Below are positions 1-64,000 of a stretch of 64,000 nt of DNA, piece after piece; position 1 is the stretch's first letter; every line of letters starts with the position of its first letter. The notes under the pieces are model-generated. The model did no database searches. It had not been told where the DNA came from and saw only the letters and a program-made list of their open reading frames with translations. Location of the stretch: contig DPJG01000006.1 in the NCBI GenBank assembly GCA_003543135.1, forward strand, positions 208,374 to 272,373, written 5' to 3'. Made by a program: the position numbers and the translations under genes. This DNA comes from Rheinheimera sp. (GTDB lineage: Bacteria > Pseudomonadota > Gammaproteobacteria > Enterobacterales > Alteromonadaceae).

Positions 1-3000
1 TTAATGGCGGAAATGCATGCCATCGACAAAGAAGCCAACGCCTGGCAAGCCTATGACAGAGCGATTGAACTGGCGCAACAAAGTGGTTTTAACCAACATC
101 TGGCGATCAGTCTGGAGCTGGCCGCCAGCTACTGGCAATCACAGGATAAAGCCGATTTTGCCGTGCTGTATCAGCAAAAAGCCCAGCAAAGTTACCAGCA
201 GTGGCAGGCGCACAATAAAGTTGCACTGATGCAGCAGCAACAACCTCAACTGCAACAACAAAAACCACAGAACCAGCTATTGGATATGGCCTCGGTGCTC
301 AAAGCGGCCGAAACCCTGAGCGGCCAGATTGACCTGGCAGCATTCTTACAGCAAATGATTGATTTAATAGTGGAAAATGCCGGCGCTCAAGCTGGTCATT
401 TGTTATTGCTGGATGATGATCAGCAGCTGCAGCCTAAAGCCTGCTCGCCGCAAAGTGCTGCCGGCCGCGTCTTGTCGGGTCAACTACAGGCACTGGTATG
501 CCGCAGTTTGCAGCCACGGCTGATCAACGACACCAGCACCGCCAGCCATTTATTACAGGATTTAATCAGCAGTTCCGCACAACAAGCCCTGCCGGCTGCC
601 ATTTTATGTATTCCGGTGATCGTCAGCGGCCAGCTCTATGGTTTGTTATATCTGGAACATTTTGAATTAACCGGAGCCTTTACCGAACAACGCATTAATT
701 TATTGCAGTTGCTGGCCAATCAAACCGCCATTCTGTTTGAAAATACCAGGCTGTACCATCAGGTGGTGGCAGCGAATAAAAATCTGGAACAAAAAGTGTG
801 GGAACGCACCCAGGAACTGGCGTCAGCCAAAATCCGCGCTGAAGATGCCACAGCGGCCAAATCTTCGTTCCTGGCCAGAATGAGCCATGAGATCCGCACC
901 CCAATCAACGCCGTCATTGGTTTAAGCCGGCTGGCCAGCAAAACCGATTTAGATGCCGAACAGCAGGACTATATCGGCAAAATTCAGGAATCCGGTGAGG
1001 TACTGCTGAGCCTGGTCAATGACATCCTGGATTTCTCCAAAATTGAAGCGGGCAAACTGGAACTGGAACAAACCCGTTTTGCACTGGAAAAAGTGGTACG
1101 CCGTGCGGTGAATTTAAATGCACTTAAAGCACACGCCAAAGGGCTGGAGCTGGTGTGTAACATAGACCCGCAAATTCCGCCGGCTTTATTGGGCGACCCG
1201 CTGCGTATCCAGCAGGTGCTGGTGAACTTAATCAGTAATGCGGTGAAATTCAGCGACAAAGGAGCTATTGGCATTCAATTGCAGTTGTTGTCGACAGAAG
1301 GCGATCAGCTGAAAATTCAGGGTTCTGTCAGCGACAACGGCATTGGTATTTCGCCGGAACAGCAACAAAGTCTGTTCCAGTCTTTCAGTCAGGCTGATGG
1401 TTCCATTACCCGCAAATATGGCGGATCTGGCCTTGGGCTGGCTATCTGTAAACAGCTCTGTGAGCTGATGCAGGGGGACATCTGGCTGGAAAGTGAAACC
1501 GATGTTGGCAGTACTTTTTATTTTAATATGGTGCTTGGCAAAGCGCCGGCACTGCCAACCAGCAACCAGCACAACCTGCCACTGGATTTTGGCAAACTCA
1601 GAGCGCTGGTGGTGGACGACATCAGCCTGGCGCGCACTGTGCTGCTTAGCCTGTTATCTGAACTTGGTATCAAAGCCGATGAAACCGACAATGGTTATCA
1701 GGCGATTGAACTGGTGCAGCAGGCACGAAAACAAAACCGGCCTTATGATTTTGTGCTGATGGACTGGCGTATGCCGGGGCTGGATGGCATTGAAACCTCA
1801 CGCCGTATTCAGCAACTGGACAACGCGCCGCATATTCTGATGGTGTCGGCTTATGACAAAGAGCAGGCCAAAGCCAACTTACAGGGCGTGAAAATTCACC
1901 AGTTTATTGAAAAGCCGGTGAATCATTCGATTTTGCTTGATGCCATTTACAATATGCAGCAACAACAACCTGTGATGCGCCGCCCTGTGGCGCCGGACAG
2001 CCAGATCCCGAATTTATCGCCTTACCGTATTTTGCTGGTGGAAGATCATCCAATTAACCGTCAGGTGGCTTTGGGTTTACTCAAAGACAGCAAAGTGCAG
2101 GTGGATATTGCCGAAAATGGCGTATTAGCTATCCGCCGTTTACAACAGCAAAAATACGATCTGGTGTTGATGGATATTCAGATGCCGGAAATGGATGGAC
2201 TGACTGCGACGCGGCAAATCCGTCAGCAACTGCTGCTGACCGAGCTTCCTATTATTGCCATGACCGCCCATGCCATGCAAAGTGACATCGCCCAGAGTAA
2301 AGTGGCGGGTATGAATGAACATTTAACCAAACCTATTGATCCTGAACAGCTATACCGCACCCTGCTCTGTTATCTGACACCGGTCAGTAACACGGCACAA
2401 CAGGAAAATGAACTGACGCTCAGTGCTGAAGATCAACAATTATTGTATGCCCTGAGCGGCGTGGCTGAGCTCAACACAACGCAGGCGCAGAAAAATCTGG
2501 GTGGCAAAACCCAGTTGTATCTGAACCTGCTGCGGGATTTTGAACTGGAGCACAGGGATCAGGTTCAGCGACTGCAACAGCAGTATCAGCAGCAACAGTG
2601 GCAACAACTGCATCTGGATGTTCATTCACTGAAATCAACCAGCGCTTATATTGGGGCTTTTGCGCTGTCACAAAGCTGTCAGCAGGTAGAGACTATGCTG
2701 GTTACCGGCACTGTTGATGAACATGCCTTTGGGCAAATGCTGCAACAACTGGCACAACTGCAGCATCAGCTGAGCCAACTGATGCCGTCGCAAACAGAAA
2801 AAGCCGTGTTCAACGACCTGGATGCAGTGTTGCAGGCCTTATTGCCGCTATTGCGCGAATCTGATTTTGCCGCTGAAGAACTGGTACCGGCACTGCTGGA
2901 ATTGGGCCGGCCTGATCCATGCTGGCCGCAACTTTGCCAGATTGCCGATGAAATCAGTGATGTCGAATATGAAAGAGCTGCAGTACACTGTCAGCAATTA

Positions 3001-3036
3001 TTGCAGCAGCGGCAAAAAGCACAGCAGCGCATTTGA
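1..3036 (+). CDS. Hybrid sensor histidine kinase (GAF-HisKA-HATPase-REC-REC-HPt), 5' end outside the window
   Basis: Sensor kinase with an internal phosphorelay. Numbering from the ATG at position 4: a TPR-like helical tail (1-75), a Gln-rich linker, a GAF domain (about 95-250), a short coiled coil, HisKA with phospho-acceptor His295 in SHEIRTP, an HATPase domain to about 520, two receiver domains (about 533-650 and 674-790) with VLMDWRMPG and VLMDIQMPE, and an HPt domain with His874 in HSLKS. No membrane segment is visible. The frame is open to base 1, and the N-terminus looks like the end of the AAA/TPR part of very large Ser/Thr kinase-AAA-GAF-histidine kinase proteins, so the gene very probably begins upstream. 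It is followed after 93 bp by two more signalling genes in the same direction. The kinase assignment is firm; the upstream architecture is inference. Confidence 0.93.
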
Positions 3037-3129
3037 CAAGCCAGGCTTTATTGCAAAAACTGAACTTTGTTCAATCGCCGACGCCTTGGGGCAACTGTTG
3101 GCGTAACGATTTGAAAATGCCGGAGTATT

Positions 3130-4053
3130 ATGCGCACTAAGCCGCAAAAACAACGGGTTTTGATTGTGGATGACAAAAAGTCCAATCTCAAAATCCTCAG
3201 CGATATTCTGCGGGATGAAGTTGACGTCATTCTGGCTCAGGATGGTGAACAGGGGATCCGCAAGGCCGCTGAATACCAGCCTGATTTAATATTGCTGGAT
3301 GTGGTGATGCCGGGTATCGACGGTTTTGAAGTGATCAGCCGGCTGAAACACGACGCCAATACCTGTGCCATTCCGGTCATTTTTATTACCTCACTGAACG
3401 ATGTCAGCCATGAAGAACAGGGGCTGTTGCTGGGCGCCTGTGATTACATTAATAAACCCTTTCACGCCGCTATTGTGCTGGCGCGGATAAAACTGCATCT
3501 GCAGCTGGCCAGACAAAGGCTGCTGCTGGAACAACTGGCGAATATCGATCCGCTGACAACAGTGGCAAACCGCCGTAAATACGAAGAAATTCTGTCACAG
3601 GAATGGCGTGCTGCCAGTCGCAAACAAAGCCTGGTGTCGCTGGTGATGCTGGATGTCGACAATTTTAAACTTTATAACGATTTTTATGGCCATGCCGCCG
3701 GTGACCGCGTATTACAGGCCGTGGCCAAAACCCTGTCGGCTGAATTAAAACGTCCTTTTGATTTTATTGCCCGTTATGGTGGTGAAGAATTTGTCATTAT
3801 CCTGCCGGAAACCCCACCCCAAGCCAGCTGGCAAATGATTGAAAACTGTCGGCAGGCCATTTATAACCTGCAAATTCCACATCAGCCCACTCAGGGTGTG
3901 CTGACCATCAGTGCCGGCGGCTGCACAGTGCGGGCTTCAGCCGCCGACTCTGCCGAGCAGGCTCTGAAACAGGCCGACGACATGTTGTATGAAGCCAAGA
4001 GGCAAGGAAAAAACCGGGTGTTGTGGAGTCAAGACCCGACACTGGAGGACTAG
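3130..4053 (+). CDS. Response regulator diguanylate cyclase (REC-GGDEF)
   Basis: Makes cyclic di-GMP from two GTP under control of a phosphorylated receiver. The 307 aa hold a REC domain (about 7-125, phospho-Asp in LILLDVVMPG) and a GGDEF domain with the active-site GGEEF at 217-221. An RxxD inhibitory site (RPFD) lies exactly five residues before it, so product inhibition is expected. The ATG at 3130 follows GGAG at short spacing. It sits between two hybrid kinases, and the next gene starts 5 bp after its stop, so it is the likely output of that phosphorelay. Its REC closely resembles the first REC of the next protein, suggesting a common origin or a shared phosphodonor. Confidence 0.95.
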   Translation: MRTKPQKQRVLIVDDKKSNLKILSDILRDEVDVILAQDGEQGIRKAAEYQPDLILLDVVMPGIDGFEVISRLKHDANTCAIPVIFITSLNDVSHEEQGLLLGACDYINKPFHAAIVLARIKLHLQLARQRLLLEQLANIDPLTTVANRRKYEEILSQEWRAASRKQSLVSLVMLDVDNFKLYNDFYGHAAGDRVLQAVAKTLSAELKRPFDFIARYGGEEFVIILPETPPQASWQMIENCRQAIYNLQIPHQPTQGVLTISAGGCTVRASAADSAEQALKQADDMLYEAKRQGKNRVLWSQDPTLED

Positions 4054-4058
4054 GGACA

Positions 4059-5921
4059 GTGAAGTCGGAGCGGGCCAGCTTACTGCTGGTAGATGATGAA
4101 AAAACCAATCTGAAGGTGCTGGCCGATTTATTGCGGCCAGACTACAGCATCAGACTGGCGCAAAGCGGCCAACAGGCGCTGGATAAATGCCTGGAGCAGG
4201 CGCCGGATCTGATCCTGATGGATGTGCTGATGCCAGGGCTGGATGGTTTTGATACCTTAAAAGCACTGCGTGCCAATACCCTGACCTGTCAAATTCCGGT
4301 GATTTTTATTACCGGTCTGCAATCCGCCGAAAATGAACAGCTCGGGCTGCAACTTGGCGCACAGGACTATATCCACAAGCCTTTTCACGCCGAAGTGGTG
4401 AAAGCCAGAGTCTCGACCCAACTCAGACTGGTACGTCAACGCCACGAACTGCAGCAACTGACCGCCCAATTGCTGCAGGCCAATGAAGCCAAAAGCCGTT
4501 TTCTGGCCACCATCAGCCATGAAATCCGCACGCCACTGGCCTCAGTCATTGGTTATGCCGAAGCTATTCTGGCCGGTGAATTTGACGAAGCCGACCAACA
4601 ACAAGCCATTCAGACTATTTGCCGTAATGGCAAACATCTGCAGGCCTTACTAAACGACTTACTCGATTTATCAAAAATTTCCGCCAATAAACTGGATTTG
4701 GAAGTGCTGCCGGTCAATCTGTGCCAGCTGCTGTTAGATCTGGAGTTACTGGTGAAAGAACGGGCGCAGCAAAAAGGCCTGGAATTTTCCCTGCATTATC
4801 AGCTGCCTTTACCTTCGCAGCTGCAAACAGACCCAACCCGCCTCAAGCAGATTTTGCTGAATTTATGCAATAACGCCATCAAGTTTACCGAACAGGGTTT
4901 TGTGCGGATTGAGATCAGCCAAGCGCACAATCAGCTACTGTTTGCGGTACAAGACAGCGGCATCGGCATCAGCGAGGCACAACAACAACATTTATTTCAG
5001 GCTTTTAGTCAGGCCGATGTGTCAGTGCAACGTCAGTTTGGCGGCACTGGCCTTGGCCTGGTGATAGCCCGGCAGCTGTGTGAAAAAATGGGCGGTACTT
5101 TGTATTTACAAAGCGCCACCGAAGGCAGAGGTTGTTGTTTTGTCGCCAGCATTGAGCTGGTATCCGAGCCAAACAGCGTCTTGCTGCACAGCGAAGCAGA
5201 AATTGCACTGCAGCAACAACGCCAGGCGCCGGCGGCGTTGCCAAGACAACTGATGCAGGGCCGGGTGCTGCTGGCCGAAGATCAGACCGACACCCGGCAG
5301 TTATTACAACGGATGCTGCAACATGCCGGCATTGAAGTTCTTGCGGTAGAAAATGGTGAACAGCTGGTAGAAGCTGCACTGATGGAAGACTTTGATTTGG
5401 TGTTGTCTGACATTCAGATGCCCAAAATGGACGGTGTCGCGGCCATTAAACTGTTGCGCGCGGCCGGTATCGACACCCCCTGTGTGGCGCTCACCGCCAA
5501 TACCATGACCCATGAGGTCCAAAGTTATCTGGCGGCAGGTTTTGTCAGCCATCTGGCCAAACCGGTCGACAGATACAAATTTGCCGCTGTGCTAAACCAC
5601 TTTTTAGCCGGACGCCATCATCAGCAACAATTACAACTGCCCGAAGCCGAACTGCGCGCCATGACAGACCGTTTTGTGCAGGCGCTGCCGGCGCAGATCA
5701 CCGAACTCAGTCAACACTGCCAGCAAGCTGACTGGCCGGCGGCCCGTTATCAGGCCCATGCTATCAAAGGCACAGCCGCTTTGTTTGGGTTTACTGAACT
5801 AAGCCTGCTGGCGGCAGAGTTGGAACAACAACTGAAACAGCCATCTGGCAGCGCTCAGGTGCTGCAGCTATGCAAACAACTGCAGCAGCAAAGTGCTGTG
5901 CTGCACCATGAGGTTCAATAA
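4059..5921 (+). CDS. Hybrid sensor histidine kinase (REC-HisKA-HATPase-REC-HPt)
   Basis: Soluble hybrid kinase of 620 aa with no membrane segment. Domains: an N-terminal REC (about 5-120), HisKA with His154 in SHEIRTP, an HATPase domain with the N box (LNLCNNAIKF) and glycine-rich loops, a second REC (about 400-520, LVLSDIQMPK), and a C-terminal HPt with His567 in AHAIKG. Start choice: an in-frame GTG at 4023 overlaps the previous gene. The GTG at 4059 has a strong GGAGG ten bases upstream and begins just before the REC domain, so I prefer it. With a receiver at its front, it is itself a phosphorelay target and may act with the preceding diguanylate cyclase and the first hybrid kinase. The input signal is unknown. 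Confidence 0.93.
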   Translation: MKSERASLLLVDDEKTNLKVLADLLRPDYSIRLAQSGQQALDKCLEQAPDLILMDVLMPGLDGFDTLKALRANTLTCQIPVIFITGLQSAENEQLGLQLGAQDYIHKPFHAEVVKARVSTQLRLVRQRHELQQLTAQLLQANEAKSRFLATISHEIRTPLASVIGYAEAILAGEFDEADQQQAIQTICRNGKHLQALLNDLLDLSKISANKLDLEVLPVNLCQLLLDLELLVKERAQQKGLEFSLHYQLPLPSQLQTDPTRLKQILLNLCNNAIKFTEQGFVRIEISQAHNQLLFAVQDSGIGISEAQQQHLFQAFSQADVSVQRQFGGTGLGLVIARQLCEKMGGTLYLQSATEGRGCCFVASIELVSEPNSVLLHSEAEIALQQQRQAPAALPRQLMQGRVLLAEDQTDTRQLLQRMLQHAGIEVLAVENGEQLVEAALMEDFDLVLSDIQMPKMDGVAAIKLLRAAGIDTPCVALTANTMTHEVQSYLAAGFVSHLAKPVDRYKFAAVLNHFLAGRHHQQQLQLPEAELRAMTDRFVQALPAQITELSQHCQQADWPAARYQAHAIKGTAALFGFTELSLLAAELEQQLKQPSGSAQVLQLCKQLQQQSAVLHHEVQ

Positions 5922-5932
5922 AAGCGGTTGAA

Positions 5933-6832
5933 TCAACCTTGTTTTGCTGTTGCGGCAAAAAGCCAGAAAGCCCATTGCCGCTGATTTGCCACTATCGCCA
6001 GTACAATCAGCACCATACCGCTGACTTGCAGCAACGACAACGCCACCTGGTAAAACCATAGATCAATCAGCACTGCCACCAGCGGATAAACAAAAGATAA
6101 AAACGCAATACTGCTGACCGGCAGGCGCTGAAAGGCGCTATACATCAGGTTATACATCAGGCCGGTATGCACCAGACCTAAAGTCAGCAAAGCCGCCGCT
6201 GAAGGCAGCGTCAGCTCGTTCAGACTGGCTTTTTCCAGCGGCAACATCAACAGCATTCCCAGCATCATCTGCAAACCGGCAATTTGCGCCGGTGGGATGC
6301 CACTGAGTTTGCGCGTGGTTAAAGTGGCCACCGCATATAAACAGGCCGCCAGAGCTGCCAGCCCTACCCCCAACCACAACTGCTGATGATTACCACCAAA
6401 TTGCAGCCCTGTGGTCAGTGCCACACCACAAAACGCCAGCGCCAGCCAGGCCCAACGTGAGGCCGAAGGCGGTTGTCGCTGTAATAAAGCGGTGATCAAT
6501 AACAGAAAAAAGGGTTGGGTGTGGTACACCAGAGTGGCAATTGAAATTGAACTTAAATGATAAGCACCAAATAAACAAAACCAGTTGGCCACCAAAGCCA
6601 GACCACCCAACAATAGATATCCCAGCTGTGCACGGTTTAACTGTTGCCAACCGCGCTGCCAGCTCAGATACAACAGCAAAGCTGCACCACCAATCAGGCA
6701 GCGGTAAAACACGACTGTGGCTGTATTCTGGCCACTTTCCACCACAAACCAGCCGATGGTGCCGGACAATAACATGGCCACCAGCATGCGCCACAGGCCT
6801 GGCCATTCCGGGTTTGTTGTTGCTGTTGTCAT
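5933..6832 (-). CDS. EamA/DMT-family membrane transporter
   Basis: Inner-membrane permease of the drug/metabolite transporter superfamily: 299 aa, the usual family length, with about ten hydrophobic helices in two similar EamA halves. The family exports amino acids, metabolites or toxic compounds; the substrate cannot be read from the sequence. The frame extends to a TTG at 6877, but the ATG at 6832 has a GGAA upstream and gives the usual N-terminus, so I use it. It is the last gene of a minus-strand group (rmuC, binding protein, small hydrolase, this gene) and ends convergently 11 bp from the hybrid kinase gene, with only a weak hairpin (about 5925-5937) between. Confidence 0.88.
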   Translation of the reverse strand: MTTATTNPEWPGLWRMLVAMLLSGTIGWFVVESGQNTATVVFYRCLIGGAALLLYLSWQRGWQQLNRAQLGYLLLGGLALVANWFCLFGAYHLSSISIATLVYHTQPFFLLLITALLQRQPPSASRWAWLALAFCGVALTTGLQFGGNHQQLWLGVGLAALAACLYAVATLTTRKLSGIPPAQIAGLQMMLGMLLMLPLEKASLNELTLPSAAALLTLGLVHTGLMYNLMYSAFQRLPVSSIAFLSFVYPLVAVLIDLWFYQVALSLLQVSGMVLIVLAIVANQRQWAFWLFAATAKQG

Positions 6833-6889
6833 ATCGGGTTCCGTTGTAAAAGCACCTTGCGCTATTGCAGGGCGCAAAGTGTTTTGGGT

Positions 6890-7438
6890 TTAGCCTTGTA
6901 ACAGCGCAGATTTTGGCGCTGACGCTGCTTGAGTTTGTTGTTCAGCCCGCCAGTCCAGCAAAGCTCTGGCCACTACTGTGGCATGGTCAGCCTGCAGCAG
7001 CTTGTGCTGATGGGCAAAAGAAGCCGGCCATTGTTGCCACTGCCCACCACATCTGGCCACCAGATTGGCAAAATTCAGCCTGGCATCGGCCGCCAGATAA
7101 TTCTGCCACAAGCCGGCGTACTGGCGCACCGCCCAGCCGTCGGGTTTGCGCCAGCTCACCGGATCTATAGTGATAAGTTGCTGTACCGGATGACCGGCAG
7201 CCACCACTGCAGCCGCTGTGCTGGCACCATAACTATGACCAATCAGCAACACTGGCTCTTGCTGGTGTTGTCTGAGCCAGCGAGCCAGGGCTGCGTATTC
7301 AAACCATTGAAAATAATGCTGATTTGGCCCAACAAATTGTCGTAATAACTGGGTGTATTTATCCAGCGCACCACCCACCCACACCACTTGTAGCTGGGGC
7401 TGAGTGTTATTTGCAGTCGTGTTGTTTGTTGTTGTCAT
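6890..7438 (-). CDS. Small alpha/beta-hydrolase-like protein
   Basis: A 182-aa cytoplasmic protein with an alpha/beta-hydrolase core: a beta strand VLLIGHSYG carrying the GxSxG nucleophile elbow (GHSYG), and a later strand LITIDPVSW with a possible acid. The length suits the small serine-hydrolase or thioesterase-like group rather than full lipases. An Asn/Thr-rich stretch (TTTNNTTANNT) precedes the first strand. A conserved His near the C-terminus is plausible (DHATVV) but not certain. It begins 19 bp after the binding-protein gene and is followed 57 bp later by the EamA exporter, so all may be co-transcribed. The substrate is unknown. Confidence 0.72.
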   Translation of the reverse strand: MTTTNNTTANNTQPQLQVVWVGGALDKYTQLLRQFVGPNQHYFQWFEYAALARWLRQHQQEPVLLIGHSYGASTAAAVVAAGHPVQQLITIDPVSWRKPDGWAVRQYAGLWQNYLAADARLNFANLVARCGGQWQQWPASFAHQHKLLQADHATVVARALLDWRAEQQTQAASAPKSALLQG

Positions 7439-7457
7439 TCAAAGTCAGCCAGCCGTT

Positions 7458-8381
7458 TTATTCTAAGACCCAGCCAAATTCGGCCAGAATAGCGCGGTGT
7501 TTTTCTTTGCCATACACCCGCTGCCAGGCCTGATGCAAACGCAACCTGAGTTCGGGTGACACACCGGCTTTGCTGGCAACGATATAAACAGGTGCTTTAT
7601 GCAAACTCAGGCTCAGACGATACTGCGCCTGCAACTCAGGATACAGCTGACTCCATTCCAGATATTGGGTTTTATCTTCAATCATGCCAAGCACCCGGCC
7701 TTTTTTCAGCATATTCAGTTTTTGCGTCAGGCTGTTGGCATAAAGCAAATAAGGCTGATAACTTTTTTCATGGCGCAGCTGCTCAAAAGCCTCGCCATAA
7801 TAAGCGTCGCGCAGCACGCCGATACTGCCGGGTAACAGATTGATATCACTGAGCTGATGCACCAGATGCAGGTAGTTTTTATGCAGTACCAGCACCGACT
7901 CTTCCATATAGTGCACACCGATAAAATCGGCATAGGCTGCTCTTTCTTTGGTGTACGACATGGTCAGCATCAGATCAATTTTGCCTTGCTGCAATAAAGT
8001 TAAAGAGCGTGGCCAGGGGCTGCCGACCACGGTCAGCTGGCAGCCCGCTTCATCTGTTAATAAATGTAATAATCTGGCGTGTAAGTCGTACCAGCGCGGC
8101 AGCTGCAAACCTTCGGCGTCGGTATCTGCTCTGGATTCATTCAGATGTGCCACCAAAGCACAGGACGGATCGGATGATGGTTTAGCCGGCAAGTCCTGCG
8201 CCGGCGGCGAAACTTCGACCGGCGTGCTGCTTTGCCGTTGTGCTGTGTGCTGGGTTTGCTGCACCTGTCCGGCTGTACCTGCACTTTGCTGCGGCAAAGC
8301 CTGTAGCTGCGGGCTGACAAGCGCCAGCAGCATCAGCTTGAGCACACAAAAAGCGCCACAGCGCAGCGAGTCTTTTTTCAT
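7458..8381 (-). CDS. Periplasmic solute-binding protein (SBP_bac_3-like)
   Basis: A 307-aa exported protein. Residues 1-29 form a signal peptide (KK, then a hydrophobic stretch ending in ALVSPQLQA). A Gln/Pro-rich linker leads to a family-3 binding fold with typical elements: an initial ligand loop, GKIDLMLTMSYTKERA, and GVLRDAYYGEAFEQL. No ABC permease or ATPase is adjacent, so this may be one of the orphan binding proteins common in Alteromonadales, possibly acting as a sensor or scavenger. Its ATG overlaps the rmuC stop (ATGA), indicating translational coupling. The ligand is unknown; amino acids or other small polar compounds are typical for the family. Confidence 0.82.
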   Translation of the reverse strand: MKKDSLRCGAFCVLKLMLLALVSPQLQALPQQSAGTAGQVQQTQHTAQRQSSTPVEVSPPAQDLPAKPSSDPSCALVAHLNESRADTDAEGLQLPRWYDLHARLLHLLTDEAGCQLTVVGSPWPRSLTLLQQGKIDLMLTMSYTKERAAYADFIGVHYMEESVLVLHKNYLHLVHQLSDINLLPGSIGVLRDAYYGEAFEQLRHEKSYQPYLLYANSLTQKLNMLKKGRVLGMIEDKTQYLEWSQLYPELQAQYRLSLSLHKAPVYIVASKAGVSPELRLRLHQAWQRVYGKEKHRAILAEFGWVLE

Positions 8382-9733
8382 TCGTCCGAGGCCAAAGGTA
8401 ATTCCAGATGGGCTTTTTCCAGCAAGTCCGCCGCCATTTCCGTTTTCACAGCCACCCCTAAATCTTTAAATTCAGCGGCTTGTTTAATTAAATTGCCTTT
8501 ACCACTGTACAGCTGACTAAAGGCTTTGTCGTAACTTTCGCGGGCGCGGTCCAGCTGTTTGCCCACCCCTTGCATACTTTCCAGAAAACCGGTCAGTTTG
8601 GCGTAAAACTTTTCGGCGCGGCTCGCCAGTTCAGCACTGTGTTTGTTCTGATCTTCAAAACGCCACAGCTGGCGCACTATATTCAGACTGGTCAGCAAGG
8701 TGGTGGGAGTTGCCACCAGCACATTGCGCTCCAGCGCTTGCTGATACAACAACGGCTGCTGTTTCAGCGCTTCGACGTATGCCGACTCGATTGGAATAAA
8801 CATAAACACCACTTCAGGTGAATTCAGGCCACTGAGCTGATAATAATTGCGATCGGCCAGCTCCAGAATACGGTCCTGCACCGCCTGGCAATGCTGGCGC
8901 AGCGCCAGTTGCCGCTCGTCGTCCTGCTCCGCATTGACATAACGGGTATAAGCCGCCAACGAGGTTTTGGCATCAATCACAAGATGTTTTTGTTGTGGCA
9001 GATATACAATCACATCGGGCCGGCGCCGGCCTTCTTCTGTGTGAAAGCTCACTTCGCGCTGATAATCCACCCCAGCCCTTAAACCTGAGTTTTCCAGCAC
9101 ATTTTCCAGCATCAGCTCACCCCAGTTGCCCTGCGTTTTTTTCTGCCCCTGCAAGGCATTGGTTAAACGGGCAGCCTGATCGGTAATGGCAAAATTCAGT
9201 TTTTGCAGGTTAATCAGCTCAGTTTTCAGTTCAGCCCGTTGTTTTAGCTCTTCAGTGTGAATGGACTCTACCTTGTCGCGAAAACCTTTCATATCGGCCT
9301 GCAGCGGCTGTAATAACTGCAGCAGGCTCTGGCTGCTTTGTTGCTTAAAGTCTTCACCCTTACGCTGTAAAATTTCATTGGCCAGAAGTTCAAACTCTTG
9401 TTTTAACTGTGCTTTATTCTCCTGCAATAACGCCAGCTGACTGTGAAAATGTTGCTGGCGTTCCTGTAAAGTCACAGTCAGCCGGTCGTATTTTTCTTTG
9501 AGCTGCAGGTAATGTTGTTGTTGTTGCGCCTGTTGCTGTTGCAGCTCGCGATGTTGTTGTTGCTGCTGTTGCAGTTGACTCTGACTGGCTGTCAGCTCAG
9601 TGTGCAACCGCATCAACTCCAGTGCCTGCTGCTGACGTTGCTGTAGCCAATACCAGCCGGTGAAAGCCCATAACAGCAGCAGACCCAGCGTCAGCAGCGG
9701 CCAAAGCTTGTCGGCGGCAAAAAACAAATCCAT
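8378..9733 (-). CDS. rmuC: DNA recombination protein RmuC
   Basis: RmuC homologue of 451 aa. The family limits sequence inversions and resembles nucleases of the PD-(D/E)xK type. An N-terminal membrane anchor (about 9-28, LWPLLTLGLLLLWAFTGWYW) is followed by a long, extremely Gln-rich coiled coil (about 30-140). The RmuC domain then carries hallmark stretches such as QGNWGELMLENVLE, DVIVYLPQQKHLVIDAKTSL and VVFMFIPIESAY. The frame opens at a GTG at 9754, but the ATG at 9733 has AGGAG six bases upstream and is the start. It leads a four-gene minus-strand group and is divergent from gor. The poly-Gln runs are unusually dense even for this genome. Confidence 0.95.
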   Translation of the reverse strand: MDLFFAADKLWPLLTLGLLLLWAFTGWYWLQQRQQQALELMRLHTELTASQSQLQQQQQQHRELQQQQAQQQQHYLQLKEKYDRLTVTLQERQQHFHSQLALLQENKAQLKQEFELLANEILQRKGEDFKQQSSQSLLQLLQPLQADMKGFRDKVESIHTEELKQRAELKTELINLQKLNFAITDQAARLTNALQGQKKTQGNWGELMLENVLENSGLRAGVDYQREVSFHTEEGRRRPDVIVYLPQQKHLVIDAKTSLAAYTRYVNAEQDDERQLALRQHCQAVQDRILELADRNYYQLSGLNSPEVVFMFIPIESAYVEALKQQPLLYQQALERNVLVATPTTLLTSLNIVRQLWRFEDQNKHSAELASRAEKFYAKLTGFLESMQGVGKQLDRARESYDKAFSQLYSGKGNLIKQAAEFKDLGVAVKTEMAADLLEKAHLELPLASDE

Positions 9734-9916
9734 GCTAAGCTCCTGAGTTGTCACGTTTTTTAGAATAGTTGTGGCGGCAGATAACTGTATTACTATACAG
9801 CGCTTTTACTAAATCCACTACCCAAAGCCCGGCCTTGCAATTGTCTGGCTGACCCCATATAACAAGGTCAGATTATCAAGCAGCGCCCAGTGCGGCGCCT
9901 TATCCGGGATCATAAA

Positions 9917-11263
9917 ATGACTGAACATTTTGACTACATCGCCATTGGTGGTGGCAGTGGCGGTATTGCCAGCGCCAACAGAGCGGCCAGCCATGGTAAA
10001 AAGTGCGCCATTATTGAAGCCAAAGCCCTTGGCGGCACCTGCGTGAATGTCGGTTGTGTGCCGAAAAAAGCCATGTGGTTTGCAGGCCAGGTGGCCGAAG
10101 CCTTTAAACTGGCGCCCGACTATGGTTTTGCCACCGACACTCCACCATTGGACTGGTCCAGATTAATTCAAAGCCGCGAAGCTTATATCAGCCGTATTCA
10201 TGCCTCATACGACAGAGTACTTGCCAAAAATAATGTCACTGTGATCCAGGGATTTGGCCGTTTTGTCAGCGCCAATACCATAGAAGTAAACGGCAAACTG
10301 TACAGTGCAGATCACATTAGTATTGCTACAGGCGGTAAACCGAGCTGGCCCGATATTCCCGGCGCTGAATTAGGTATCGACAGTGATGGTTTTTTTGCCT
10401 TGCAACAACAACCCAAAAGAGTGGCCGTGGTGGGTGCCGGTTATATCGCAGTAGAAATAGCCGGTGTATTAAACGCCCTCGGCAGCCAAACCCATTTATT
10501 GGTGCGCCACGACAAAGCACTGCGGCATTTTGACGAGATGTTGTCGACCACCCTGAGCGAGCAAATGGCGCGCGATGGTGTCACTTTACACCCGCACACC
10601 CAGGTGCAGGCTGTGGTTAAAAATCCGGATGGCAGTTTAAGGCTCAGCCTGAACAATAACGGCACGCTCGAAGTGGACACTTTGATTTGGGCGATAGGCC
10701 GAAGCCCGGCCACAGAAAATTTAAATTTAGCCGCAGCGGGAGTGGCTCTGGATGCTCAGGGTTTTATTCAAACCGATAAATACCAGAACACCAATGTGCC
10801 CGGCATTTATGCCATAGGCGACAACACAGGCCGGCTGGCATTAACACCTGTTGCTGTAGCGGCGGGCAGACGTTTAGCAGAGCGGCTGTTTAACGGCAAA
10901 ACCGATTTGCATCTGGACTACAACCTGGTGCCGACTGTGGTGTTTTCACATCCGGCTATTGGCACCATTGGTCTGACTGAAAACGAAGCCAGAGCACAAT
11001 TTGGCGACAGCATTAAAATCTATCAAAGTGAATTTACGGCGATGTACAGCGCCCTCACCTCGCACCGCCAGCCCACCAAAATGAAACTGATTTGCCAGGG
11101 CGCTAACGAAAAAATTGTGGGTTTACATGTGATAGGTTTTGGCGCCGACGAAATGCTACAGGGTTTTGCCGTGGCAATAAAAATGGGCGCCACCAAAGCA
11201 GATTTTGATAACTGCGTGGCGATACACCCAACGTCGGCGGAAGAGTTTGTGACTATGCGCTAA
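9917..11263 (+). CDS. gor: Glutathione-disulfide reductase
   Basis: FAD-dependent pyridine nucleotide-disulfide oxidoreductase that regenerates reduced glutathione with NADPH in the cytosol. The 448 aa match the family length. The FAD dinucleotide loop is GGGSGG (11-16), the redox pair is Cys42-Cys47 in GGTCVNVGC, and the NADPH fold starts at [12 protein letters not shown]. The C-terminal dimer domain ends in [12 protein letters not shown] with the catalytic His. A GTG at 9890 is in frame, but the ATG at 9917 gives the canonical N-terminus. It is divergent from rmuC across about 180 bp and stands alone. Confusion with dihydrolipoamide dehydrogenase or trypanothione reductase is unlikely given the length and the SAEEF ending. 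Confidence 0.95.
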
Positions 11264-11335
11264 ATCTGACGCCAGATACAGCTTTGTCAGTGCCGCCCCC
11301 TGTACCATGCTGTTCAGCTGGTCAGGGTGCTGCTC

Positions 11336-11731
11336 TCAAGGCTCAGTCTGCCCCTGCTCTTTATGTTGTTGTCCGGCACGGCGAAACATCATCGCTGCGC
11401 CCAGATACAACAACACAAAAAAACCATTAAGCAGAATCAGCTCGGCCGGGCCGCTGTGAGGTAAACCCAAACCGGTATAGACCGCCAGCAGTGCAATCAG
11501 CGCCTGCACCAGGGCTGCGCTGATTAAGGCCCACATCATGGCCTTTGACTGAAAACGTCCGCGCACCGCCACCACAACGGTCACGACCAGCACTGCGGCA
11601 TAAAGCAGATTGGCGATATCACCATCAGCACCGATAATGCCAACCCCCAGGCTGAACCACACCAGCAAAAACAGCGTCAGCACTGTCAGGCTTATCGCCG
11701 CGCTATACCAGCCAAACTTTTTTAGTTCCAT
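11336..11731 (-). CDS. Small four-helix membrane protein, unknown function
   Basis: A 131-aa protein with four predicted membrane helices (about 10-33, 38-58, 65-90 and 96-116) and a polar Gln/Glu-rich C-terminal tail. The ATG has an excellent AAGGAG six bases upstream. I do not recognise the family. It lies between gor (convergent, 72 bp) and the large GGDEF-EAL gene (same strand, about 100 bp upstream), and neither neighbour suggests a role. Confidence 0.72.
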   Translation of the reverse strand: MELKKFGWYSAAISLTVLTLFLLVWFSLGVGIIGADGDIANLLYAAVLVVTVVVAVRGRFQSKAMMWALISAALVQALIALLAVYTGLGLPHSGPAELILLNGFFVLLYLGAAMMFRRAGQQHKEQGQTEP

Positions 11732-11827
11732 ACTGAACTCCTTTGCTCAGAAACCCGGCAGCTGAGGTTACAACCCATACTGCCTTTGCAGCAGCATAAA
11801 TGATCCGAAGCTTTCTGCACCAGTGTT

Positions 11828-14707
11828 TCAGCCAAGGGCTACTGTGTTTCCGCCCAGAGCCGGCAATCTGGCTGGTGCCGCGCTAGCCTGTTCTAATAAA
11901 GGTAGCCAGGGCTCTGGCTGATGCAGCGCATAACCCTGGCCATAAGCCACACCCAGGCCTGTTAACAGCGCACTGACCTCAGCGTCGGCGACAAATTCGG
12001 CTATGGTGGTTTTCCCAAGGCTGACGGCAATTTCCGCTATGGCTTTCACCATGGCATAGTCGGTGGCATCGCGCGCCATATTGCGGACAAAAGAGCCGTC
12101 AATTTTCACAAAATCCACCGCCATATTTTTCAGATAACTAAAAGACGACATACCAGCGCCAAAATCATCCAGCGCAAAACGCACGCCAATCTGTTTCAGT
12201 GCCTGAATAAAACGGCTGGCGCTGGCCATATTGGTGACAGCTGCGGTTTCGGTAATTTCAAAACAAATTTTTGCTGCCGGCACCGGGCTCGTGGCAAAAC
12301 GCTGCAATATATGGCTGAGGAACTGCTCATCACCTAAAGATAACCCGGATAAATTAATCGCCACTTTGTCCAGCTGCATTAAATGAGCAGAATGGGCTTC
12401 CAGACAATCCAGCACCTGATTAAACACCCAGCGATCAATATGTTGCATCAGGCCAAACCTTTCGGCCAGCGGAATAAACACCGCCGGACTCACCGCCTTG
12501 CCCTGTGGATCTTTGAGCCTTAACAACATTTCATAATGTGCACCGCCGCCCTGCGCCTGCAAAGGCACAATCCGCTGGTAATAGAGTTCAAACTGATGCT
12601 GATCAATGGCTTGCTGAATCAGGCTGACTAAATCCAGCTCATTCTGCCGATGGTTCAGCTCAGCCGCCCCAGTATTCACTATATGGTATCTGTTGCGCCC
12701 GGCCGTTTTGGCAAAATAACAGGCACTGTCGGCTGCTTTTAACACTTCCACTGTATTCAGCTGCTGGCCACACAATTCCAGCACCCCAATACTGGCCGCC
12801 ACGGTAAAAATTTTCTGCTCCCAGCGAAAACGAAAAGCGCTGATGCGGCCAAACAACTGCTGCAACTTGACCGTTGCCTGCGCCAGCGTGGTTGCAGGGT
12901 AAATCAGACAAAATTCGTCACCGCCAATACGAGCCAGCACATCATTGCCGGTTAAATCTGTCGCCAGAATACTGGCGACATGGCGCAATAATTCATCACC
13001 GGCCAGATGACCGCAGGAGTCGTTGACCAGCTTAAACTGGTCCATGTCGATATAACATAAAATGGCCTGCTGCCCTGATGTCAGCAGTTGCTGCAGCTGC
13101 TGGTCAAAGGCATAGCGGTTTAAAAGCCCGGTCAGCTGGTCGTGGTCGGCCTGGTAGCGGATTTTCTGCTGTAACAACAACTCGCTGGTGACATCACGGC
13201 CTATCCCTTCAATCGCCAGCACCTTGCCTTGCTCATCCAGCACTGGCCTTTCGCGAAATTCAATCTGACGTTTGCTGCCATCTTTGGCTTTGTATTCAAT
13301 CTGATAAGGCTGAGGTGCAATACCTTGCTGGTACTGGGCGCGGATTTGCGCCATCTGTGCCGGCTCACGCAGCACATAAGTTAAGTGGTTGGCGGCAAAT
13401 TCAGCCGGGCTGTAACCGAGAATTTGCTGCACACTGTGGCTGATAAAGTCCACAGCACCGGCCTGATTCAGCCGGTAAATAAAATGACCATCAATACCTT
13501 CCACCAGCCGGCGGTATTTTTCTTCGTTGGCCTTCAGCTGCTGCTCATACATTTTGCTGTCAGACACATCACGCAGCGAAATCACCAGACCAGCCCCGGC
13601 TTTCACAATTTGCACCTGCAGCCAGGCTGGTGTTAATGCGGCCGAATCCACCGCCACTATGCCGTCAAAAGATTTATGTTGCTGATAAACCCTTAAACAT
13701 AAAGGCCAGAAGGACGCAGCACAGAGCGCATGACAAAGTTGCTGCAAACTCAGCTGCTGCAACTGCTGATAACCAGGTTTAAATAAAGCCGCCACCTGTA
13801 AGTTGGCGTGTTGCAGTTCAAAGTCGCCTGACCTTCTGGGGTGCGGCACATAAAGCGCAATGGCATCAGGGGAGGCGTCGGCCGCTGCCAGAAACATTTG
13901 TTGTTGCAGCTGCAATTGCTGCTCACGGTATAACTTGCGAAACAACATGGCACTGACCAACAGCGCCGACAACAAACCGGCCAGCAGCACCAGCAGCGCG
14001 CTGTTCAGGCCATGCTGCTGTGCCTGAATCACAAACTGCCAGTCGCGTCCGGCAAAACTCAGATGCTGACTGACCGCAGGGGCATTGGGGTCAATCTCAC
14101 CGTGCCGGAACAGCGCATGGCGGCCATCCTGCAGATAAAAACTTAAGTCGTCACTGGCTAGCGCGCCCACCAGCACCGTCAGAATTTGCTCAATATCAAA
14201 ACTGGCGGCGACAAAACCTTTGGCGGGTTGCTTCGGATCTATAGCTTTGACCACCAGCGTAAAAGGCTGGCCCTGCTGCTGATAAAAGGCGGTATAAAAA
14301 CCACCGGCAGCAGGCTCGGTTTGGTGAAAACCCAGGCTGGACAAGACCGCGCCCGTTAATTTTCCCCTTTCGCTGGCCACAATACTCCAGCGGATCTGCT
14401 GAGCGGCATCGAGCAACAACATATCGTGCAAACCAGGCAACATTTTACTTAAGGTAGTGGCGCGCACGTTAAACCAGTCCACCGGATTGGCATGATGCAC
14501 AGGCCAGTTTTGCAATAAGTCGTCGACGGCCCTGAGCCGGTCGGCAGAAAACACTTCAAGGTTATTACTGATTTGCGATGCGATAACAGTGGCTTTGCCA
14601 TGATTGGCGCGTTGTTCGATCAACCTGGTATAAGAAGCAAGCGCCACACTAAAAGCACTTAACAGCAGCAACAACAGCAAAGGCACTGAATAAATACGCC
14701 CTGACAT
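11828..14707 (-). CDS. Membrane PAS-GGDEF-EAL c-di-GMP signalling protein
   Basis: A 959-aa sensor. TM1 (about 5-25), a periplasmic sensing region (about 26-240) and TM2 (about 243-265) lead to two PAS segments (about 280-400 and 405-530), a GGDEF domain and an EAL domain. GGDEF is intact in ARIGGDEF, but the RxxD inhibitory position five residues before it reads TGND, so that site is lost. The EAL signature is YEMLLR (Met for Ala), yet the other catalytic elements are present (INLSGL, FEITETA, DDFGAG, VKIDGSF, AEFV). Both cyclase and phosphodiesterase activity are therefore possible. The ATG at 14707 has AGGTGG six bases upstream; the in-frame TTG at 14713 is rejected. It is divergent from the MTHFR-like gene. 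Confidence 0.93.
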   Translation of the reverse strand: MSGRIYSVPLLLLLLLSAFSVALASYTRLIEQRANHGKATVIASQISNNLEVFSADRLRAVDDLLQNWPVHHANPVDWFNVRATTLSKMLPGLHDMLLLDAAQQIRWSIVASERGKLTGAVLSSLGFHQTEPAAGGFYTAFYQQQGQPFTLVVKAIDPKQPAKGFVAASFDIEQILTVLVGALASDDLSFYLQDGRHALFRHGEIDPNAPAVSQHLSFAGRDWQFVIQAQQHGLNSALLVLLAGLLSALLVSAMLFRKLYREQQLQLQQQMFLAAADASPDAIALYVPHPRRSGDFELQHANLQVAALFKPGYQQLQQLSLQQLCHALCAASFWPLCLRVYQQHKSFDGIVAVDSAALTPAWLQVQIVKAGAGLVISLRDVSDSKMYEQQLKANEEKYRRLVEGIDGHFIYRLNQAGAVDFISHSVQQILGYSPAEFAANHLTYVLREPAQMAQIRAQYQQGIAPQPYQIEYKAKDGSKRQIEFRERPVLDEQGKVLAIEGIGRDVTSELLLQQKIRYQADHDQLTGLLNRYAFDQQLQQLLTSGQQAILCYIDMDQFKLVNDSCGHLAGDELLRHVASILATDLTGNDVLARIGGDEFCLIYPATTLAQATVKLQQLFGRISAFRFRWEQKIFTVAASIGVLELCGQQLNTVEVLKAADSACYFAKTAGRNRYHIVNTGAAELNHRQNELDLVSLIQQAIDQHQFELYYQRIVPLQAQGGGAHYEMLLRLKDPQGKAVSPAVFIPLAERFGLMQHIDRWVFNQVLDCLEAHSAHLMQLDKVAINLSGLSLGDEQFLSHILQRFATSPVPAAKICFEITETAAVTNMASASRFIQALKQIGVRFALDDFGAGMSSFSYLKNMAVDFVKIDGSFVRNMARDATDYAMVKAIAEIAVSLGKTTIAEFVADAEVSALLTGLGVAYGQGYALHQPEPWLPLLEQASAAPARLPALGGNTVALG

Positions 14708-14981
14708 AACCAACCACCTGGGATCCGGGAAGTGACAAGGTATGCCAGTTAGATGACAGATTTATGTCAATCAACTGTAAATGTCAGTTCACTTTACAGA
14801 TCTTTATTGTGCCCAAACACCCGCCTTGTGGTGCATTTTCCTAGTGTTCACAGTGCCTGAGCACTGTAACAACTCAGCTTTCCCTGCATTTTTTATTGCA
14901 GCTCTGCCTGCAGTAGCGACACAAAGTCCCGCCAACTTGAATCTTTTTCATCTGCGTCATCGAAAAAATTCATTTAAATAT

Positions 14982-15012
14982 GGATGGCCAGCCATCCAAA
15001 CATCTGTATACT
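14982..15012 (+). promoter_or_regulatory. Probable promoter with MetJ-like tandem boxes upstream of the MTHFR-like gene
   Basis: A TATACT -10 hexamer (15007-15012) is preceded by consecutive 8-mers resembling the met box AGACGTCT: GGATGGCC (14982-14989, 4/8), AGCCATCC (14990-14997, 5/8) and AAACATCT (14998-15005, 6/8). They occupy the -35 to -10 spacer, where a repressor would act. GGATGGC-CA-GCCATCC is also a clean inverted repeat. The rest of the 334-bp gap 14708-15041 shows no credible gene; its left part must hold the divergent promoter of the GGDEF-EAL gene. MetJ binding is inference from box spacing and gene role. Confidence 0.42.
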
Positions 15013-15041
15013 TAGCCGTATTCACTTTAGAGGTTCCTATT

Positions 15042-15998
15042 ATGCCGTTAACGCTACAACAGAAAATTTCCGATCCGAATCAGGGTGTTTATCTGATTGG
15101 CACCACGCCGCCTAAGGCCGGTACTGCCGATGACAAAACCCGCCGCATCGCTAAAAAACTGTTAGCCCGGCTGAACGAAGTGGAATACGACGGTCTGGTG
15201 GTGTACGACATTCAGGATGAAAGCAGCAGAGTGGCCACAGAGCGGCCTTTTGCTTTTCACAGTACCTTAGACCCACGTGAGTACAGCTGCATTTTGCGTG
15301 AGCAGGCCAGACGGGATGTGATTACCTATAAAAGTGTGGCGCAGCGCGACGCCGCCGAATTTAATCAGTGGCTGAGCGACAGCAAACAGCAGTATCAACT
15401 GGATAATTTGGTGTTGGTGGGTAGCCCTTCTTCAAACGGCACTATTAAACTGAGCCTGACTGATGCTTACCAGCAGCTGGCCGAGCATCAGGCCGACTTT
15501 TTCCTCGGCGGTGTTGCCATTGCCGAGCGCCATGCCCAAAAAGGCAATGAACATGAAAGGTTGATCGAAAAAAGCGCCATGGGCTGCCAGTTTTTTATCT
15601 CCCAGGCGGTGTACAACGCCCAGGCCACTATTGACCTGATCACCAGTTATGCCCGCAGCTGCCGCCAGCAACAGCTGACACCCCAACGTATTATTCTGAC
15701 TTTTACCCCCTGTGGTGGTGAACAAACTTTGGAATTTATGCAGTGGCTGGGGATCTCTGTACCACAGGCCAGCAAATACCGCATTCTGGACGCGGCCAAC
15801 CCATTAAATGAGTCGATTAAAATTTGCCGTGACAACCTGCAACAAATTTTATTGCATTGTGCCGCACTGGATATTCCACTGGGGTTAAATGTGGAAAGCC
15901 TGACCAACCGCAAAGAGGAAATTGACGCTTCTATCCGCTTATTCCGTTTATTAAAAGCCACCATGGAACTGCACTTAGCGGAAAAACAGGTGGCCTGA
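15042..15998 (+). CDS. Methylenetetrahydrofolate reductase-like TIM-barrel protein
   Basis: A 318-aa protein of the MTHFR fold. It resembles the group often called mycobacterial-type methylenetetrahydrofolate reductase rather than classical MetF. Characteristic stretches are YDGLVVYDIQDESSR, ERPFAFHSTLDP, LVGSPSSNG, FFLGGVAIAERHA, SAMGCQFFISQAVYNAQ and FTPCGGEQTLEFMQWLG. The expected role is making 5-methyl-THF for methionine synthesis. The frame stays open upstream to 14781, but the ATG at 15042 has GAGG eight bases upstream and begins directly before the domain. The possible MetJ boxes in its promoter fit a methionine role. It is monocistronic; a 7-bp inverted repeat spans its stop codon (15988-16008). 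The fold is confident; the exact reaction is family-level knowledge. Confidence 0.78.
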   Translation: MPLTLQQKISDPNQGVYLIGTTPPKAGTADDKTRRIAKKLLARLNEVEYDGLVVYDIQDESSRVATERPFAFHSTLDPREYSCILREQARRDVITYKSVAQRDAAEFNQWLSDSKQQYQLDNLVLVGSPSSNGTIKLSLTDAYQQLAEHQADFFLGGVAIAERHAQKGNEHERLIEKSAMGCQFFISQAVYNAQATIDLITSYARSCRQQQLTPQRIILTFTPCGGEQTLEFMQWLGISVPQASKYRILDAANPLNESIKICRDNLQQILLHCAALDIPLGLNVESLTNRKEEIDASIRLFRLLKATMELHLAEKQVA

Positions 15999-16253
15999 AC
16001 CGCCACCTCACCAATTTTGCCCTGGTCATCCCAAGCAACAACCTGGTGCTTCAGCTCTAAGACAGTGAGCCAGGCTGACACTTTTTAAAATCAACACAAG
16101 ACAATCAAATACATCACCATAATGGCAACTTGTATTTGCCTGTCGCCAGCCCGCTTTTTGCCGGCCAATTGGTGTTATTGCCACAACCATCAGCAGTTCA
16201 CCCCCGGTTTTTTTCCTTACCCTACTGGTCAGACTCAGGTAAAGATGAAATAA
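15999..16253 (+). other. Intergenic region without a recognisable gene
   Basis: Together with the Fur-box promoter segment this is a 312-bp gap. The inverted repeat AGGTGGC/GCCACCT at 15988-16008 could act as a weak terminator for the preceding gene, but it lacks a T-run. No other ORF, repeat or RNA was seen. Confidence 0.5.
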
Positions 16254-16268
16254 TGCGAATAATTCTCA
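16254..16268 (+). promoter_or_regulatory. Fur box upstream of tonB-exbB-exbD
   Basis: TGCGAAT-A-ATTCTCA matches the 7-1-7 Fur consensus TGAGAATNATTCTCA at all but one defined position and is itself an inverted repeat (6 of 7 pairs). It lies 42 bp before the tonB ATG, overlapping the expected promoter. Iron-dependent repression of the tonB-exbB-exbD operon by Fur is the natural reading. Confidence 0.82.
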
Positions 16269-16310
16269 TATAGTTTTGCATTTATAGACAAACCTGCTGC
16301 CGGAACTCAG

Positions 16311-16997
16311 ATGTTCAGAAAATCTTTATCTCAGCTACTGATCATAACACTGGTATTGGCCGCTCATCTGCTTGGTCTGGGCCTGATGTTCAGTCAGGCA
16401 GAGACCAACCCGCCTACAGCCAAAGCAGCAGCTGTGATGGTGGCGGCCTTGTTACCACCGGCCAGTCAACCCAGGCCGTCGGCTCAGATCACTCCAGAGC
16501 CCAAAGCTGTGCCCAAGGCTGCACCGGTGCCTGCACCAAAAAAGATGCCCGCTAAAAAACCAGCAAAAGCTGTCACTAGAACCGCAGTCAAAACTCCAGC
16601 CACGTTATCAGCAAAACCACTGAAAACAGCGGCGCCTTCTGAGCGCGCCATCACCACTGCACTGCATCAAACTGCGGCCCCAAACACTGCTCAAAAACCT
16701 GCAAGCGATGCAATAGCGCCGCCAAGCGCTGACGCCAAAGCAGCGCAAAACCGCGCGCCGGCCTACCCAAGCTTATCCCGTAAGAAAAAAGAACAAGGCA
16801 CAGTGCTGCTGAAACTCCTGGTTAAAGCAGACGGCAGTGTCGGCAGCATCAGTGTGCTGAAAAGCAGCGGTTTTAGCAGGTTAGATCAGGCGGCTCTGCA
16901 GGCTGTCAAACACTGGCGTTTTACCCCGGCAACCCAGCAGGGCAAAAACATCGATTATTGGTATGAAATGCCGATGACTTTTGCACTGAATAACTGA
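16311..16997 (+). CDS. tonB: TonB-family energy transducer
   Basis: Links the inner-membrane proton motor to outer-membrane TonB-dependent receptors. The 228 aa comprise a short N-terminal cytoplasmic segment, one membrane anchor (about 9-28, with a His), a long Pro/Ala/Lys-rich periplasmic spacer (about 45-150) and a C-terminal TonB domain (about 155-228). The domain includes YPSLSRKKKEQGTVLLKL, ISVLKSSGFSRLDQAA and HWRFTPA. It is first of three genes; exbB follows after 60 bp and exbD directly after that. The Fur box upstream fits iron-regulated expression. The receptor at 45-48 kb is a possible client, though several TonB systems may exist in the genome. Confidence 0.93.
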   Translation: MFRKSLSQLLIITLVLAAHLLGLGLMFSQAETNPPTAKAAAVMVAALLPPASQPRPSAQITPEPKAVPKAAPVPAPKKMPAKKPAKAVTRTAVKTPATLSAKPLKTAAPSERAITTALHQTAAPNTAQKPASDAIAPPSADAKAAQNRAPAYPSLSRKKKEQGTVLLKLLVKADGSVGSISVLKSSGFSRLDQAALQAVKHWRFTPATQQGKNIDYWYEMPMTFALNN

Positions 16998-17057
16998 TTT
17001 AAAAACAATTTTTACAATTTCAGCAGGCAAGCCCCTGCTTTAACAAGGAGAAAAGCT

Positions 17058-17810
17058 ATGGCACCAAATCCTTATGGCATCGCCAGTATCTGGGCACAGG
17101 GTGACGCTGTGATCAAAGCAGTAGCGCTGATGTTACTGCTGATGTCCATCGCGTCCTGGTGTGTCATTTTAATCCGCGCCTGGCATTTGTGGCAGCTGCA
17201 AAAAGTAGCGCAGGCCAGCCGCGATTTCTGGCATGCGCAAAGTTTTGCCCAGGGGCAACATATTCTGGCTTCGGCCAATAGCCGCAGCGGCTGCAGTGCC
17301 AATCCGTTTCGTTATCTGGCTGATGAAGGTCAGGCGGCTTATGATCATCACAGCAGTCATCAGGACGATTTACACGGCAAACTGCCGTTATCCGACTGGC
17401 TCACGTCCAGCTTAAAAGGTGCCATTGATGAAAGTGCCGAACAAATGCAAAAAGGCCTGGCCATTCTGGCGTCTGTGGGTTCGACCGCGCCTTTTATTGG
17501 TTTATTTGGCACTGTCTGGGGTATTTATCATGCGCTGGTGGGTATTGGCGCCAGCGGCCAGGCCAGTATCGACAAAGTGGCAGGCCCGGTGGGTGAAGCT
17601 TTGATCATGACAGCTTTTGGTCTGGCGGTGGCTATTCCGGCCGTACTGGCCTACAACGCACTGAGCCGCGGTAATAAAGGCATGATCAGTAGGCTCAACC
17701 GTTTTGCCTTTCAGCTGCATGCCTATTTTTTAACAGGCGCAGCGCCCAAATCGTCCCAGCAGCACAGCGGCCAAAGTGGCCAGGTGCGGGCTTTTAAACA
17801 AGGCGCTTAA
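17058..17810 (+). CDS. exbB: ExbB/TolQ/MotA-type proton channel subunit
   Basis: Inner-membrane protein of 250 aa that forms the proton channel driving TonB. Helix 1 is at about 19-38 and is followed by a large cytoplasmic loop; helices 2 and 3 are in the conserved channel region (about 140-160, ILASVGSTAPFIGLFGTVWG, and about 183-205, EALIMTAFGLAVAIPAVLAYN). The ATG has AAGGAG seven bases upstream. The exbD ATG begins one base after its stop codon. ExbB rather than TolQ is inferred from the flanking tonB and exbD genes and the absence of tolR, tolA and tolB. Confidence 0.94.
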   Translation: MAPNPYGIASIWAQGDAVIKAVALMLLLMSIASWCVILIRAWHLWQLQKVAQASRDFWHAQSFAQGQHILASANSRSGCSANPFRYLADEGQAAYDHHSSHQDDLHGKLPLSDWLTSSLKGAIDESAEQMQKGLAILASVGSTAPFIGLFGTVWGIYHALVGIGASGQASIDKVAGPVGEALIMTAFGLAVAIPAVLAYNALSRGNKGMISRLNRFAFQLHAYFLTGAAPKSSQQHSGQSGQVRAFKQGA

Positions 17811-17811
17811 T

Positions 17812-18225
17812 ATGGCATTTGGTAGCGATTTTGAACAACAAGACGAGGTGATCAGCGAAATTAACATGACACCGCTAGTGGATGTGATGTTGGTGCTGCT
17901 GATTATTTTTATCATCACAGTGCCGGTACTGACCCATTCAGTGCAGGTGGAGCTGCCGCGCGCCAGCAACAGCCCGCAGCAGGACAAACCCAGCACCATC
18001 ATATTGTCGGTGAATGCCAAAGGGGAAGTGTTCTGGAACGATCAGCAGGTGACCGCCACTGAACTTGAGGCCAAACTGGCGGTCGCCGCCTCAGCCAGCC
18101 CCCAGCCAGACATTCAGCTGCGTGGCGATCGTACCGTGGCCTATGAACATGTAGTGAAAACCATGGCTGCAGTACAAAACGCTGGTTTATTAAAGCTGGG
18201 TTTTGTGACAGACCCCTCTGCCTGA
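17812..18225 (+). CDS. exbD: ExbD/TolR-type proton channel subunit
   Basis: Partner of ExbB, 137 aa: a short cytoplasmic N-terminus, one membrane helix (about 23-43) with the conserved INMTPLVDVMLVLL motif and its proton-carrying Asp, then a periplasmic domain. The in-frame start at 17776 lies inside exbB; the ATG at 17812, one base past the exbB stop, gives the canonical ExbD N-terminus. It is the last gene of the tonB-exbB-exbD group. Confidence 0.95.
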   Translation: MAFGSDFEQQDEVISEINMTPLVDVMLVLLIIFIITVPVLTHSVQVELPRASNSPQQDKPSTIILSVNAKGEVFWNDQQVTATELEAKLAVAASASPQPDIQLRGDRTVAYEHVVKTMAAVQNAGLLKLGFVTDPSA

Positions 18226-18366
18226 TGCCGCTGACTGCTCCTGTTGCCTGAGTGCGGCTGTTGCCAGGCCTTATTCAACTACACAGGCTGTTACAGATTT
18301 ATGCTGTATGGATCAATAAATTGCGATAATCTCAATTTTTGTGCTGAGGCATTCAGGAGAACAGGC

Positions 18367-18597
18367 ATGGCAGAACAAGGTTCAGGCGGTAATGTAATAG
18401 CCGCTTTATGTAGCTTTTTTATTCCGGGTTTAGGCCAGTTGGTGCAAGGCCGTTTATTCGCCGCCATTTTATTTTTTGTGGTTTGTGGTGTGGGTTATTT
18501 TTTATGGGTATTGATCATCCCCGGTATTATTGCCGCTTTGGTGCATCTGTGGGCCATTATTGACGCCGCAACTTTTACCACCAGACGCCGGTTTTAG
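18367..18597 (+). CDS. Small hydrophobic membrane protein (TM2-like)
   Basis: A 76-aa protein with two membrane segments: FFIPGLGQLVQGRLFAAIL followed by FFVVCGVGYFLWVLI, and IIAALVHLWAIIDAATF. The IPGLGQ...G motif and the C-terminal helix with IIDAA recall small TM2-type or related membrane proteins. The function is unknown. The ATG at 18367 has AGGAG seven bases upstream; the longer frame from 18244 is rejected. It ends just before a bidirectional terminator shared with yjdM. Confidence 0.72.
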   Translation: MAEQGSGGNVIAALCSFFIPGLGQLVQGRLFAAILFFVVCGVGYFLWVLIIPGIIAALVHLWAIIDAATFTTRRRF

Positions 18598-18640
18598 TCG
18601 CCGTTCACTGTAACGGCCAAAACAACAGCGGTAAAATAAC

Positions 18641-18666
18641 AAAGGCGCTATCAAAGCGCCTTTTGT
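18641..18666. terminator. Bidirectional Rho-independent terminator
   Basis: Perfect 9-bp stem AAAGGCGCT/AGCGCCTTT with a 5-base loop, A-rich on the left and T-rich on the right. It lies between the converging small membrane protein gene and yjdM and can serve both strands. Confidence 0.85.
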
Positions 18667-18704
18667 TTAGTCTGTCCGTCGGTGAAAACACCGCCAAACC
18701 CAGC

Positions 18705-19046
18705 TTAAACTTTTTTTACAAACTCAGATTTGAGTTTCATCGCGCCAAAACCATCAATTTTACAGTCAATATCGTGGTCACCTTCAACCAGCCGGATGGC
18801 TTTGACTTTAGTGCCAATTTTGACCACCAAAGACGAGCCTTTTACTTTTAAGTCTTTGATCACAGTCACAGTATCACCGTCCTGCAATAGATTGCCGGCA
18901 GCATCACGCACCACTTTGGCGCTGTCAGCTGTATCAGCTGCTGCGCCGGGTTGCCATTCGTGACCACATTCAGGGCATATCAGCTGGTTACCGTCTTCAT
19001 AAGCATAAACAGAATTACATTGTGGACAGGGTGGTAATTGGCTCAT
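18705..19046 (-). CDS. yjdM: Zinc-ribbon protein YjdM/PhnA family
   Basis: A 113-aa protein. The N-terminal zinc ribbon has two CxxC pairs (CPQC at 8-11, CPEC at 24-27). A compact beta-rich PhnA domain follows, with [20 protein letters not shown] and [22 protein letters not shown]. The old name PhnA (alkylphosphonate uptake) is misleading, since the family is not shown to act in phosphonate metabolism and the role is unclear. It stands alone, convergent with the upstream small membrane protein and divergent from arfB. Confidence 0.93.
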
Positions 19047-19168
19047 GGTGGCTCCTGTGGCTTATACCCTTAGAAAAAGTGCGGCATTATACAGTTTTTT
19101 GGCAAAATTACCCGCGGTTTCTGCACAGGTTTTGTTACACTGACCCGCTTTCAGGCAGAGGACAGCTG

Positions 19169-19588
19169 ATGATCAACATAACGGCAGGCATAAGTATTGA
19201 TGAAGCTGAACTGGACTGGCAGGCCATTCGCGCCAGTGGGCCCGGCGGTCAGCATGTCAATAAAACCTCAACCGCCATTCAGTTAATCTTTGATATCCGC
19301 CAGTCGTCCTTGCCGGAAGCATATAAATCCGCACTGCTGCAAAAAGCCGATCACCGTATTACCGCCTCCGGCAAAATTGTGATTAAAAGCCAGCAAAGCC
19401 GCAGCCAGGAAATGAACCGTGAAGCAGCACTGATGCAACTGATAGAACTGATTAAATCGGCTGGCTTTAAACCAAAAAAACGCCACGCCACCAAACCTAC
19501 TTATGGCAGTCAGCAGCGCCGGCTGGAAGGCAAAAAACAACGCAGTGTGACCAAGTCGCTGCGCCAGCAAAAAAACAAATTCGACTAA
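19169..19588 (+). CDS. arfB: Alternative ribosome-rescue factor ArfB (YaeJ)
   Basis: Codon-independent peptidyl-tRNA hydrolase that frees ribosomes stalled on non-stop mRNA. The 139 aa show the class-I release-factor GGQ motif (SGPGGQHVNKT, about residues 25-35) and a basic C-terminal tail rich in Lys/Arg (about 100-139) that enters the empty mRNA channel. The frame opens at 19022, but the ATG at 19169 has AGAGGA upstream and gives the standard YaeJ N-terminus. No other release-factor domain is present, which separates it from prfA/prfB. It stands alone. Confidence 0.94.
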   Translation: MINITAGISIDEAELDWQAIRASGPGGQHVNKTSTAIQLIFDIRQSSLPEAYKSALLQKADHRITASGKIVIKSQQSRSQEMNREAALMQLIELIKSAGFKPKKRHATKPTYGSQQRRLEGKKQRSVTKSLRQQKNKFD

Positions 19589-19903
19589 GCCCACTTTTTC
19601 TACGCCACTTCTCTGCCACATGCTATCTGCAGTAACAGCCAGACCATCCTTTGCAGCCTGATGCATCCGGTCCGGGGTTTAGTCTGCAGTGATCAGCTGT
19701 TTTGCCATCCTCAACAACTCCCAAAGCGCCGTGGCTGTTCAGAGTCAGCCTCAGGGCCAATCCCCAGATCCAATCCCCGGAGCAGTTCTTAACGCTGGCT
19801 TACTCACTTTTGGTTATAACCTTGCTCCTAAAAAATATTTTAAGTTATTAACAGCCTCTGCTTTAATGCGCTCAGGCATATAGATGTCTAAACGGAGATA
19901 ACC
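19589..19903 (+). other. Leader region upstream of the 40-codon ORF and cysA
   Basis: A 315-bp stretch without a convincing gene. It holds a direct repeat CCAATCCCC (two copies about 15 bp apart near 19760-19780), a perfect palindrome GGTTATAACC near 19815, and an AT-rich stretch before 19850 that could be a promoter. A CysB-type activator site here is possible, but I cannot call one by eye. Confidence 0.4.
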
Positions 19904-20026
19904 ATGACAACTTTCACGCCAGCCTGGTTAGGCTTTTTATTGGACCAATTTGAGCAGCGCATGATGCAGGCCGAATTTGGCGAAGCCAGCGGCGATTTGC
20001 CCACAGCCAATCACCCAGGCGAATAA
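19904..20026 (+). CDS. Short ORF upstream of cysA, unknown function
   Basis: A 40-codon ORF with ATG at 19904, stop TAA at 20024-20026, and a good GGAG seven bases upstream. The product starts MTTFTPAWLGFLLDQ and continues with FEQRMMQAEFGEASG. It looks soluble, has an amphipathic N-terminal half and no known motif. It ends 69 bp before cysA on the same strand and could be a leader peptide or a small independent protein. The ribosome site and clean frame support translation; conservation is untested. Confidence 0.5.
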   Translation: MTTFTPAWLGFLLDQFEQRMMQAEFGEASGDLPTANHPGE

Positions 20027-20095
20027 AGTCTCAGGCGCTCAGGCAACACAGCAATTACAGCATGACGGCGCAACAAGCGCCGGCACGAGGTCATA

Positions 20096-21160
20096 ATGAG
20101 TATTCAGATAGAACAGGTTCAGAAAAATTTTGCTGATTTTGTTGCCGTCGACAAGGTGAACTTATCCATCAAAAGTGGCGAACTCACCGCCCTGCTTGGC
20201 CCTTCAGGCTCTGGCAAAACCACTTTATTGCGCCTGATCGCCGGTCTGGAGCAAGCCGACGCCGGCCGTATTTTGTTTCACGGTGAAGATATCAGCCATC
20301 AGCACGTCAGCGAACGTGGTGTGGGTTTTGTGTTTCAGCATTACGCTTTATTTAAAAATATGACGGTGTTTGAAAACGTCGCTTTTGGCCTGACCGTCAA
20401 ACCCCGTAAACAAAGACCAAACCCGGCTGAAATTAAAAAAAGGGTGCATCGTTTATTAGAACTGGTGCAGCTCGACTGGACAGCAGACCGTTATCCATCA
20501 CAACTTTCCGGTGGTCAGCGTCAGCGTATTGCACTGGCTCGGGCTTTGGCAGTGGAGCCAAAAGTCCTGCTGCTGGATGAACCTTTTGGTGCACTGGACG
20601 CTAAAGTGCGGGCCGAACTGCGCCGCTGGTTACGCCGTTTACATGACGAAATTCATGTCACCAGTGTTTTTGTGACCCACGATCAGGAAGAAGCGCTGGA
20701 AGTGGCCGACCGTATTGTGGTGATGAACAAAGGCCGGATTGAACAACAAGGCACACCGGAAGAAGTGTACGACAACCCGGCCAACCCTTTTGTCTACGAA
20801 TTTTTAGGCACAGTGAACTTGTTTCACGCCAGAGTGCGTCAGGGCGACACCCTGATCAACCCTGCTGCTGCCGACAGCCCGGCCAGTGCTGATGATGTGA
20901 CTTTACCTGGTTTTGCTTATGTGCGCCCCCATGAAATTGACGTGTCCCATCAGGCCGCAAATGACAGCATCGCCGCAAAACTGGAGCTGGTGACAGTGGT
21001 TGGTCCTACGGTGCGGCTGGAGCTGCAAACCGCACAGTCGGATCGGGTGGTGCATGTGGAACTCAATAAAGAACAGTTTAAAAAACTTGGCCTGGCCGTA
21101 GGGCAGCAGGCTTATTTAACCCCCAGATACAGCAGGGTATTTTTAGGCGAAGGGATTTAA
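20096..21160 (+). CDS. cysA: Sulfate/thiosulfate ABC transporter ATP-binding protein CysA
   Basis: ATPase that powers sulfate/thiosulfate import. The 354 aa show Walker [10 protein letters not shown] (about 35-43), Q-loop [20 protein letters not shown], signature LSGGQRQR, Walker B VLLLDEP with D-loop GALDAKVR, H-loop [16 protein letters not shown], and a C-terminal TOBE-like part. The text [25 protein letters not shown] is typical of CysA. Its partners sbp, cysT and cysW lie together about 16 kb away on the other strand without an ATPase gene, so this is their likely engine. A strong terminator follows directly. Confidence 0.93.
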
Positions 21161-21164
21161 TCCA

Positions 21165-21197
21165 GGGGCGCAGCTGCTACAACACTGCGCCCTTTTT
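21165..21197 (+). terminator. Rho-independent terminator of cysA
   Basis: Perfect 8-bp stem GGGCGCAG (21166-21173)/CTGCGCCC (21185-21192), followed by TTTTTA. It touches the end of the converging histidine kinase gene. Confidence 0.85.
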
Positions 21198-22518
21198 ATT
21201 GGGGCTGATCGATATGGCGGAAACTATAACTTAAACAAAAACCCTGACCGTCCGGTAACTGCACTTGCCCGCCCAATTGTTGGGTAACCAGGTTATATAA
21301 AATCGACATGCCAAGGCCAACCCCACCATGATTGCGTGCTGTGGTAAAAAAGGGCTCAAAAATATGCTGTTTGGCCACCTGGGTTAAACCACAGCCATTG
21401 TCGCGGTAGTGAATACAATACAGATCATCCGCCAGCTGTTCTGCACTGAGCCAAATCTGATGACCTTCCCCATTACCAAAACCATGCTGCACACTGTTTA
21501 CCACCAGATTGGTCAGAATATGCACATGACTACCAGGGTAGGTCTGAATTTGCCAATCAGGCGGGATCTCCATCTGCAGCTGTACCCCGGCTTTTTTCAG
21601 CACAGGGGATAAAGTTGAAATGATCTGCTGATAATAATGCGCCAGGTTAATTTGCCCCAGCTCAGCACTGTGTTGGTCGGCCGCGGTGCGCTTAAAGTTC
21701 TGGATCAGTTCATCGGCCCGGTTCAGATTGGCCTGCAATAACGGCAAGGCCTGCGCCAGCACCTGACAAAAATTACGCAGTTCTGTTTTGGTCAGCCGAT
21801 CTGCGCTGACTAAAGCGGCAAAATGGCTAAACTCGTCAGCCATCACACTATGAGTGGTAATAGCCACGCCCAGCGGCGTATTGACTTCATGAGCAATACC
21901 GGCCACCAGATGGCCCAAAGCTGCCATTTTTTCCGATTCCACCAACTGACGTTGCATCAGCTGTAAATCGGCCAGCGTTTGTTGTAACTGCGCAGTGCGG
22001 GCAGCCACTTTTTGCTCCAGTTGGGTATTGAGCGCATGCAATCTGTCTTCGTATTCCACCCGCTCCAGCTCAGCTTCTATCCGACCGGAAAACAGCTCAA
22101 ACAAATTTTTCACCAGCAGCGGATCGCTGATCGGCTGCTGATATAAAGCCACAATAATGCCAATGACCCGGCCGGTTAAATCGTGTAGCGGAGTGCCGAG
22201 ATAACCTTCCACCCCCATTTGCACCAGCAAATCGTCTTTGGGATAAGCAGCACAGACATCTTTTGGATAACAGCAAAAACTGTCGTCACTGACATTGGCA
22301 CAAGGGGTGTGTTCCAGTGAATAACTAATGTTGTCAACTAACTTGCCTTTGGCCACCAGCGCTATGGTATTGGCGCTGTGACTGCTTGCATCCAGCCTGG
22401 CAATAAAGGTGTAATCGGCGCCAATCACCATATTTAACAGCTGCACTATCCGCTGGAAAAAATCATGGCCTCTGGTGTTGGACACCCCTTCTATCAGTTT
22501 TTGCAACAAAAGTTCCAT
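21196..22518 (-). CDS. GAF-domain sensor histidine kinase
   Basis: Soluble histidine kinase of 440 aa: a GAF domain (about 15-165), a coiled coil (about 170-210), HisKA with the acceptor His in AGIAHEVNTPLG (unusually HEVNTP instead of HEIRTP, a subgroup trait), and an HATPase domain with NLVVNSVQHG, DNGCGL and GGVGLGMSI. A Cys-rich stretch in the GAF part (CANVSDDSFCCYPKDVCAAY) could bind a cofactor or be redox-active; that is speculation. The ATG at 22518 has GGAG six bases upstream; the longer frame to 22563 is rejected. No response regulator is adjacent. Confidence 0.9.
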   Translation of the reverse strand: MELLLQKLIEGVSNTRGHDFFQRIVQLLNMVIGADYTFIARLDASSHSANTIALVAKGKLVDNISYSLEHTPCANVSDDSFCCYPKDVCAAYPKDDLLVQMGVEGYLGTPLHDLTGRVIGIIVALYQQPISDPLLVKNLFELFSGRIEAELERVEYEDRLHALNTQLEQKVAARTAQLQQTLADLQLMQRQLVESEKMAALGHLVAGIAHEVNTPLGVAITTHSVMADEFSHFAALVSADRLTKTELRNFCQVLAQALPLLQANLNRADELIQNFKRTAADQHSAELGQINLAHYYQQIISTLSPVLKKAGVQLQMEIPPDWQIQTYPGSHVHILTNLVVNSVQHGFGNGEGHQIWLSAEQLADDLYCIHYRDNGCGLTQVAKQHIFEPFFTTARNHGGVGLGMSILYNLVTQQLGGQVQLPDGQGFCLSYSFRHIDQPQ

Positions 22519-22660
22519 GGCAGACTCCGGGGCACAAGGTGAAAAAAGTGTAGTGCAGTACACAAGCTCAGGTAGGGCTGCGGCTAAAAATTACTGGCCA
22601 AACAAAATGCTGCAGGCCATGATTTGGTTTTATGCCAAAGCACCAATCACAGGACACCGC

Positions 22661-23518
22661 ATGCATCCACCACAAAAAGTCGCACTGATCACAGGCGCTG
22701 GCTCCGGCATAGGCCGGGCTTTGGCGCTTGAACTGCAAGCACACAACTTTCTGGTGTATGTCAGTGTCAGACGCGACAGTCAGCTTTTTGAGCTTGCAGC
22801 CCTTGGCTTAAAACCGTTGTTGTTGGATGTGAATGATCCACAGGCGCTGGACCTTGCCATACAACAGCTGGAACAACAGACAAAACGGCTGGATGTATTA
22901 ATTAATAACGCCGGTTTTGGCGCCATGGGACCGGTGCTGGATTTTAGCAACGCTGAGCTTTGCCAACAATTTCAGACCAATGTGTTTAGTGTGATCGAGC
23001 TGACCCGCCGCTCTTTGCCGTTATTGGCCAGAACCGGCGGTACTGTGGTGAATATCGGCAGTGTGTCGGCTGATTTTGTCACCCCTTTTGCCGGTATTTA
23101 TTGTGCATCCAAAGCCGCTTTGCACGCGGTGAATACCGCGCTTCGGCTCGAACTGGCGCCTTTTGGTATTCACACTGTGCTGGTGCAGCCGGGCGCTATC
23201 GCCTCTGCTTTTGGCGACACCGCCAGCACCCATGCCGGTAAGCTGCTGTCAGCACAATCGCCCTGGTGGCCACTGCGTGCCGGCATTGCCAAAAGAGCGG
23301 CAGCATCACAACAAAAACCAACACCGGCCGCCCTTTTTGCTAAAAAAGTGGTGGCCAAACTGCTGCAAAGCCGGCCGCCGCGGCTTATCCGCGCCGGTTA
23401 CGGCAGTTGGGCACTGCCGTTTCTGGCCAAATTTTTGCCGGATCCCCTGTTGGATCTGTTATTGCGCCGACAATTTTTATTACCCCAAAATGGCAGCCTG
23501 AAGCTTAAATCCGATTAA
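22661..23518 (+). CDS. Short-chain dehydrogenase/reductase
   Basis: Classical SDR-family NAD(P)-dependent oxidoreductase of 285 aa. The cofactor loop is TGAGSGIG (about 10-17), with NNAG (about 84-87), active-site Ser in NIGSVSA, and the catalytic YxxxK as YCASK. The substrate cannot be predicted. The ATG at 22661 has AGGA six bases upstream and starts directly before the Rossmann fold; a longer frame reaches 22475 inside the divergent kinase gene. The AraC-type gene follows 85 bp later. Confidence 0.9.
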   Translation: MHPPQKVALITGAGSGIGRALALELQAHNFLVYVSVRRDSQLFELAALGLKPLLLDVNDPQALDLAIQQLEQQTKRLDVLINNAGFGAMGPVLDFSNAELCQQFQTNVFSVIELTRRSLPLLARTGGTVVNIGSVSADFVTPFAGIYCASKAALHAVNTALRLELAPFGIHTVLVQPGAIASAFGDTASTHAGKLLSAQSPWWPLRAGIAKRAAASQQKPTPAALFAKKVVAKLLQSRPPRLIRAGYGSWALPFLAKFLPDPLLDLLLRRQFLLPQNGSLKLKSD

Positions 23519-23603
23519 AAACAGCATTTTTGGTCAGGACAAGGCCGGTATAGTTGCGTTAGGCTGCATCGATACAACTTCCACACCAGAGCAAGCAGTA
23601 CAG

Positions 23604-24590
23604 ATGCGGCACTTTCTTCAGCTTGGTAAAGTATTGCACTATATCGACACACAGCTGGCGCTTGATACGGCCAATCCAGCCCCGTCATCCGCACAAAACC
23701 AGGGAGCTCAGTCCGTCGATGTGTTGTCGCTGGGCACGCTGTCGGTCGATAGGTTAAGTGCAGTGGCCTGCTGGTCAAAATTTCATTTTCAGCGCCAGTT
23801 TCAGCAACATTGTGGTTTAACGGTGCAAAGTTACATCAGGTTACGCCGTTTGCTGCGTGCCTCCAGCCAGCTGGCATTTCGCGACAACACTCTGAGTGAT
23901 ATCAGTGCCTTCAGCGGTTATCAGAACAGCGAGTCATTCAGCCGCGCTTTTGCCGCACTGATGGCACAAAGCCCCACTGAATTCCGGCAAAACCCCGACT
24001 GGCAACAATGGCAGGCGCAGCAACAAAAACTGAGCGCCCCCCACCACATCAGCAGGAGCATCACAATGCCAGCCAAACCCGACATTGTTGAGTTTTTATC
24101 TACCCCTGTCATTGAATTAAAGCACCTGGGTAGCCCGGCACTGCTGGGGCAAAGTATCCGCCGTTTTATTGAGTTTCGTAAAAACAATCAGCTGCCGCCC
24201 AGCCGCTTTGCCACCTTTAATTTTTTATACACAGACCCAGCCAACAGCGCCGACGAAGATTTTTGTTTTGGTCTGGCCCTGGCTGTGCCTGCAGCCGTCG
24301 CCGCCAGCCTGAGTCTGCCGGACGGTTTTCACCTTGGCCAAATCCCGACACAGCGCTGCGCCAGACTCAGCTTTGTCGGTGATGATCATCAGCTGGAGGC
24401 TTTGGTCAGTTATTTGTATCGGGATTGGCTGCCGCAGTCGGGTGAACAACTGGCTGATTTTCCGATTTTTGTTCAGCGGAAAACATTTTTCCCGGAAGTG
24501 GCAGCCCATCTGGCAGAAAACGATATTTATCTGCCGCTGCAACCAGCTGCAGCTAAAAACCAGCATTCAGTAAAGGAGCAGCAAGGATGA
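23604..24590 (+). CDS. AraC-family regulator with GyrI-like effector domain
   Basis: Transcription factor of 328 aa. An AraC/XylS double helix-turn-helix spans about 10-135, with a Gln/Ser-rich insert after the first helix, typical LSAVACWSKFHFQRQFQQ, and SDISAFSGYQNSESFSRAF. A GyrI/SOUL-type ligand-binding domain follows (about 155-315). This is the Rob/SoxS-like fusion that often senses amphipathic compounds. Its stop overlaps the methyltransferase start by 4 bp (ATGA), so the two are coupled, and the enzyme may be part of its response. Confidence 0.88.
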   Translation: MRHFLQLGKVLHYIDTQLALDTANPAPSSAQNQGAQSVDVLSLGTLSVDRLSAVACWSKFHFQRQFQQHCGLTVQSYIRLRRLLRASSQLAFRDNTLSDISAFSGYQNSESFSRAFAALMAQSPTEFRQNPDWQQWQAQQQKLSAPHHISRSITMPAKPDIVEFLSTPVIELKHLGSPALLGQSIRRFIEFRKNNQLPPSRFATFNFLYTDPANSADEDFCFGLALAVPAAVAASLSLPDGFHLGQIPTQRCARLSFVGDDHQLEALVSYLYRDWLPQSGEQLADFPIFVQRKTFFPEVAAHLAENDIYLPLQPAAAKNQHSVKEQQG

Positions 24591-25213
24591 GCAGCGATAC
24601 CTGCAATAAACAACAGCATTGGGAGCAGGTGTATCAACAAAAACAGCCGGAACAGGTCAGCTGGTATCAAAACCAGCCTGGTTGGTCGTTGCAGCTGATT
24701 AAACAACATGCCAGCCCCGACACCAGCCTGATAGATGTCGGCAGTGGTGCGACCGGCCTGATTGGCGATTTACTGGCCCTTGGTTATCACCAGCTGACAG
24801 TGCTGGATATCTCAGATGCAGCACTCAAAGTGAATCAACAGCGTCTTGGCAACCAAGCTTCATTGGTGCAATGGCTGGTGGCCGATATCACCCAAGCACA
24901 GCTGCCGGCCCAGGCTTATGATCTGTGGCATGACAGGGCTGTATTTCATTTCCTGACTGAAAAACCAGACCGCGAGGCTTATGTCAAAAACCTGAAACAC
25001 AGCCTGAAAACAGGGGGTTATCTGCTGATTTCCTGTTTTAGTGAACAAGGCCCGGAAAAATGCAGTGGTTTGCCGGTGGTGCGTTATAACGCACAAAGTC
25101 TGGCGGCAGAATTTGGCGAGGCTTTTGTGCTGAAACAACAGCATAACGAGCTGCATACCACCCCTTTTGGCACCAGTCAGGCATTTTTGTATTTACTGCT
25201 GCAAAAAGTCTGA
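24587..25213 (+). CDS. Class I SAM-dependent methyltransferase
   Basis: A 208-aa cytoplasmic methyltransferase. Motif I is LIDVGSGATGL (about 47-57), motif II is the acidic strand end TVLDIS, and VADIT and the post-motif YDLWHDRAVFHFL are clear. WEQVYQQKQPEQVSWYQ at the N-terminus is common in small detoxifying methyltransferases acting on halide, thiol or tellurite-like substrates, but the substrate is not determinable. It is translationally coupled to the AraC-type regulator. Confidence 0.85.
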   Translation: MSSDTCNKQQHWEQVYQQKQPEQVSWYQNQPGWSLQLIKQHASPDTSLIDVGSGATGLIGDLLALGYHQLTVLDISDAALKVNQQRLGNQASLVQWLVADITQAQLPAQAYDLWHDRAVFHFLTEKPDREAYVKNLKHSLKTGGYLLISCFSEQGPEKCSGLPVVRYNAQSLAAEFGEAFVLKQQHNELHTTPFGTSQAFLYLLLQKV

Positions 25214-25374
25214 ATTGCCGTTGCCGGCTTTACCGCCCATAGCGAGAGCCGGCAGCAAAGGACTGCAGTTAAACTCTTCTTATTCCTGGTTTTTTTCGTT
25301 ATTTCTAATGGAAAAACCACAAAGGCCTGACTACGCTTTGCTCCAGACCTATTCAAGAGACAAAGGAGCAGTAG

Positions 25375-27135
25375 ATGTTTAGTTTTCAGGCCAAATCCAA
25401 AGCCGACGATATCATCAATGCCATTGATCAAAGCCAGGCCGTGATCCAGTTTGCGCTCGACGGCAGCATACAACAGGCCAACACCAATTTTTTGCAGTTA
25501 ATGGGTTATCAGCTGGCTGAAGTGCTGGGTAAACATCACCGCATTTTTGTTGAAGAAAAAGAAGCCCGCTCGGCGGCTTATCAGAATTTCTGGGACGAGT
25601 TACGCCGTGGCAAACCTCAAACCGCGGAATTTAAACGTATTACCAAAAGCGGCCAGTCGGTCTGGATCCAGGCCTCTTACACCCCCATTCTGCATAAAGG
25701 CAAAGTGGTGCGTATTATCAAATTTGCCACTGATGTGACAGCCCAGGTACTGAGCCGCGCCAATCTGGAATCACAACTCGCTGCTATTCACCGTGCCCAG
25801 GCAGTGATTGAATTTGATGTAAAGGGCCAGATCCTGAGTGCCAATGACAATTTCTTACAGTTGATGGGTTATCAGCTGCATGAAATCAAAGGTCAACACC
25901 ACCGTATTTTTGTCGAAAATCAGGAAGCACAAAGCCAGGCTTATCAGCAATTCTGGGCGCAGTTGCGCCAGGGCCAATACCAGACCGCCGAGTATAAAAG
26001 GCTCACCAAACAAGGTCAGCCGGTGTGGATCCACGCCACCTACAACCCTATTCAGGCGCCGGACGGCACTGTGCTGAAAATAGTGAAGTTTGCCAACGAC
26101 ATCACCCGGGATGTGCTGCAAAAACAAGAATTTCAGCTGCTGTCGATGGTGGCCAATGAAACCGACAACGCAGTCATTATCTCAAGTTCAGAACGCAAAA
26201 TTCAGTATGTAAATAAAGGGTTTAGCCGGATGACCGGTTATCAGCTTGCGGAGATGTTAGGCCATAGCGCCTGCGACGTGCTGGTGGGCCCCAACACAGA
26301 CCCCGACACCAAAAACCGCATTGAAGCTGAGCTTGCTGCTCCCAACCCTTTTTATGATGAAATTGAAATTCACCGCCGTGACGGCAGCGCCTTGTGGATT
26401 TCTGTCACCAGCAACCCGGTGCTGGACGAACAAGGCAACCATCAGAGTTATATTGCGATTCTGGCCGACATCACCAAAGTCAAAACCGCAGCGCTGGAAT
26501 TTAAAACCCGCTTTGACACCATCAGCCAAACCAACCTGCTGCTGGAATGGCACATCAGTGGTGAACTTTGTGAGCTCAATAACTTTCCTGAAAACGTGCT
26601 GAAAATTTCCAACGAACTGTTTCGCAGTCAGCTGCAGCCCTGGCAGTTTTATCTGACGCCTGAGCAGCAACAACAGCTGCAACAAGGCCGGAGTGTCAGC
26701 AAAGAGCTGGTGCTGAACCCGGGCAACCAGACAGTGGTGGTTGCCGCAACCTTTAGCGCCATAAAAGACCCTTATGGCAAAATTCAGAAAGTATTTTTAT
26801 ACGGCGCTGATATCACCCGCCGTCAGCAAGTGGTGCAGCACAGCGAAAGTATGATGTCGGCACTGATGAACTCGGGCCAGAGTATTAACAATATGGTGTC
26901 GAGCATTAACGCCATTGCCGACCAAACCAATTTGCTGGCACTGAATGCTGCAATAGAAGCTGCACGCGCCGGTGACGCCGGCCGCGGTTTTTCGGTGGTA
27001 GCCGACGAAGTACGGCATTTGGCGTCCAAAGCCGGTGCTTCCGCCGGCGAAATTAATTCAGTCGTCAGCCAGAACCAGACCTTGTTGCGCAGCCTGGCTG
27101 ATACCTTAGGCAAACTGAATCAACAACAGCATTAA
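25375..27135 (+). CDS. Cytoplasmic PAS-domain chemoreceptor with short MCP domain
   Basis: A 586-aa methyl-accepting-type protein without membrane segments. Two closely similar PAS domains (about 15-125 and 137-247) share [10 protein letters not shown] and HHRIFVE, and look like a tandem duplication. A third PAS (about 250-370), a degenerate fourth (about 375-480), and a very short MCP signalling region (about 495-586) follow. That region keeps only the hairpin-tip core ([31 protein letters not shown]). The layout is like cytoplasmic BdlA/Aer-type energy or redox sensors. The ATG has AAGGAG six bases upstream, and a terminator follows directly. The PAS ligand (FAD or haem) is unknown. Confidence 0.9.
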
Positions 27136-27143
27136 CAGCACAT

Positions 27144-27170
27144 GGGCTGCGCTGACAGCCCTTGGTTTTA
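27144..27170 (+). terminator. Probable Rho-independent terminator after the PAS chemoreceptor gene
   Basis: GGGCTG/CAGCCC stem (27144-27149, 27156-27161) followed by TTGGTTTTATT. A second hairpin, GTCAGGG/CCCTGAC (27180-27186, 27192-27198), lies just beyond without a T-run. Confidence 0.65.
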
Positions 27171-27292
27171 TTGATCCCCGTCAGGGCGGCCCCCTGACAA
27201 AACAGTTAGGCTGAAGCTTCTGATGTGATTGGTTGACGTTATTGGCTGATGCTATTTGCTGTGATGAACTGCATCCTTTATCGAGAATTCTT

Positions 27293-28570
27293 ATGAAATA
27301 TCAAAGCCCGGAACAAGCCCTTGCCCTGATTCAGGATGGAGAAACTTTATGGTGCCATTCCATGGCCGCTACCCCTTATGCCATGCTGAACGCGCTGGCC
27401 AGGGTGGCAATGGAAAAACGCGATTTAACCTTACTCAGCCTGCACACTGAACATAGCCAGGCTTTGTGCGCCGCTGAATTACAGGGCCACTTACGCCAGC
27501 GGGTGTTTTTTGTCGGTAGCCCCACCCGCCCTGCGGTGCAATGTGGTTTGGCCGATTATGTGCCGGCTTTTTTATCAGAAATTCCGAAAATGTTCCGAAG
27601 TGGCGAGCAGCCAGTCGACACCGCTATTGTTCAGGTATCACCACCGGACAAACATGGGTTATGCAGTTTAGGTATTTCGGTAGAAGCGACCCGAGCCGCT
27701 ATGCAATCTGCGAAAAAAATCATCGCACAAATTAACCCCAAAATGCCGCGTACCCATGGTGACTCTTTTGTGCATCTGGCGGATTTTGACGCTTATGTTG
27801 AGCTGGAAAGCGAGATTCCGCTGCATTTACCGGCAGAGCAAGACCCAATCACAGCGCAGATTGGCCGTAACGTGGCGAGCTTAGTGCGAGATGGCGACTG
27901 TTTGCAAATGGGCATAGGCGCTATTCCGGATGCAACGCTCGCTTGCCTTGGCGACCGGCAGAACCTCGGTATTCACACCGAAATGTTTTCTGACGGTGTG
28001 TTGCCGCTGCTGGCCAAAGGGGTGTTTAGCAACCGCAATAAACGCAAACACCCGGGCAAAATAGTCACGACTTTTGCCATGGGCAGCCAGGCTTTGTACG
28101 ACTTTGTCGACGACAACCCGGAAGTAGTGTTTTTAGATGTGGCTTACACCAACGACACCAGTGTGATTCGACAAAACCCGCAGGTGATGGCCATTAACAG
28201 CGCATTGCAGGTGGATTTATCCGGTCAGGTTTGTGCGGACTCCTTAGGCACAAAAATTTACTCCGGTGTTGGCGGCCAGATGGATTTTGTCCGTGGTGCC
28301 GCTTTATCTGAAGGCGGCCGTGCTGTCATCGCCCTGCCAGCCACAGCTGCAGGCGGCACAGTGTCACGCATCAGCTCCTTATTAGCACCAGGCGCCGGAG
28401 TCGTCACCACCCGTGCTCATGTGCATTATGTGGTGACTGAATACGGCGTGGCTAACCTGCGCGCCAGAAGTTTAACTGAACGCGCTAAAGCGCTGATCAA
28501 CATCGCTGCCCCGCAATTTCGCGAACAGCTGGCCAAAGATGCTTACAAGGATTGGGGCTTATTGGTGTAG
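27293..28570 (+). CDS. Acetyl-CoA hydrolase/CoA-transferase family enzyme
   Basis: A 425-aa class I CoA-transferase (acetyl-CoA hydrolase / 4-hydroxybutyrate CoA-transferase family). Landmarks are VQVSPPDKHGLCSLGISVE, QMGIGAIPDATL, LGIHTEMFSDG and the catalytic glutamate in VVTEYGVANLRARSL. It transfers or hydrolyses acyl-CoA in organic-acid metabolism; the acyl group is not predictable. The ATG at 27293 begins the conserved domain, and the longer frame from 27233 has no support. It is monocistronic and convergent with rof. Confidence 0.88.
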   Translation: MKYQSPEQALALIQDGETLWCHSMAATPYAMLNALARVAMEKRDLTLLSLHTEHSQALCAAELQGHLRQRVFFVGSPTRPAVQCGLADYVPAFLSEIPKMFRSGEQPVDTAIVQVSPPDKHGLCSLGISVEATRAAMQSAKKIIAQINPKMPRTHGDSFVHLADFDAYVELESEIPLHLPAEQDPITAQIGRNVASLVRDGDCLQMGIGAIPDATLACLGDRQNLGIHTEMFSDGVLPLLAKGVFSNRNKRKHPGKIVTTFAMGSQALYDFVDDNPEVVFLDVAYTNDTSVIRQNPQVMAINSALQVDLSGQVCADSLGTKIYSGVGGQMDFVRGAALSEGGRAVIALPATAAGGTVSRISSLLAPGAGVVTTRAHVHYVVTEYGVANLRARSLTERAKALINIAAPQFREQLAKDAYKDWGLLV

Positions 28571-28641
28571 CTGGTGATGGCATTTGACTGCAGGCCCGGC
28601 GTCAACCGCGACTCCGGGTCTTGCGCTTTCGAACTTTGCTT

Positions 28642-28881
28642 TTAACTAAAATCAACCCGGTTAAAATGCGGGTTCTGCACCAGCACTTCAATACTGGCAA
28701 TATGATCCAGCGGGATCAGCTGCTCTGGTTCTGCCGTAAGCAGACATTCCTGCTGCGCTGAATTACGTCTGGTATCCAGCGCTCTGCCCTGCACTGTATC
28801 GCCGGATTTTAATGTTACCTGCAGCGGATAACGGTACATACAGGCAATTTCAATATAATCGTGCTGTTCACAGGACATCAT
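28642..28881 (-). CDS. rof: Rho-binding antiterminator (Rof/YaeO family)
   Basis: A 79-aa Sm-like protein resembling Rof, which binds Rho and reduces Rho-dependent termination. It keeps the DYIEIACMYRYPLQVTLKSGD and ALDT pattern and a C-terminal HIASIEVL strand. Two adjacent ATG codons (28881 and 28878) are possible starts. It is convergent with the CoA-transferase gene. Upstream lies a 297-bp gap (28882-29178) with an inverted repeat ACAGGTT/AACCTGT (about 29000-29032) and no convincing gene. Confidence 0.82.
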   Translation of the reverse strand: MMSCEQHDYIEIACMYRYPLQVTLKSGDTVQGRALDTRRNSAQQECLLTAEPEQLIPLDHIASIEVLVQNPHFNRVDFS

Positions 28882-29178
28882 CTGCAGTGGCCTTCTCTCT
28901 GATGGTGCTTTCGCTTATTTTAGAGCCAAAATATGCTGGCTGCGGCTGCAGGCATTGCTGCCGGACAAGGTTACATATAAAAAAACAAAGCGTCGTTACA
29001 GGTTCCATCATGTCTCAGGCAATAACCTGTGCATTTTTTAAGACACCTATTCAGTGCTTCAGGCAGCACTCTCTTCCGTACCGGATACTTAAGGTGTGAT
29101 CATACTTTGAATAAGCTGTTATCCATCGGTAAAAATAAAATAATGTGATGGAATACAGCTGCGCTATAGCATTAAATA

Positions 29179-29376
29179 TTATGATTCAGCTTTAGGTAAC
29201 ACCGCCCATAATGCTAAATATAAAAGGATTGTTGCACCAAAAAACAAACTACCAAACAAAAAGCAGGCCTGAATGCCGCCTTTATTTAATTGATAATGAT
29301 CAGCCAGACCCGCACAAACGCCACCTGCAATAAATGTTTTACCTCGCACCAGCTTTTTTTCTGCTGTAGATGACAT
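29179..29376 (-). CDS. PspC-domain small membrane protein
   Basis: A 65-aa protein consisting of one PspC domain: LVRGKTFIAGGVCAGLADHYQL followed by one membrane helix (FGSLFFGATILLYLALWAVLP). PspC proteins regulate or sense envelope stress; here no other psp genes are nearby. The start has AGGGAG five bases upstream. It is a stand-alone short version of the family. Confidence 0.88.
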   Translation of the reverse strand: MSSTAEKKLVRGKTFIAGGVCAGLADHYQLNKGGIQACFLFGSLFFGATILLYLALWAVLPKAES

Positions 29377-29553
29377 CTCAACTCCCTGTAATATTTGAAT
29401 AAAAAAACAAGCGGTCCGATCCGCTACGATAATAGAACTTCTGTTAACCAGAGGTTAAACTTATTTTACTTGCCGGGCAAGCGCAAGCACTTTGGCACTG
29501 GCACTACAACAGATCTGACTTTCGCCAGACCGCCGGTTTTGCGTCAGGCCAGA

Positions 29554-30363
29554 CTATTGTGGTTTATCTTGCATCACACTTTGGATCCACTGCTGATAAT
29601 GGCTCAGCCTGACATTACAACTGACCTGGCCATACAGGCCCGGTGTCCGGCCACTACTTTGCAGATCAGTCCAGGACGTCAGGCCTGCCAGCTGCCAACT
29701 GTTATTAGCTTTGATCAGCACAGGCCCGCCGCTGTCACCGCTGCCGGAGCCACCTTCAAGTGGCAAAGCGTTCGCCGGCTTGTCGAACAGATAACAGAAC
29801 CAACGGCCGTCGGCACTGCTGACTTTGTTAAAAGCCTGACGAAGTTCGGTGCGGTGTGCGCTGCTAAATTCATAACCATCAATACCATCGCCGGTTGCCC
29901 CTTTGCCGATAATCCGCACTGTTTGGCCGTACTCATCATTGCTTTTGTACCTCAGCACAGCGGCAACATCAGTGACAGGTTGCTTTAATTTCAGCAAAGC
30001 AATGTCATCGGAAGAGGCAAGCAACACCCTGAACAGGGTCCAGTCCCAGCTGGCCAGTGCTTGCTCCAGCAATGGTGGAGGTGGCGCTTTATAGCCCGGA
30101 TGGATCACAATACGTTCAACATCTCTGGGGATGCCGGCAATGCTGACCTGTTTAATTTCAGTTTGCCAGCTAATGGCGTGGGCCGCTGTAATCACCCAAT
30201 GCGGGGCTATCAATACACCATGCCCTTCGCCCGGCATATCGGCCAGAGCGGGAAATTCAGCAGGCTGCAGCCGATACTTTGCATCATCGGTGTCATCGCG
30301 GATCACAATAGCGCTGGTGCTGAACGACCAGACAAAAAATGTAAAAAACAGCATTTGCCGCAT
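29554..30363 (-). CDS. Secreted trypsin-like serine protease (S1)
   Basis: A 269-aa exported peptidase. The signal peptide is about 1-18 (MRQMLFFTFFVWSFSTSA). The catalytic triad is visible: His in VITAAHAI, Asp in DDIALLKLKQ and Ser in GSGDSGGPV. The substrate-pocket region ends in LYGQVSCNVRLSHYQQWI. The mature N-terminus IVIRDDTDDAKYRL lacks the classical IVGG activation sequence. It likely acts in the periplasm or outside the cell. A 48-codon ORF lies just upstream on the same strand. Confidence 0.9.
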   Translation of the reverse strand: MRQMLFFTFFVWSFSTSAIVIRDDTDDAKYRLQPAEFPALADMPGEGHGVLIAPHWVITAAHAISWQTEIKQVSIAGIPRDVERIVIHPGYKAPPPPLLEQALASWDWTLFRVLLASSDDIALLKLKQPVTDVAAVLRYKSNDEYGQTVRIIGKGATGDGIDGYEFSSAHRTELRQAFNKVSSADGRWFCYLFDKPANALPLEGGSGSGDSGGPVLIKANNSWQLAGLTSWTDLQSSGRTPGLYGQVSCNVRLSHYQQWIQSVMQDKPQ

Positions 30364-30409
30364 CAGTCTTTCCTTACAACATCAGGTAAAAACCAGGTTA
30401 AAGCCCGCT

Positions 30410-30556
30410 TTAACGCAGATCTGGCTTGTCAGCTTGTGTGCCCTGTGCAGCAGCTTTCTTCTTTTTGCTTGCGCTAACAGCAACATAGATACAAAAAGAA
30501 AAAACAATAACGCCAAGAGCGGCTGCACCTAACGCGATAAAGGTCGCATTTTCCAT
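30410..30556 (-). CDS. Small single-helix membrane protein (48 aa)
   Basis: A 48-codon ORF with ATG at 30556 and TAA at 30410-30412. GAGGAG lies nine bases before the ATG. The product has one hydrophobic helix (about 5-28, ALGAAALGVIVFSFCIYVAV), then a lysine cluster (KKKK) and a polar tail, a typical inside-positive single-pass membrane peptide. It lies between the VOC and protease genes on the same strand. Function unknown. Confidence 0.62.
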   Translation of the reverse strand: MENATFIALGAAALGVIVFSFCIYVAVSASKKKKAAAQGTQADKPDLR

Positions 30557-30600
30557 GCCTGATATCTCCTCAGATAAATATAAAGATGTTTATATCAACA

Positions 30601-30617
30601 CCACAGTCCTACTGTGG
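30601..30617 (-). terminator. Hairpin after the VOC gene
   Basis: Perfect 7-bp stem CCACAGT/ACTGTGG with a 3-base loop directly after the VOC stop. There is no T-run on the minus strand, so it may be an mRNA-end or processing hairpin rather than a strong terminator. Confidence 0.45.
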
Positions 30618-30992
30618 CTAAAACCTTTTTTCTTCCATCAAGCCAACCAGATTGCCGTCGGGGTCGCGCAAAAAACCTAGCCAGAGTTGATGATCCGGCA
30701 TTTGAGCCGCTAGCTGCGGCGCTCGCTCATTCTGTGCGCCCTGTGCTACCAAAGCGGCATGGGTCGCTTCAATGGCAGCAACTTTAAAATACAGCACAGA
30801 GTTGGCACCAACAGCGCCGGCGCCCTGCGGTGTGCTTAACATCAGCCTTACCCCATCAGCATTGAGAAAAGCCAGATGTGGACCTGCCCGGAACAAAAAA
30901 TCCAGCCCCAGTAAATCACGATAAAACGCCAGCGCCTGGTCAATATCACTGACGGTAATAGCTATCTGGCCAATAGTCGCTAACTTTGTCAT
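30618..30992 (-). CDS. VOC (glyoxalase/bleomycin-resistance) family protein
   Basis: A 124-aa single-domain vicinal oxygen chelate protein: IGQIAITVSDIDQALAFYRD at the start, LGLDFLFR, LAFLNADGVRLML, and the second half closing with FLRDPDGNLVGLMEE. The family includes glyoxalase, dioxygenase and antibiotic-binding proteins; the activity here is unknown. Its ATG overlaps the stop of the preceding GFA gene (ATGA), with AGGAAGG upstream, so the two are translated together. Confidence 0.88.
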   Translation of the reverse strand: MTKLATIGQIAITVSDIDQALAFYRDLLGLDFLFRAGPHLAFLNADGVRLMLSTPQGAGAVGANSVLYFKVAAIEATHAALVAQGAQNERAPQLAAQMPDHQLWLGFLRDPDGNLVGLMEEKRF

Positions 30993-31417
30993 GGCTGCCT
31001 TCCTGCGTCGAGGTGCCGGTCTGCCGGATGATTCACCCCATCATAGGTTGGTATATCCGGTATTTTTAGCGGGTTAATCCCCTCAAGGCAGGCCACATTA
31101 AAGCCATACTCTGTTGGGTTTGACCTGCGCTGATGGTGAGTGTAAATACCACAAAGGCTACAAAAATAATGCCTGGCTGTGTTGGTATTAAATTGATACA
31201 ACCGCAGCACATCTTCGCCTGTTAAAATTTTGATGCCAGAGAGCGGCACCGAAGCAACTATAGCCCCCCGCCTTCTGCAGAGTGAACAGTCACAACGGCG
31301 AACATCCTGCAAAGCATCCGGCAAATAAAGTTCAAACTGTACCGCACCACAATGACAGGACGCCTTGTGCCGCAACTGGATAGGCACACCGTCAACCGAG
31401 GTTAAATGTAACGCCAT
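30989..31417 (-). CDS. GFA-family (glutathione-dependent formaldehyde-activating-like) zinc protein
   Basis: A 142-aa protein with the GFA/Mss4-like fold. Zinc-binding cysteines appear as CHCGAV (about 21-26), CDCSLCRRRG (about 42-51) and FCSLCGIYTHHQRRS. The family name comes from a glutathione-dependent formaldehyde enzyme, but most members are uncharacterised. AGGAGG lies five bases before the ATG, and it overlaps the VOC gene downstream. Confidence 0.9.
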   Translation of the reverse strand: MALHLTSVDGVPIQLRHKASCHCGAVQFELYLPDALQDVRRCDCSLCRRRGAIVASVPLSGIKILTGEDVLRLYQFNTNTARHYFCSLCGIYTHHQRRSNPTEYGFNVACLEGINPLKIPDIPTYDGVNHPADRHLDAGRQP

Positions 31418-31459
31418 CCCAGCCTCCTGTGAGGGCTCAGACCAGGCTGAGCAACAAAA

Positions 31460-31846
31460 TTAATCGCCAACAGCCGCCGCAAACCAATACAGCAGGCCAA
31501 GGGCACACAATAGCCAAAGCAGCACAATAACCGCTGCCGCCACAGGGCTGCTGGGCCGCTGCACCAGCTGCTGCGCTTTGGCTCTGCTGCTTTCAATCAC
31601 CTCGGCTGGTGTCAATTTAATCACCAGAAAAATGCCCAAAGGCAGCAAAATCAGGTCGTCGAGATACCCCAATACCGGTATAAAATCCGGAATAAGGTCA
31701 ATAGGGCTCAGCGCATAAGCCGCCACCGTAAGCGCCAAAAGCCGCACCAAGAGCGGCGTTCTGTTATCCCGAGCCGCAAAATAAACCGTCAGCACATCAC
31801 GTTTTATATTGTGAGCTGCCTGTTGCAGCCGCTGTTTTATCTGCAT
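31460..31846 (-). CDS. YkvA/DUF1232-family membrane protein
   Basis: A 128-aa protein with the DUF1232 hallmark YALSPIDLIPDFIPVLGYLDD (about 43-63). One or two hydrophobic segments follow, and a further C-terminal helix (AAAVIVLLWLLCALGLLYWF). Function unknown for the family. An in-frame GTG precedes the ATG directly. GFA follows 42 bp downstream on the same strand. Confidence 0.88.
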   Translation of the reverse strand: MQIKQRLQQAAHNIKRDVLTVYFAARDNRTPLLVRLLALTVAAYALSPIDLIPDFIPVLGYLDDLILLPLGIFLVIKLTPAEVIESSRAKAQQLVQRPSSPVAAAVIVLLWLLCALGLLYWFAAAVGD

Positions 31847-31921
31847 CACAAGCGACCCCTGTGGTTATTCAGGCACTAGTAAATCTCTGGTCAAAAGCTG
31901 GAATACATGGATATCACAGTT

Positions 31922-32365
31922 TTAAAACACAAGCTGCATCACCAGATAAGTCAGTGCCAGGGATAACAAAATAAACAATATATTCAGCAAAGCCCGTACC
32001 GGCCAGGCCAGAAAACCGTAACTCAGCGCATATTTGTTGGAAACAATCACCAGCACGCCCATGCAACCAAACCAGGGCGTAAAAAACAGCACAGGTTTCC
32101 AGTGCACCAGTGCAACGGCCAGATCATGCAGCGCACCACTGACGACAAAAGTGGTGAATACCGCCAGCCACATAGGCACCAAGGCACTGAGCGGTCGCAT
32201 AATATTGCGCGACAAATAATAACCCCAGATCGGGTTCCAGTAATGCCAAAACACCGGAAAAGATGGCGCGCCAAAAGAGCGTAACAACATATTGCGCATC
32301 GAGCCTTTAGCACCCAACGGCACACCATTTCTCTTTTTTACGTATTGTGACAATGTACTTTGCAT
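31922..32365 (-). CDS. Short MBOAT-like membrane protein
   Basis: A 147-aa hydrophobic protein with three or four helices. The stretch SFPVFWHYWNPIWGYYL and, later, FVVSGALHDLAV recall the conserved Asn and His regions of membrane-bound O-acyltransferases, but full MBOAT proteins are about three times longer. It is either a short relative or a partial domain. The frame extends to a TTG at 32458; the ATG at 32365 follows GGGGTTAGG and starts a more typical N-terminus. Confidence 0.55.
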   Translation of the reverse strand: MQSTLSQYVKKRNGVPLGAKGSMRNMLLRSFGAPSFPVFWHYWNPIWGYYLSRNIMRPLSALVPMWLAVFTTFVVSGALHDLAVALVHWKPVLFFTPWFGCMGVLVIVSNKYALSYGFLAWPVRALLNILFILLSLALTYLVMQLVF

Positions 32366-32490
32366 ACCTAACCCCTGACCGGATAGCCGCTTAAAACACA
32401 ACCACAAATACGGTAACAATAAAGCTGCGGCCGGCTCCGCATTTGCGCGCTCAGGCAACGCTCTGATTGCATCAGCTTATGGGGTGGATA

Positions 32491-33129
32491 TTAGCTTTTG
32501 CGCAGCAGCACCATACCTAACCAGAAAAACCATAAAATCTGGCTCAGACCAAAGATTTCGGTGAAGACATCGGCCGGATACAGAGTGAGAATGCCAGCAC
32601 TACCCACCAAAAACCCCAGATAATTCAGTGTCCTTGGCAGCGTGTTGCTCTGAAAGGCCGCCAGGCTTAATAACAACACCCAAAGACCACCGACAATTTC
32701 ATTGCCGCCGCCCAGCCCCTCTACCACAGTGTTCACCGCCAGCCACACCGACCAGGCTTGTTCTGGCTGTGCCGTAGCCAGCTTGACCACCTGGTTTAAG
32801 CCAATATTGCTGACCATGCCGCTTGCGATCACCAGCCCAACCCAAAGCACACCAAATAAAGTGGCCAATTGCATCAGTGCGGGCGCGTTGTCTTTTAGCC
32901 GCTGATACAAAGCTAACACCAATACCGCCAATAGCATGCCAAATACCAAATATCCCAGCAGATTCACCAGCGACAACATCAGCTGATGCTCAGCTAAAAA
33001 TGCAAGTTTTTGCGCCGCAGTGGCGTCGGCCGGCAGATGATTTGCCACAGCATAAAACGCAAAGACCGCTATATAAATCATGCCATTACCAAGCGCCGAA
33101 AGACCGCCGATTTTTTGCAGCTGATGCAT
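32491..33129 (-). CDS. DUF4386-like membrane protein
   Basis: A 212-aa protein with about six membrane helices. IGGLSALGNGMIYIAVFAFY at the N-terminus and LNYLGFLVGSAGILTLYP near the C-terminus resemble DUF4386 proteins, a family without known function. The ATG at 33129 has GGGAG five bases upstream; the in-frame ATG at 33141 lies ahead of that ribosome site and has none of its own. Confidence 0.7.
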   Translation of the reverse strand: MHQLQKIGGLSALGNGMIYIAVFAFYAVANHLPADATAAQKLAFLAEHQLMLSLVNLLGYLVFGMLLAVLVLALYQRLKDNAPALMQLATLFGVLWVGLVIASGMVSNIGLNQVVKLATAQPEQAWSVWLAVNTVVEGLGGGNEIVGGLWVLLLSLAAFQSNTLPRTLNYLGFLVGSAGILTLYPADVFTEIFGLSQILWFFWLGMVLLRKS

Positions 33130-33142
33130 TGTTTCTCCCATT

Positions 33143-33334
33143 TCATGTTGTAAGCGGGCTATTGCCGCCCAGAGCCTGAACCTGCAACACCAGATGCATG
33201 TTCAGCACAATACAAAAAATGCTTTGATCCCTCGCCAGCAGTAGCACAACCCGTTGGCGCTCGTCTGCGGATTGTTGCCTTAGGTTTTGCTCTGGCAATT
33301 GGGTCACTGCAGTATGGCTGCCATCAGCGACCAT
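33143..33334 (-). CDS. Possible small ORF (63 aa), doubtful
   Basis: The only open frame in the 237-bp gap between two membrane-protein genes, with an ATG at 33334 and a stop just before the DUF4386-like gene. It has no clear ribosome site and no recognisable motif; its C-terminal half is moderately hydrophobic. It could be a leader ORF, a remnant or chance. Confidence 0.2.
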   Translation of the reverse strand: MVADGSHTAVTQLPEQNLRQQSADERQRVVLLLARDQSIFCIVLNMHLVLQVQALGGNSPLTT

Positions 33335-33366
33335 ATCTTGTCAGCAATCTCACTGTTGGCGGTGCG

Positions 33367-33723
33367 TTAAACACCCATCGCTGTTGTCAGTGTTAAGGCA
33401 CTGATAGCCGCAAATACCAGCCATGCTAAGTGCTGACCTCTGGTGTAATAAACCGCAAAAATAGCACTGCCGGCAGAGACAATACTGACAGTCAACAGCA
33501 AAATTTTTGCATCTGGCATCAACACTAAAAGCGCCGCAAAACCAAACCAGGCCAGGCTGGTAATATGCCATGCAAAACGCAGTGTGCCTTTTGTAAACTG
33601 ATCAGAGCCAAACAGTTGCGGCAAATTGTCCCGTTTAAACAGCCGGCGTAGCAGGTACACTTCCCCAAGGATGGAATGAAGCAAACCACATAAAACCAGT
33701 AACAATGCTGCGATGATTAACAA
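33367..33723 (-). CDS. Small four-helix membrane protein
   Basis: About 118 aa with four helices. LVLCGLLHSILGEVYLLRRLF is followed by LPQLFGSDQFTKGTLRFAWH and three more hydrophobic segments; the pattern looks like a genuine conserved family, but I cannot name it. The longest frame starts at a GTG (33849) inside the upstream gene and would add a poor N-terminus. A TTG at 33723 with AGGAGG four bases upstream begins just before the first helix and is preferred. Confidence 0.6.
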   Translation of the reverse strand: MLIIAALLLVLCGLLHSILGEVYLLRRLFKRDNLPQLFGSDQFTKGTLRFAWHITSLAWFGFAALLVLMPDAKILLLTVSIVSAGSAIFAVYYTRGQHLAWLVFAAISALTLTTAMGV

Positions 33724-33809
33724 AAAGCCTCCTGCCGGTTTATGTGGGTTTAAGGGCGGGGCTGTAGTAACCTGCCCCGGACTCGCGAAGTAAGCAGCTG
33801 CCCCCGTTG

Positions 33810-34238
33810 TTACGCATAGAGCTGCACCAACGCCCCTGCAACAAAGCACAATAAACCAATGGCTGAGCCTATAGCCGGAATGCTAAACCAGTATTTTTTA
33901 GACAGTACAAGATATGTGAATGAAATGATTGGCGCAGCACAAATGAAATATAAAGCACTTTCCAGAAAATAATGCTGGAAAATTGATAAGTATAAATAGC
34001 TGCCCGAGAAAAATAACATTCCGATTCCGTGGCTGATGTTAAAGCCAACCCAGGCGCGCCACATATTTGTCTCTTTTGTTATAGCCAAGCTGGACTCTTT
34101 CATAAGCTCTATAACACCGGATTTATAGGGCACCAGTTTTTTAGGATTGTACTTGTCAGCGATGGTGTAGACCGTATGCAGAATGCCAAGTGCAAGAAAT
34201 GGGACGCAACCTGCAATATAAAAGTATTTTGTCAGCAC
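33810..34238 (-). CDS. Small membrane protein, unknown function
   Basis: A 142-aa protein with four hydrophobic segments. FLALGILHTVYTIADKYNP and NMWRAWVGFNISHGIGMLFF look like conserved family positions. A GTG at 34238 with AAGGAG six bases upstream is the better start than the ATG at 34271. Base composition is more AT-rich than the window average. The next gene downstream begins after 86 bp. Confidence 0.65.
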   Translation of the reverse strand: MLTKYFYIAGCVPFLALGILHTVYTIADKYNPKKLVPYKSGVIELMKESSLAITKETNMWRAWVGFNISHGIGMLFFSGSYLYLSIFQHYFLESALYFICAAPIISFTYLVLSKKYWFSIPAIGSAIGLLCFVAGALVQLYA

Positions 34239-34433
34239 GCGACACTCCTTTTTGTGTACAACGCCCGCCATTCATTTATTTTGTATATTTTTCTTTTTTG
34301 CTATTTTTTCTAAAATCGTTTCTTTACCGCGAAAAAATTGAACAAAATTAACCAAAGAAAAAATTTCAACAAAACACCCCAGAAACACACAAATCAATAA
34401 AAACAACCCAAAAAAATCCATTTATTGACCTTG

Positions 34434-34562
34434 TTATGTTGTTGAACGCTGCACATTCGCTTTGCGTTCCGGTATTTTTAATAACTCTTCGTACTTTGGC
34501 CCACAGCCAAATTGCGGTAGAGCCAATGCCAGTAAAACGGCCATCAATGCGAAATAAATCAT
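34434..34562 (-). CDS. Small membrane peptide (42 aa), coupled to the upstream ORF
   Basis: A 42-codon ORF. One N-terminal hydrophobic segment (FALMAVLLALALPQFGCG) leads to a charged tail (KYEELLKIPERKANVQR). Its ATG overlaps the stop of the upstream 55-codon ORF by 4 bp (ATGA). A GC pair after the helix could make it a lipoprotein-like or secreted peptide. Downstream (34239-34433) is 195 bp of strongly AT-rich sequence without a gene. Confidence 0.5.
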   Translation of the reverse strand: MIYFALMAVLLALALPQFGCGPKYEELLKIPERKANVQRSTT

Positions 34563-34726
34563 TTGCTCAGGATAACAACACCAGTGAAGATCAGCACTAT
34601 CGCGCACAAAATAACAATAATGAGCAAAAGCCTAAACAATGTTGCTGCCTTTATCTTTCTGTTAGCTGCTGCTATCACCAGCAGTTCTTTATCACTAAAT
34701 TCCATTGATAAACCACTTTCCAACAT
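34559..34726 (-). CDS. Small single-helix membrane protein (55 aa)
   Basis: A 55-codon ORF. Its polar N-terminal part (MEFSDKELLVIAAANRKIKAA) is followed by one strong membrane helix (FRLLLIIVILCAIVLIFTGV). A second ATG eight codons in (34705) is also possible; neither has a strong ribosome site. It overlaps the 42-codon ORF by 4 bp, which suggests a two-peptide unit. Confidence 0.5.
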   Translation of the reverse strand: MLESGLSMEFSDKELLVIAAANRKIKAATLFRLLLIIVILCAIVLIFTGVVILSK

Positions 34727-34767
34727 AACAGAGAATTAAGCAGGGTGACTCCGGCTTGAATACATTG

Positions 34768-35046
34768 TCAGGCCACAAAAGCCGCGACCACTGAAGCGAT
34801 ACAAGCAACAACAGCAGCGCAAAGTACAACCGGGCTGCCGCGAAATGCTGCCGACCGCCAGCGAATATAGGCCAGGCCGCCAATGCAGGCCAATTGCAAA
34901 GCGAAGAGCCAAAATACCGGACCGATGCTCCCTGACAACAGGGTTGGAAAAATGGCACCTATAGCAAACGCAAAGTACGCAACACGCTGCTTTGGCGTCA
35001 GCAAAAGTAGTTCGGTGCCATGGTTTTTGTCTTTTCTGAATATCAT
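34768..35046 (-). CDS. Small membrane protein, unknown function
   Basis: A 92-aa protein with a basic N-terminus (KDKNHGTELLLLTPKQR) and about three hydrophobic helices; residues 20-45 and the end (VVLCAAVVACIASVVAAFVA) are strongly hydrophobic. The ATG follows AAGG at short spacing. No family recognised. The 178-bp gap upstream contains a perfect inverted repeat GATAAAC-TTT-GTTTATC at 35210-35226. Confidence 0.55.
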   Translation of the reverse strand: MIFRKDKNHGTELLLLTPKQRVAYFAFAIGAIFPTLLSGSIGPVFWLFALQLACIGGLAYIRWRSAAFRGSPVVLCAAVVACIASVVAAFVA

Positions 35047-35224
35047 TTAACCTTCCATTGTGGCCCAAGGGGCGCACACAAAAATAACCCGGTACAGATC
35101 AGGCGTATTGCGCAGTTGTTTGTCAGCAACACCTTTCACTAAAGGTTTTACTCAAATTTATCACTGCAACTTCAGTCGCTGAGCGTTGCGGCGAGCCCCC
35201 TTTACCGGCGATAAACTTTGTTTA

Positions 35225-36151
35225 TCAAATGTTGTTATTGATAAACGCCAGAATATCATGATGAATTTGTAAGTTGGTGCCGTGCCCTATACCCTGATAG
35301 GTTTTAAATACAACATTTGTATTGAACTTCAGGTACATCTCCTGGCACAGCTGCCAGCGCTCAGGTTGCATATTGCTGCCCATCGCTGAAAAAATGACCT
35401 GCCGCTCTGATTCAGAGTAAGCATCGTCATACTTTGCAGCATCATTCGTATCATTTGCGCCCATAAAAAGAAACTGAGGAAGAGCTTTCCATGTTGAATG
35501 AGCAAATGATCCACCAGTAATTGCTTCAAAATCGTTCAGGCCCAGCGGATAATTTAATTTTTGTTCTTTTAGCGAACTGATCGGAAGCATTAAAATCCCA
35601 TTAAAGCCGCCGGCGACAACAAGCTTTATGCTGTCAGAGTGTAATAACGAGAATCTGTTTGCAAAGGTTCCTGATGCAGAGAAACCTGTCATGATCACTT
35701 TTTCGTTGACTCTTACTGAGTGCATTAACAGCAGTTTCTTTGCCTCTTTAATCATTGCCAGCAGCTGCAGATCAATACGTTTCAGCTTCCCAGTATCAAT
35801 AAGTAAAGTATCCCTATCGAGCGCATGCGTATAAGTTTGCCAATCTTGCTCACTTCTTGGGAATACAGGTATTAAAATGGGCGCTTTTAATTGTGTTGAT
35901 AGCCAGGGGCCAATCGCATTTCCTGAAATAGCACTTTTTGCATTTGTGTAATGCACAGAGAAGTTGTCTGAAACTTTACCGGTATTGTTTGTCTCGACAA
36001 TTTAATATTTAGTTTTTGTTTCTTCAGGTATTTTTAATAAGAATGGATAATAAAACCCTTTCTCTGGCGCTGCATCTACCTCAATCACTGTGTCAGCACA
36101 ACAACATTGACTGAATAACAAAAATAATAGGAATCCAAGCTTCACTTGCAT
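35225..36151 (-). pseudogene. Exported alpha/beta-hydrolase gene interrupted by an in-frame TAA
   Basis: One frame of 309 codons from the ATG at 36151 (AAGGA upstream) to the stop at 35225, broken only by TAA at 36002-36004 (codon 50). Codons 1-20 give a signal peptide (LGFLLFLLFSQCCCA). After the stop the frame continues with IVETNNTGKVSDNFSVHYTN. Then come PILIPVFPRSEQDWQTYTHA, a serine elbow in MTGFSASGTFANR, and a late GIGHGTN with a likely catalytic His. A single change (TTA, Leu) would restore a 308-aa esterase/peptidase-like protein. A GTG at 35956 could restart the part after the stop, but without a signal peptide. It is AT-rich relative to its neighbours. Confidence 0.8.
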
Positions 36152-36224
36152 TTTATATCCTTATGCAAAATATCCTGGCAGTGCAGCTAAAGCCGCCAGC
36201 ACAATCGCCTTGTTATAAACAAGG

Positions 36225-36446
36225 TTAACCACGGACTGCCATCGACGCAGAATCTATATCTTTTTTAAACAACAGCACCAGCAGATAAAGCAGAGCAAAA
36301 GGTGGAATAACAGCGAGCAACATACCAGGCACAGCCACCAAAACCGGCGTCTGTGTTTTATGGCGACTGAGGTAATAGCTGAATACGCCTGTCACCAGCA
36401 TCAATACGACGATAAATTGGTCAATCACTATTGCACTGATATTCAT
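36225..36446 (-). CDS. Small two-helix membrane protein
   Basis: A 73-aa protein with two hydrophobic helices (about 8-26 and 33-60, PVLVAVPGMLLAVIPPFALLYLLVLLF) and a polar C-terminus. GGGAGG lies six bases before the ATG. It starts 29 bp after the preceding membrane-protein gene, so the two are probably one unit. Function unknown. Confidence 0.65.
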   Translation of the reverse strand: MNISAIVIDQFIVVLMLVTGVFSYYLSRHKTQTPVLVAVPGMLLAVIPPFALLYLLVLLFKKDIDSASMAVRG

Positions 36447-36475
36447 CTGAAACCTCCCACTTTATTACAGCAGCG

Positions 36476-37054
36476 TTAAACCGAACCTTGCAGCGACTTT
36501 GCACTGCCAGTATTGGCGGCTAGCAGCCGTGCACGCATCTGTACAAGCGTGACCAGATAAGCAGCAATCACCACGACTGCACAGGCTGTCACCCGATAGT
36601 CCGGCAATGCAAACCAAACCGCAACCAACCCCAGGCTGCGGCCAATCGCGTGTTGCACGCCAAGCGGATGGGCAATGATCCAACCATAGATAACCCAGTG
36701 CAGTCCAAGGCCTATGCCTATGCTGAGCGGAATAAATTGGGGGACGATGAGAAACAGCGGGATATGCAGCGCCCAGAGCAAATTCACCATCAGTACAGCG
36801 GCCGCCATAAGTCTGGCCAGTGGATTGGTATTACCAAGTAATTCTTCACCCCGCGCCCTGGCAATTACAATGGCCAGCGGAAAAATAGCCCCGGTAGCAA
36901 ACACCAGCGCAAAGATGGCCGTCCTCTGAGGAAGTATCATCCCCAGAACTGCAATCACAGCCCAGACAATTGCGCCTGCCATAGGTAATGCCAGTGAGCC
37001 TTTTGAGCGGGCGTCAAAATCAGCGCGAAGTTGGTTTAAAGTTTCGGGCAGCAT
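36476..37054 (-). CDS. Multi-pass membrane protein (DUF7010-like)
   Basis: A 192-aa protein with about six helices. The N-terminus LNQLRADFDARSKGSLALPMAG and the middle GNTNPLARLMAAAVLMVNLLW ... WVIYGWIIAHPLG follow a pattern I associate with DUF7010 proteins; that assignment is from memory and tentative. The ATG at 37054 has AAGGAA upstream; a longer frame to 37135 is rejected. It is the first gene of the accessory-looking minus-strand run. Confidence 0.65.
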   Translation of the reverse strand: MLPETLNQLRADFDARSKGSLALPMAGAIVWAVIAVLGMILPQRTAIFALVFATGAIFPLAIVIARARGEELLGNTNPLARLMAAAVLMVNLLWALHIPLFLIVPQFIPLSIGIGLGLHWVIYGWIIAHPLGVQHAIGRSLGLVAVWFALPDYRVTACAVVVIAAYLVTLVQMRARLLAANTGSAKSLQGSV

Positions 37055-37389
37055 ACAAATTCCTTCTATGTGCGAATAATGGCAGCAAAAAGAGAAGCCA
37101 GAGGTGATAACCTGGCTCAATTCAATATTTAACAAAAAGTTACACTAACGTAAAAACAATATAGTCTCAAGCACTTGTAGATGATTGAGCACTGTAACAG
37201 CAATGCAGGTGCGCTGCAGTCAGGCCATTGTGCAGCATCATTTTGATATTGTCAGTGGGAAGCCCCTCCCCGCCTGGCAAAGACTGCAACGGCTACGGTA
37301 TTTCGGTGGTGTATTGAGCAGATGCGCCATCAACACCAGCAACAAATAGCGGCCTCTGATTTGAGCAGGGTCTTGAAGTATCACAGGGG
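37055..37389. other. Non-coding gap between the accessory run and the cys terminator
   Basis: No convincing gene. An open frame at 37238-37471 on the minus strand crosses the two hairpins and is rejected. The right end must carry the promoter of the 36476-37054 gene; no clear hexamers can be named. Confidence 0.5.
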
Positions 37390-37424
37390 AAAAAGAAGTC
37401 ACTTGAGCGGCGCAACAAGTGACT
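37390..37424 (-). terminator. Rho-independent terminator of sbp-cysT-cysW
   Basis: Perfect 9-bp stem AGTCACTTG (37397-37405)/CAAGTGACT (37416-37424). On the minus strand it is followed by TCTTTTTCCCC. It lies about 90 bp after the cysW stop. Confidence 0.85.
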
Positions 37425-37454
37425 CGCCTGGCCTGGTGAACACCTGGCCAGGCG
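37425..37454. repeat. Second, longer hairpin adjoining the terminator
   Basis: A 14-bp stem with one mismatch and an AA loop (CGCCTGGCC...GGCCAGGCG arms), directly abutting the terminator stem. It has no T-run and could protect the mRNA end, be a protein-binding palindrome, or be a REP-like unit. Confidence 0.6.
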
Positions 37455-37512
37455 TTATACAAAGTGAGCAAAAACCAGGCGTGCTTTAACTAAAGCGGCA
37501 GCGCAAGGCAGG

Positions 37513-38412
37513 TTACTCTACCTGCCTTAACCTGGCAGCTTCGGCATAATCTTTGGCGGCGCGCCATTCCAAAGTGCTTTTAAGCAGCAGCGTCAACAGT
37601 GCCAATAACGCCAGCAAGGACGACACGGCAAAAGCGGCGGCAAACTGGTATTCGTTATAAAGAATTTCGATATGCAGTGGCATGGTGTTGGTTTGTTCGC
37701 GGATCTTGCCCGACACCACAGAAACAGCACCAAACTCGCCCATAGCGCGGGCGTTACATAAAATAATGCCGTACAACAGCGCCCATTTAATCGAAGGTAA
37801 AGTCACCCGCCAAAAGGTTTGCCAGCCGTTGGCGCCTAAGGTCAGCGCTGCTTCTTCCTGCTCGCGGCCCTGCTCCTGCATCAAAGGGATCAGTTCACGG
37901 GCGACATAAGGAAAGGTGATAAAAATTGTCACCAGCACTATGCCTGGCACGGCAAACATCACACCTAAGTCGTGCTCGTTCAGCCATTCCCCCCACCAAC
38001 CGCGGGCGCCAAAAATCAGCATAAAACTTAAACCGGCAATCACAGGCGACACCGCAATAGGCAAGTCGATTAAAGTGATTAATAACTGCTTGCCGCTAAA
38101 ACGGAATTTGGCAATGGCCCAGCTGGCCGCCAGACCAAAAATCACATTACAGGGCACTGCTATCAGCGCTGCTATTAGGGTAAGTTTTATCGCATGAGCA
38201 GCGGCAGGTTCGGTAATAGCAGCCAGATACACACCCCAGCCTTTGGCAAAAGCTTCACCAAACACAATCACCAGCGGCAATAACAAAAACAAGGTTAAAA
38301 ACCCAAGCGCCAGCGCCGTTAATAACCATCTTAACCACAAAGGTTCGGCCGTGGCTTTACGTAGTTGCGCTGCGGGCACAGTGTTTAAGCTGTTTAATTC
38401 AATCACACTCAT
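37513..38412 (-). CDS. cysW: Sulfate ABC transporter permease CysW
   Basis: Inner-membrane permease of the sulfate/thiosulfate importer: 299 aa with six helices and the ABC contact loop [20 protein letters not shown] (about 200-219). CysW-type traits are the longer N-terminal region and the [14 protein letters not shown] segment. Its ATG overlaps the cysT stop (ATGA). It is the last gene of sbp-cysT-cysW and is followed by a strong terminator. The ATPase is missing from this operon; cysA at 20.1 kb is the likely partner. Confidence 0.93.
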
Positions 38413-39251
38413 TTTGCCCCACCCTGTCTTTGGTTGCTCCAGTGCTGCAATGCATTAATCAGCAGCAATAACAAAAATGAAATCAGCAGCATCACAGTGC
38501 CAAGCGCGGCGGCGCCGGCGTAATCGTATTGCTCCAGCCGCGACATAATCAGCAGAGGCGTAATTTCAGTGCGAAACGGCATATTGCCACTGATAAACAC
38601 CACAGAGCCGTATTCGCCGATAGCGCGGGCAAATGCCAGGGCAAAACCTGTCAGTAAAGACGGAATAAGCGCCGGAAATATCACTCGGCAAAAAGTTTGT
38701 AAGCGGTTGGCCCCTAAGCTGGCCGCTGCTTCTTCCAGCTCTTTATCAATGTCTTCCAGCACCGGCTGCACTGTGCGCACCACAAAAGGCAAACCAATAA
38801 AAATAAGCGCCAGCGTCACGCCAAAAGCGCTGTAAGCCACCTTAATACCAAGTGCATGAAAATATTGGCCAATCCAGCCGTTGGGTGCATAAAGTGCGGT
38901 TAAGGCAATACCGGCCACTGCCGTTGGCAAGGCAAAAGGTAAATCCACCAGCGCGTCCACCACTTTTTTACCAGGAAAGCTATAACGCACCAGCACCCAG
39001 GCCACCAGCAAACCAAAGACCAAGTTCACCAGCGCTGCCACCAAAGAAGCGCCAAAAGTCAGCTGGTAACTGGCAATGGCCCGCTCTGTGGTTACCACTT
39101 GCCAGAAATCAGCCAGGCTTAACTCAAAACTTTTTAACAGCAACGCCGACAGTGGAATAAACACAATCAAACTTAAATAAAAGGTGGTAAAGCCCATCGA
39201 CAGGCCAAAACCGGGTAACACCGATTTTTTACGTTTGGAAAAAAAGCCCAA
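38409..39251 (-). CDS. cysT: Sulfate ABC transporter permease CysT (CysU)
   Basis: Partner permease of CysW: 280 aa with six helices. The N-terminus [19 protein letters not shown] and the contact loop [20 protein letters not shown] fit CysT, as does [17 protein letters not shown]. The only start before the conserved KKSVLPGF sequence is a TTG at 39251, with GAGGTG four bases upstream, so a rare TTG start is likely. It lies between sbp (123 bp upstream) and cysW (4-bp overlap). Confidence 0.92.
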
Positions 39252-39374
39252 GGCTCACCTCATACAAAATGTAACTGTTGTTGGTTATGGATAGCGCCCG
39301 GCCGCTGTGCCGGGCTTGATTTTGTGTGTTTTTGCTGCCAGCTGCCGCCTTCACAAGCGCGAACAACAACCGCC

Positions 39375-40370
39375 TTAACGGTAAATGCTGTCAAAAATGC
39401 CGCCTTCAGCAAAATGCGTTTGCTGCAGTTTGGCCCAGCCGCCCAAATCGTCAGCACTGACTAACTTCATTGCCGGAAACTTATTGGCAAATTCAGCGGC
39501 AACCTTGCTATCGACCGGCCGGTAATAATGTTGCGCCACAATACGTTGTGCTTCCGGGCTGTATAAATATTCCAGATAAGCCTGGGCTAAAGCTAAATTG
39601 CCTTTTTTCTGTGCACGTTTGTCCACCACAGCCACTGAAGGCTGCGCCAGCACCGACACCGAAGGCACTACAATTTCTACCTGATCGGCCCCTAACTCGT
39701 TGACGGCTAAAAAGGCTTCGTTTTCCCAGGTCAGCAGCACGTCGCCTATGCCACGCTGCACAAAAGTAGTGGTAGAACCGCGCGCGCCCGAGTCCAGCAC
39801 CGGCACATTACGGTAAATTTTGCTGACAAAAGCTTTGGCTTCTTCGTCACTCTGGCCCTGAGCCTTGGCATAAGCCCAGGCGCCGAGATAATTCCAGCGG
39901 GCACCACCCGAAGTTTTTGGATTGGGGGTGATCACATCCAAACCGTCACGGGTTAAATCGTGCCAATCGGTAATTTCCTTGGGATTGCCTTTACGCACCA
40001 AAAACACAATGGTCGAAGTGTAAGGTGCACTTTGGTGTGGCAGGCGGTTTTTCCAGTCGGCAGGCAATAAACCGGCTACTTTGGCCAGGGGGTCAATGTC
40101 CACTTCCAGCGCCAGCGTCACCACGTCGGCACGCAGGCCATCCAGCACGGAACGGGCCTGACTGCCGGAGCCGCCATGCGACTGCTCAACTTTAACGGTG
40201 CCGCCGGTTTTGGTCTGCCAGTAGGCAGCAAAAGCTTTGTTGTAGTCGCGATATAGTTCGCGGGTGGGGTCGTACGACACATTCAGCAGCGTTTGTTCTT
40301 TGGCAACTAACGGCAGTGCTGTACTGAATGCCGCCAGCAGCAAAGCAACCCACAATGACTTTCTTTTCAT
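39375..40370 (-). CDS. sbp: Periplasmic sulfate-binding protein
   Basis: A 331-aa exported binding protein delivering sulfate (or thiosulfate) to CysT/CysW. The signal peptide is about 1-24 ([17 protein letters not shown]). The mature start [20 protein letters not shown] is diagnostic of the Sbp/CysP family, as are [14 protein letters not shown] and [16 protein letters not shown]. The ATG at 40370 has AGGA seven bases upstream; a GTG codon directly before it is not needed. Whether it is Sbp or CysP cannot be settled by eye. Confidence 0.93.
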
Positions 40371-40420
40371 CACTTTATCCTGTGCAGCCTGGTTGCCGCG
40401 CCAAATCTCAAAACTGGATA

Positions 40421-40439
40421 TTCAGACGTCTGAACATCT
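40421..40439 (-). promoter_or_regulatory. Met-box-like palindrome upstream of sbp
   Basis: TTCAGACGTCTGAA (40421-40434) is a perfect 14-bp palindrome containing the exact met-box consensus AGACGTCT (40424-40431). The adjoining GAACATCT matches 5 of 8. It lies 54 bp before the sbp ATG. MetJ normally needs two or more good boxes, and only one is strong here, so binding is a hypothesis. Confidence 0.4.
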
Positions 40440-40534
40440 TCTTATTGGCGCAGACTAAAACAATTCACACAAGATAAAAAGAATCAAAAAGTACTTCTCT
40501 ATATCAAAAAGAAATATGGCCGGGGTTAATTCGC

Positions 40535-41707
40535 TTACACAGCGCCAAAACGAGCCTGAATGCCAGGCAGACTGCCATCTGAATACAACCAGCGTCCTTG
40601 TGCCATCACGGCTTTTATCGTCAGCGTAGTTTTATCCAGCAGCACTAAATCGGCATCTGCCCCCACTGCAATCTTGCCTTTTTTCGGCAGTTTTAAAATG
40701 CGCGCCGGGTTTTGTGTCACCACCTGCAACGCAATTTCAGTGGGCACGCCCAGCCTGATAGCGTCTGCCACTTCTTCATACAAGGACGCAATACGCCCTT
40801 CACCCAGGCCAATAAAGTTATTGTTGCTGTCAAATTCCGGTAACGAAGCGTTGGCGTCGGAGGAAAAACTAATGTTGTTAATATTCACCCCTTGTTGCCA
40901 GGCCTGCAGCAAGGCGTCGGCGCATTTAATTTCGCCCTGGGCTAAATCCTGCGCTGTGGTGCTGGTGGTAAAGTCGATATAGCCGCCGGCTGCCACATAA
41001 GTAAAACCCATCTGCAGCAAATGCTGGTTGCGGTTGATATGGGTGGGATAAAACTGAGTCAGCGGAATATCGCTGCTTTGCGCAACCTCGTGCAATAAAC
41101 TGAGGCCGGCAGCGGCAGAACCCACATGCACACTGACAATACCGGCTTTACCCGCCAGCATACCGCCGACTCTGGCTTGTGATGCCAGTTTTTTCAGCTC
41201 ATCGGCAGTGGGTTGGGACGAACGGTGGTCAGCAATCGCCACCTCCCCCACGCCAATAAACTTATCAATCAGCACCAGGTCTTCCATCACGTCGGCCATT
41301 AAAGTGCGGGCCGGAATTTGATAAGAGCCGGTGTAACAATAACAAGTCACGCCAAGCTCGTTAAAAGCGCTGGCCTTGGCCAATAAGTTGGTTAAGGTAC
41401 GGGTGACAGCGTCTGTGCCCAGCACCCCCACCAAAGTGGTGACGCCGGCGCGTGCGGCATCGGCAAACTGCATCTCTGAAGTACGGGTGGTAAAACCACC
41501 TTCGCCACCGCCACCAATAATATGCGCCAGTGAATCAACAAAACCAGGTACCAGCAAACAGCCGCTGGCTTCCAGCTCAAAAACTTCAGCGCCCTGAATA
41601 TCCAGCTGCTGAGCCAAACCAGCAATCCTATTGCCGGCAACCAACAGTTGCTGCACTCCCAAAGCGGCCGGACTGTAAACTTCTGCCTGGCTTATCCGCG
41701 TAATCAT
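40535..41707 (-). CDS. iadA: Isoaspartyl dipeptidase-like amidohydrolase (IadA family)
   Basis: Splits beta-aspartyl dipeptides; in cyanophycin breakdown the substrate would be beta-Asp-Arg. The 390 aa match the length of the E. coli enzyme. Family landmarks are IIGGGGEGGFTTRT, HVGSAAAGL (metal His), FYPTHINRN (metal His) and FSSDANAS (metal/catalytic Asp). Oddities: the usual zinc HxH pair after VPGFVD reads SLAH, so the first His (position 60) is Leu, and the position of the bridging lysine reads GVGEVAIADHR with Glu. The Glu form may be a subfamily trait; the Leu is unexpected. The ATG at 41707 has AAGGAA seven bases upstream. It is the last gene of the receptor-peptidase-carrier-dipeptidase run. 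Confidence 0.88.
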   Translation of the reverse strand: MITRISQAEVYSPAALGVQQLLVAGNRIAGLAQQLDIQGAEVFELEASGCLLVPGFVDSLAHIIGGGGEGGFTTRTSEMQFADAARAGVTTLVGVLGTDAVTRTLTNLLAKASAFNELGVTCYCYTGSYQIPARTLMADVMEDLVLIDKFIGVGEVAIADHRSSQPTADELKKLASQARVGGMLAGKAGIVSVHVGSAAAGLSLLHEVAQSSDIPLTQFYPTHINRNQHLLQMGFTYVAAGGYIDFTTSTTAQDLAQGEIKCADALLQAWQQGVNINNISFSSDANASLPEFDSNNNFIGLGEGRIASLYEEVADAIRLGVPTEIALQVVTQNPARILKLPKKGKIAVGADADLVLLDKTTLTIKAVMAQGRWLYSDGSLPGIQARFGAV

Positions 41708-41775
41708 GCTTGTATTCCTTTTGCTGGGTAAAGGCCGGTGCAGCACCGGCGACTAGGCTGTTCCGGTCGCGGCTG

Positions 41776-43266
41776 TTAAAAACCAAGCAAGACCGCCACT
41801 GCCACAGTGCTGATGCTCATCAGCGTTAACAACAACCACAAAGGCCACATGGCTTTGAGCCATTTACTAAAATCAACCCCGGCAATCGCCAGCGTGCCCA
41901 TCAGCGCCGGTGACGTGGGATAAAACAAATGCGCCAGACCATCACCCAGCTGAAAAGCCAATACCGCCACCTGCCGGCTGACGCCAACCAAATCGGATAA
42001 AGGCGCCATCAGCGGCATGGTTAAGGCTGCCTGGCCTGAGCCGGACGTAACAAAAAAATTAAAACCACTCTGAAACACCAGCATGCCCTGTGCTGCCACC
42101 ATGGCGCCGTGCCCGCTAATCGTCTCTGCCGCATGGTGCAATAAGGTATTGATAATGGTGGGTTCGCTGGCACTGGTGCCGCCCAGCAGCAAAATAATGC
42201 CCTGTGCTATGCCCACCACCATAGCGGCCGGTAACAGTTGTGCCGCCCCTTGTTTAAAGGCGTCGACATAGTCGTTAACGCTGGCGCCATTTAACCGGGC
42301 TATCCGCCCGACAGAACCCGCCAGCAAGGCCATTACAAAAAACTGCGTGGCAATTTCGCGCAGGTAATAACCCTGCATTACCACGCCCCACACCATCCAG
42401 GCCATGCCACCGAACAAAATCAGCACGACCAGCAAGTGGGCAAAACAAAACTGATGTTCAATGTTAAAACTGGCCTTGTGGCCGCCGTCCGGCTGCGACT
42501 GACGCAAACGCTCTGCCCGCCACATAAACCAGCCGGTGTAAATCAGCGTAAAAACCAGCCACATCAGCATACGAAAGCCTGAGCCCGATAAAGGCGCCAG
42601 CCCGGCAATACTCTGGGCTATCGCTACTGAAAATGGATTCATCCAGGAAGTCGCAAAACCAATCTGGGTGGCGCCATAAGTCAGTAGCACTGCGGTAATG
42701 GCGTCGTAACCCAAGATCCGCACCAGCGGCAATAAAATCAGCGCAAAGGCCATGGCCTCTTCACCCATGCCAAACACAGCGCCGCCGAGCGAAAACAAAA
42801 ATGCCAACAGCGGCAACAACAAGCGGGCCTTATGTTGCAGGCTGTTGATCAGCATTTTTAACGCTTCATCAATGGCACCGGTTCGCAACAACACACCAAA
42901 ACTACCGCCCACCAGCAGAATAAATACCACCACACCAATGGCGGAACCCTGACGCGAGCCTGAAGTCATGCCATCAAAAAAAGCGGTCAGTAGGCCAGTG
43001 TTATCGCCATCGGCAAACAAGGCGGCAGGCTGAGCCTCGCCATTGTTAGCTTGTTGATAACTACCAGCGACCAGCAATTGCCGGCCGGTTTCCACATCCA
43101 GGCGGGTTTCAAACTGACCACGAGGCATAAAAAGGGTAAGCAGCGCACAGACCAGCAACACGCCAAACACAATCAGCAGGGTGTCGGGCATTTGCCAGCC
43201 TTTGGCCGGCACTGTTGCCGCCTGCTCTGACAGGGCAGGCGTTGTTGGTTTTACATCTTGATTCAT
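41776..43266 (-). CDS. YfcC-type (ArcD-like) basic amino acid/peptide transporter
   Basis: A 496-aa inner-membrane carrier with about 12 helices, of the YfcC/C4-dicarboxylate-ArcD superfamily. Landmarks are LFMPRGQFE near the first helix, VGGSFGVLLRTGAIDEAL, GMGEEAMAFALILLPL, GYDAITAVLLTYGATQIGF and GLAHLFYPTSPALMG. Relatives carry arginine/ornithine, dicarboxylates or dipeptides. Next to a cyanophycinase-like gene and iadA, the likely cargo is beta-Asp-Arg or related dipeptides; that is inference. Its ATG overlaps the stop of the S51 gene (TGATG), so translation is coupled. Confidence 0.87.
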   Translation of the reverse strand: MNQDVKPTTPALSEQAATVPAKGWQMPDTLLIVFGVLLVCALLTLFMPRGQFETRLDVETGRQLLVAGSYQQANNGEAQPAALFADGDNTGLLTAFFDGMTSGSRQGSAIGVVVFILLVGGSFGVLLRTGAIDEALKMLINSLQHKARLLLPLLAFLFSLGGAVFGMGEEAMAFALILLPLVRILGYDAITAVLLTYGATQIGFATSWMNPFSVAIAQSIAGLAPLSGSGFRMLMWLVFTLIYTGWFMWRAERLRQSQPDGGHKASFNIEHQFCFAHLLVVLILFGGMAWMVWGVVMQGYYLREIATQFFVMALLAGSVGRIARLNGASVNDYVDAFKQGAAQLLPAAMVVGIAQGIILLLGGTSASEPTIINTLLHHAAETISGHGAMVAAQGMLVFQSGFNFFVTSGSGQAALTMPLMAPLSDLVGVSRQVAVLAFQLGDGLAHLFYPTSPALMGTLAIAGVDFSKWLKAMWPLWLLLTLMSISTVAVAVLLGF

Positions 43267-45065
43267 CAAAGCTTGACCTCAGCTTGCATCGGCAAATTGA
43301 TATAGTGCCACTGACCATCACTGCGCTGGCAGGCCGCATGCTGCAACGAAGGGCTGTGCCAGACTAAGCCGGGCAAAGCCTGATATGCCGCCTGATCAAT
43401 CAGCCGGCTGTCGGTTGGCCTGGCCTCACAGCCAAGCAGGCCCTGCCATTGTCCCTGACGGAAATGCAATACATCGCCCGCCAGAATCCTGCTGATCTGC
43501 AGGCCGCTGGCACGCCAGTCGTTTTTGTCCGCCAGGCTTTGCCGTTGCGCCTTGCTGGCATCCAGCACCCAGGCACCACCAACACCCAGCACCTGCAGCC
43601 TGGCGGTCAGGCCCGCTACCGCAGCACCACCATTGCCGGCTGTTTTTGGCTGGCCGGGCGCCTGTTCCGGCTGCTGGCTGTTCGGTTGCTCAGGGGCAAA
43701 ATTGACACGTAACACTGCACCTTCATCCACGCCCACACCATAAGCAGTGCCGGTATCCAGCAATAACCTTAATAAGCGTCCTTCGCGGTTACGCTGGCGA
43801 AAATGGGTGTCAGTCACGCCGAGGGAAAAAGTTTGCAGGCCGCCATCTGCTTTATACGTCAGCTGGCCCTCGACGGCCTGGCTGCTGCAACGCTGATGGA
43901 GTGCACACAAAGGCGAATTGGGGCTATCGGCCAGCGCCGGTAGTTGCAGCGCCACACTGCTGCGCCCGCCGCTGATCATGGGTATTGCCGTATCAGGCCG
44001 TCCCGATTGCACCGCAGTGCCGGCACTGGAACCCGCCAGCGGAATACCGGCTGCAACCTGCTTTAATAACAGTTGCGCCAGCGCGGTAAAACTGCCATCC
44101 GGCCGCTGCAGGCTGTGCATAGTCAGGGTCTGATCACCACCGTTGATAAAAATGGCATCCGCCTGTTGCACCGCCGCCAGCATGGCGGCTGGTTCTGCAC
44201 AAAGCCGCTGCTGATAGGCCGCCAGCTCCGGATAACGTTGGCTGCGGTTGTACTGACCGTTATAAATAAAACGCCGCTCATTTAAGTCAGAGCAATCGCC
44301 GCCCTGCGCCAGTGCAGGTTCCAGCGGTAGCCAGCCGGCATCAGCACCTGCTGCGGTAAACAGCTGCAGGTAATAATCCACCCATTGAAAGGGATCATTG
44401 GAAGATGCAGTGATCAACAAAAGCTTGGGCCTTGCCACAGGCTCGCCCCGCGCTTTGGCTCTGTCGGAAGCTGACTGCAAAAAAGCGCGGAACATCTGCT
44501 GCACATAAGGTTCGGTATCACGAAACGACAGCTGCATCATGGCGGTGCGGCCATCCTGGCGGGTCAGGCGAAGCTCAAACAAGTCATCCAGTAAATTCTG
44601 CTCGTCATCACTCAGCGCCAAAGGTGCGAGCGCTGTTAACCAGTCTTGTTCTTTCAGTGGCTTGCCGGCAAAACGCGCCATGTTGGCTTGCAGCCATTGC
44701 ACCACTTGTTGCTGCCGCTCTTTGCTACCTGGCCAGCCGGGTAAGGTGGCAAGTTGGGCGTTGCTAAAAACAAACTCTTTTTCGCGAAATGCTTCGCGGG
44801 AGGCAAAATAAGCTTCAGCCGCCTGCCGCCGCGCCGGCACACATAAATGTGGCTCGACGCTGGAACACAAAGGTTCACCACCGCCGAATAACCATAATTC
44901 TTTGCCCTGCAACTTAGGATCATCAGGCAAAATCTGCTGTGCTGCCTGCTTGTCAGCAAGTTGCTCTTTCATAATCTGCATTGCTGCCGCCTGAACTGTT
45001 GGCAATACTGTCGGCAACAACAGGCCCGCCAGCATGGCAAGGCGGATATTCAATCGCTGTTTCAT
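43266..45065 (-). CDS. Secreted cyanophycinase-like S51 peptidase
   Basis: A 599-aa exported serine peptidase of the S51 family (cyanophycinase/peptidase E). The signal peptide is about 1-26 (AMLAGLLLPTVLPTVQA). The core spans about 205-450: LLLITASSNDPFQWVDYY, IFINGGDQTLTMHSL, the nucleophile Ser347 in AGSSAGTAV, and the characteristic TDTHFRQRNREGRL with His421. The chain is twice the length of intracellular cyanophycinase, with a large N-terminal region (about 27-205) and a Gln/Pro-rich linker before a C-terminal domain. This fits an extracellular or periplasmic form that cuts cyanophycin to beta-Asp-Arg. Polymer specificity is inferred from the family and neighbours. Confidence 0.85.
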   Translation of the reverse strand: MKQRLNIRLAMLAGLLLPTVLPTVQAAAMQIMKEQLADKQAAQQILPDDPKLQGKELWLFGGGEPLCSSVEPHLCVPARRQAAEAYFASREAFREKEFVFSNAQLATLPGWPGSKERQQQVVQWLQANMARFAGKPLKEQDWLTALAPLALSDDEQNLLDDLFELRLTRQDGRTAMMQLSFRDTEPYVQQMFRAFLQSASDRAKARGEPVARPKLLLITASSNDPFQWVDYYLQLFTAAGADAGWLPLEPALAQGGDCSDLNERRFIYNGQYNRSQRYPELAAYQQRLCAEPAAMLAAVQQADAIFINGGDQTLTMHSLQRPDGSFTALAQLLLKQVAAGIPLAGSSAGTAVQSGRPDTAIPMISGGRSSVALQLPALADSPNSPLCALHQRCSSQAVEGQLTYKADGGLQTFSLGVTDTHFRQRNREGRLLRLLLDTGTAYGVGVDEGAVLRVNFAPEQPNSQQPEQAPGQPKTAGNGGAAVAGLTARLQVLGVGGAWVLDASKAQRQSLADKNDWRASGLQISRILAGDVLHFRQGQWQGLLGCEARPTDSRLIDQAAYQALPGLVWHSPSLQHAACQRSDGQWHYINLPMQAEVKL

Positions 45066-45116
45066 GAAAAATCCCGGGGCAAGGGCTGCCGGCCATGCCG
45101 GCAGCCTGTCATCACA

Positions 45117-48092
45117 TCAGAAGGAATAACGTATGGTCAGGCGTACCGACCTTGGCGTCTGGTAGTTCACGTCGTTAAGGAAATCCGGGTTTTGCCCTTC
45201 ATCTTCCAGCGACAAGTCGCCCTTTTCGTCATATTCAGTAACCCGCTGGGTGTTCAACAGATTAAACACGTTCAGCTGCACCACCAGATCTTTTACCGCT
45301 TCCGGCCGGTAACTGACACCGGCATCCAGCATAAAAGTCCATGGCGTGCGGCCAAACTGGCCACGCTGGGTTAACTCTTGCTGCCCATCGGCATTGCGAC
45401 AATACAAAGTAGAAGGTGCATAACGCTCAAACACAGCGTATTCATCTTCATCCACTGAAAATGGCGGGTAGCCAAAACAGCTGACCGGACGGCCGGATTG
45501 CACCATCAGATTCGCATTCAGCTCCACTTCGCTGGTCAGCTGATAACCGCCATACAATTTAAAGGTGTGGCGTCTGTCGTTGGATAAATCACCGTCAGTG
45601 CCATCGACAAAAACTTTGTGGTCAAAGTCGTTGGTAAGGCCAGGCGTGGCATCTTCCAGCCAGCTGTTTACCAAACCTTCGCTGTTGCCTTTGCTTTTGG
45701 CCAGCACATAACTGCCCTGCAGGAACCAGTTATCCTGCTGCGCCCGCTCCCAGAAAAACTCCAGCGCCTGATAAGTGCGTTTGTATTTATCCAGTTGCAG
45801 ATAACTGTTTGGCACTGTAACCCGTTGCAGTACACCATCGCCCGCCACGTCCATATCCATTTCCAGGTCACGGCCCGGGTTTAAGATAATGCAGCTGGCC
45901 AGGGTATCAGGGTCAAAATCGCTGTAACCCTGATCTTCGGCAAAGTCGATAAACGCCTGACGCCCACAATAATCGTCCACACCGTTTTTCACTTTACGGG
46001 CAATAAAACGCACACCGCCTGTCCAGTTGTCCGCCAGCTCACGCTGATAACCGATGATCAGCTCATCCTGCAGCATAGGTTCAAGATTGGCTGAAGCCAC
46101 AGTGGCGGGATCCGGCGAAGTATTACGACCGCTCACCAAAGTATCACCGAGCTTGGCGCCCAGCTGATTTGGTGCCTGGGTTCTGGCATCAACAGTACCG
46201 TCATACAGATAATATTCGGTGGTCACCGCCTGCCAGTTGGAGGCGCGGATATTGGTATTGGCGGCAATTGGAATAAAATAGCGGCCGGCATTGGCAAATA
46301 CCTTGGCACTGCTGTCGCCATTCACATCCCAGGAAAAACCCAGTCTGGGCGCCAGCATATTTTCTGCATCAACAAAAGACACCCCATCACTGTTCAGATT
46401 GTCAAAAGACTCGTTCCGCAATCCTGCGTACAGCAGCAGGTTGTCGCTGACCTGCATACTGTCTTCGAGGTAAATGGCCGAGTTTTTCACTTCATAACTG
46501 CCGGACGGCGTTTCGCGGGTGCGCTTACGCACCACATGAGCACCAGGCGCTACATCCACGCCATTCCAGCGGTCCGGGCTATCCAACGGGGTATAACGGC
46601 GGAAAAACACACCACCGGAATAACTGGTGCCTGCCCGGCTGGAGGTAAAAGTTTCGCTGTCGACGCCAAAACGTAAAGTATGTTCTGCCAGCACCCACTC
46701 GGCATCCAGCCGCAGCGCTTCGCGCTCGTCAGTGTCGGGGCCAAAATTCAGCGTGCGGATATTAATTTCATTCCAGCAACCCACGTCAATCACATCGTCG
46801 GTGCTTTGATCATACACATCCACCAGCGGACATTCGTTGCCGGGTAATGGGTCCGGCGTGGTGTAAGCAGCATCACTGTTCAGTGCGCCATACATCAGAC
46901 CCAGGGTGAAATTCTCCGCCAGATGGCCGGTATATTTACCAATCAGAATGTCACCGCCATTGCGCTCTGTGTATGCAGTGCGCAGACTGCCATGCTGGCC
47001 GGTGTAATATTTGTCATCCGGATTCATAAAAATCTGGTAGTCGGTTTTTTCCACGTTATAAATACCGGTCAGTTCCAGAATATGATTGTCGGTCAGGTAC
47101 CAGTCGATTTTTGCCAGCGCATTGGGCGAATCGTTTTCACTGCGGCTGCTGCGGTCAACCGTATAAACATCACTGCTGTCTTTTTTGCCTTCCAGTAAGG
47201 TAAAAATAAACAGCTTGTCTTCAATCAGCGGACCACCGCCCGACAAGGTATAAGACAGCTCATCACTTTCGTCGTCGGAGCGATATGCCGAATAATATTC
47301 ACGGGAGCCTGGCTCAGCCTGCACCCGGCTAACCACGTTTTTGCCGTGGGCAGTTAATGCTGACGGCGTCCAGACGCTGGAGACATTAAATTTCCAGTCG
47401 TTGCTGCCCCTTTTGGTCACAATGTTAATGACACCACCCAAGGCGCGGCCATATTCAGCGCCAAAACCGCCGGTTTTGACCTGCTGCTCACCGATACCAT
47501 CAAAAGGAACCCGGCCATAAGATAAAAAAGTGCGGGCATTGGTGACATCAAAACCATTGATGTAATAGCCATTTTCCGCCACCGAGGCACCGCCAAAAGA
47601 GGCCAGCTTGCCAAAGCTGGAATCACCACGCACTGTGCCCGGTGCCAGCATGGCCACGTCACTGATATCACGGCCCACCGGCAATCTTTCCAGTTGTGCT
47701 GCGCTAAATACGGTGCTCGACTCCACCGAAGAAGTATCAATCGGGTTAATGCTGCTACCCACCACACTCAGCCGCTCTATCGCCTCGGCCGAAAAATTAA
47801 CCGGTGTACCTGTGCCTACACTGACCTGTACTTCGCGGTTCACACCACCGGCACTGACCTGATAACGGCCGCTTGGCAACTGGGAAAAATTAAAACGGCC
47901 GCTGGCGTCGGCTTTGAGTTCACGCTTAAGGCCGGTATCAAGATTTTTCACACTGACCACAGTACCTTGTTGGGTCTGACCAAAAATAGAACCGACCGAC
48001 AAATCGGCATAAGCCGAGCTCTGGCCGAGGGCCAAAGCCACCAGCGCCGCAACAGCGGACTTTTGTAACTGAGTGAACTTGTGAGTTTTCAT
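45117..48092 (-). CDS. TonB-dependent outer-membrane receptor with carboxypeptidase-like N-terminal domain
   Basis: A 991-aa outer-membrane receptor of the Oar-like type. The signal peptide is about 1-29 (AAVALVALALGQSSAYA). A carboxypeptidase-regulatory-like domain (about 30-100) precedes the plug (about 110-230, with VAENGYYINGFDVTNA and GAEYGRALGGVINIVTKRG) and a 22-strand-type barrel ending in the outer-membrane signature RLTIRYSF. It would bind and import an oligomer too large for porins; the neighbours suggest cyanophycin fragments. GGAG lies six bases before the ATG. It leads the four-gene run to iadA and follows the LuxR-type gene across a 301-bp control region. Confidence 0.94.
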   Translation of the reverse strand: MKTHKFTQLQKSAVAALVALALGQSSAYADLSVGSIFGQTQQGTVVSVKNLDTGLKRELKADASGRFNFSQLPSGRYQVSAGGVNREVQVSVGTGTPVNFSAEAIERLSVVGSSINPIDTSSVESSTVFSAAQLERLPVGRDISDVAMLAPGTVRGDSSFGKLASFGGASVAENGYYINGFDVTNARTFLSYGRVPFDGIGEQQVKTGGFGAEYGRALGGVINIVTKRGSNDWKFNVSSVWTPSALTAHGKNVVSRVQAEPGSREYYSAYRSDDESDELSYTLSGGGPLIEDKLFIFTLLEGKKDSSDVYTVDRSSRSENDSPNALAKIDWYLTDNHILELTGIYNVEKTDYQIFMNPDDKYYTGQHGSLRTAYTERNGGDILIGKYTGHLAENFTLGLMYGALNSDAAYTTPDPLPGNECPLVDVYDQSTDDVIDVGCWNEINIRTLNFGPDTDEREALRLDAEWVLAEHTLRFGVDSETFTSSRAGTSYSGGVFFRRYTPLDSPDRWNGVDVAPGAHVVRKRTRETPSGSYEVKNSAIYLEDSMQVSDNLLLYAGLRNESFDNLNSDGVSFVDAENMLAPRLGFSWDVNGDSSAKVFANAGRYFIPIAANTNIRASNWQAVTTEYYLYDGTVDARTQAPNQLGAKLGDTLVSGRNTSPDPATVASANLEPMLQDELIIGYQRELADNWTGGVRFIARKVKNGVDDYCGRQAFIDFAEDQGYSDFDPDTLASCIILNPGRDLEMDMDVAGDGVLQRVTVPNSYLQLDKYKRTYQALEFFWERAQQDNWFLQGSYVLAKSKGNSEGLVNSWLEDATPGLTNDFDHKVFVDGTDGDLSNDRRHTFKLYGGYQLTSEVELNANLMVQSGRPVSCFGYPPFSVDEDEYAVFERYAPSTLYCRNADGQQELTQRGQFGRTPWTFMLDAGVSYRPEAVKDLVVQLNVFNLLNTQRVTEYDEKGDLSLEDEGQNPDFLNDVNYQTPRSVRLTIRYSF

Positions 48093-48393
48093 GTGATGCT
48101 CCAGCGGTGCCCTGACAGTACTTTGCCGTCATTGTTATCAGCAGATTTGCCTGTTCCTTATCCTGTGGTGAGACGCATCGGGGTTCAGCACAAAAAACCA
48201 CCAGCTGCATATCACCATTTGATAATACAAGCTTGATTCAAGGGCTTATATATCCAGTTAGGAATAACAGCGGCGCTGTTAACTTGCTGAAAAAACCAAC
48301 CACTATCCCTTTGGCGATAGAAAATCTGGCAGGCGGCTCAATGGTTGCGCCGGGCAAAAACCGCCAGAGCGCCCAACTGCAGCAGCGCCAGGC
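48093..48393 (-). other. Control region between the LuxR-type gene and the receptor gene
   Basis: No gene. Contains the 17-bp dyad (48265-48281), a second short palindrome CTTGATTCAAG (48232-48242), and a TATTAT -10 candidate (48227-48222, minus). No T-run follows the dyad on the minus strand, so it does not look like the LuxR-gene terminator. About 100 bp of leader precede the receptor ATG. Confidence 0.55.
48265..48281 (-). promoter_or_regulatory. 17-bp perfect dyad, candidate operator of the receptor operon
   Basis: TAACAGCG-G-CGCTGTTA is a perfect inverted repeat. Its centre lies about 58 bp before the start point expected from the TATTAT element at 48227-48222, where LuxR-type activators commonly bind. 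The adjacent LuxR-type gene is the obvious candidate regulator. Confidence 0.5.
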
Positions 48394-49296
48394 TTAGAGG
48401 CTGGTTTTCATACGGGGCGATTGGGCTTGCTGATATAACGCCAGCGGATCTGTTTGCTCGTCTGGGCGGGCAAAAGGAATGCAATTGATAAACAACGAAA
48501 AAAGTTCGGCCTGCGAACCTATCTCCAGCTTGCGGTAAATATTTTTGCGGTGAATTTTAACTGTGCCATCTGAGGTGTTGAGTTTTTCCGCCGTCAGCGC
48601 CGACGAATACCCCCTGAGCAGGTACAACAACACATCCCGCTCCCTTTTGGTCAGCAGTGAGCTGGCAAAATTGCTTAAGGTGCATTCCACCTGTAGGTGG
48701 GTATTGTCGTCGCTGTGTCGCTGTGGCAAATGTGCCGCCAGCTGGTAATGCCGGCTTAAGGCTGCCGACAATAACGGCAATATCAGCCGCAGCGCCATTA
48801 AATCAGCCGCAGTAAAATCATTGCTGTGAATATTGCGCTGCATAAAAAACACCAGGGCGGTGTCATCATCAATACGCCACAGCACGTCAATAGAATCGGC
48901 CACACCGGTTTTGGAATAAAAACTCTGATAATAGGGGCTGGAATAAAAGTCATCAGGCGCAATGTCACGCAGCCAATAAGCGCCGCTGTCGCAGCCCTGC
49001 AAAAACAGCCGGTATTGGGGGTCCAGCGCATAAGGGCCGGTGGAATAAATATCAGCATCCACCTGACGGGCCACCGGATGAAACCTGTGCAATAAACTCA
49101 AAGGTTTTTGCTGACGATAAAACACCAAAGCGCCGCAGGAATCCGTGGGGCAGACAAAATCCAGCACATCCAGTACTGCTGCAATCAGTCCGGCTTTGCC
49201 TACGTCCTGCTGCACCCGCGCCAGTGCAGCTACTAATGCTGGCTCCAGTAAAATGCCAAGATGCCCCTGATAATGTTTGGTAATTTGCGGATCCAT
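48394..49296 (-). CDS. LuxR-family transcriptional regulator
   Basis: A 300-aa regulator. A unique N-terminal ligand or protein-interaction region (about 1-210) is followed by a C-terminal LuxR helix-turn-helix (about 220-280): LLTKRERDVLLYLLRGYSS, LNTSDGTVKIHRKNIYRKL, ending in ELFSLFINCI. No REC or autoinducer domain is evident; the type is often linked to catabolic genes. It stands just upstream of the receptor-peptidase-transporter-dipeptidase genes on the same strand and probably controls them. Confidence 0.88.
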   Translation of the reverse strand: MDPQITKHYQGHLGILLEPALVAALARVQQDVGKAGLIAAVLDVLDFVCPTDSCGALVFYRQQKPLSLLHRFHPVARQVDADIYSTGPYALDPQYRLFLQGCDSGAYWLRDIAPDDFYSSPYYQSFYSKTGVADSIDVLWRIDDDTALVFFMQRNIHSNDFTAADLMALRLILPLLSAALSRHYQLAAHLPQRHSDDNTHLQVECTLSNFASSLLTKRERDVLLYLLRGYSSALTAEKLNTSDGTVKIHRKNIYRKLEIGSQAELFSLFINCIPFARPDEQTDPLALYQQAQSPRMKTSL

Positions 49297-49460
49297 CAGC
49301 AGGGCCTTATCGGTGAAAGTAAGGGTGAAAATAAGTTAAATTGCAGCGGTTTCATCATCAGCACAATTCGGGCACAGAGCAGACAAAATTCACATAAATG
49401 CCCCCCAACTGCAAGTGCGACTTTGGTGCTATAACGCACAGCAGCAACAGTCTGTCGTGC

Positions 49461-50987
49461 TTACTCCGCCTTCAGCGCCTGTGGTGCGACAGCAAAGCCG
49501 CGCCAACCGGAGAACAACAACCACAAACCACAACACAGCAGCCAATTAAAGACAAATAACTGGCTTAGTGACCAGGGCAATATCAGCAGCCAGCTTTGTA
49601 ATATCAGTAACAAAGAAGCCAGCACTGTGGCGCCAGCTAAGGCCGGCACCAGCACAGCCAGCAATTGTTGCCAGCGACCGGGTTTAAGCCGGGTGAGCGC
49701 TGCTTTGATGCCAAGCCAGATCATCCAGCAGCTGACTAAACCAAAGCTCAACAACACTAAACGCAGTATCTCACCGGCATAGAGCGACTGGTGCAGGCCG
49801 TATCCAAGCTGACGCAGCTGTGCCAGCGGTTTGTCGCCCGCCTGCTCAACCTTGGTTATTGCTGAGGATGATGCTGAAGCTATTGCGGCTGGGAATGGCT
49901 GCCACTGCCGGTTGTCAGCAAGCGCAAACAACAGCGTCTGTGGCTGATTGCCGACTCTGCTGGCAGCACTGCTGCTCAGAAGCACTGTGCTTTGTGGCCG
50001 GCCTGGTGCAGTGATACTGATTTTGCCTACCGCATTGCCGTCAAAAGCCTGTGCTGCCGCCAGCAACATAGGTGCTAAATCGGGCGCAGGTGCAGCCCCG
50101 GATCCCGACCCGGCTTCGGCCACAGCAGTTTCTGCCGCAGGCTGAGCCAGCGGAAATAACTCGGTGTAAAACTGATAAGGGTTTTGCGGATACAACAGCT
50201 GCTGCGGTGCGCTGTTTTCACTGAACATCTGGGTTAACCAGCCGCTGAGGGCAAACAACAGCGCAAAAGGCAGGGTGAACAAAGCCAGCTGCTGATGCCG
50301 TCGCCTTGCTATTGCACGCTGATGGTTTTGCAGATGCTTTTTCTGCGCTGTTGACGACAGTTGCTGGCCCTTTGCACAAACAGCTGGCACAGGTTGAAGC
50401 GGCCTGAATAAAGTGCGCCACTGGCCTTTGAGGCTTAATAACCCACTGATAGTTAACAATAACCATAATAAAGCGGCAAAAGCGACCAGGCTGCGGCTGT
50501 GCTGACCGGCCAGCTGCAGCAAATTAAAATGCAGCTGAAAAAACCAGCCGCCCAGCTGATGTTCAGTCGCGCCAAATCTTAATGGCCTGGGCTCAAGCAA
50601 AGGCTCGCCTGTGTGCGGATGCAGATATTGTTGTATCAGCGCGCCCTGGCGGATGGCTCTTTGTTTGCTGCCTTGCTGCTCTGATTCTGGCGCAAGCTGC
50701 CAATGCAATTTCAGATAGGGCGAGCGCTGCTCTGGCAATTCGATATACCAGTGCTGTGCTGTGGCGGCATTTTGCTGTAAATGACGCAGTGCCAGCGCTG
50801 TGCTTTGTGGTGCTTCAGGAAGCCTGGCTGGCAGGCTCAGGCCAGCCCTTGTTTGCAGCTGCAGCGTATCCAGCTCAGCGCGGTAAAAACTGACAGAGCC
50901 GGCAAAAATAATCAGCCACAATAACAACGCCAACCCAAGCCCCAGATACAGATGCAGCTGAGCTAACCTTTGCAAAAAACCATTCAT
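49461..50987 (-). CDS. PepSY-domain membrane protein
   Basis: A 508-aa inner-membrane protein of the PepSY-associated TM (PiuB-like) family. TM1 is at about 9-30 (YLGLGLALLLWLIIFAGSVSFYRAEL) and is followed by a periplasmic PepSY region and three more membrane spans. Conserved features are LHFNLL near a second helix and LGYGLHQSLYAGEILRLVLLSFGLV. The family is often linked with iron/siderophore reduction. The ATG at 50987 begins the typical N-terminus; an in-frame start at 51086 would add a Cys/Arg-rich leader and is rejected. It is the last of three minus-strand genes with the small membrane protein and the FG-GAP protein. Confidence 0.85.
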   Translation of the reverse strand: MNGFLQRLAQLHLYLGLGLALLLWLIIFAGSVSFYRAELDTLQLQTRAGLSLPARLPEAPQSTALALRHLQQNAATAQHWYIELPEQRSPYLKLHWQLAPESEQQGSKQRAIRQGALIQQYLHPHTGEPLLEPRPLRFGATEHQLGGWFFQLHFNLLQLAGQHSRSLVAFAALLWLLLTISGLLSLKGQWRTLFRPLQPVPAVCAKGQQLSSTAQKKHLQNHQRAIARRRHQQLALFTLPFALLFALSGWLTQMFSENSAPQQLLYPQNPYQFYTELFPLAQPAAETAVAEAGSGSGAAPAPDLAPMLLAAAQAFDGNAVGKISITAPGRPQSTVLLSSSAASRVGNQPQTLLFALADNRQWQPFPAAIASASSSAITKVEQAGDKPLAQLRQLGYGLHQSLYAGEILRLVLLSFGLVSCWMIWLGIKAALTRLKPGRWQQLLAVLVPALAGATVLASLLLILQSWLLILPWSLSQLFVFNWLLCCGLWLLFSGWRGFAVAPQALKAE

Positions 50988-51137
50988 CCGGAGAAACCGC
51001 CCTGTCTGCACTCTGCGCACTCTGCTGGTGCTCTGTACTCTGCACAAACCGCAGCCTCTGCAGATACGGCGCCCTCTGCGCCCCACTCACAGCCGCAGCA
51101 GCACAAAGCCTTTAGTTTAAACCGGGAGCTCAACAAA

Positions 51138-51428
51138 TTAACGCAACCACCATGGCAAAGTGCATAACAGGCAAATCAGCAGGTACAACACAAAACCGCG
51201 CCAGGAACGCGGCCATAACGCCGGTAACAGCAAAAGCAACAGCAGCAAAGGGCCGAAAAAACTGGCAGCTATCACAGCTTCGGTCGGCACCAGCCAAACG
51301 CTGAACAACCAGGCCAGCAGCGCCGACACCGGCGCCAGTAACAGCGCGCCGCACCCCAGCAGTAACAGGCTCCGCAGCAGCATAGAGCGGTACAAAGTGC
51401 GAACCACAGAATGAAACCTGGTACTCAT
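51138..51428 (-). CDS. Small hydrophobic membrane protein
   Basis: A 96-aa protein with about three helices (LLLRSLLLLGCGALLLAPVSALLAWLF, AASFFGPLLLLLLLLPALW and FVLYLLICLLCTLPWWL). It is extremely Leu-rich. Start uncertain: an ATG at 51428 or a GTG at 51446 touching the FG-GAP gene stop. It sits between the FG-GAP and PepSY genes and may be a small subunit of that unit. The 150 bp before the PepSY gene are rich in CTCTGC motifs and hold no gene. Confidence 0.6.
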   Translation of the reverse strand: MSTRFHSVVRTLYRSMLLRSLLLLGCGALLLAPVSALLAWLFSVWLVPTEAVIAASFFGPLLLLLLLLPALWPRSWRGFVLYLLICLLCTLPWWLR

Positions 51429-51446
51429 CAAAAGCCGCTGCTGCAC

Positions 51447-53027
51447 TTATTGCTGCCACAGCAGTTGCAGCTGATTATTCAGCTCTGGCTGCGTTTCCTG
51501 ACTGCCATAAGGCAACACCAAATCTTCTTTACCGTCATTGTTTAAGTCAGCCACCAACGCTTCCATACCCCGTTTTGGCATCGGCAGCTGCTGTTTGCTG
51601 CTTTTTTCGCTGAAAATTTTCGCGCCCACCGGCCCATAACTGCGCAAAGTGTTGTCGCCATCGCCCACCACCAGCATGCTTTGGCCTTGTGCAGTTTTCA
51701 GCACTGTCGCCAGCGGCATATTCACCGAACCACTGCCAATGCTGATTTCAACAGTAACATCCTGCTGATACACAGCTTTGTTGCCAAAGCTGCCATCCGG
51801 CTGTTGTTTGTAAAATTGCAGCTCAACGTTGGCGGTACCGGCCACCAGAGCGCGGATAATAGATCGCACGCCAATTTGCGCCGCCGGGGTATAAAAATCT
51901 AATTTTTTGTCGTTGTCTAAGTCAACAAAACGCACATCAAACTGCACGCCCGAGGTATTAATTTTATGCTGCGGCTGCTGCGGGAACTGCACGCCCGTTG
52001 TGGTTTTTTCACCATAATGCAGCTGATAAGTATAATTTTGCTCCATCACATCGACATAAAACTGCTGCTGCACCACTAAGTCGACCACACCGTCGCCGTT
52101 AATATCGGCCAACCGTTCCAGCCTGGAAATTTTCAGGCCCTGATAACTGCGGCCATCCCCGCCACGCAGCTGCGCCTGATTGTCGGGCGTTAAGCCAAGC
52201 CCCAGCTGCTTTTGCTCGGCCCTGGTGACAAAACTGCCGCCAGCTTGCTGATAAAACACCACTAAAGAGTCGTCTTTGGCAAAGGCAATATCGGTGTAAC
52301 CGTCCAGATTCAGATCCGCCAGCAATGGCTTGCGGGCAATATAAGTGGGCTCGTCATCAAAAGCCTGCATCTGACTGTCAATTGGCAAACTAAAATGGCG
52401 GAAGCTGCCGTCGCTCTGCTGCATCCACAGCTGATACGCATTAAAGTCTGGTAATAAAAAATCGCTGAGGCCGTCCTGGTTTAAATCAAAACTAAAATCG
52501 AGCAGTTTCAGCCGTTTTGTATCGACCACCCGGTATAACGAGCTGCTGGTAAATAATGAGCGCCATTCCCCGTCCTGCGTTGTGCTGCCATTTTGCGAAT
52601 GTGGCAATAACGGTGCTTTTTCACTGCCGCTGCGTTGTTCTGCGGTATTAAGTAAATTCTGGCTCTGGCTGGCCGGCGGCGCCTGTGTAGCCGGCTGATA
52701 ATGCAATACACCTTCGGTGCTCAGCACCACCAGCTGGCCGCCACTAAAACCGGCCAGATTCGCCTGCTGAAAAAACTGCGCTTTTTGTGGAATGGCCAGC
52801 TGACGTGCGCTGTTGTTGGTTAAATCCACCGCGCTTAACCAGCGATATTCGCTGTTATGGCCTGTCACCAGCAAAGTGGGGTTATTGCTGAGTTTAAGGA
52901 GCTGACCATTGGCCGGATGCTCCAGCGGCACTGTGATTGCGGTAAAAGCAGGTGCCGCCAGCGCCTGACCGGCCACCAACAAGGCGGAACACAACAGCAG
53001 AGGATAATGGATAAACTGATATTGCAT
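51447..53027 (-). CDS. Secreted FG-GAP/VCBS-repeat protein
   Basis: A 526-aa exported beta-propeller-like protein. The signal peptide is about 1-24 (LLLCSALLVAGQALA). At least five Ca-binding FG-GAP/VCBS-type repeats are seen: FSFDLNQDGLSDFLLPDF, LADLNLDGYTDIAFAKDD, LADINGDGVVDLVVQQQ, VDLDNDKKLDFYTPA and VADLNNDGKEDLVLPYGS. Such domains mediate adhesion, matrix binding or protein contacts. The ATG has AGGGAG six bases upstream. It leads the unit with the small membrane protein and the PepSY protein and is divergent from ylqF. Confidence 0.88.
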   Translation of the reverse strand: MQYQFIHYPLLLCSALLVAGQALAAPAFTAITVPLEHPANGQLLKLSNNPTLLVTGHNSEYRWLSAVDLTNNSARQLAIPQKAQFFQQANLAGFSGGQLVVLSTEGVLHYQPATQAPPASQSQNLLNTAEQRSGSEKAPLLPHSQNGSTTQDGEWRSLFTSSSLYRVVDTKRLKLLDFSFDLNQDGLSDFLLPDFNAYQLWMQQSDGSFRHFSLPIDSQMQAFDDEPTYIARKPLLADLNLDGYTDIAFAKDDSLVVFYQQAGGSFVTRAEQKQLGLGLTPDNQAQLRGGDGRSYQGLKISRLERLADINGDGVVDLVVQQQFYVDVMEQNYTYQLHYGEKTTTGVQFPQQPQHKINTSGVQFDVRFVDLDNDKKLDFYTPAAQIGVRSIIRALVAGTANVELQFYKQQPDGSFGNKAVYQQDVTVEISIGSGSVNMPLATVLKTAQGQSMLVVGDGDNTLRSYGPVGAKIFSEKSSKQQLPMPKRGMEALVADLNNDGKEDLVLPYGSQETQPELNNQLQLLWQQ

Positions 53028-53225
53028 GACAAACTCCCTGTGAATCGCACCACATGATACGCAGCTTACGCCCTTTCAGAGCGGCTAAAATGTAACAAAT
53101 TCAATATCAAAGCTAATAATTTTTTACTTATGGCCAAAAGCTGCCGGCACAAGCCGAAAAAAAGCACGGCCAGCACAGGCCAGACAAGGTAAACTAACGG
53201 CATTATTTTTACGGTGAGTGTTGTT

Positions 53226-54161
53226 ATGTCGATTAACTGGTTTCCTGGCCATATGCACAAGGCGCGTAAAGAAATCGCCGAAGTGATGCCGCAGGTTGAT
53301 GTCATTATTGAAATGCTGGATGCCCGCATTCCGTTTTCCAGCGAAAACCCATTGGTGCCTGAGCTGCGCGGTGATACCCCATGTATTAAGGTGCTGAATA
53401 AAGCCGATTTAGCCGACCCTGCCATTACCAAACTGTGGCAACAGCATTTTGAACAACAGGCCGGTGTCAAAGCTATTCCGATCAGCCAGCAAAACCCGGA
53501 GCAAATCAGGGCCTTACTGGATTTATGCACCGAGTTATTGCCGGAGCGTAATTTTGAAGTGCGCGGCGCCCGCGCCATGATTATGGGTATTCCAAACGTC
53601 GGTAAATCGACCCTGATCAATACCTTAGCTGGCCGTATTATTGCCAAAACCGGCAACGAAGCTGGCGTGACCAAAGCACAACAAAGGATCAAACTGGAAA
53701 ACGGTGTGATCTTAACCGATACCCCGGGCTTTTTATGGCCCAAATTAAGCCCGGCCAGCTGTGGTTACCGTTTAGCGGTGACAGGTGCCATTAAAGACAC
53801 CGCCTTTGATTACGCCGACATTGCCATGTTTGCCGCCGACTATCTGCTGAAAACCTACCCTGAACAAGTGATGGCACGTTATCAGCTCAAAGAGCAACCG
53901 GAAAACGATTTGGCCTTGTTAGATGCCATAGGCCAGCGCCGTGGTTGTATGGTCAAAGGTGGTGTGGTGGATTTAACCAAAGCCGGCACTATTCTGATCA
54001 CCGAATTACGCGCCGGTTTATTTGGCCCTGTCACGCTGGAAACACCAGAGATGGTGACACAGGAATTGGCCGATGCTAAGTTAGAGCAAGCCCGCATCGA
54101 AAAAGAAAAAGCCGAACGCGAACAAGAACGTATCAGAAAAGCCAAAAAGAAATACCGCTGA
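53226..54161 (+). CDS. ylqF: Ribosome biogenesis GTPase YlqF/RbgA family
   Basis: A 311-aa circularly permuted GTPase. NWFPGHMHKARKEI opens the protein, the G4-like VLNKAD comes first, then the G1 P-loop GIPNVGKST (about 120-128) and G3 DTPG. The C-terminus is a charged, Lys/Glu-rich helix (AKLEQARIEKEKAEREQERI). In Bacillus the family matures the 50S subunit; YlqF-like proteins also occur in some proteobacteria. The ATG at 53226 has GGTGAG seven bases upstream; the in-frame GTG at 53214 is part of that site. Confidence 0.92.
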   Translation: MSINWFPGHMHKARKEIAEVMPQVDVIIEMLDARIPFSSENPLVPELRGDTPCIKVLNKADLADPAITKLWQQHFEQQAGVKAIPISQQNPEQIRALLDLCTELLPERNFEVRGARAMIMGIPNVGKSTLINTLAGRIIAKTGNEAGVTKAQQRIKLENGVILTDTPGFLWPKLSPASCGYRLAVTGAIKDTAFDYADIAMFAADYLLKTYPEQVMARYQLKEQPENDLALLDAIGQRRGCMVKGGVVDLTKAGTILITELRAGLFGPVTLETPEMVTQELADAKLEQARIEKEKAEREQERIRKAKKKYR

Positions 54162-54206
54162 GTCGGCACCTTAAAACCCAACTCAGCCCAGATAATGGAG
54201 TGAGTT

Positions 54207-55868
54207 ATGTTGTGGTCCCGTATCCAACAGGCGATGTTGTGCACTTTAGTGTGCAGCTCGCCTGCCCTCGCCGCCCCTGTCATAGTCGACAATATCAAAG
54301 GTTATGGTTTTGACGAAAAACGCCAGCTGGTGGAATTCAACAGCCTGGCCTTTGACGATGAAAGCGGCAAAGTGCTGGCTCGTGGCAGCAACCTTGCCGC
54401 CAGTTACCCCAATGCACAAAAAATTAATGGCCAGGGCAAAACCCTGCTGCCCGGTTTAATTGACGGTCACGGTCATGTGTTGGGGCTTGGTCAGAATTTA
54501 AGTCAGGTGGATTTACGCCAGAGCAGCAGTGAAGCCCAGGCCGTGGCCCAGGTGGCCGCTTTTGCCAAAAACCAGCCACAGGCGCAGTGGATTTTAGGTC
54601 GGGGCTGGAATCAGGTGCTGTGGCCAACCCAACAATTCCCCACTACCCAGCTGCTGGACGAAGCGGTCAAAGACAAACCGGTCTGGTTAACCCGGGTCGA
54701 TGGCCATGCCGGCTGGGCCAATAGCAAAGCTTTGGCATTGGCTGGCATTAATAAAGACAGTATTGACCCACCAGGTGGCCAAATTCAGCGTGATGCCAAT
54801 GGCAACCCGACCGGCGTGTTAATAGATAACGCGATGTTATTGCTGGAAAAACAAATTCCACAACAAAATGACGCTGAGCGTGAAGCAGCGCTTAAAGCCG
54901 CTTTTGACCATTTATTGTCATTGGGTATTACCAGTGTGCATGACGCCGGCATTGATGCAGCCAACCTTTTGGCTTATCAAAAACTGGCCAGCGAAAAACA
55001 GCTGCCGCTGCGTATTTACGCCATGTTAAGCGCCACAGATCCAAATCTGGAAAGCTGGCTTAAAGCAGGGCCAGTTGATGATGCCAATGATTACCTCGAC
55101 GTCAAATCAGTGAAAATTTATGGTGATGGTGCCCTTGGCAGCCGCGGCGCCGCATTATTGGCTGATTACAGTGATAAAAAAGGCGAAAAAGGTTTGTTAT
55201 TGACCCAGCCAGACAAGCTGACAGCTGTGATGAAACTCACCATAGAAGCCGGTTTTCAGGCCAATGTGCACGCCATTGGTGATTATGCCAATCAGCTGGT
55301 ACTGGACAGATTTGAGCTTTTGACCAAGCCGGAGCAACGCGAAGCCGGCCGTCACCGCATTGAACATGCGCAGATAGTAGCGCCCAAAGATATTCCACGT
55401 TTTGCTGTTTTACAGGTATTGCCGTCGATGCAACCGACACACGCCACTTCAGATAAAAATATGGCCGGTGATCGCTTAGGTCCGGCGCGGCTGCGCGGTG
55501 CTTACGCCTGGCGCAGTTTTGTTGATCAGGGCAGCCGTATTGTCGGCGGCTCCGACTTCCCGGTGGAATTAGCCAATCCGTTCCATGGTTTGCATGCGGC
55601 GGTAACCCGGCAGGATCAGCAAAACCAACCTCCTGGTGGCTGGTTGCCGGAGCAAAAGCTGAATATCACCGAAGCGCTGCGCAGTTTTACCGTGGACGCA
55701 GCTTTCGGCGCTTATCAGGAACAAGCTATGGGTAGTTTACAACCCGGCATGTGGGCCGATTTTATTCTGCTGGATAGGGACCCGGTGAAAGGCCCGGCAG
55801 AGCAAATCTGGCAAACCCAGGTGCAACAAACTTATGTGGCCGGCAAGTTGCTGTATCAGCGCCCTTAA
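54207..55868 (+). CDS. Exported amidohydrolase (YtcJ-like, amidohydrolase 3)
   Basis: A 553-aa metal-dependent hydrolase. The signal peptide is about 1-22 (AMLCTLVCSSPALA). The HxH metal motif is in LIDGHGHVLGLG, the substrate region has WILGRGWNQVLW, and later metal ligands are in FQANVHAIGD, RHRIEHAQIV and VGGSDFPVE. Members act on small amides or cyclic compounds; the substrate is unknown. GGAG lies six bases before the ATG. It starts 45 bp after ylqF; co-transcription is possible. Confidence 0.9.
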   Translation: MLWSRIQQAMLCTLVCSSPALAAPVIVDNIKGYGFDEKRQLVEFNSLAFDDESGKVLARGSNLAASYPNAQKINGQGKTLLPGLIDGHGHVLGLGQNLSQVDLRQSSSEAQAVAQVAAFAKNQPQAQWILGRGWNQVLWPTQQFPTTQLLDEAVKDKPVWLTRVDGHAGWANSKALALAGINKDSIDPPGGQIQRDANGNPTGVLIDNAMLLLEKQIPQQNDAEREAALKAAFDHLLSLGITSVHDAGIDAANLLAYQKLASEKQLPLRIYAMLSATDPNLESWLKAGPVDDANDYLDVKSVKIYGDGALGSRGAALLADYSDKKGEKGLLLTQPDKLTAVMKLTIEAGFQANVHAIGDYANQLVLDRFELLTKPEQREAGRHRIEHAQIVAPKDIPRFAVLQVLPSMQPTHATSDKNMAGDRLGPARLRGAYAWRSFVDQGSRIVGGSDFPVELANPFHGLHAAVTRQDQQNQPPGGWLPEQKLNITEALRSFTVDAAFGAYQEQAMGSLQPGMWADFILLDRDPVKGPAEQIWQTQVQQTYVAGKLLYQRP

Positions 55869-56006
55869 CGCCGGCAACTGTGGCCGCTACGGCAGAAATT
55901 TGGGGTGGCAGCCATATTTGCCGCTGAATTTGTGCCGGAAGCAGGCTACACTGCTCCCATCCGGGCGCCCTATGGGCGTCCTTTTATTTTTAGCCCGGAC
56001 AAACCG

Positions 56007-56756
56007 ATGATCAGTCAAAAATGGACCAAATTAATTAAGTCGCTGCAGCTGAAAAAATTCAGAAAAGCCGAGCAGCTGTTTTTTGTTGAAGGTGAAAAAG
56101 CCGTGCTGGAAGTGCTGGCCTCCGGCTGGCCGGTGAAAGCGTTATTTGGTACGCCGGATTTTTTCGATCGTCACCCCGACGCCGCCATCGCTGCTGAGCT
56201 GTCGCATCCCTGCACTGCGGCGGAGCTGGAAGCTGTTGGCACCTTTGCCAGCAATAATGCCGCTATAGCCGTGGTGCAACTGCCCCAATACGCCCCTTTT
56301 ACCGAACAACCAGGTGACTGGGTGCTGGTGCTGGATCAAATTAATGACCCGGGCAATCTCGGCACTATTATCCGCATTGCCGACTGGTATGGCATTGAGC
56401 ATATTTTATGCTCCACCGACACTGTGGATGCCTTTAACCCTAAAGTGATCGCCAGCGCCAAAGGCTCGTTTTTGCGGGTGAAACTGCATTATCAGCCGCT
56501 GCCGGAGACGCTTGCCAAGGTGCAACAACAGGTGTTTGGCGCTTATTTAGGCGGAGAGTCAGTGCATCAGTTACAACTTTCGCAAGCCGGTGGTTTTATT
56601 GTGCTTGGCAATGAAGCCAACGGCATCAGCCAGGCGCTGGAGCCTTTGATCAGCCGTCGTATTACCATTCCGGCTTTTGGCGATGCCGAGTCGCTGAATG
56701 TGGGTATTGCCTGCGCTGTGGTGGTGGATAATCTAAAGCGGTTATCCACGCGCTGA
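56007..56756 (+). CDS. SpoU/TrmH-family RNA 2'-O-methyltransferase
   Basis: A 249-aa SPOUT methyltransferase with a trefoil knot. An N-terminal substrate-binding domain (about 1-100, MISQKWTKLIKSLQLKKFRKAE and FFVEGEKAVLEVL) precedes the SpoU core with its three motifs: INDPGNLGTIIRIADW, FIVLGNEANGIS and IPAFGDAESLNVGIACAVV. It modifies ribose in rRNA or tRNA; the exact target (RlmB-like or other) is not clear. The ATG at 56007 begins the domain, and the longer frame from the GTG at 55905 is rejected. A gap of about 130 bp leads to cysM. Confidence 0.9.
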   Translation: MISQKWTKLIKSLQLKKFRKAEQLFFVEGEKAVLEVLASGWPVKALFGTPDFFDRHPDAAIAAELSHPCTAAELEAVGTFASNNAAIAVVQLPQYAPFTEQPGDWVLVLDQINDPGNLGTIIRIADWYGIEHILCSTDTVDAFNPKVIASAKGSFLRVKLHYQPLPETLAKVQQQVFGAYLGGESVHQLQLSQAGGFIVLGNEANGISQALEPLISRRITIPAFGDAESLNVGIACAVVVDNLKRLSTR

Positions 56757-56889
56757 CACCTGTTCGCTGTTGTTGCCAGAGCAGGATGGGTTGTTGCCGC
56801 TCTGGCAAGCACCAGTCGCCGAATCCGCTTTGGCCTTGTACCGGTCTTCCGTTACACTAGCCGCTTTGTCGCTGCAGCCGGAGTGAATG

Positions 56890-57816
56890 ATGTCAACACA
56901 GGCCCCAACTGATATTGCCGCCCAATTTCCCACTATTGCTGATTTTGTTGGCCAGACCCCTTTGGTGCGGCTGCAGCGCATGGCCGCTCATACCCAAAGC
57001 ACAGTGTTGTTAAAACTGGAAGGCAATAACCCGGCGGGTTCGGTTAAAGACAGGCCGGCGCTGAATATGATCACTCAGGCTGAGCTGCGCGGTGATATTC
57101 AGCCCGGTGACACTATTATTGAAGCCACCAGCGGTAACACTGGCATCGCTCTGGCGATGGCTGCCGCCATTAAAGGTTATCGTATGGTGTTGATTATGCC
57201 GGACAATGCCACCAGCGAACGCAAAGCTTCGATGCAGGCTTATGGTGCAGAGCTGATTCTGGTCAGTAAAAAAGACGGCATGGAAGGCGCCCGCGATTTA
57301 GCCTTAAAAATGCAGGCAGAGGGCAAAGGCAAGGTGCTGGATCAGTTTAATAACCGGGACAATCCGGCAGCGCATGTGGTAAGCACCGGCCCTGAGATCT
57401 GGTTGCAAAGCCGTGGCCTTATTAGTCACTTTGTATCCAGCATGGGCACTACCGGCACCATCATGGGTGTGTCCACTTATTTAAAACAGCAAAACCCTCA
57501 TATCCAGATCATTGGGTTACAACCTTCTGAAGGCAGTTCTATACCGGGCATCCGGCGCTGGCCTGAAGCTTATCTGCCTGGTTTCTATGATAAATCCAGA
57601 GTGGATTTGGTATTGGATGTGTCGGAAGCCGATGCTGTGGCAACGACCAGGCGTTTAGCACGGGAAGAAGGTATTTGTGCCGGCGTCAGTTCAGGCGGCG
57701 CCGTGTTTGCTGCAATAAAAATTGCCGAGCAACAGCCAGGCGCTGTGGTGGTTGCCATTATCTGCGACCGGGGCGACCGTTATTTATCCTCTGGTTTATT
57801 TAATTATCAGGACTGA
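56890..57816 (+). CDS. cysM: Cysteine synthase B (CysM)
   Basis: PLP-dependent O-acetylserine sulfhydrylase making cysteine from sulfide or thiosulfate. The 308 aa hold the PLP lysine Lys53 in NPAGSVKDR, TSGNTGIALA, the CysM-type loop DNATSERKASMQAYGAELI, GTTGTIMGVS, and GVSSGGAVFA near the C-terminus. Two ATGs (56887 and 56890) exist; the second has GGAG six bases upstream. Together with sbp, cysT, cysW and cysA it covers sulfur uptake and cysteine synthesis in this window. The EamA gene starts 2 bp after its stop. Confidence 0.95.
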   Translation: MSTQAPTDIAAQFPTIADFVGQTPLVRLQRMAAHTQSTVLLKLEGNNPAGSVKDRPALNMITQAELRGDIQPGDTIIEATSGNTGIALAMAAAIKGYRMVLIMPDNATSERKASMQAYGAELILVSKKDGMEGARDLALKMQAEGKGKVLDQFNNRDNPAAHVVSTGPEIWLQSRGLISHFVSSMGTTGTIMGVSTYLKQQNPHIQIIGLQPSEGSSIPGIRRWPEAYLPGFYDKSRVDLVLDVSEADAVATTRRLAREEGICAGVSSGGAVFAAIKIAEQQPGAVVVAIICDRGDRYLSSGLFNYQD

Positions 57817-57818
57817 TT

Positions 57819-58709
57819 TTGCATTACGAATGGATGGCCCTTGGCGCGGCAATTTGCTGGGCACTTGGCAGTTTAATTTCGGCGCCCGCTTCGGCTCACC
57901 TCGGCGCTTTTGCTTTTACCCGCTGGCGTATGGCCTGCGCCAGCCTGATGTTGTGGTCTGTTGCCCTGATCAGCGGCAGCTGGCAAAGCTTGCCCGTTGA
58001 TCAGCTCTGGCTGCTGGCGCTGTCGGGGGTCATTGGCATTCTGATTGGCGACACTGCCCTTTTTGCTTCGATGAACAGGCTGGGCCCACGCCGCGCCGGG
58101 GTGCTTTTTGCCACCCATGCGTTGTTTTCGGCGCTATTGGCCTATTTGTTTTTGGGTGAAAAAATCTGGGGCTGGACACTACTGGGTTCTGGTTTGTTAG
58201 TGACAGGCGTGATGAGTGCCATTTTATTTGGTAAACGCAGTGCTGAGCAGCACCACTGGGAAAGCAGCAGTCATCAGCTGGGCATTGGCATTGGTTTGGG
58301 TTTGTTATCGGCCTTGTGTCAGGCAGTGTCTACTTTAATGCTCAAACCTTTGATGGAAACCGATATCGACGCTATTGCCGCTTCAGCGGTGCGGATGAGC
58401 ACTGCGCTAATTTGTCATTTAGCTTTGTTATGGCTGGGTTTTAAAGTGGCCAGGGTCTATCTGCCCCTGAACGGCAAAGTGCTGGCGATGGTGGCTTTTA
58501 ACGCCTTTTTATCGATGGGCGTTGGTATGACGTTAATTTTGCAGGCGCTGAAACAAGGGGATGCCGGCATAGTGGCGATGTTGTCGTCGGTAAGCCCTGT
58601 GGTGGTATTGCCACTGCTGTGGCTGGTCTATAAACGTCGCCCTGCACTCGGTGCCTGGCTGGGCGCCGCCTTAACAGTGGCCGGTACAGTATTGATTTTA
58701 AAACATTAA
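57819..58709 (+). CDS. EamA/DMT-family transporter
   Basis: A 296-aa inner-membrane permease with about ten helices in two EamA halves (WALGSLISAPASAHLGAFAF, FLGEKIWGWTLLGSGLLVTG and GLLSALCQAVSTLMLKPL). The frame starts at a TTG at 57819 with AGGA six bases upstream; an ATG at 57834 lacks a site. It sits 2 bp after cysM, so it may export a thiol or amino acid linked to cysteine metabolism (inference). It is convergent with the next gene, and the two stop codons overlap. Confidence 0.87.
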   Translation: MHYEWMALGAAICWALGSLISAPASAHLGAFAFTRWRMACASLMLWSVALISGSWQSLPVDQLWLLALSGVIGILIGDTALFASMNRLGPRRAGVLFATHALFSALLAYLFLGEKIWGWTLLGSGLLVTGVMSAILFGKRSAEQHHWESSSHQLGIGIGLGLLSALCQAVSTLMLKPLMETDIDAIAASAVRMSTALICHLALLWLGFKVARVYLPLNGKVLAMVAFNAFLSMGVGMTLILQALKQGDAGIVAMLSSVSPVVVLPLLWLVYKRRPALGAWLGAALTVAGTVLILKH

Positions 58710-60001
58710 TGCTTGATATCGTCAGGCTGTGGCGGCGTGTTTTCTATGCGCTCACCACCGATATTTTCCTGCGGCATGCTGCTGTTTTGTTGAGTGTCGT
58801 CAGGTTGCTGCTGCTCTGGTTCTATCTCAGGCTCTAACGGCGTCGCCTGTTGTTCCACATGTTGTTTGGGTAGCTGATTACGATAAAAATCAATCATGCC
58901 CATCACTTCCGACAGCGCAAAAGCATGCTGCTCAGTCAGAATACCATTATGACCACTGATAATATCGTCCGACACCGCCAGTACCCAGACCGCCTGCATA
59001 TTGGCGTCTGGACAGGTTTGCACTGTGCGTCTGGCCTGCAATCTGGCGCGGATTTTCCAGCCTGAACGCGGCAGTGTCATCATACAGCCCGGTGTGGCGT
59101 CATGTTTTTGCAGCGACAACGGAATATTCAGTTTTATCGAACAATCACCGCGTGGGCAGCGGTCAATGTCATGGGTAATGGCCCAGGAATTGCCCATGGC
59201 TCTTTCACCTTCTTTCAGCCAGTTAAAGGCTTTTTTCAGCGCAAAATCACCTTTGGACTGCAATACCACCATAGCGGGTTTTTGCCGGTCCAGACTCAAC
59301 AATTCATCCATAGGCCTGTACTCACGCGCAGTAACGGCCGGGTTTAATAAAATAAACAAATTCGGATTGTCTTTATGTTGCTCTATCGAGTGTTTAATGC
59401 GGTCTTTACTGCCATGCAGTGCCACAGCACCGCCGAGGCTATGGCCAATGACGGTGTACCTTTGTAACCGTCCTGCAGCAACTTCGGCATCCAGTTTATC
59501 CAGCAAGTCGGAAAAACCGGTTTTTCCGATACGTCTGGCCACTGTTTTGCGCTGAAAAATAGTGGGAAAGTCCAGCGGCTCTACCCAGCTGGTGGCGTCG
59601 TCTGAACCATCCAGCCATAAGGGGTCATATTTATCACCACGCCAGCCAATATAAAGCCCCACCAGATTCCGTTCGGCGTCGCTTTTGGCCATTTGCTGGT
59701 AAAACTGCTGAAAGGCAATAAAGTTCTCGTCGCTTGGCGAGGCACTGTGATGCCAGCCGTGGATAAAAATAATCAGTTCCGATGCCTGGCCGGCATTGCG
59801 TTGTAATCTTGCGGCCAGCCCGGCCCACTGATCAGGGTTGTGTGGCTCACCATGATCATTAAATTCAATCACATGGAAATTTTGCTCGGCAATATCGGCG
59901 CCAGGCAAATGATAAGCTTTGTCGGGAATATAGCTAAGCACCACAGAGACCAACACTATGGCAATCAGCACCAATTTAAATAAAGCGATTTTTTTCAGCA
60001 T
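58706..60001 (-). CDS. Membrane-anchored alpha/beta-hydrolase (lipase/esterase-like)
   Basis: A 431-aa protein. An N-terminal membrane anchor (about 5-25, ALFKLVLIAIVLVSVVLSYI) holds a periplasmic hydrolase domain with an oxyanion-type loop LIIFIHGWHHSA, the nucleophile elbow VIGHSLGGAVAL, and a lid-like insert. The C-terminal 60 residues are low-complexity (Pro/Glu/Gln, PLEPEIEPEQQQPDDTQQ) and probably unstructured. The ATG at 60001 is chosen over a GTG at 60019. It is minus-strand, downstream of phoX but separated from it by a strong terminator. Confidence 0.85.
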   Translation of the reverse strand: MLKKIALFKLVLIAIVLVSVVLSYIPDKAYHLPGADIAEQNFHVIEFNDHGEPHNPDQWAGLAARLQRNAGQASELIIFIHGWHHSASPSDENFIAFQQFYQQMAKSDAERNLVGLYIGWRGDKYDPLWLDGSDDATSWVEPLDFPTIFQRKTVARRIGKTGFSDLLDKLDAEVAAGRLQRYTVIGHSLGGAVALHGSKDRIKHSIEQHKDNPNLFILLNPAVTAREYRPMDELLSLDRQKPAMVVLQSKGDFALKKAFNWLKEGERAMGNSWAITHDIDRCPRGDCSIKLNIPLSLQKHDATPGCMMTLPRSGWKIRARLQARRTVQTCPDANMQAVWVLAVSDDIISGHNGILTEQHAFALSEVMGMIDFYRNQLPKQHVEQQATPLEPEIEPEQQQPDDTQQNSSMPQENIGGERIENTPPQPDDIKH

Positions 60002-60363
60002 CAGCACACAATACAGCACAAGTTTTTGCGGTTTAACGCGGGATCACCAGAAGGGCAAAAACAACAATAACTCAGATTTCTGGTGGGGAAAGTTGGCGAA
60101 ATTATACCCGAAACAGCGCCGCTGCGGCCAGACCAGATCAAGCGTTATATTTGTACTTTACACAGAATAAAGTTGGGCAGATTCAGCAAAGATAAAGGCA
60201 AAAACCGGCAGGCAACTAAACAAAAGGACCGCCCCGGCGGTCCTTTTTAGCATCTCGTCATATCAAGTGGCTGCTCTCTACAAGGCGACTGTTAAGATCA
60301 ACAGCCGCCCTGAGAAGTACCACAGCCCGCTATGCAGAGCCTGCTTTTACGAACCTCTCTTAA
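60002..60363. other. Intergenic gap between the hydrolase and phoX
   Basis: A 362-bp gap with the bidirectional terminator at 60222-60248. The part to the left should hold the promoter of the minus-strand hydrolase gene. No further gene, RNA or repeat was recognised. Confidence 0.5.
60222..60248. terminator. Bidirectional Rho-independent terminator downstream of phoX
   Basis: AAAGGACCGCC-CC-GGCGGTCCTTTTT: an 11-bp stem flanked by A- and T-runs, about 116 bp after the phoX stop on the minus strand. Confidence 0.88.
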
Positions 60364-62370
60364 TTAAGAGCCGATCACACCACCGTCGTTTTTGGTCACT
60401 ATCACAGTGCCGGAACGTGGCCTTTGTGTTTTATCGTCACTTGGCCAATTACTGGTGAACTGGGTGGGTGTTGAACGATCGCCCGGATGCTGGATATTCA
60501 CAAACATGGTTTTCATATCAGGCGTAAAGCTGATGCCTGTGACTTCACAATCTACAGGCCCTACCAAAAAGCGTTTAATTTGTTTGGTTTTAGGGTCAGC
60601 CACCAACATCTGGTTATTGCCATAAGGGCCGCTGTTTTGCTGGCTGCCACTCATATCGGTCTGGATCCACAACAAGCCATTTTTATCAAAAGCCAGGCCA
60701 TCCGGGCTGGCAAGGTGGTTGTCTGCCGTCAGTTTTAAATCACCAGTTGCCGTACCTACATCCCCTGCCAGCAGGAAAATATCCCAGTCAAAACTGTTGG
60801 CGGCGGCACGTTCACGCCAGCGGATAATATGACCTGTGGCATTTTTAGCACGTGGGTTGGCCTTGTTTACCTGTGCATCAGTGCGGCTCGTGTTATTGGT
60901 TAAGGTAAAATACACTTCGCCTGTTTGTGGATGCACAGCACCCCACTCAGGTCTGTCCATTTTAGTGGCGCCCACTACATCAGCTGCTAAACGGGTGTTG
61001 ATCAGCACATCGGCCTGACTGCTAAATTCCACATTGGCGGCCAAAGCTTTAGCACGAAAATTTTCCGAGTTGATATCGAGCGCTAACCATTCACCTGAGC
61101 CATCGTCATTAAAACGCGCCACATATAAAGTGCCTTCATTCAGCAAGTGGCCGCCTGCCGTTGCTTTAAAATAAGGGGCTTTGGATACGTATTTGTAAAT
61201 GTATTCAAAAGTAGAGTCATCGCCTGAATAAAACACCACAGGCTGACCTTCTGCCACAGGCGCAAACACCACACCTTCATGACCAAAACGGCCTAAAGCA
61301 GTGCGTTTTTGTGGCACGCTGTCCGGGTTAAATGGATCAATTTCCACTATCCAGCCGAAGGTATTTGGCTCGTTGCGGTAATCGCGGTCGGCATCAGTGG
61401 CAATAGTAGAAGCATTAAAACGTTGATATTGATCAGCACCTGAGTCGGCAGTTTCCCAATAATAACGGCCATTTTTAGTGCCCACACCATAACGTTTATG
61501 CTCACGCGGCTGCTGCACATCACTATTCATAAAATAACCGGCCCAGTTTTCTTCAGCCGTTAAATAAGTGCCCCATGGCGTATAACCGTTACCACAGTTA
61601 TTTAAGGTGCCGCGGGTGCGGGTGCCGTCAGTGCTGTATTTAGTCACCATTTTGGCATGACCGCGGGCAGGGCCGGCGATATCCATAGGCGTCGCCCCCG
61701 TGATCCGGCGGTTCAGCGGACTGCCCTGCACCAGCTGGAACTGGCCTGCGGCGTCTTTTTTAATATGGGCCACTGTGACACCATGGGCTGCCACTTCTTT
61801 GCGCACTTCATCAGTTGGGCGGGGTAAACCTGTTGGGCCATTTTGATGCAACACATTGGCGTCGATATATTCATGGTTAAATACCAGCAAACCTTCGTTG
61901 CTGTTTTTGCCTTCACCCCGGGCATCCAATGGGAAAAAATGCATACCGTCGTGGTGCGCGCCCACTTGCTGCTCCATGTCAGCGCCGCTATTGGTACCAT
62001 CAACGCGGTAAGCCGGATAACTGCCGGTTAAAGGTGTGCCCATAGGTAAAAATGGCCGGGCGCTGTAGCCTTCCGGCACCACCACAGTGTCTAAACGACT
62101 GGTGGCTATAGCTTTAAAATTTAAAAAAGTCTGTACTGGCGCTGGCAGTACCGCCTCAGGCAGTGGCACAGGTGCAGGTGTCGTGCTGCTGTTACAACCT
62201 AATAAACCACCGCCAAAGACTGTGGCAACTGCAGTACCCAGGGTGCCTTTTAAAAAACTGCGGCGCTGCAGATTCGCAGCCAGAACTTCCGAAAATTCAG
62301 GGTTGGCAGAAAAGTTGGTTTGCGGGTCAATGCCGCTGTTATCAATTTCAAATGGACGCAGATCAGACAT
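60364..62370 (-). CDS. phoX: PhoX-family alkaline phosphatase, Tat-exported
   Basis: Ca/Fe-dependent alkaline phosphatase of the PhoX/DUF839 type, releasing phosphate from organic esters in the periplasm. The 668 aa contain a twin-arginine export signal (RRSFLKG, residues 36-42) followed by a hydrophobic run and a lipobox-like LLGC (56-59), so it may be a Tat lipoprotein. Conserved features are FNHEYIDANVL, GYTPWGTYLTAEENWAGYF, EIDPFNPDSVPQKRTALGRFGHEG, TRLAADVVGATKMDRPEWG and LASPDGLAFDKNGLLWIQTD. The ATG at 62370 has CGGAG five bases upstream; the frame to 62454 runs through the Pho-box promoter and is rejected. Confidence 0.93.
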   Translation of the reverse strand: MSDLRPFEIDNSGIDPQTNFSANPEFSEVLAANLQRRSFLKGTLGTAVATVFGGGLLGCNSSTTPAPVPLPEAVLPAPVQTFLNFKAIATSRLDTVVVPEGYSARPFLPMGTPLTGSYPAYRVDGTNSGADMEQQVGAHHDGMHFFPLDARGEGKNSNEGLLVFNHEYIDANVLHQNGPTGLPRPTDEVRKEVAAHGVTVAHIKKDAAGQFQLVQGSPLNRRITGATPMDIAGPARGHAKMVTKYSTDGTRTRGTLNNCGNGYTPWGTYLTAEENWAGYFMNSDVQQPREHKRYGVGTKNGRYYWETADSGADQYQRFNASTIATDADRDYRNEPNTFGWIVEIDPFNPDSVPQKRTALGRFGHEGVVFAPVAEGQPVVFYSGDDSTFEYIYKYVSKAPYFKATAGGHLLNEGTLYVARFNDDGSGEWLALDINSENFRAKALAANVEFSSQADVLINTRLAADVVGATKMDRPEWGAVHPQTGEVYFTLTNNTSRTDAQVNKANPRAKNATGHIIRWRERAAANSFDWDIFLLAGDVGTATGDLKLTADNHLASPDGLAFDKNGLLWIQTDMSGSQQNSGPYGNNQMLVADPKTKQIKRFLVGPVDCEVTGISFTPDMKTMFVNIQHPGDRSTPTQFTSNWPSDDKTQRPRSGTVIVTKNDGGVIGS

Positions 62371-62409
62371 AACAACTCCGGGCGGTTTGTGATTATTTTT
62401 CCTACCAGC

Positions 62410-62465
62410 ATTAGAGCTGCTGCAAATGGCAACAAGGTGACAAATCAGCGACAAAATAGTGACAA
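62410..62465 (-). promoter_or_regulatory. PhoB-activated promoter of phoX with four Pho half-sites
   Basis: On the minus strand, TTGTCAC, TTGTCGC, TTGTCAC and TTGCCAT follow each other at exactly 11-bp steps (62465-62459, 62454-62448, 62443-62437, 62432-62426), i.e. two full Pho boxes. TCTAAT at 62415-62410 is a -10 ten bases after the last unit, the standard PhoB geometry. No -35 hexamer is needed. Confidence 0.88.
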
Positions 62466-62613
62466 AAACGCAGCAATCTCAAAGAGTTGTTGGCGGTAAT
62501 TGGCCCGGTCACAGGGAAAAACAACCCTAGACTCGACTATGGTCAGGCTAGGTATCAGACCGGCAGCTCTGGTATAGTGCAGTCAAAAGCAATCAGCACA
62601 GGATGATCACCTT

Positions 62614-63081
62614 ATGATGGAATGGGACATTGTCAGATTTGAACAATTAGACACTTACACCCTGTATGCCATGTTGCAATTAAGAGTGGATGTGTTTGTA
62701 GTAGAACAAAACTGCCCTTATCCGGAGCTGGATGACAAAGATTTACACCCACAAACACGGCATATTCTGCTGAAAAAAGCCGGCAAAATTCTGGCTTATG
62801 CCAGGGTACTGGCACCAGATGTCAGCTTCGCAGGTAGCCCAGGCATTGGCCGGGTTTGTGTGGCGCAAACCGCCCGTCGACTGGGGTTAGGGGAAGTGCT
62901 GGTACAAAAAGCCATAGCCACAGCCAAAGAAGGCTGGCCAGGTCTGGATATTCATATTTCCGCCCAATGTTACCTGCAGCGCTTTTACGAAAGTCTGGGT
63001 TTCGTCGCGGCCAGTGAAGCTTATCTGGAAGATGATATTCCACATTTAAAAATGATTCTGGCTGTCACACAACAGGCCTGA
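62614..63081 (+). CDS. elaA: GNAT acetyltransferase (ElaA-like)
   Basis: A 155-aa GNAT-family protein resembling ElaA. The N-terminus shows LYAMLQLRVDVFVVEQNC and PYPELDDKD, the core PGIGRVCVAQTARRLGLGEV contains the acetyl-CoA loop, and the end has HISAQCYLQRFYESLGF. The acceptor is unknown. Two ATGs (62614, 62617) are possible. It is divergent from phoX and convergent with the 2OG oxygenase gene. Confidence 0.9.
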   Translation: MMEWDIVRFEQLDTYTLYAMLQLRVDVFVVEQNCPYPELDDKDLHPQTRHILLKKAGKILAYARVLAPDVSFAGSPGIGRVCVAQTARRLGLGEVLVQKAIATAKEGWPGLDIHISAQCYLQRFYESLGFVAASEAYLEDDIPHLKMILAVTQQA

Positions 63082-63104
63082 ATTTATAACCTAATCAAAA
63101 GCAT

Positions 63105-63137
63105 ACAGGCTGCTGCATAAGGCAGCCTGTTTCTTTT
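63105..63137. terminator. Rho-independent terminator between elaA and the oxygenase gene
   Basis: Perfect 9-bp stem ACAGGCTGC (63105-63113)/GCAGCCTGT (63122-63130) with an 8-base loop and a following TTTCTTTT run; placed between converging genes. Confidence 0.82.
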
Positions 63138-63139
63138 AC

Positions 63140-63841
63140 TTAAGCTGGCTGGCCATAAAGCTGCTCAGCCCTGTTTAATAAAATCCAGCTGGTCAGAATA
63201 TACTTGTCGTTGGACTTGGGCACACAACCTCTGTGGGTGTGGGTGAAATAAGCCGGCGCTATCACCATACGACCAGCTTTAGGGCGGATGGCTTTATTCT
63301 GATAATAAAACTCTGTTTCCCCCCCTTCAGCCACGTCATTCAGATAAAACATAAATAACAAAGTGCGGTGTAGTGGTTCATTTAATGGCGCCTGCGGAAA
63401 GACCTCGCAGTGCCAATAATTGTAATTGCCAATGCCAGCCTGATATTTTTGCGCCTGAATAGGGCCAAGCCGGTATAACACCTTCATAAAATCTTCTGCT
63501 TTATCAGCCCCAATTTCGGCGTAATTTTCATGGGTTAAAGCAACAGGCTCACCGGTTTTTGGGTGTTGCACTGTCAGCGCTACCGGCGCTATTAACGCAA
63601 AATGATATTTTTTAAAATATTCAGCGGCATATTGGGTGGTGACTGCGATGACCTGTTGTAATAAATCACGGTATTGTACATGGTCGTTTAAATACAAATC
63701 TGTACTGATTTTTTTATCTCTGTCCACCCCACCGCCGGTACGCCCTGGCACCAGAAAAGGGCTTTGATCAAAAGCTTTGATCAGCTCAGCACAAAGCTGC
63801 GGGCTTAATGCATCATCATAAATTTCAATAAAGTCAGACAT
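63140..63841 (-). CDS. 2-oxoglutarate/Fe(II)-dependent oxygenase
   Basis: A 233-aa double-stranded beta-helix oxygenase. Iron ligands appear to be His in GNYNYWHCEVFP (an HxE rather than the usual HxD) and His in FTHTHRG, with the 2OG-binding Arg in the same HRG. LHRTLLFMFYLNDVAEGGETEFYYQ is typical for the prolyl-hydroxylase-like branch. The substrate could be protein or a small molecule. The remaining bases to 64000 show no further gene. Confidence 0.85.
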   Translation of the reverse strand: MSDFIEIYDDALSPQLCAELIKAFDQSPFLVPGRTGGGVDRDKKISTDLYLNDHVQYRDLLQQVIAVTTQYAAEYFKKYHFALIAPVALTVQHPKTGEPVALTHENYAEIGADKAEDFMKVLYRLGPIQAQKYQAGIGNYNYWHCEVFPQAPLNEPLHRTLLFMFYLNDVAEGGETEFYYQNKAIRPKAGRMVIAPAYFTHTHRGCVPKSNDKYILTSWILLNRAEQLYGQPA

Positions 63842-64000
63842 TTGGACTACCTATTATCGGTATTATTACTTCGCCATTCAGGGCGCAGATGGTGCTTTAC
63901 AATAAAACAATCAGAGGTTGCTTTGAAGGATTTTGTTAGCAATAGGCAAATTTTTTGCTGATGGGGTGGAAGAGTTTGGGAGCCTTAATGCCCTTCGCAG

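Follow-up and report, generated by a model that had tools for sequence, protein, structure and literature searches.

A probable cyanophycin-scavenging operon in Rheinheimera, its relatives in Gammaproteobacteria, and an isoaspartyl dipeptidase lineage with leucine at a zinc-ligand position

Five genes on one strand of a Rheinheimera genome most likely form an operon for scavenging cyanophycin, to which we would assign a probability of about 0.7. Cyanophycin is a cyanobacterial store of nitrogen and carbon that is released at cell death. An exported S51 peptidase would cut its poly-Asp backbone outside the cytoplasm to give beta-Asp-Arg dipeptides or short pieces, a TonB-dependent receptor would provide energized uptake of these products through the outer membrane, a YfcC-type carrier would move the beta-Asp-Arg dipeptide through the inner membrane, and a cytoplasmic isoaspartyl dipeptidase (IadA) would split it into Asp and Arg. 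A LuxR-type protein probably activates the operon from sites upstream of the receptor gene. This is the route proposed in an earlier note on this DNA, and the interpretation is mostly sound, although less new than claimed: active-site residues, protein fold, gene order across genera and a replacement pattern within the genus all support it, while cyanophycin as the substrate, and as the inducer, is what we infer from them. The unexpected part of the finding is the IadA, which belongs to a lineage with leucine in place of a textbook zinc-ligand histidine.

The window, by which we mean the whole 64,000-nucleotide stretch of DNA that was analyzed, lies on contig C2 of a 3.99 Mb draft genome that is 99.8% complete. 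ORF calls and family searches agree with the earlier note on five genes, their order, their common strand and their positions, from the regulator to IadA:

48394..49296, minus strand: LuxR/GerE-type regulator, putative local activator (ORF call, GerE family match)
45117..48092, minus strand: TonB-dependent receptor, putative outer-membrane importer (PF25183, PF00593 and PF13620)
43266..45065, minus strand: S51 peptidase of a cyanophycinase-like subfamily of about 600 residues (PF03575, residues, fold)
41776..43266, minus strand: YfcC/DcuC-family inner-membrane carrier, putative beta-Asp-Arg carrier, with its ATG at 43266 and the ORF open from 43269 (PF03606, NF008611)
40535..41707, minus strand: isoaspartyl dipeptidase IadA, in which Leu replaces the first zinc-ligand His, the ORF open from 41746 (TIGR01975)

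The carrier scores 583 bits against NF008611 (cut-off 500) and IadA 457 bits against TIGR01975 (cut-off 331), which places both in their families. The likely start codon of IadA is the ATG at 41707, 68 bp past the end of the YfcC gene. The tight spacing described earlier holds for the TGATG stop/start overlap between the S51 and YfcC genes and for the gaps of 51 bp (receptor to S51) and 68 bp (YfcC to IadA); it does not hold for the 301 bp between the LuxR-type gene and the receptor gene, a gap that contains a conserved upstream region.

How well does the S51 protein match known cyanophycinases? It has 599 residues and, by eye, a signal-peptide-like start, which would place it outside the cytoplasm. 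The accessible sections of PMC3235067 give Ser132, Gln101, Asp172, Gln173, Arg178, Arg180 and Arg183 as the important sites of CphB, and Ser171, His224 and Glu251 as those of CphE, in which Thr replaces Gln173. The window's enzyme matches CphB/CphE at all nine of the catalytic and pocket sites: the triad is S347, H421 and E448, and the pocket consists of Q312, D419, T420 (Thr, as in CphE), R425, R427 and R430, within a D-x-H-F-x-x-R-x-R-x-G-R motif. Ser347 in GSSAG and His421 in TDTHF are thus where the earlier note had put them. All nine residues are kept in 31 of the 33 a/b-type S51 proteins from the relatives search (the window's own included), the two exceptions, L061 and L062, having lost residues of the triad, and these 33 are our basis for residue conservation; the triad is also invariant in a 43-row alignment whose rows were selected by pattern, and conservation among our 80 named loci is not independent evidence, because GGDQ and DTHF..R.R were among the patterns used to find those loci. 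The predicted structure has a mean pLDDT of 89, and its first nine Foldseek matches are chains of 3en0, 7uqw and 7uqv, all named as cyanophycinases (E 2.6e-12 to 7.1e-11; TM-score by target 0.72-0.78), followed by a cyanophycinase-like exopeptidase at E 2.5e-7 and by PepE-type structures from E 9.6e-6. In its predicted fold the protein matches the cyanophycinases. Three of the nine chains belong to 7uqv, titled 'pseudo-CphB', which retains the same motifs in alignment with S51, so that sharing these residues may be insufficient to establish the substrate; a paper on this structure was not found in our literature search.

The NCBI rule does not give the protein the name cyanophycinase. It scores 66 bits against the equivalog TIGR02069 (cut-off 126.6), and five other members of its subfamily score 77-110 bits, also below the cut-off, while two shorter CphE-like proteins of the c type (L063 and L064) pass with 181 and 182.5 bits. 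The subfamily has an insertion of about 125-130 residues close to the N-terminus, and its C-terminal part is rich in beta structure. Judged by its residues and its modeled fold, then, S51 resembles a cyanophycinase, yet it is a member of a separate, divergent subfamily of about 600 residues. The sections of PMC3235067 available describe the CphE of Pseudomonas alcaligenes as an exported S51 enzyme with the same Ser/His/Glu triad and Gln/Asp/Arg pocket and with Thr preceding the catalytic His, encoded by a 1260-bp gene and 43.6 kDa when mature, unlike the 599-residue window enzyme with its insertion.

Comparison of gene order in relatives had been set beforehand as a check, on the ground that genes never kept together elsewhere would speak against the operon. 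The opposite was found. A scan of genome contigs gave 249 S51 relatives, and the best 80, all with gammaproteobacterial names, were kept; within 6 kb of S51 these 80 have IadA in 72 cases, YfcC in 69, a plug-type receptor in 58 and the window's receptor type in 9. Where 6 kb could be seen on both sides (63 loci from the best 80 of 249), receptor, YfcC and IadA all lie near S51 in 52. Two layouts predominate, and between them they use two receptor types with the same S51-YfcC-IadA set. The one-strand order LuxR-receptor-S51-YfcC-IadA occurs in Rheinheimera and Alishewanella, and a divergent layout, in which receptor-YfcC-IadA faces S51, is commoner and spans many genera. The culturable R. texasensis carries both (L081 and L084). 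Since this gene company recurs in so many genomes, it is more than chance. It is not rigid: three window-type loci of the genus (L031, L032 and L033) have no YfcC mapped directly between S51 and IadA, although the genome search finds one there in L033, and G005, G012 and G019 have S51, YfcC and IadA with no receptor within 6 kb, which indicates that the set can do without a receptor gene nearby. S51, YfcC and IadA diverge in step: in 50 of the 80 named loci their pairwise identities correlate (r 0.85-0.88), in part as a result of shared descent. The named-loci and genome sets overlap, and their counts are not summed, except for a set of 104 distinct IadA proteins drawn from both.

The Rheinheimera genome itself has no cyanophycin synthetase over the cut-off (best 87.6 bits, cut-off 850), and because of this scavenging is the reading that fits best. 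If S51 is counted as cyanophycinase-like, the window holds what defines a cyanophycin utilization locus, a cyanophycinase, an isoaspartyl dipeptidase and a transporter clustered without cphA1. Both IadA genes and both YfcC genes over their cut-offs in this genome sit in its two S51 cassettes. The second cassette (L042:6090-11044, on contig C34) is a divergent S51-YfcC-IadA set that has no linked receptor and adjoins an ArcB-like hybrid kinase gene.

Within the genus, the S51 types are distributed as if they replaced one another. Among 22 genomes, with classes assigned by identity and frame length, 12 have the window-type S51, 9 the second-locus type and 8 a CphE-like type; no genome is without all three, and every one has at least one S51, YfcC and IadA. 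The 13 genomes without a second-locus S51 all have a window-type or CphE-like one. The window-type receptor occurs in the same 12 genomes as the window-type S51, in 11 of them at 74-100% identity; the twelfth has a fragment of 28 residues at a contig edge, 86% identical. The remaining 10 genomes reach at most 50% in a full-length match to it. Eight of ten second-locus regions contain no S51, and these retain YfcC and IadA in 8/8 cases and a plug-type receptor in 4/8; each of their genomes has another S51 type. Eight CphE-like S51 loci (L063-L070; seven in the genus, one in another genus) have no YfcC, IadA or receptor alongside. This pattern suggests that interchangeable S51 enzymes feed one uptake route, and it is what speaks most against regarding the genes strictly as one operon. 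The CphE-like ORFs are 422-448 aa long, and those of the genus (L064-L070) face a gene that Pfam assigns to GH3 in the locus tested, L064.

Could the operon instead import isoaspartyl peptides generally, from aged proteins or detritus, or serve some other beta-Asp-linked polymer, the specificity of S51 having shifted? We consider this unlikely while giving it real weight. IadA enzymes take many beta-aspartyl dipeptides, according to the portion of PMC10206079 available, the metal site of the IadA lineage has changed, and an Asparaginase_2 (IaaA-like) gene lies elsewhere in the genome; the divergence of the S51 subfamily, with its N-terminal insertion and beta-rich C-terminal part, and the pseudo-CphB structure with the same motifs also speak for this reading. 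Against it stand the critical cyanophycinase pocket residues, which are kept in 31 of 33 a/b-type proteins, and the complementary distribution of the S51 types and the CphE-like ones across the genus.

It is considerably less probable that S51 is a PepE-like peptidase acting on ordinary Asp peptides in a cluster for general peptide use. PepE belongs to the same peptidase family, and PepE structures do appear in the Foldseek results at E about 1e-5 to 1e-3, but cyanophycinase structures rank far above them, S51 scores 66 bits against TIGR02069 and 20 bits against the PepE model, and the D-x-H-F-x-x-R-x-R-x-G-R motif speaks against PepE. That the neighbors of S51 reflect chance or a lineage-inherited arrangement without joint function is very improbable. 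Many of the loci are indeed related by descent, and four of 26 well-flanked relatives have a lone S51 gene (L051, L058, L061 and L062), whereas two layouts with two receptor families carry the same set, the divergent one in many genera, and two of the four lone genes, L061 and L062, lack catalytic residues (L051 and L058 keep them). The proteins of L061:7957-9633 and L062:7576-9360, which have no YfcC, IadA or receptor alongside, are possibly non-catalytic. Cyanophycin scavenging thus remains our preferred reading of the operon.

What distinguishes the IadA of this operon? The accessible text of PMC10206079 gives H68, H70, H201, H230 and carboxylated K162 for EcIadA, with E77, T106 and R233 as further metal or substrate residues, and that of PMC5517026 describes a type I IadA with two zinc ions and Glu166. 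Five IadA sequences in the PDB, from three enzymes, read DPHVH, DAHAH or DSHAH at the first motif. The window's IadA reads DSLAH, with Leu (residue 73 of the 403-aa ORF) at the first zinc-ligand His, and so, by sequence, does not have the binuclear HxH motif. It keeps the second His, the Glu bridge, two further His, Arg, Thr and Asp in alignments with the PDB sequences read by eye. Set beside the type I enzymes CpsIadA and LmIadA, as far as the available parts of PMC5517026 and PMC10206079 describe them, it shares the Glu that bridges the metals, agrees at the remaining His and Asp positions, and differs in having Leu for the first His of the HxH motif. We predict that the Leu form functions with a single zinc or has a weakened alpha site.

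The leucine follows the gene company. A search for IadA in 60 relatives, made without reference to S51, gave 49 places over the cut-off, of which 42 have the Leu form and 7 the His form; YfcC or S51 lies within 6 kb of 40/42 Leu forms and 0/7 His forms, and four of the seven His forms adjoin cyanophycin synthetase, these 49 places being related by descent and their counts not independent events. The two Leu forms that have neither YfcC nor S51 within 6 kb are in L211 and L219. The 104 distinct IadA proteins (by their last 300 residues) comprise 96 Leu and 8 His forms. In a tree of 54 rows chosen from the 104, the 46 Leu forms lie on one side of a branch with support 94/93, just below the tool's own starred level, and two long His rows meet. 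All 46 Leu rows have Leu73, Ser262, Glu272 and Ala300 (numbered on the 403-aa ORF), and none of the eight His rows has any of these; positions 262, 272 and 300 would sit at the barrel's active-site end. The exception is in Natronospira (L149:10737-11954, outside the 49-place set), where a His-form IadA directly follows S51 in a locus with receptor and YfcC; it groups with the His forms in the tree and looks like an independent recruitment. A His-to-Leu lineage of IadA was not found in a full-text literature search, which reached few subscription papers.

A wider interpretation is possible, and we offer it tentatively: TonB-coupled cyanophycin uptake may occur across many Gammaproteobacteria, and in its service an IadA lineage may have abandoned an alpha-zinc ligand and remodeled its active site to suit imported beta-Asp-Arg. 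The canonical His form would stay with cyanophycin storage operons. If true, such loci would be a peptide-polymer counterpart of polysaccharide utilization loci, and a widely conserved TonB-coupled route would tell who eats cyanophycin and how. IadA offers an approachable test case, in that one branch has apparently given up a ligand of the textbook two-zinc site, and the loss coincides with a shift of genomic company from storage to scavenging.

The receptor and YfcC would carry the cleavage products of cyanophycin. The receptor, which we take to be Oar-like, has an N-terminal carboxypeptidase-regulatory-like domain. Its AlphaFold model (7 rows) has a pLDDT of 44.5, too poor to use, and its comparison with PDB sequences gave no meaningful match. 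Against the need for such a receptor, beta-Asp-Arg should be small enough to pass through porins. At six loci inspected by eye, other Oar-type receptors of the genus have no obvious peptidase partner.

Cyanophycin utilization loci are already known as a general kind. The strain L21-Spi-D4 locus of Ben Hania et al., as cited in the accessible part of PMC10206079, has the same cyanophycinase, iadA and transporter for scavenging external polymer; compared with the locus as cited there, the window adds the LuxR regulator, the TonB receptor, YfcC, the S51 of about 600 residues and the His-to-Leu IadA. In Citromicrobium sp. JLT1363 a TonB receptor was predicted to act on cyanophycin from its position beside a cyanophycinase gene, the same adjacency as in the window, and the passages of PMC3400609 available describe that pair without YfcC, IadA or a regulator. 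The claim that a link of TonB receptor and carrier to this pathway is not well described is therefore in part wrong, since a utilization locus (PMC10206079) and a receptor beside cyanophycinase (PMC3400609) are in print, at least in the parts available; the five-gene layout was not found in our full-text search, with most subscription papers outside its reach. The earlier note mentions neither the replaced histidine of IadA nor the second cassette of the genome nor the putative operator. As far as that full-text search shows, what is new is the layout, the YfcC carrier, the S51 subfamily and its breadth, and the IadA lineage.

The LuxR-type regulator is 68-80% identical to eight counterparts at the same place in related loci, and it may bind two putative operator sites in the gap before the receptor gene, in blocks that were chosen by eye from an alignment of ten upstream regions:

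48303..48320, minus strand: putative operator site 1, CTATCGCCAAAGGGATAG (self-complementary at 12 of 18 positions here and at 8 to 16 of 18 in relatives)
48250..48267, minus strand: putative operator site 2, TTATTCCTAACTGGATAT (8 of 18 positions self-complementary; 53 bp from site 1)

The site 2 block is present in all ten regions, and site 1 is readable in nine and weak in L076, L077 and L080. In the window, site 2 is followed by a -10-like TATTAT. A simple promoter scan gave 5 matches against 6.7 in shuffles, none of them at the putative operator, and a scan of divergent-layout loci for operator-like sites gave scattered weak matches. Two conserved sites before the receptor gene were not found in the full-text literature search, largely made without subscription papers. 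Site 1 is the sole place in the genome within one mismatch of CTATNNCNNAARGGATAG, and the reversed control gave 0 matches.

Directly downstream of the operon, on the same strand (37513-40373), lie a sulfate ABC transporter substrate-binding gene, assigned by family search, and two genes that look permease-like by eye; L031 and L032 likewise have homologs of the two permease-like genes after the operon.
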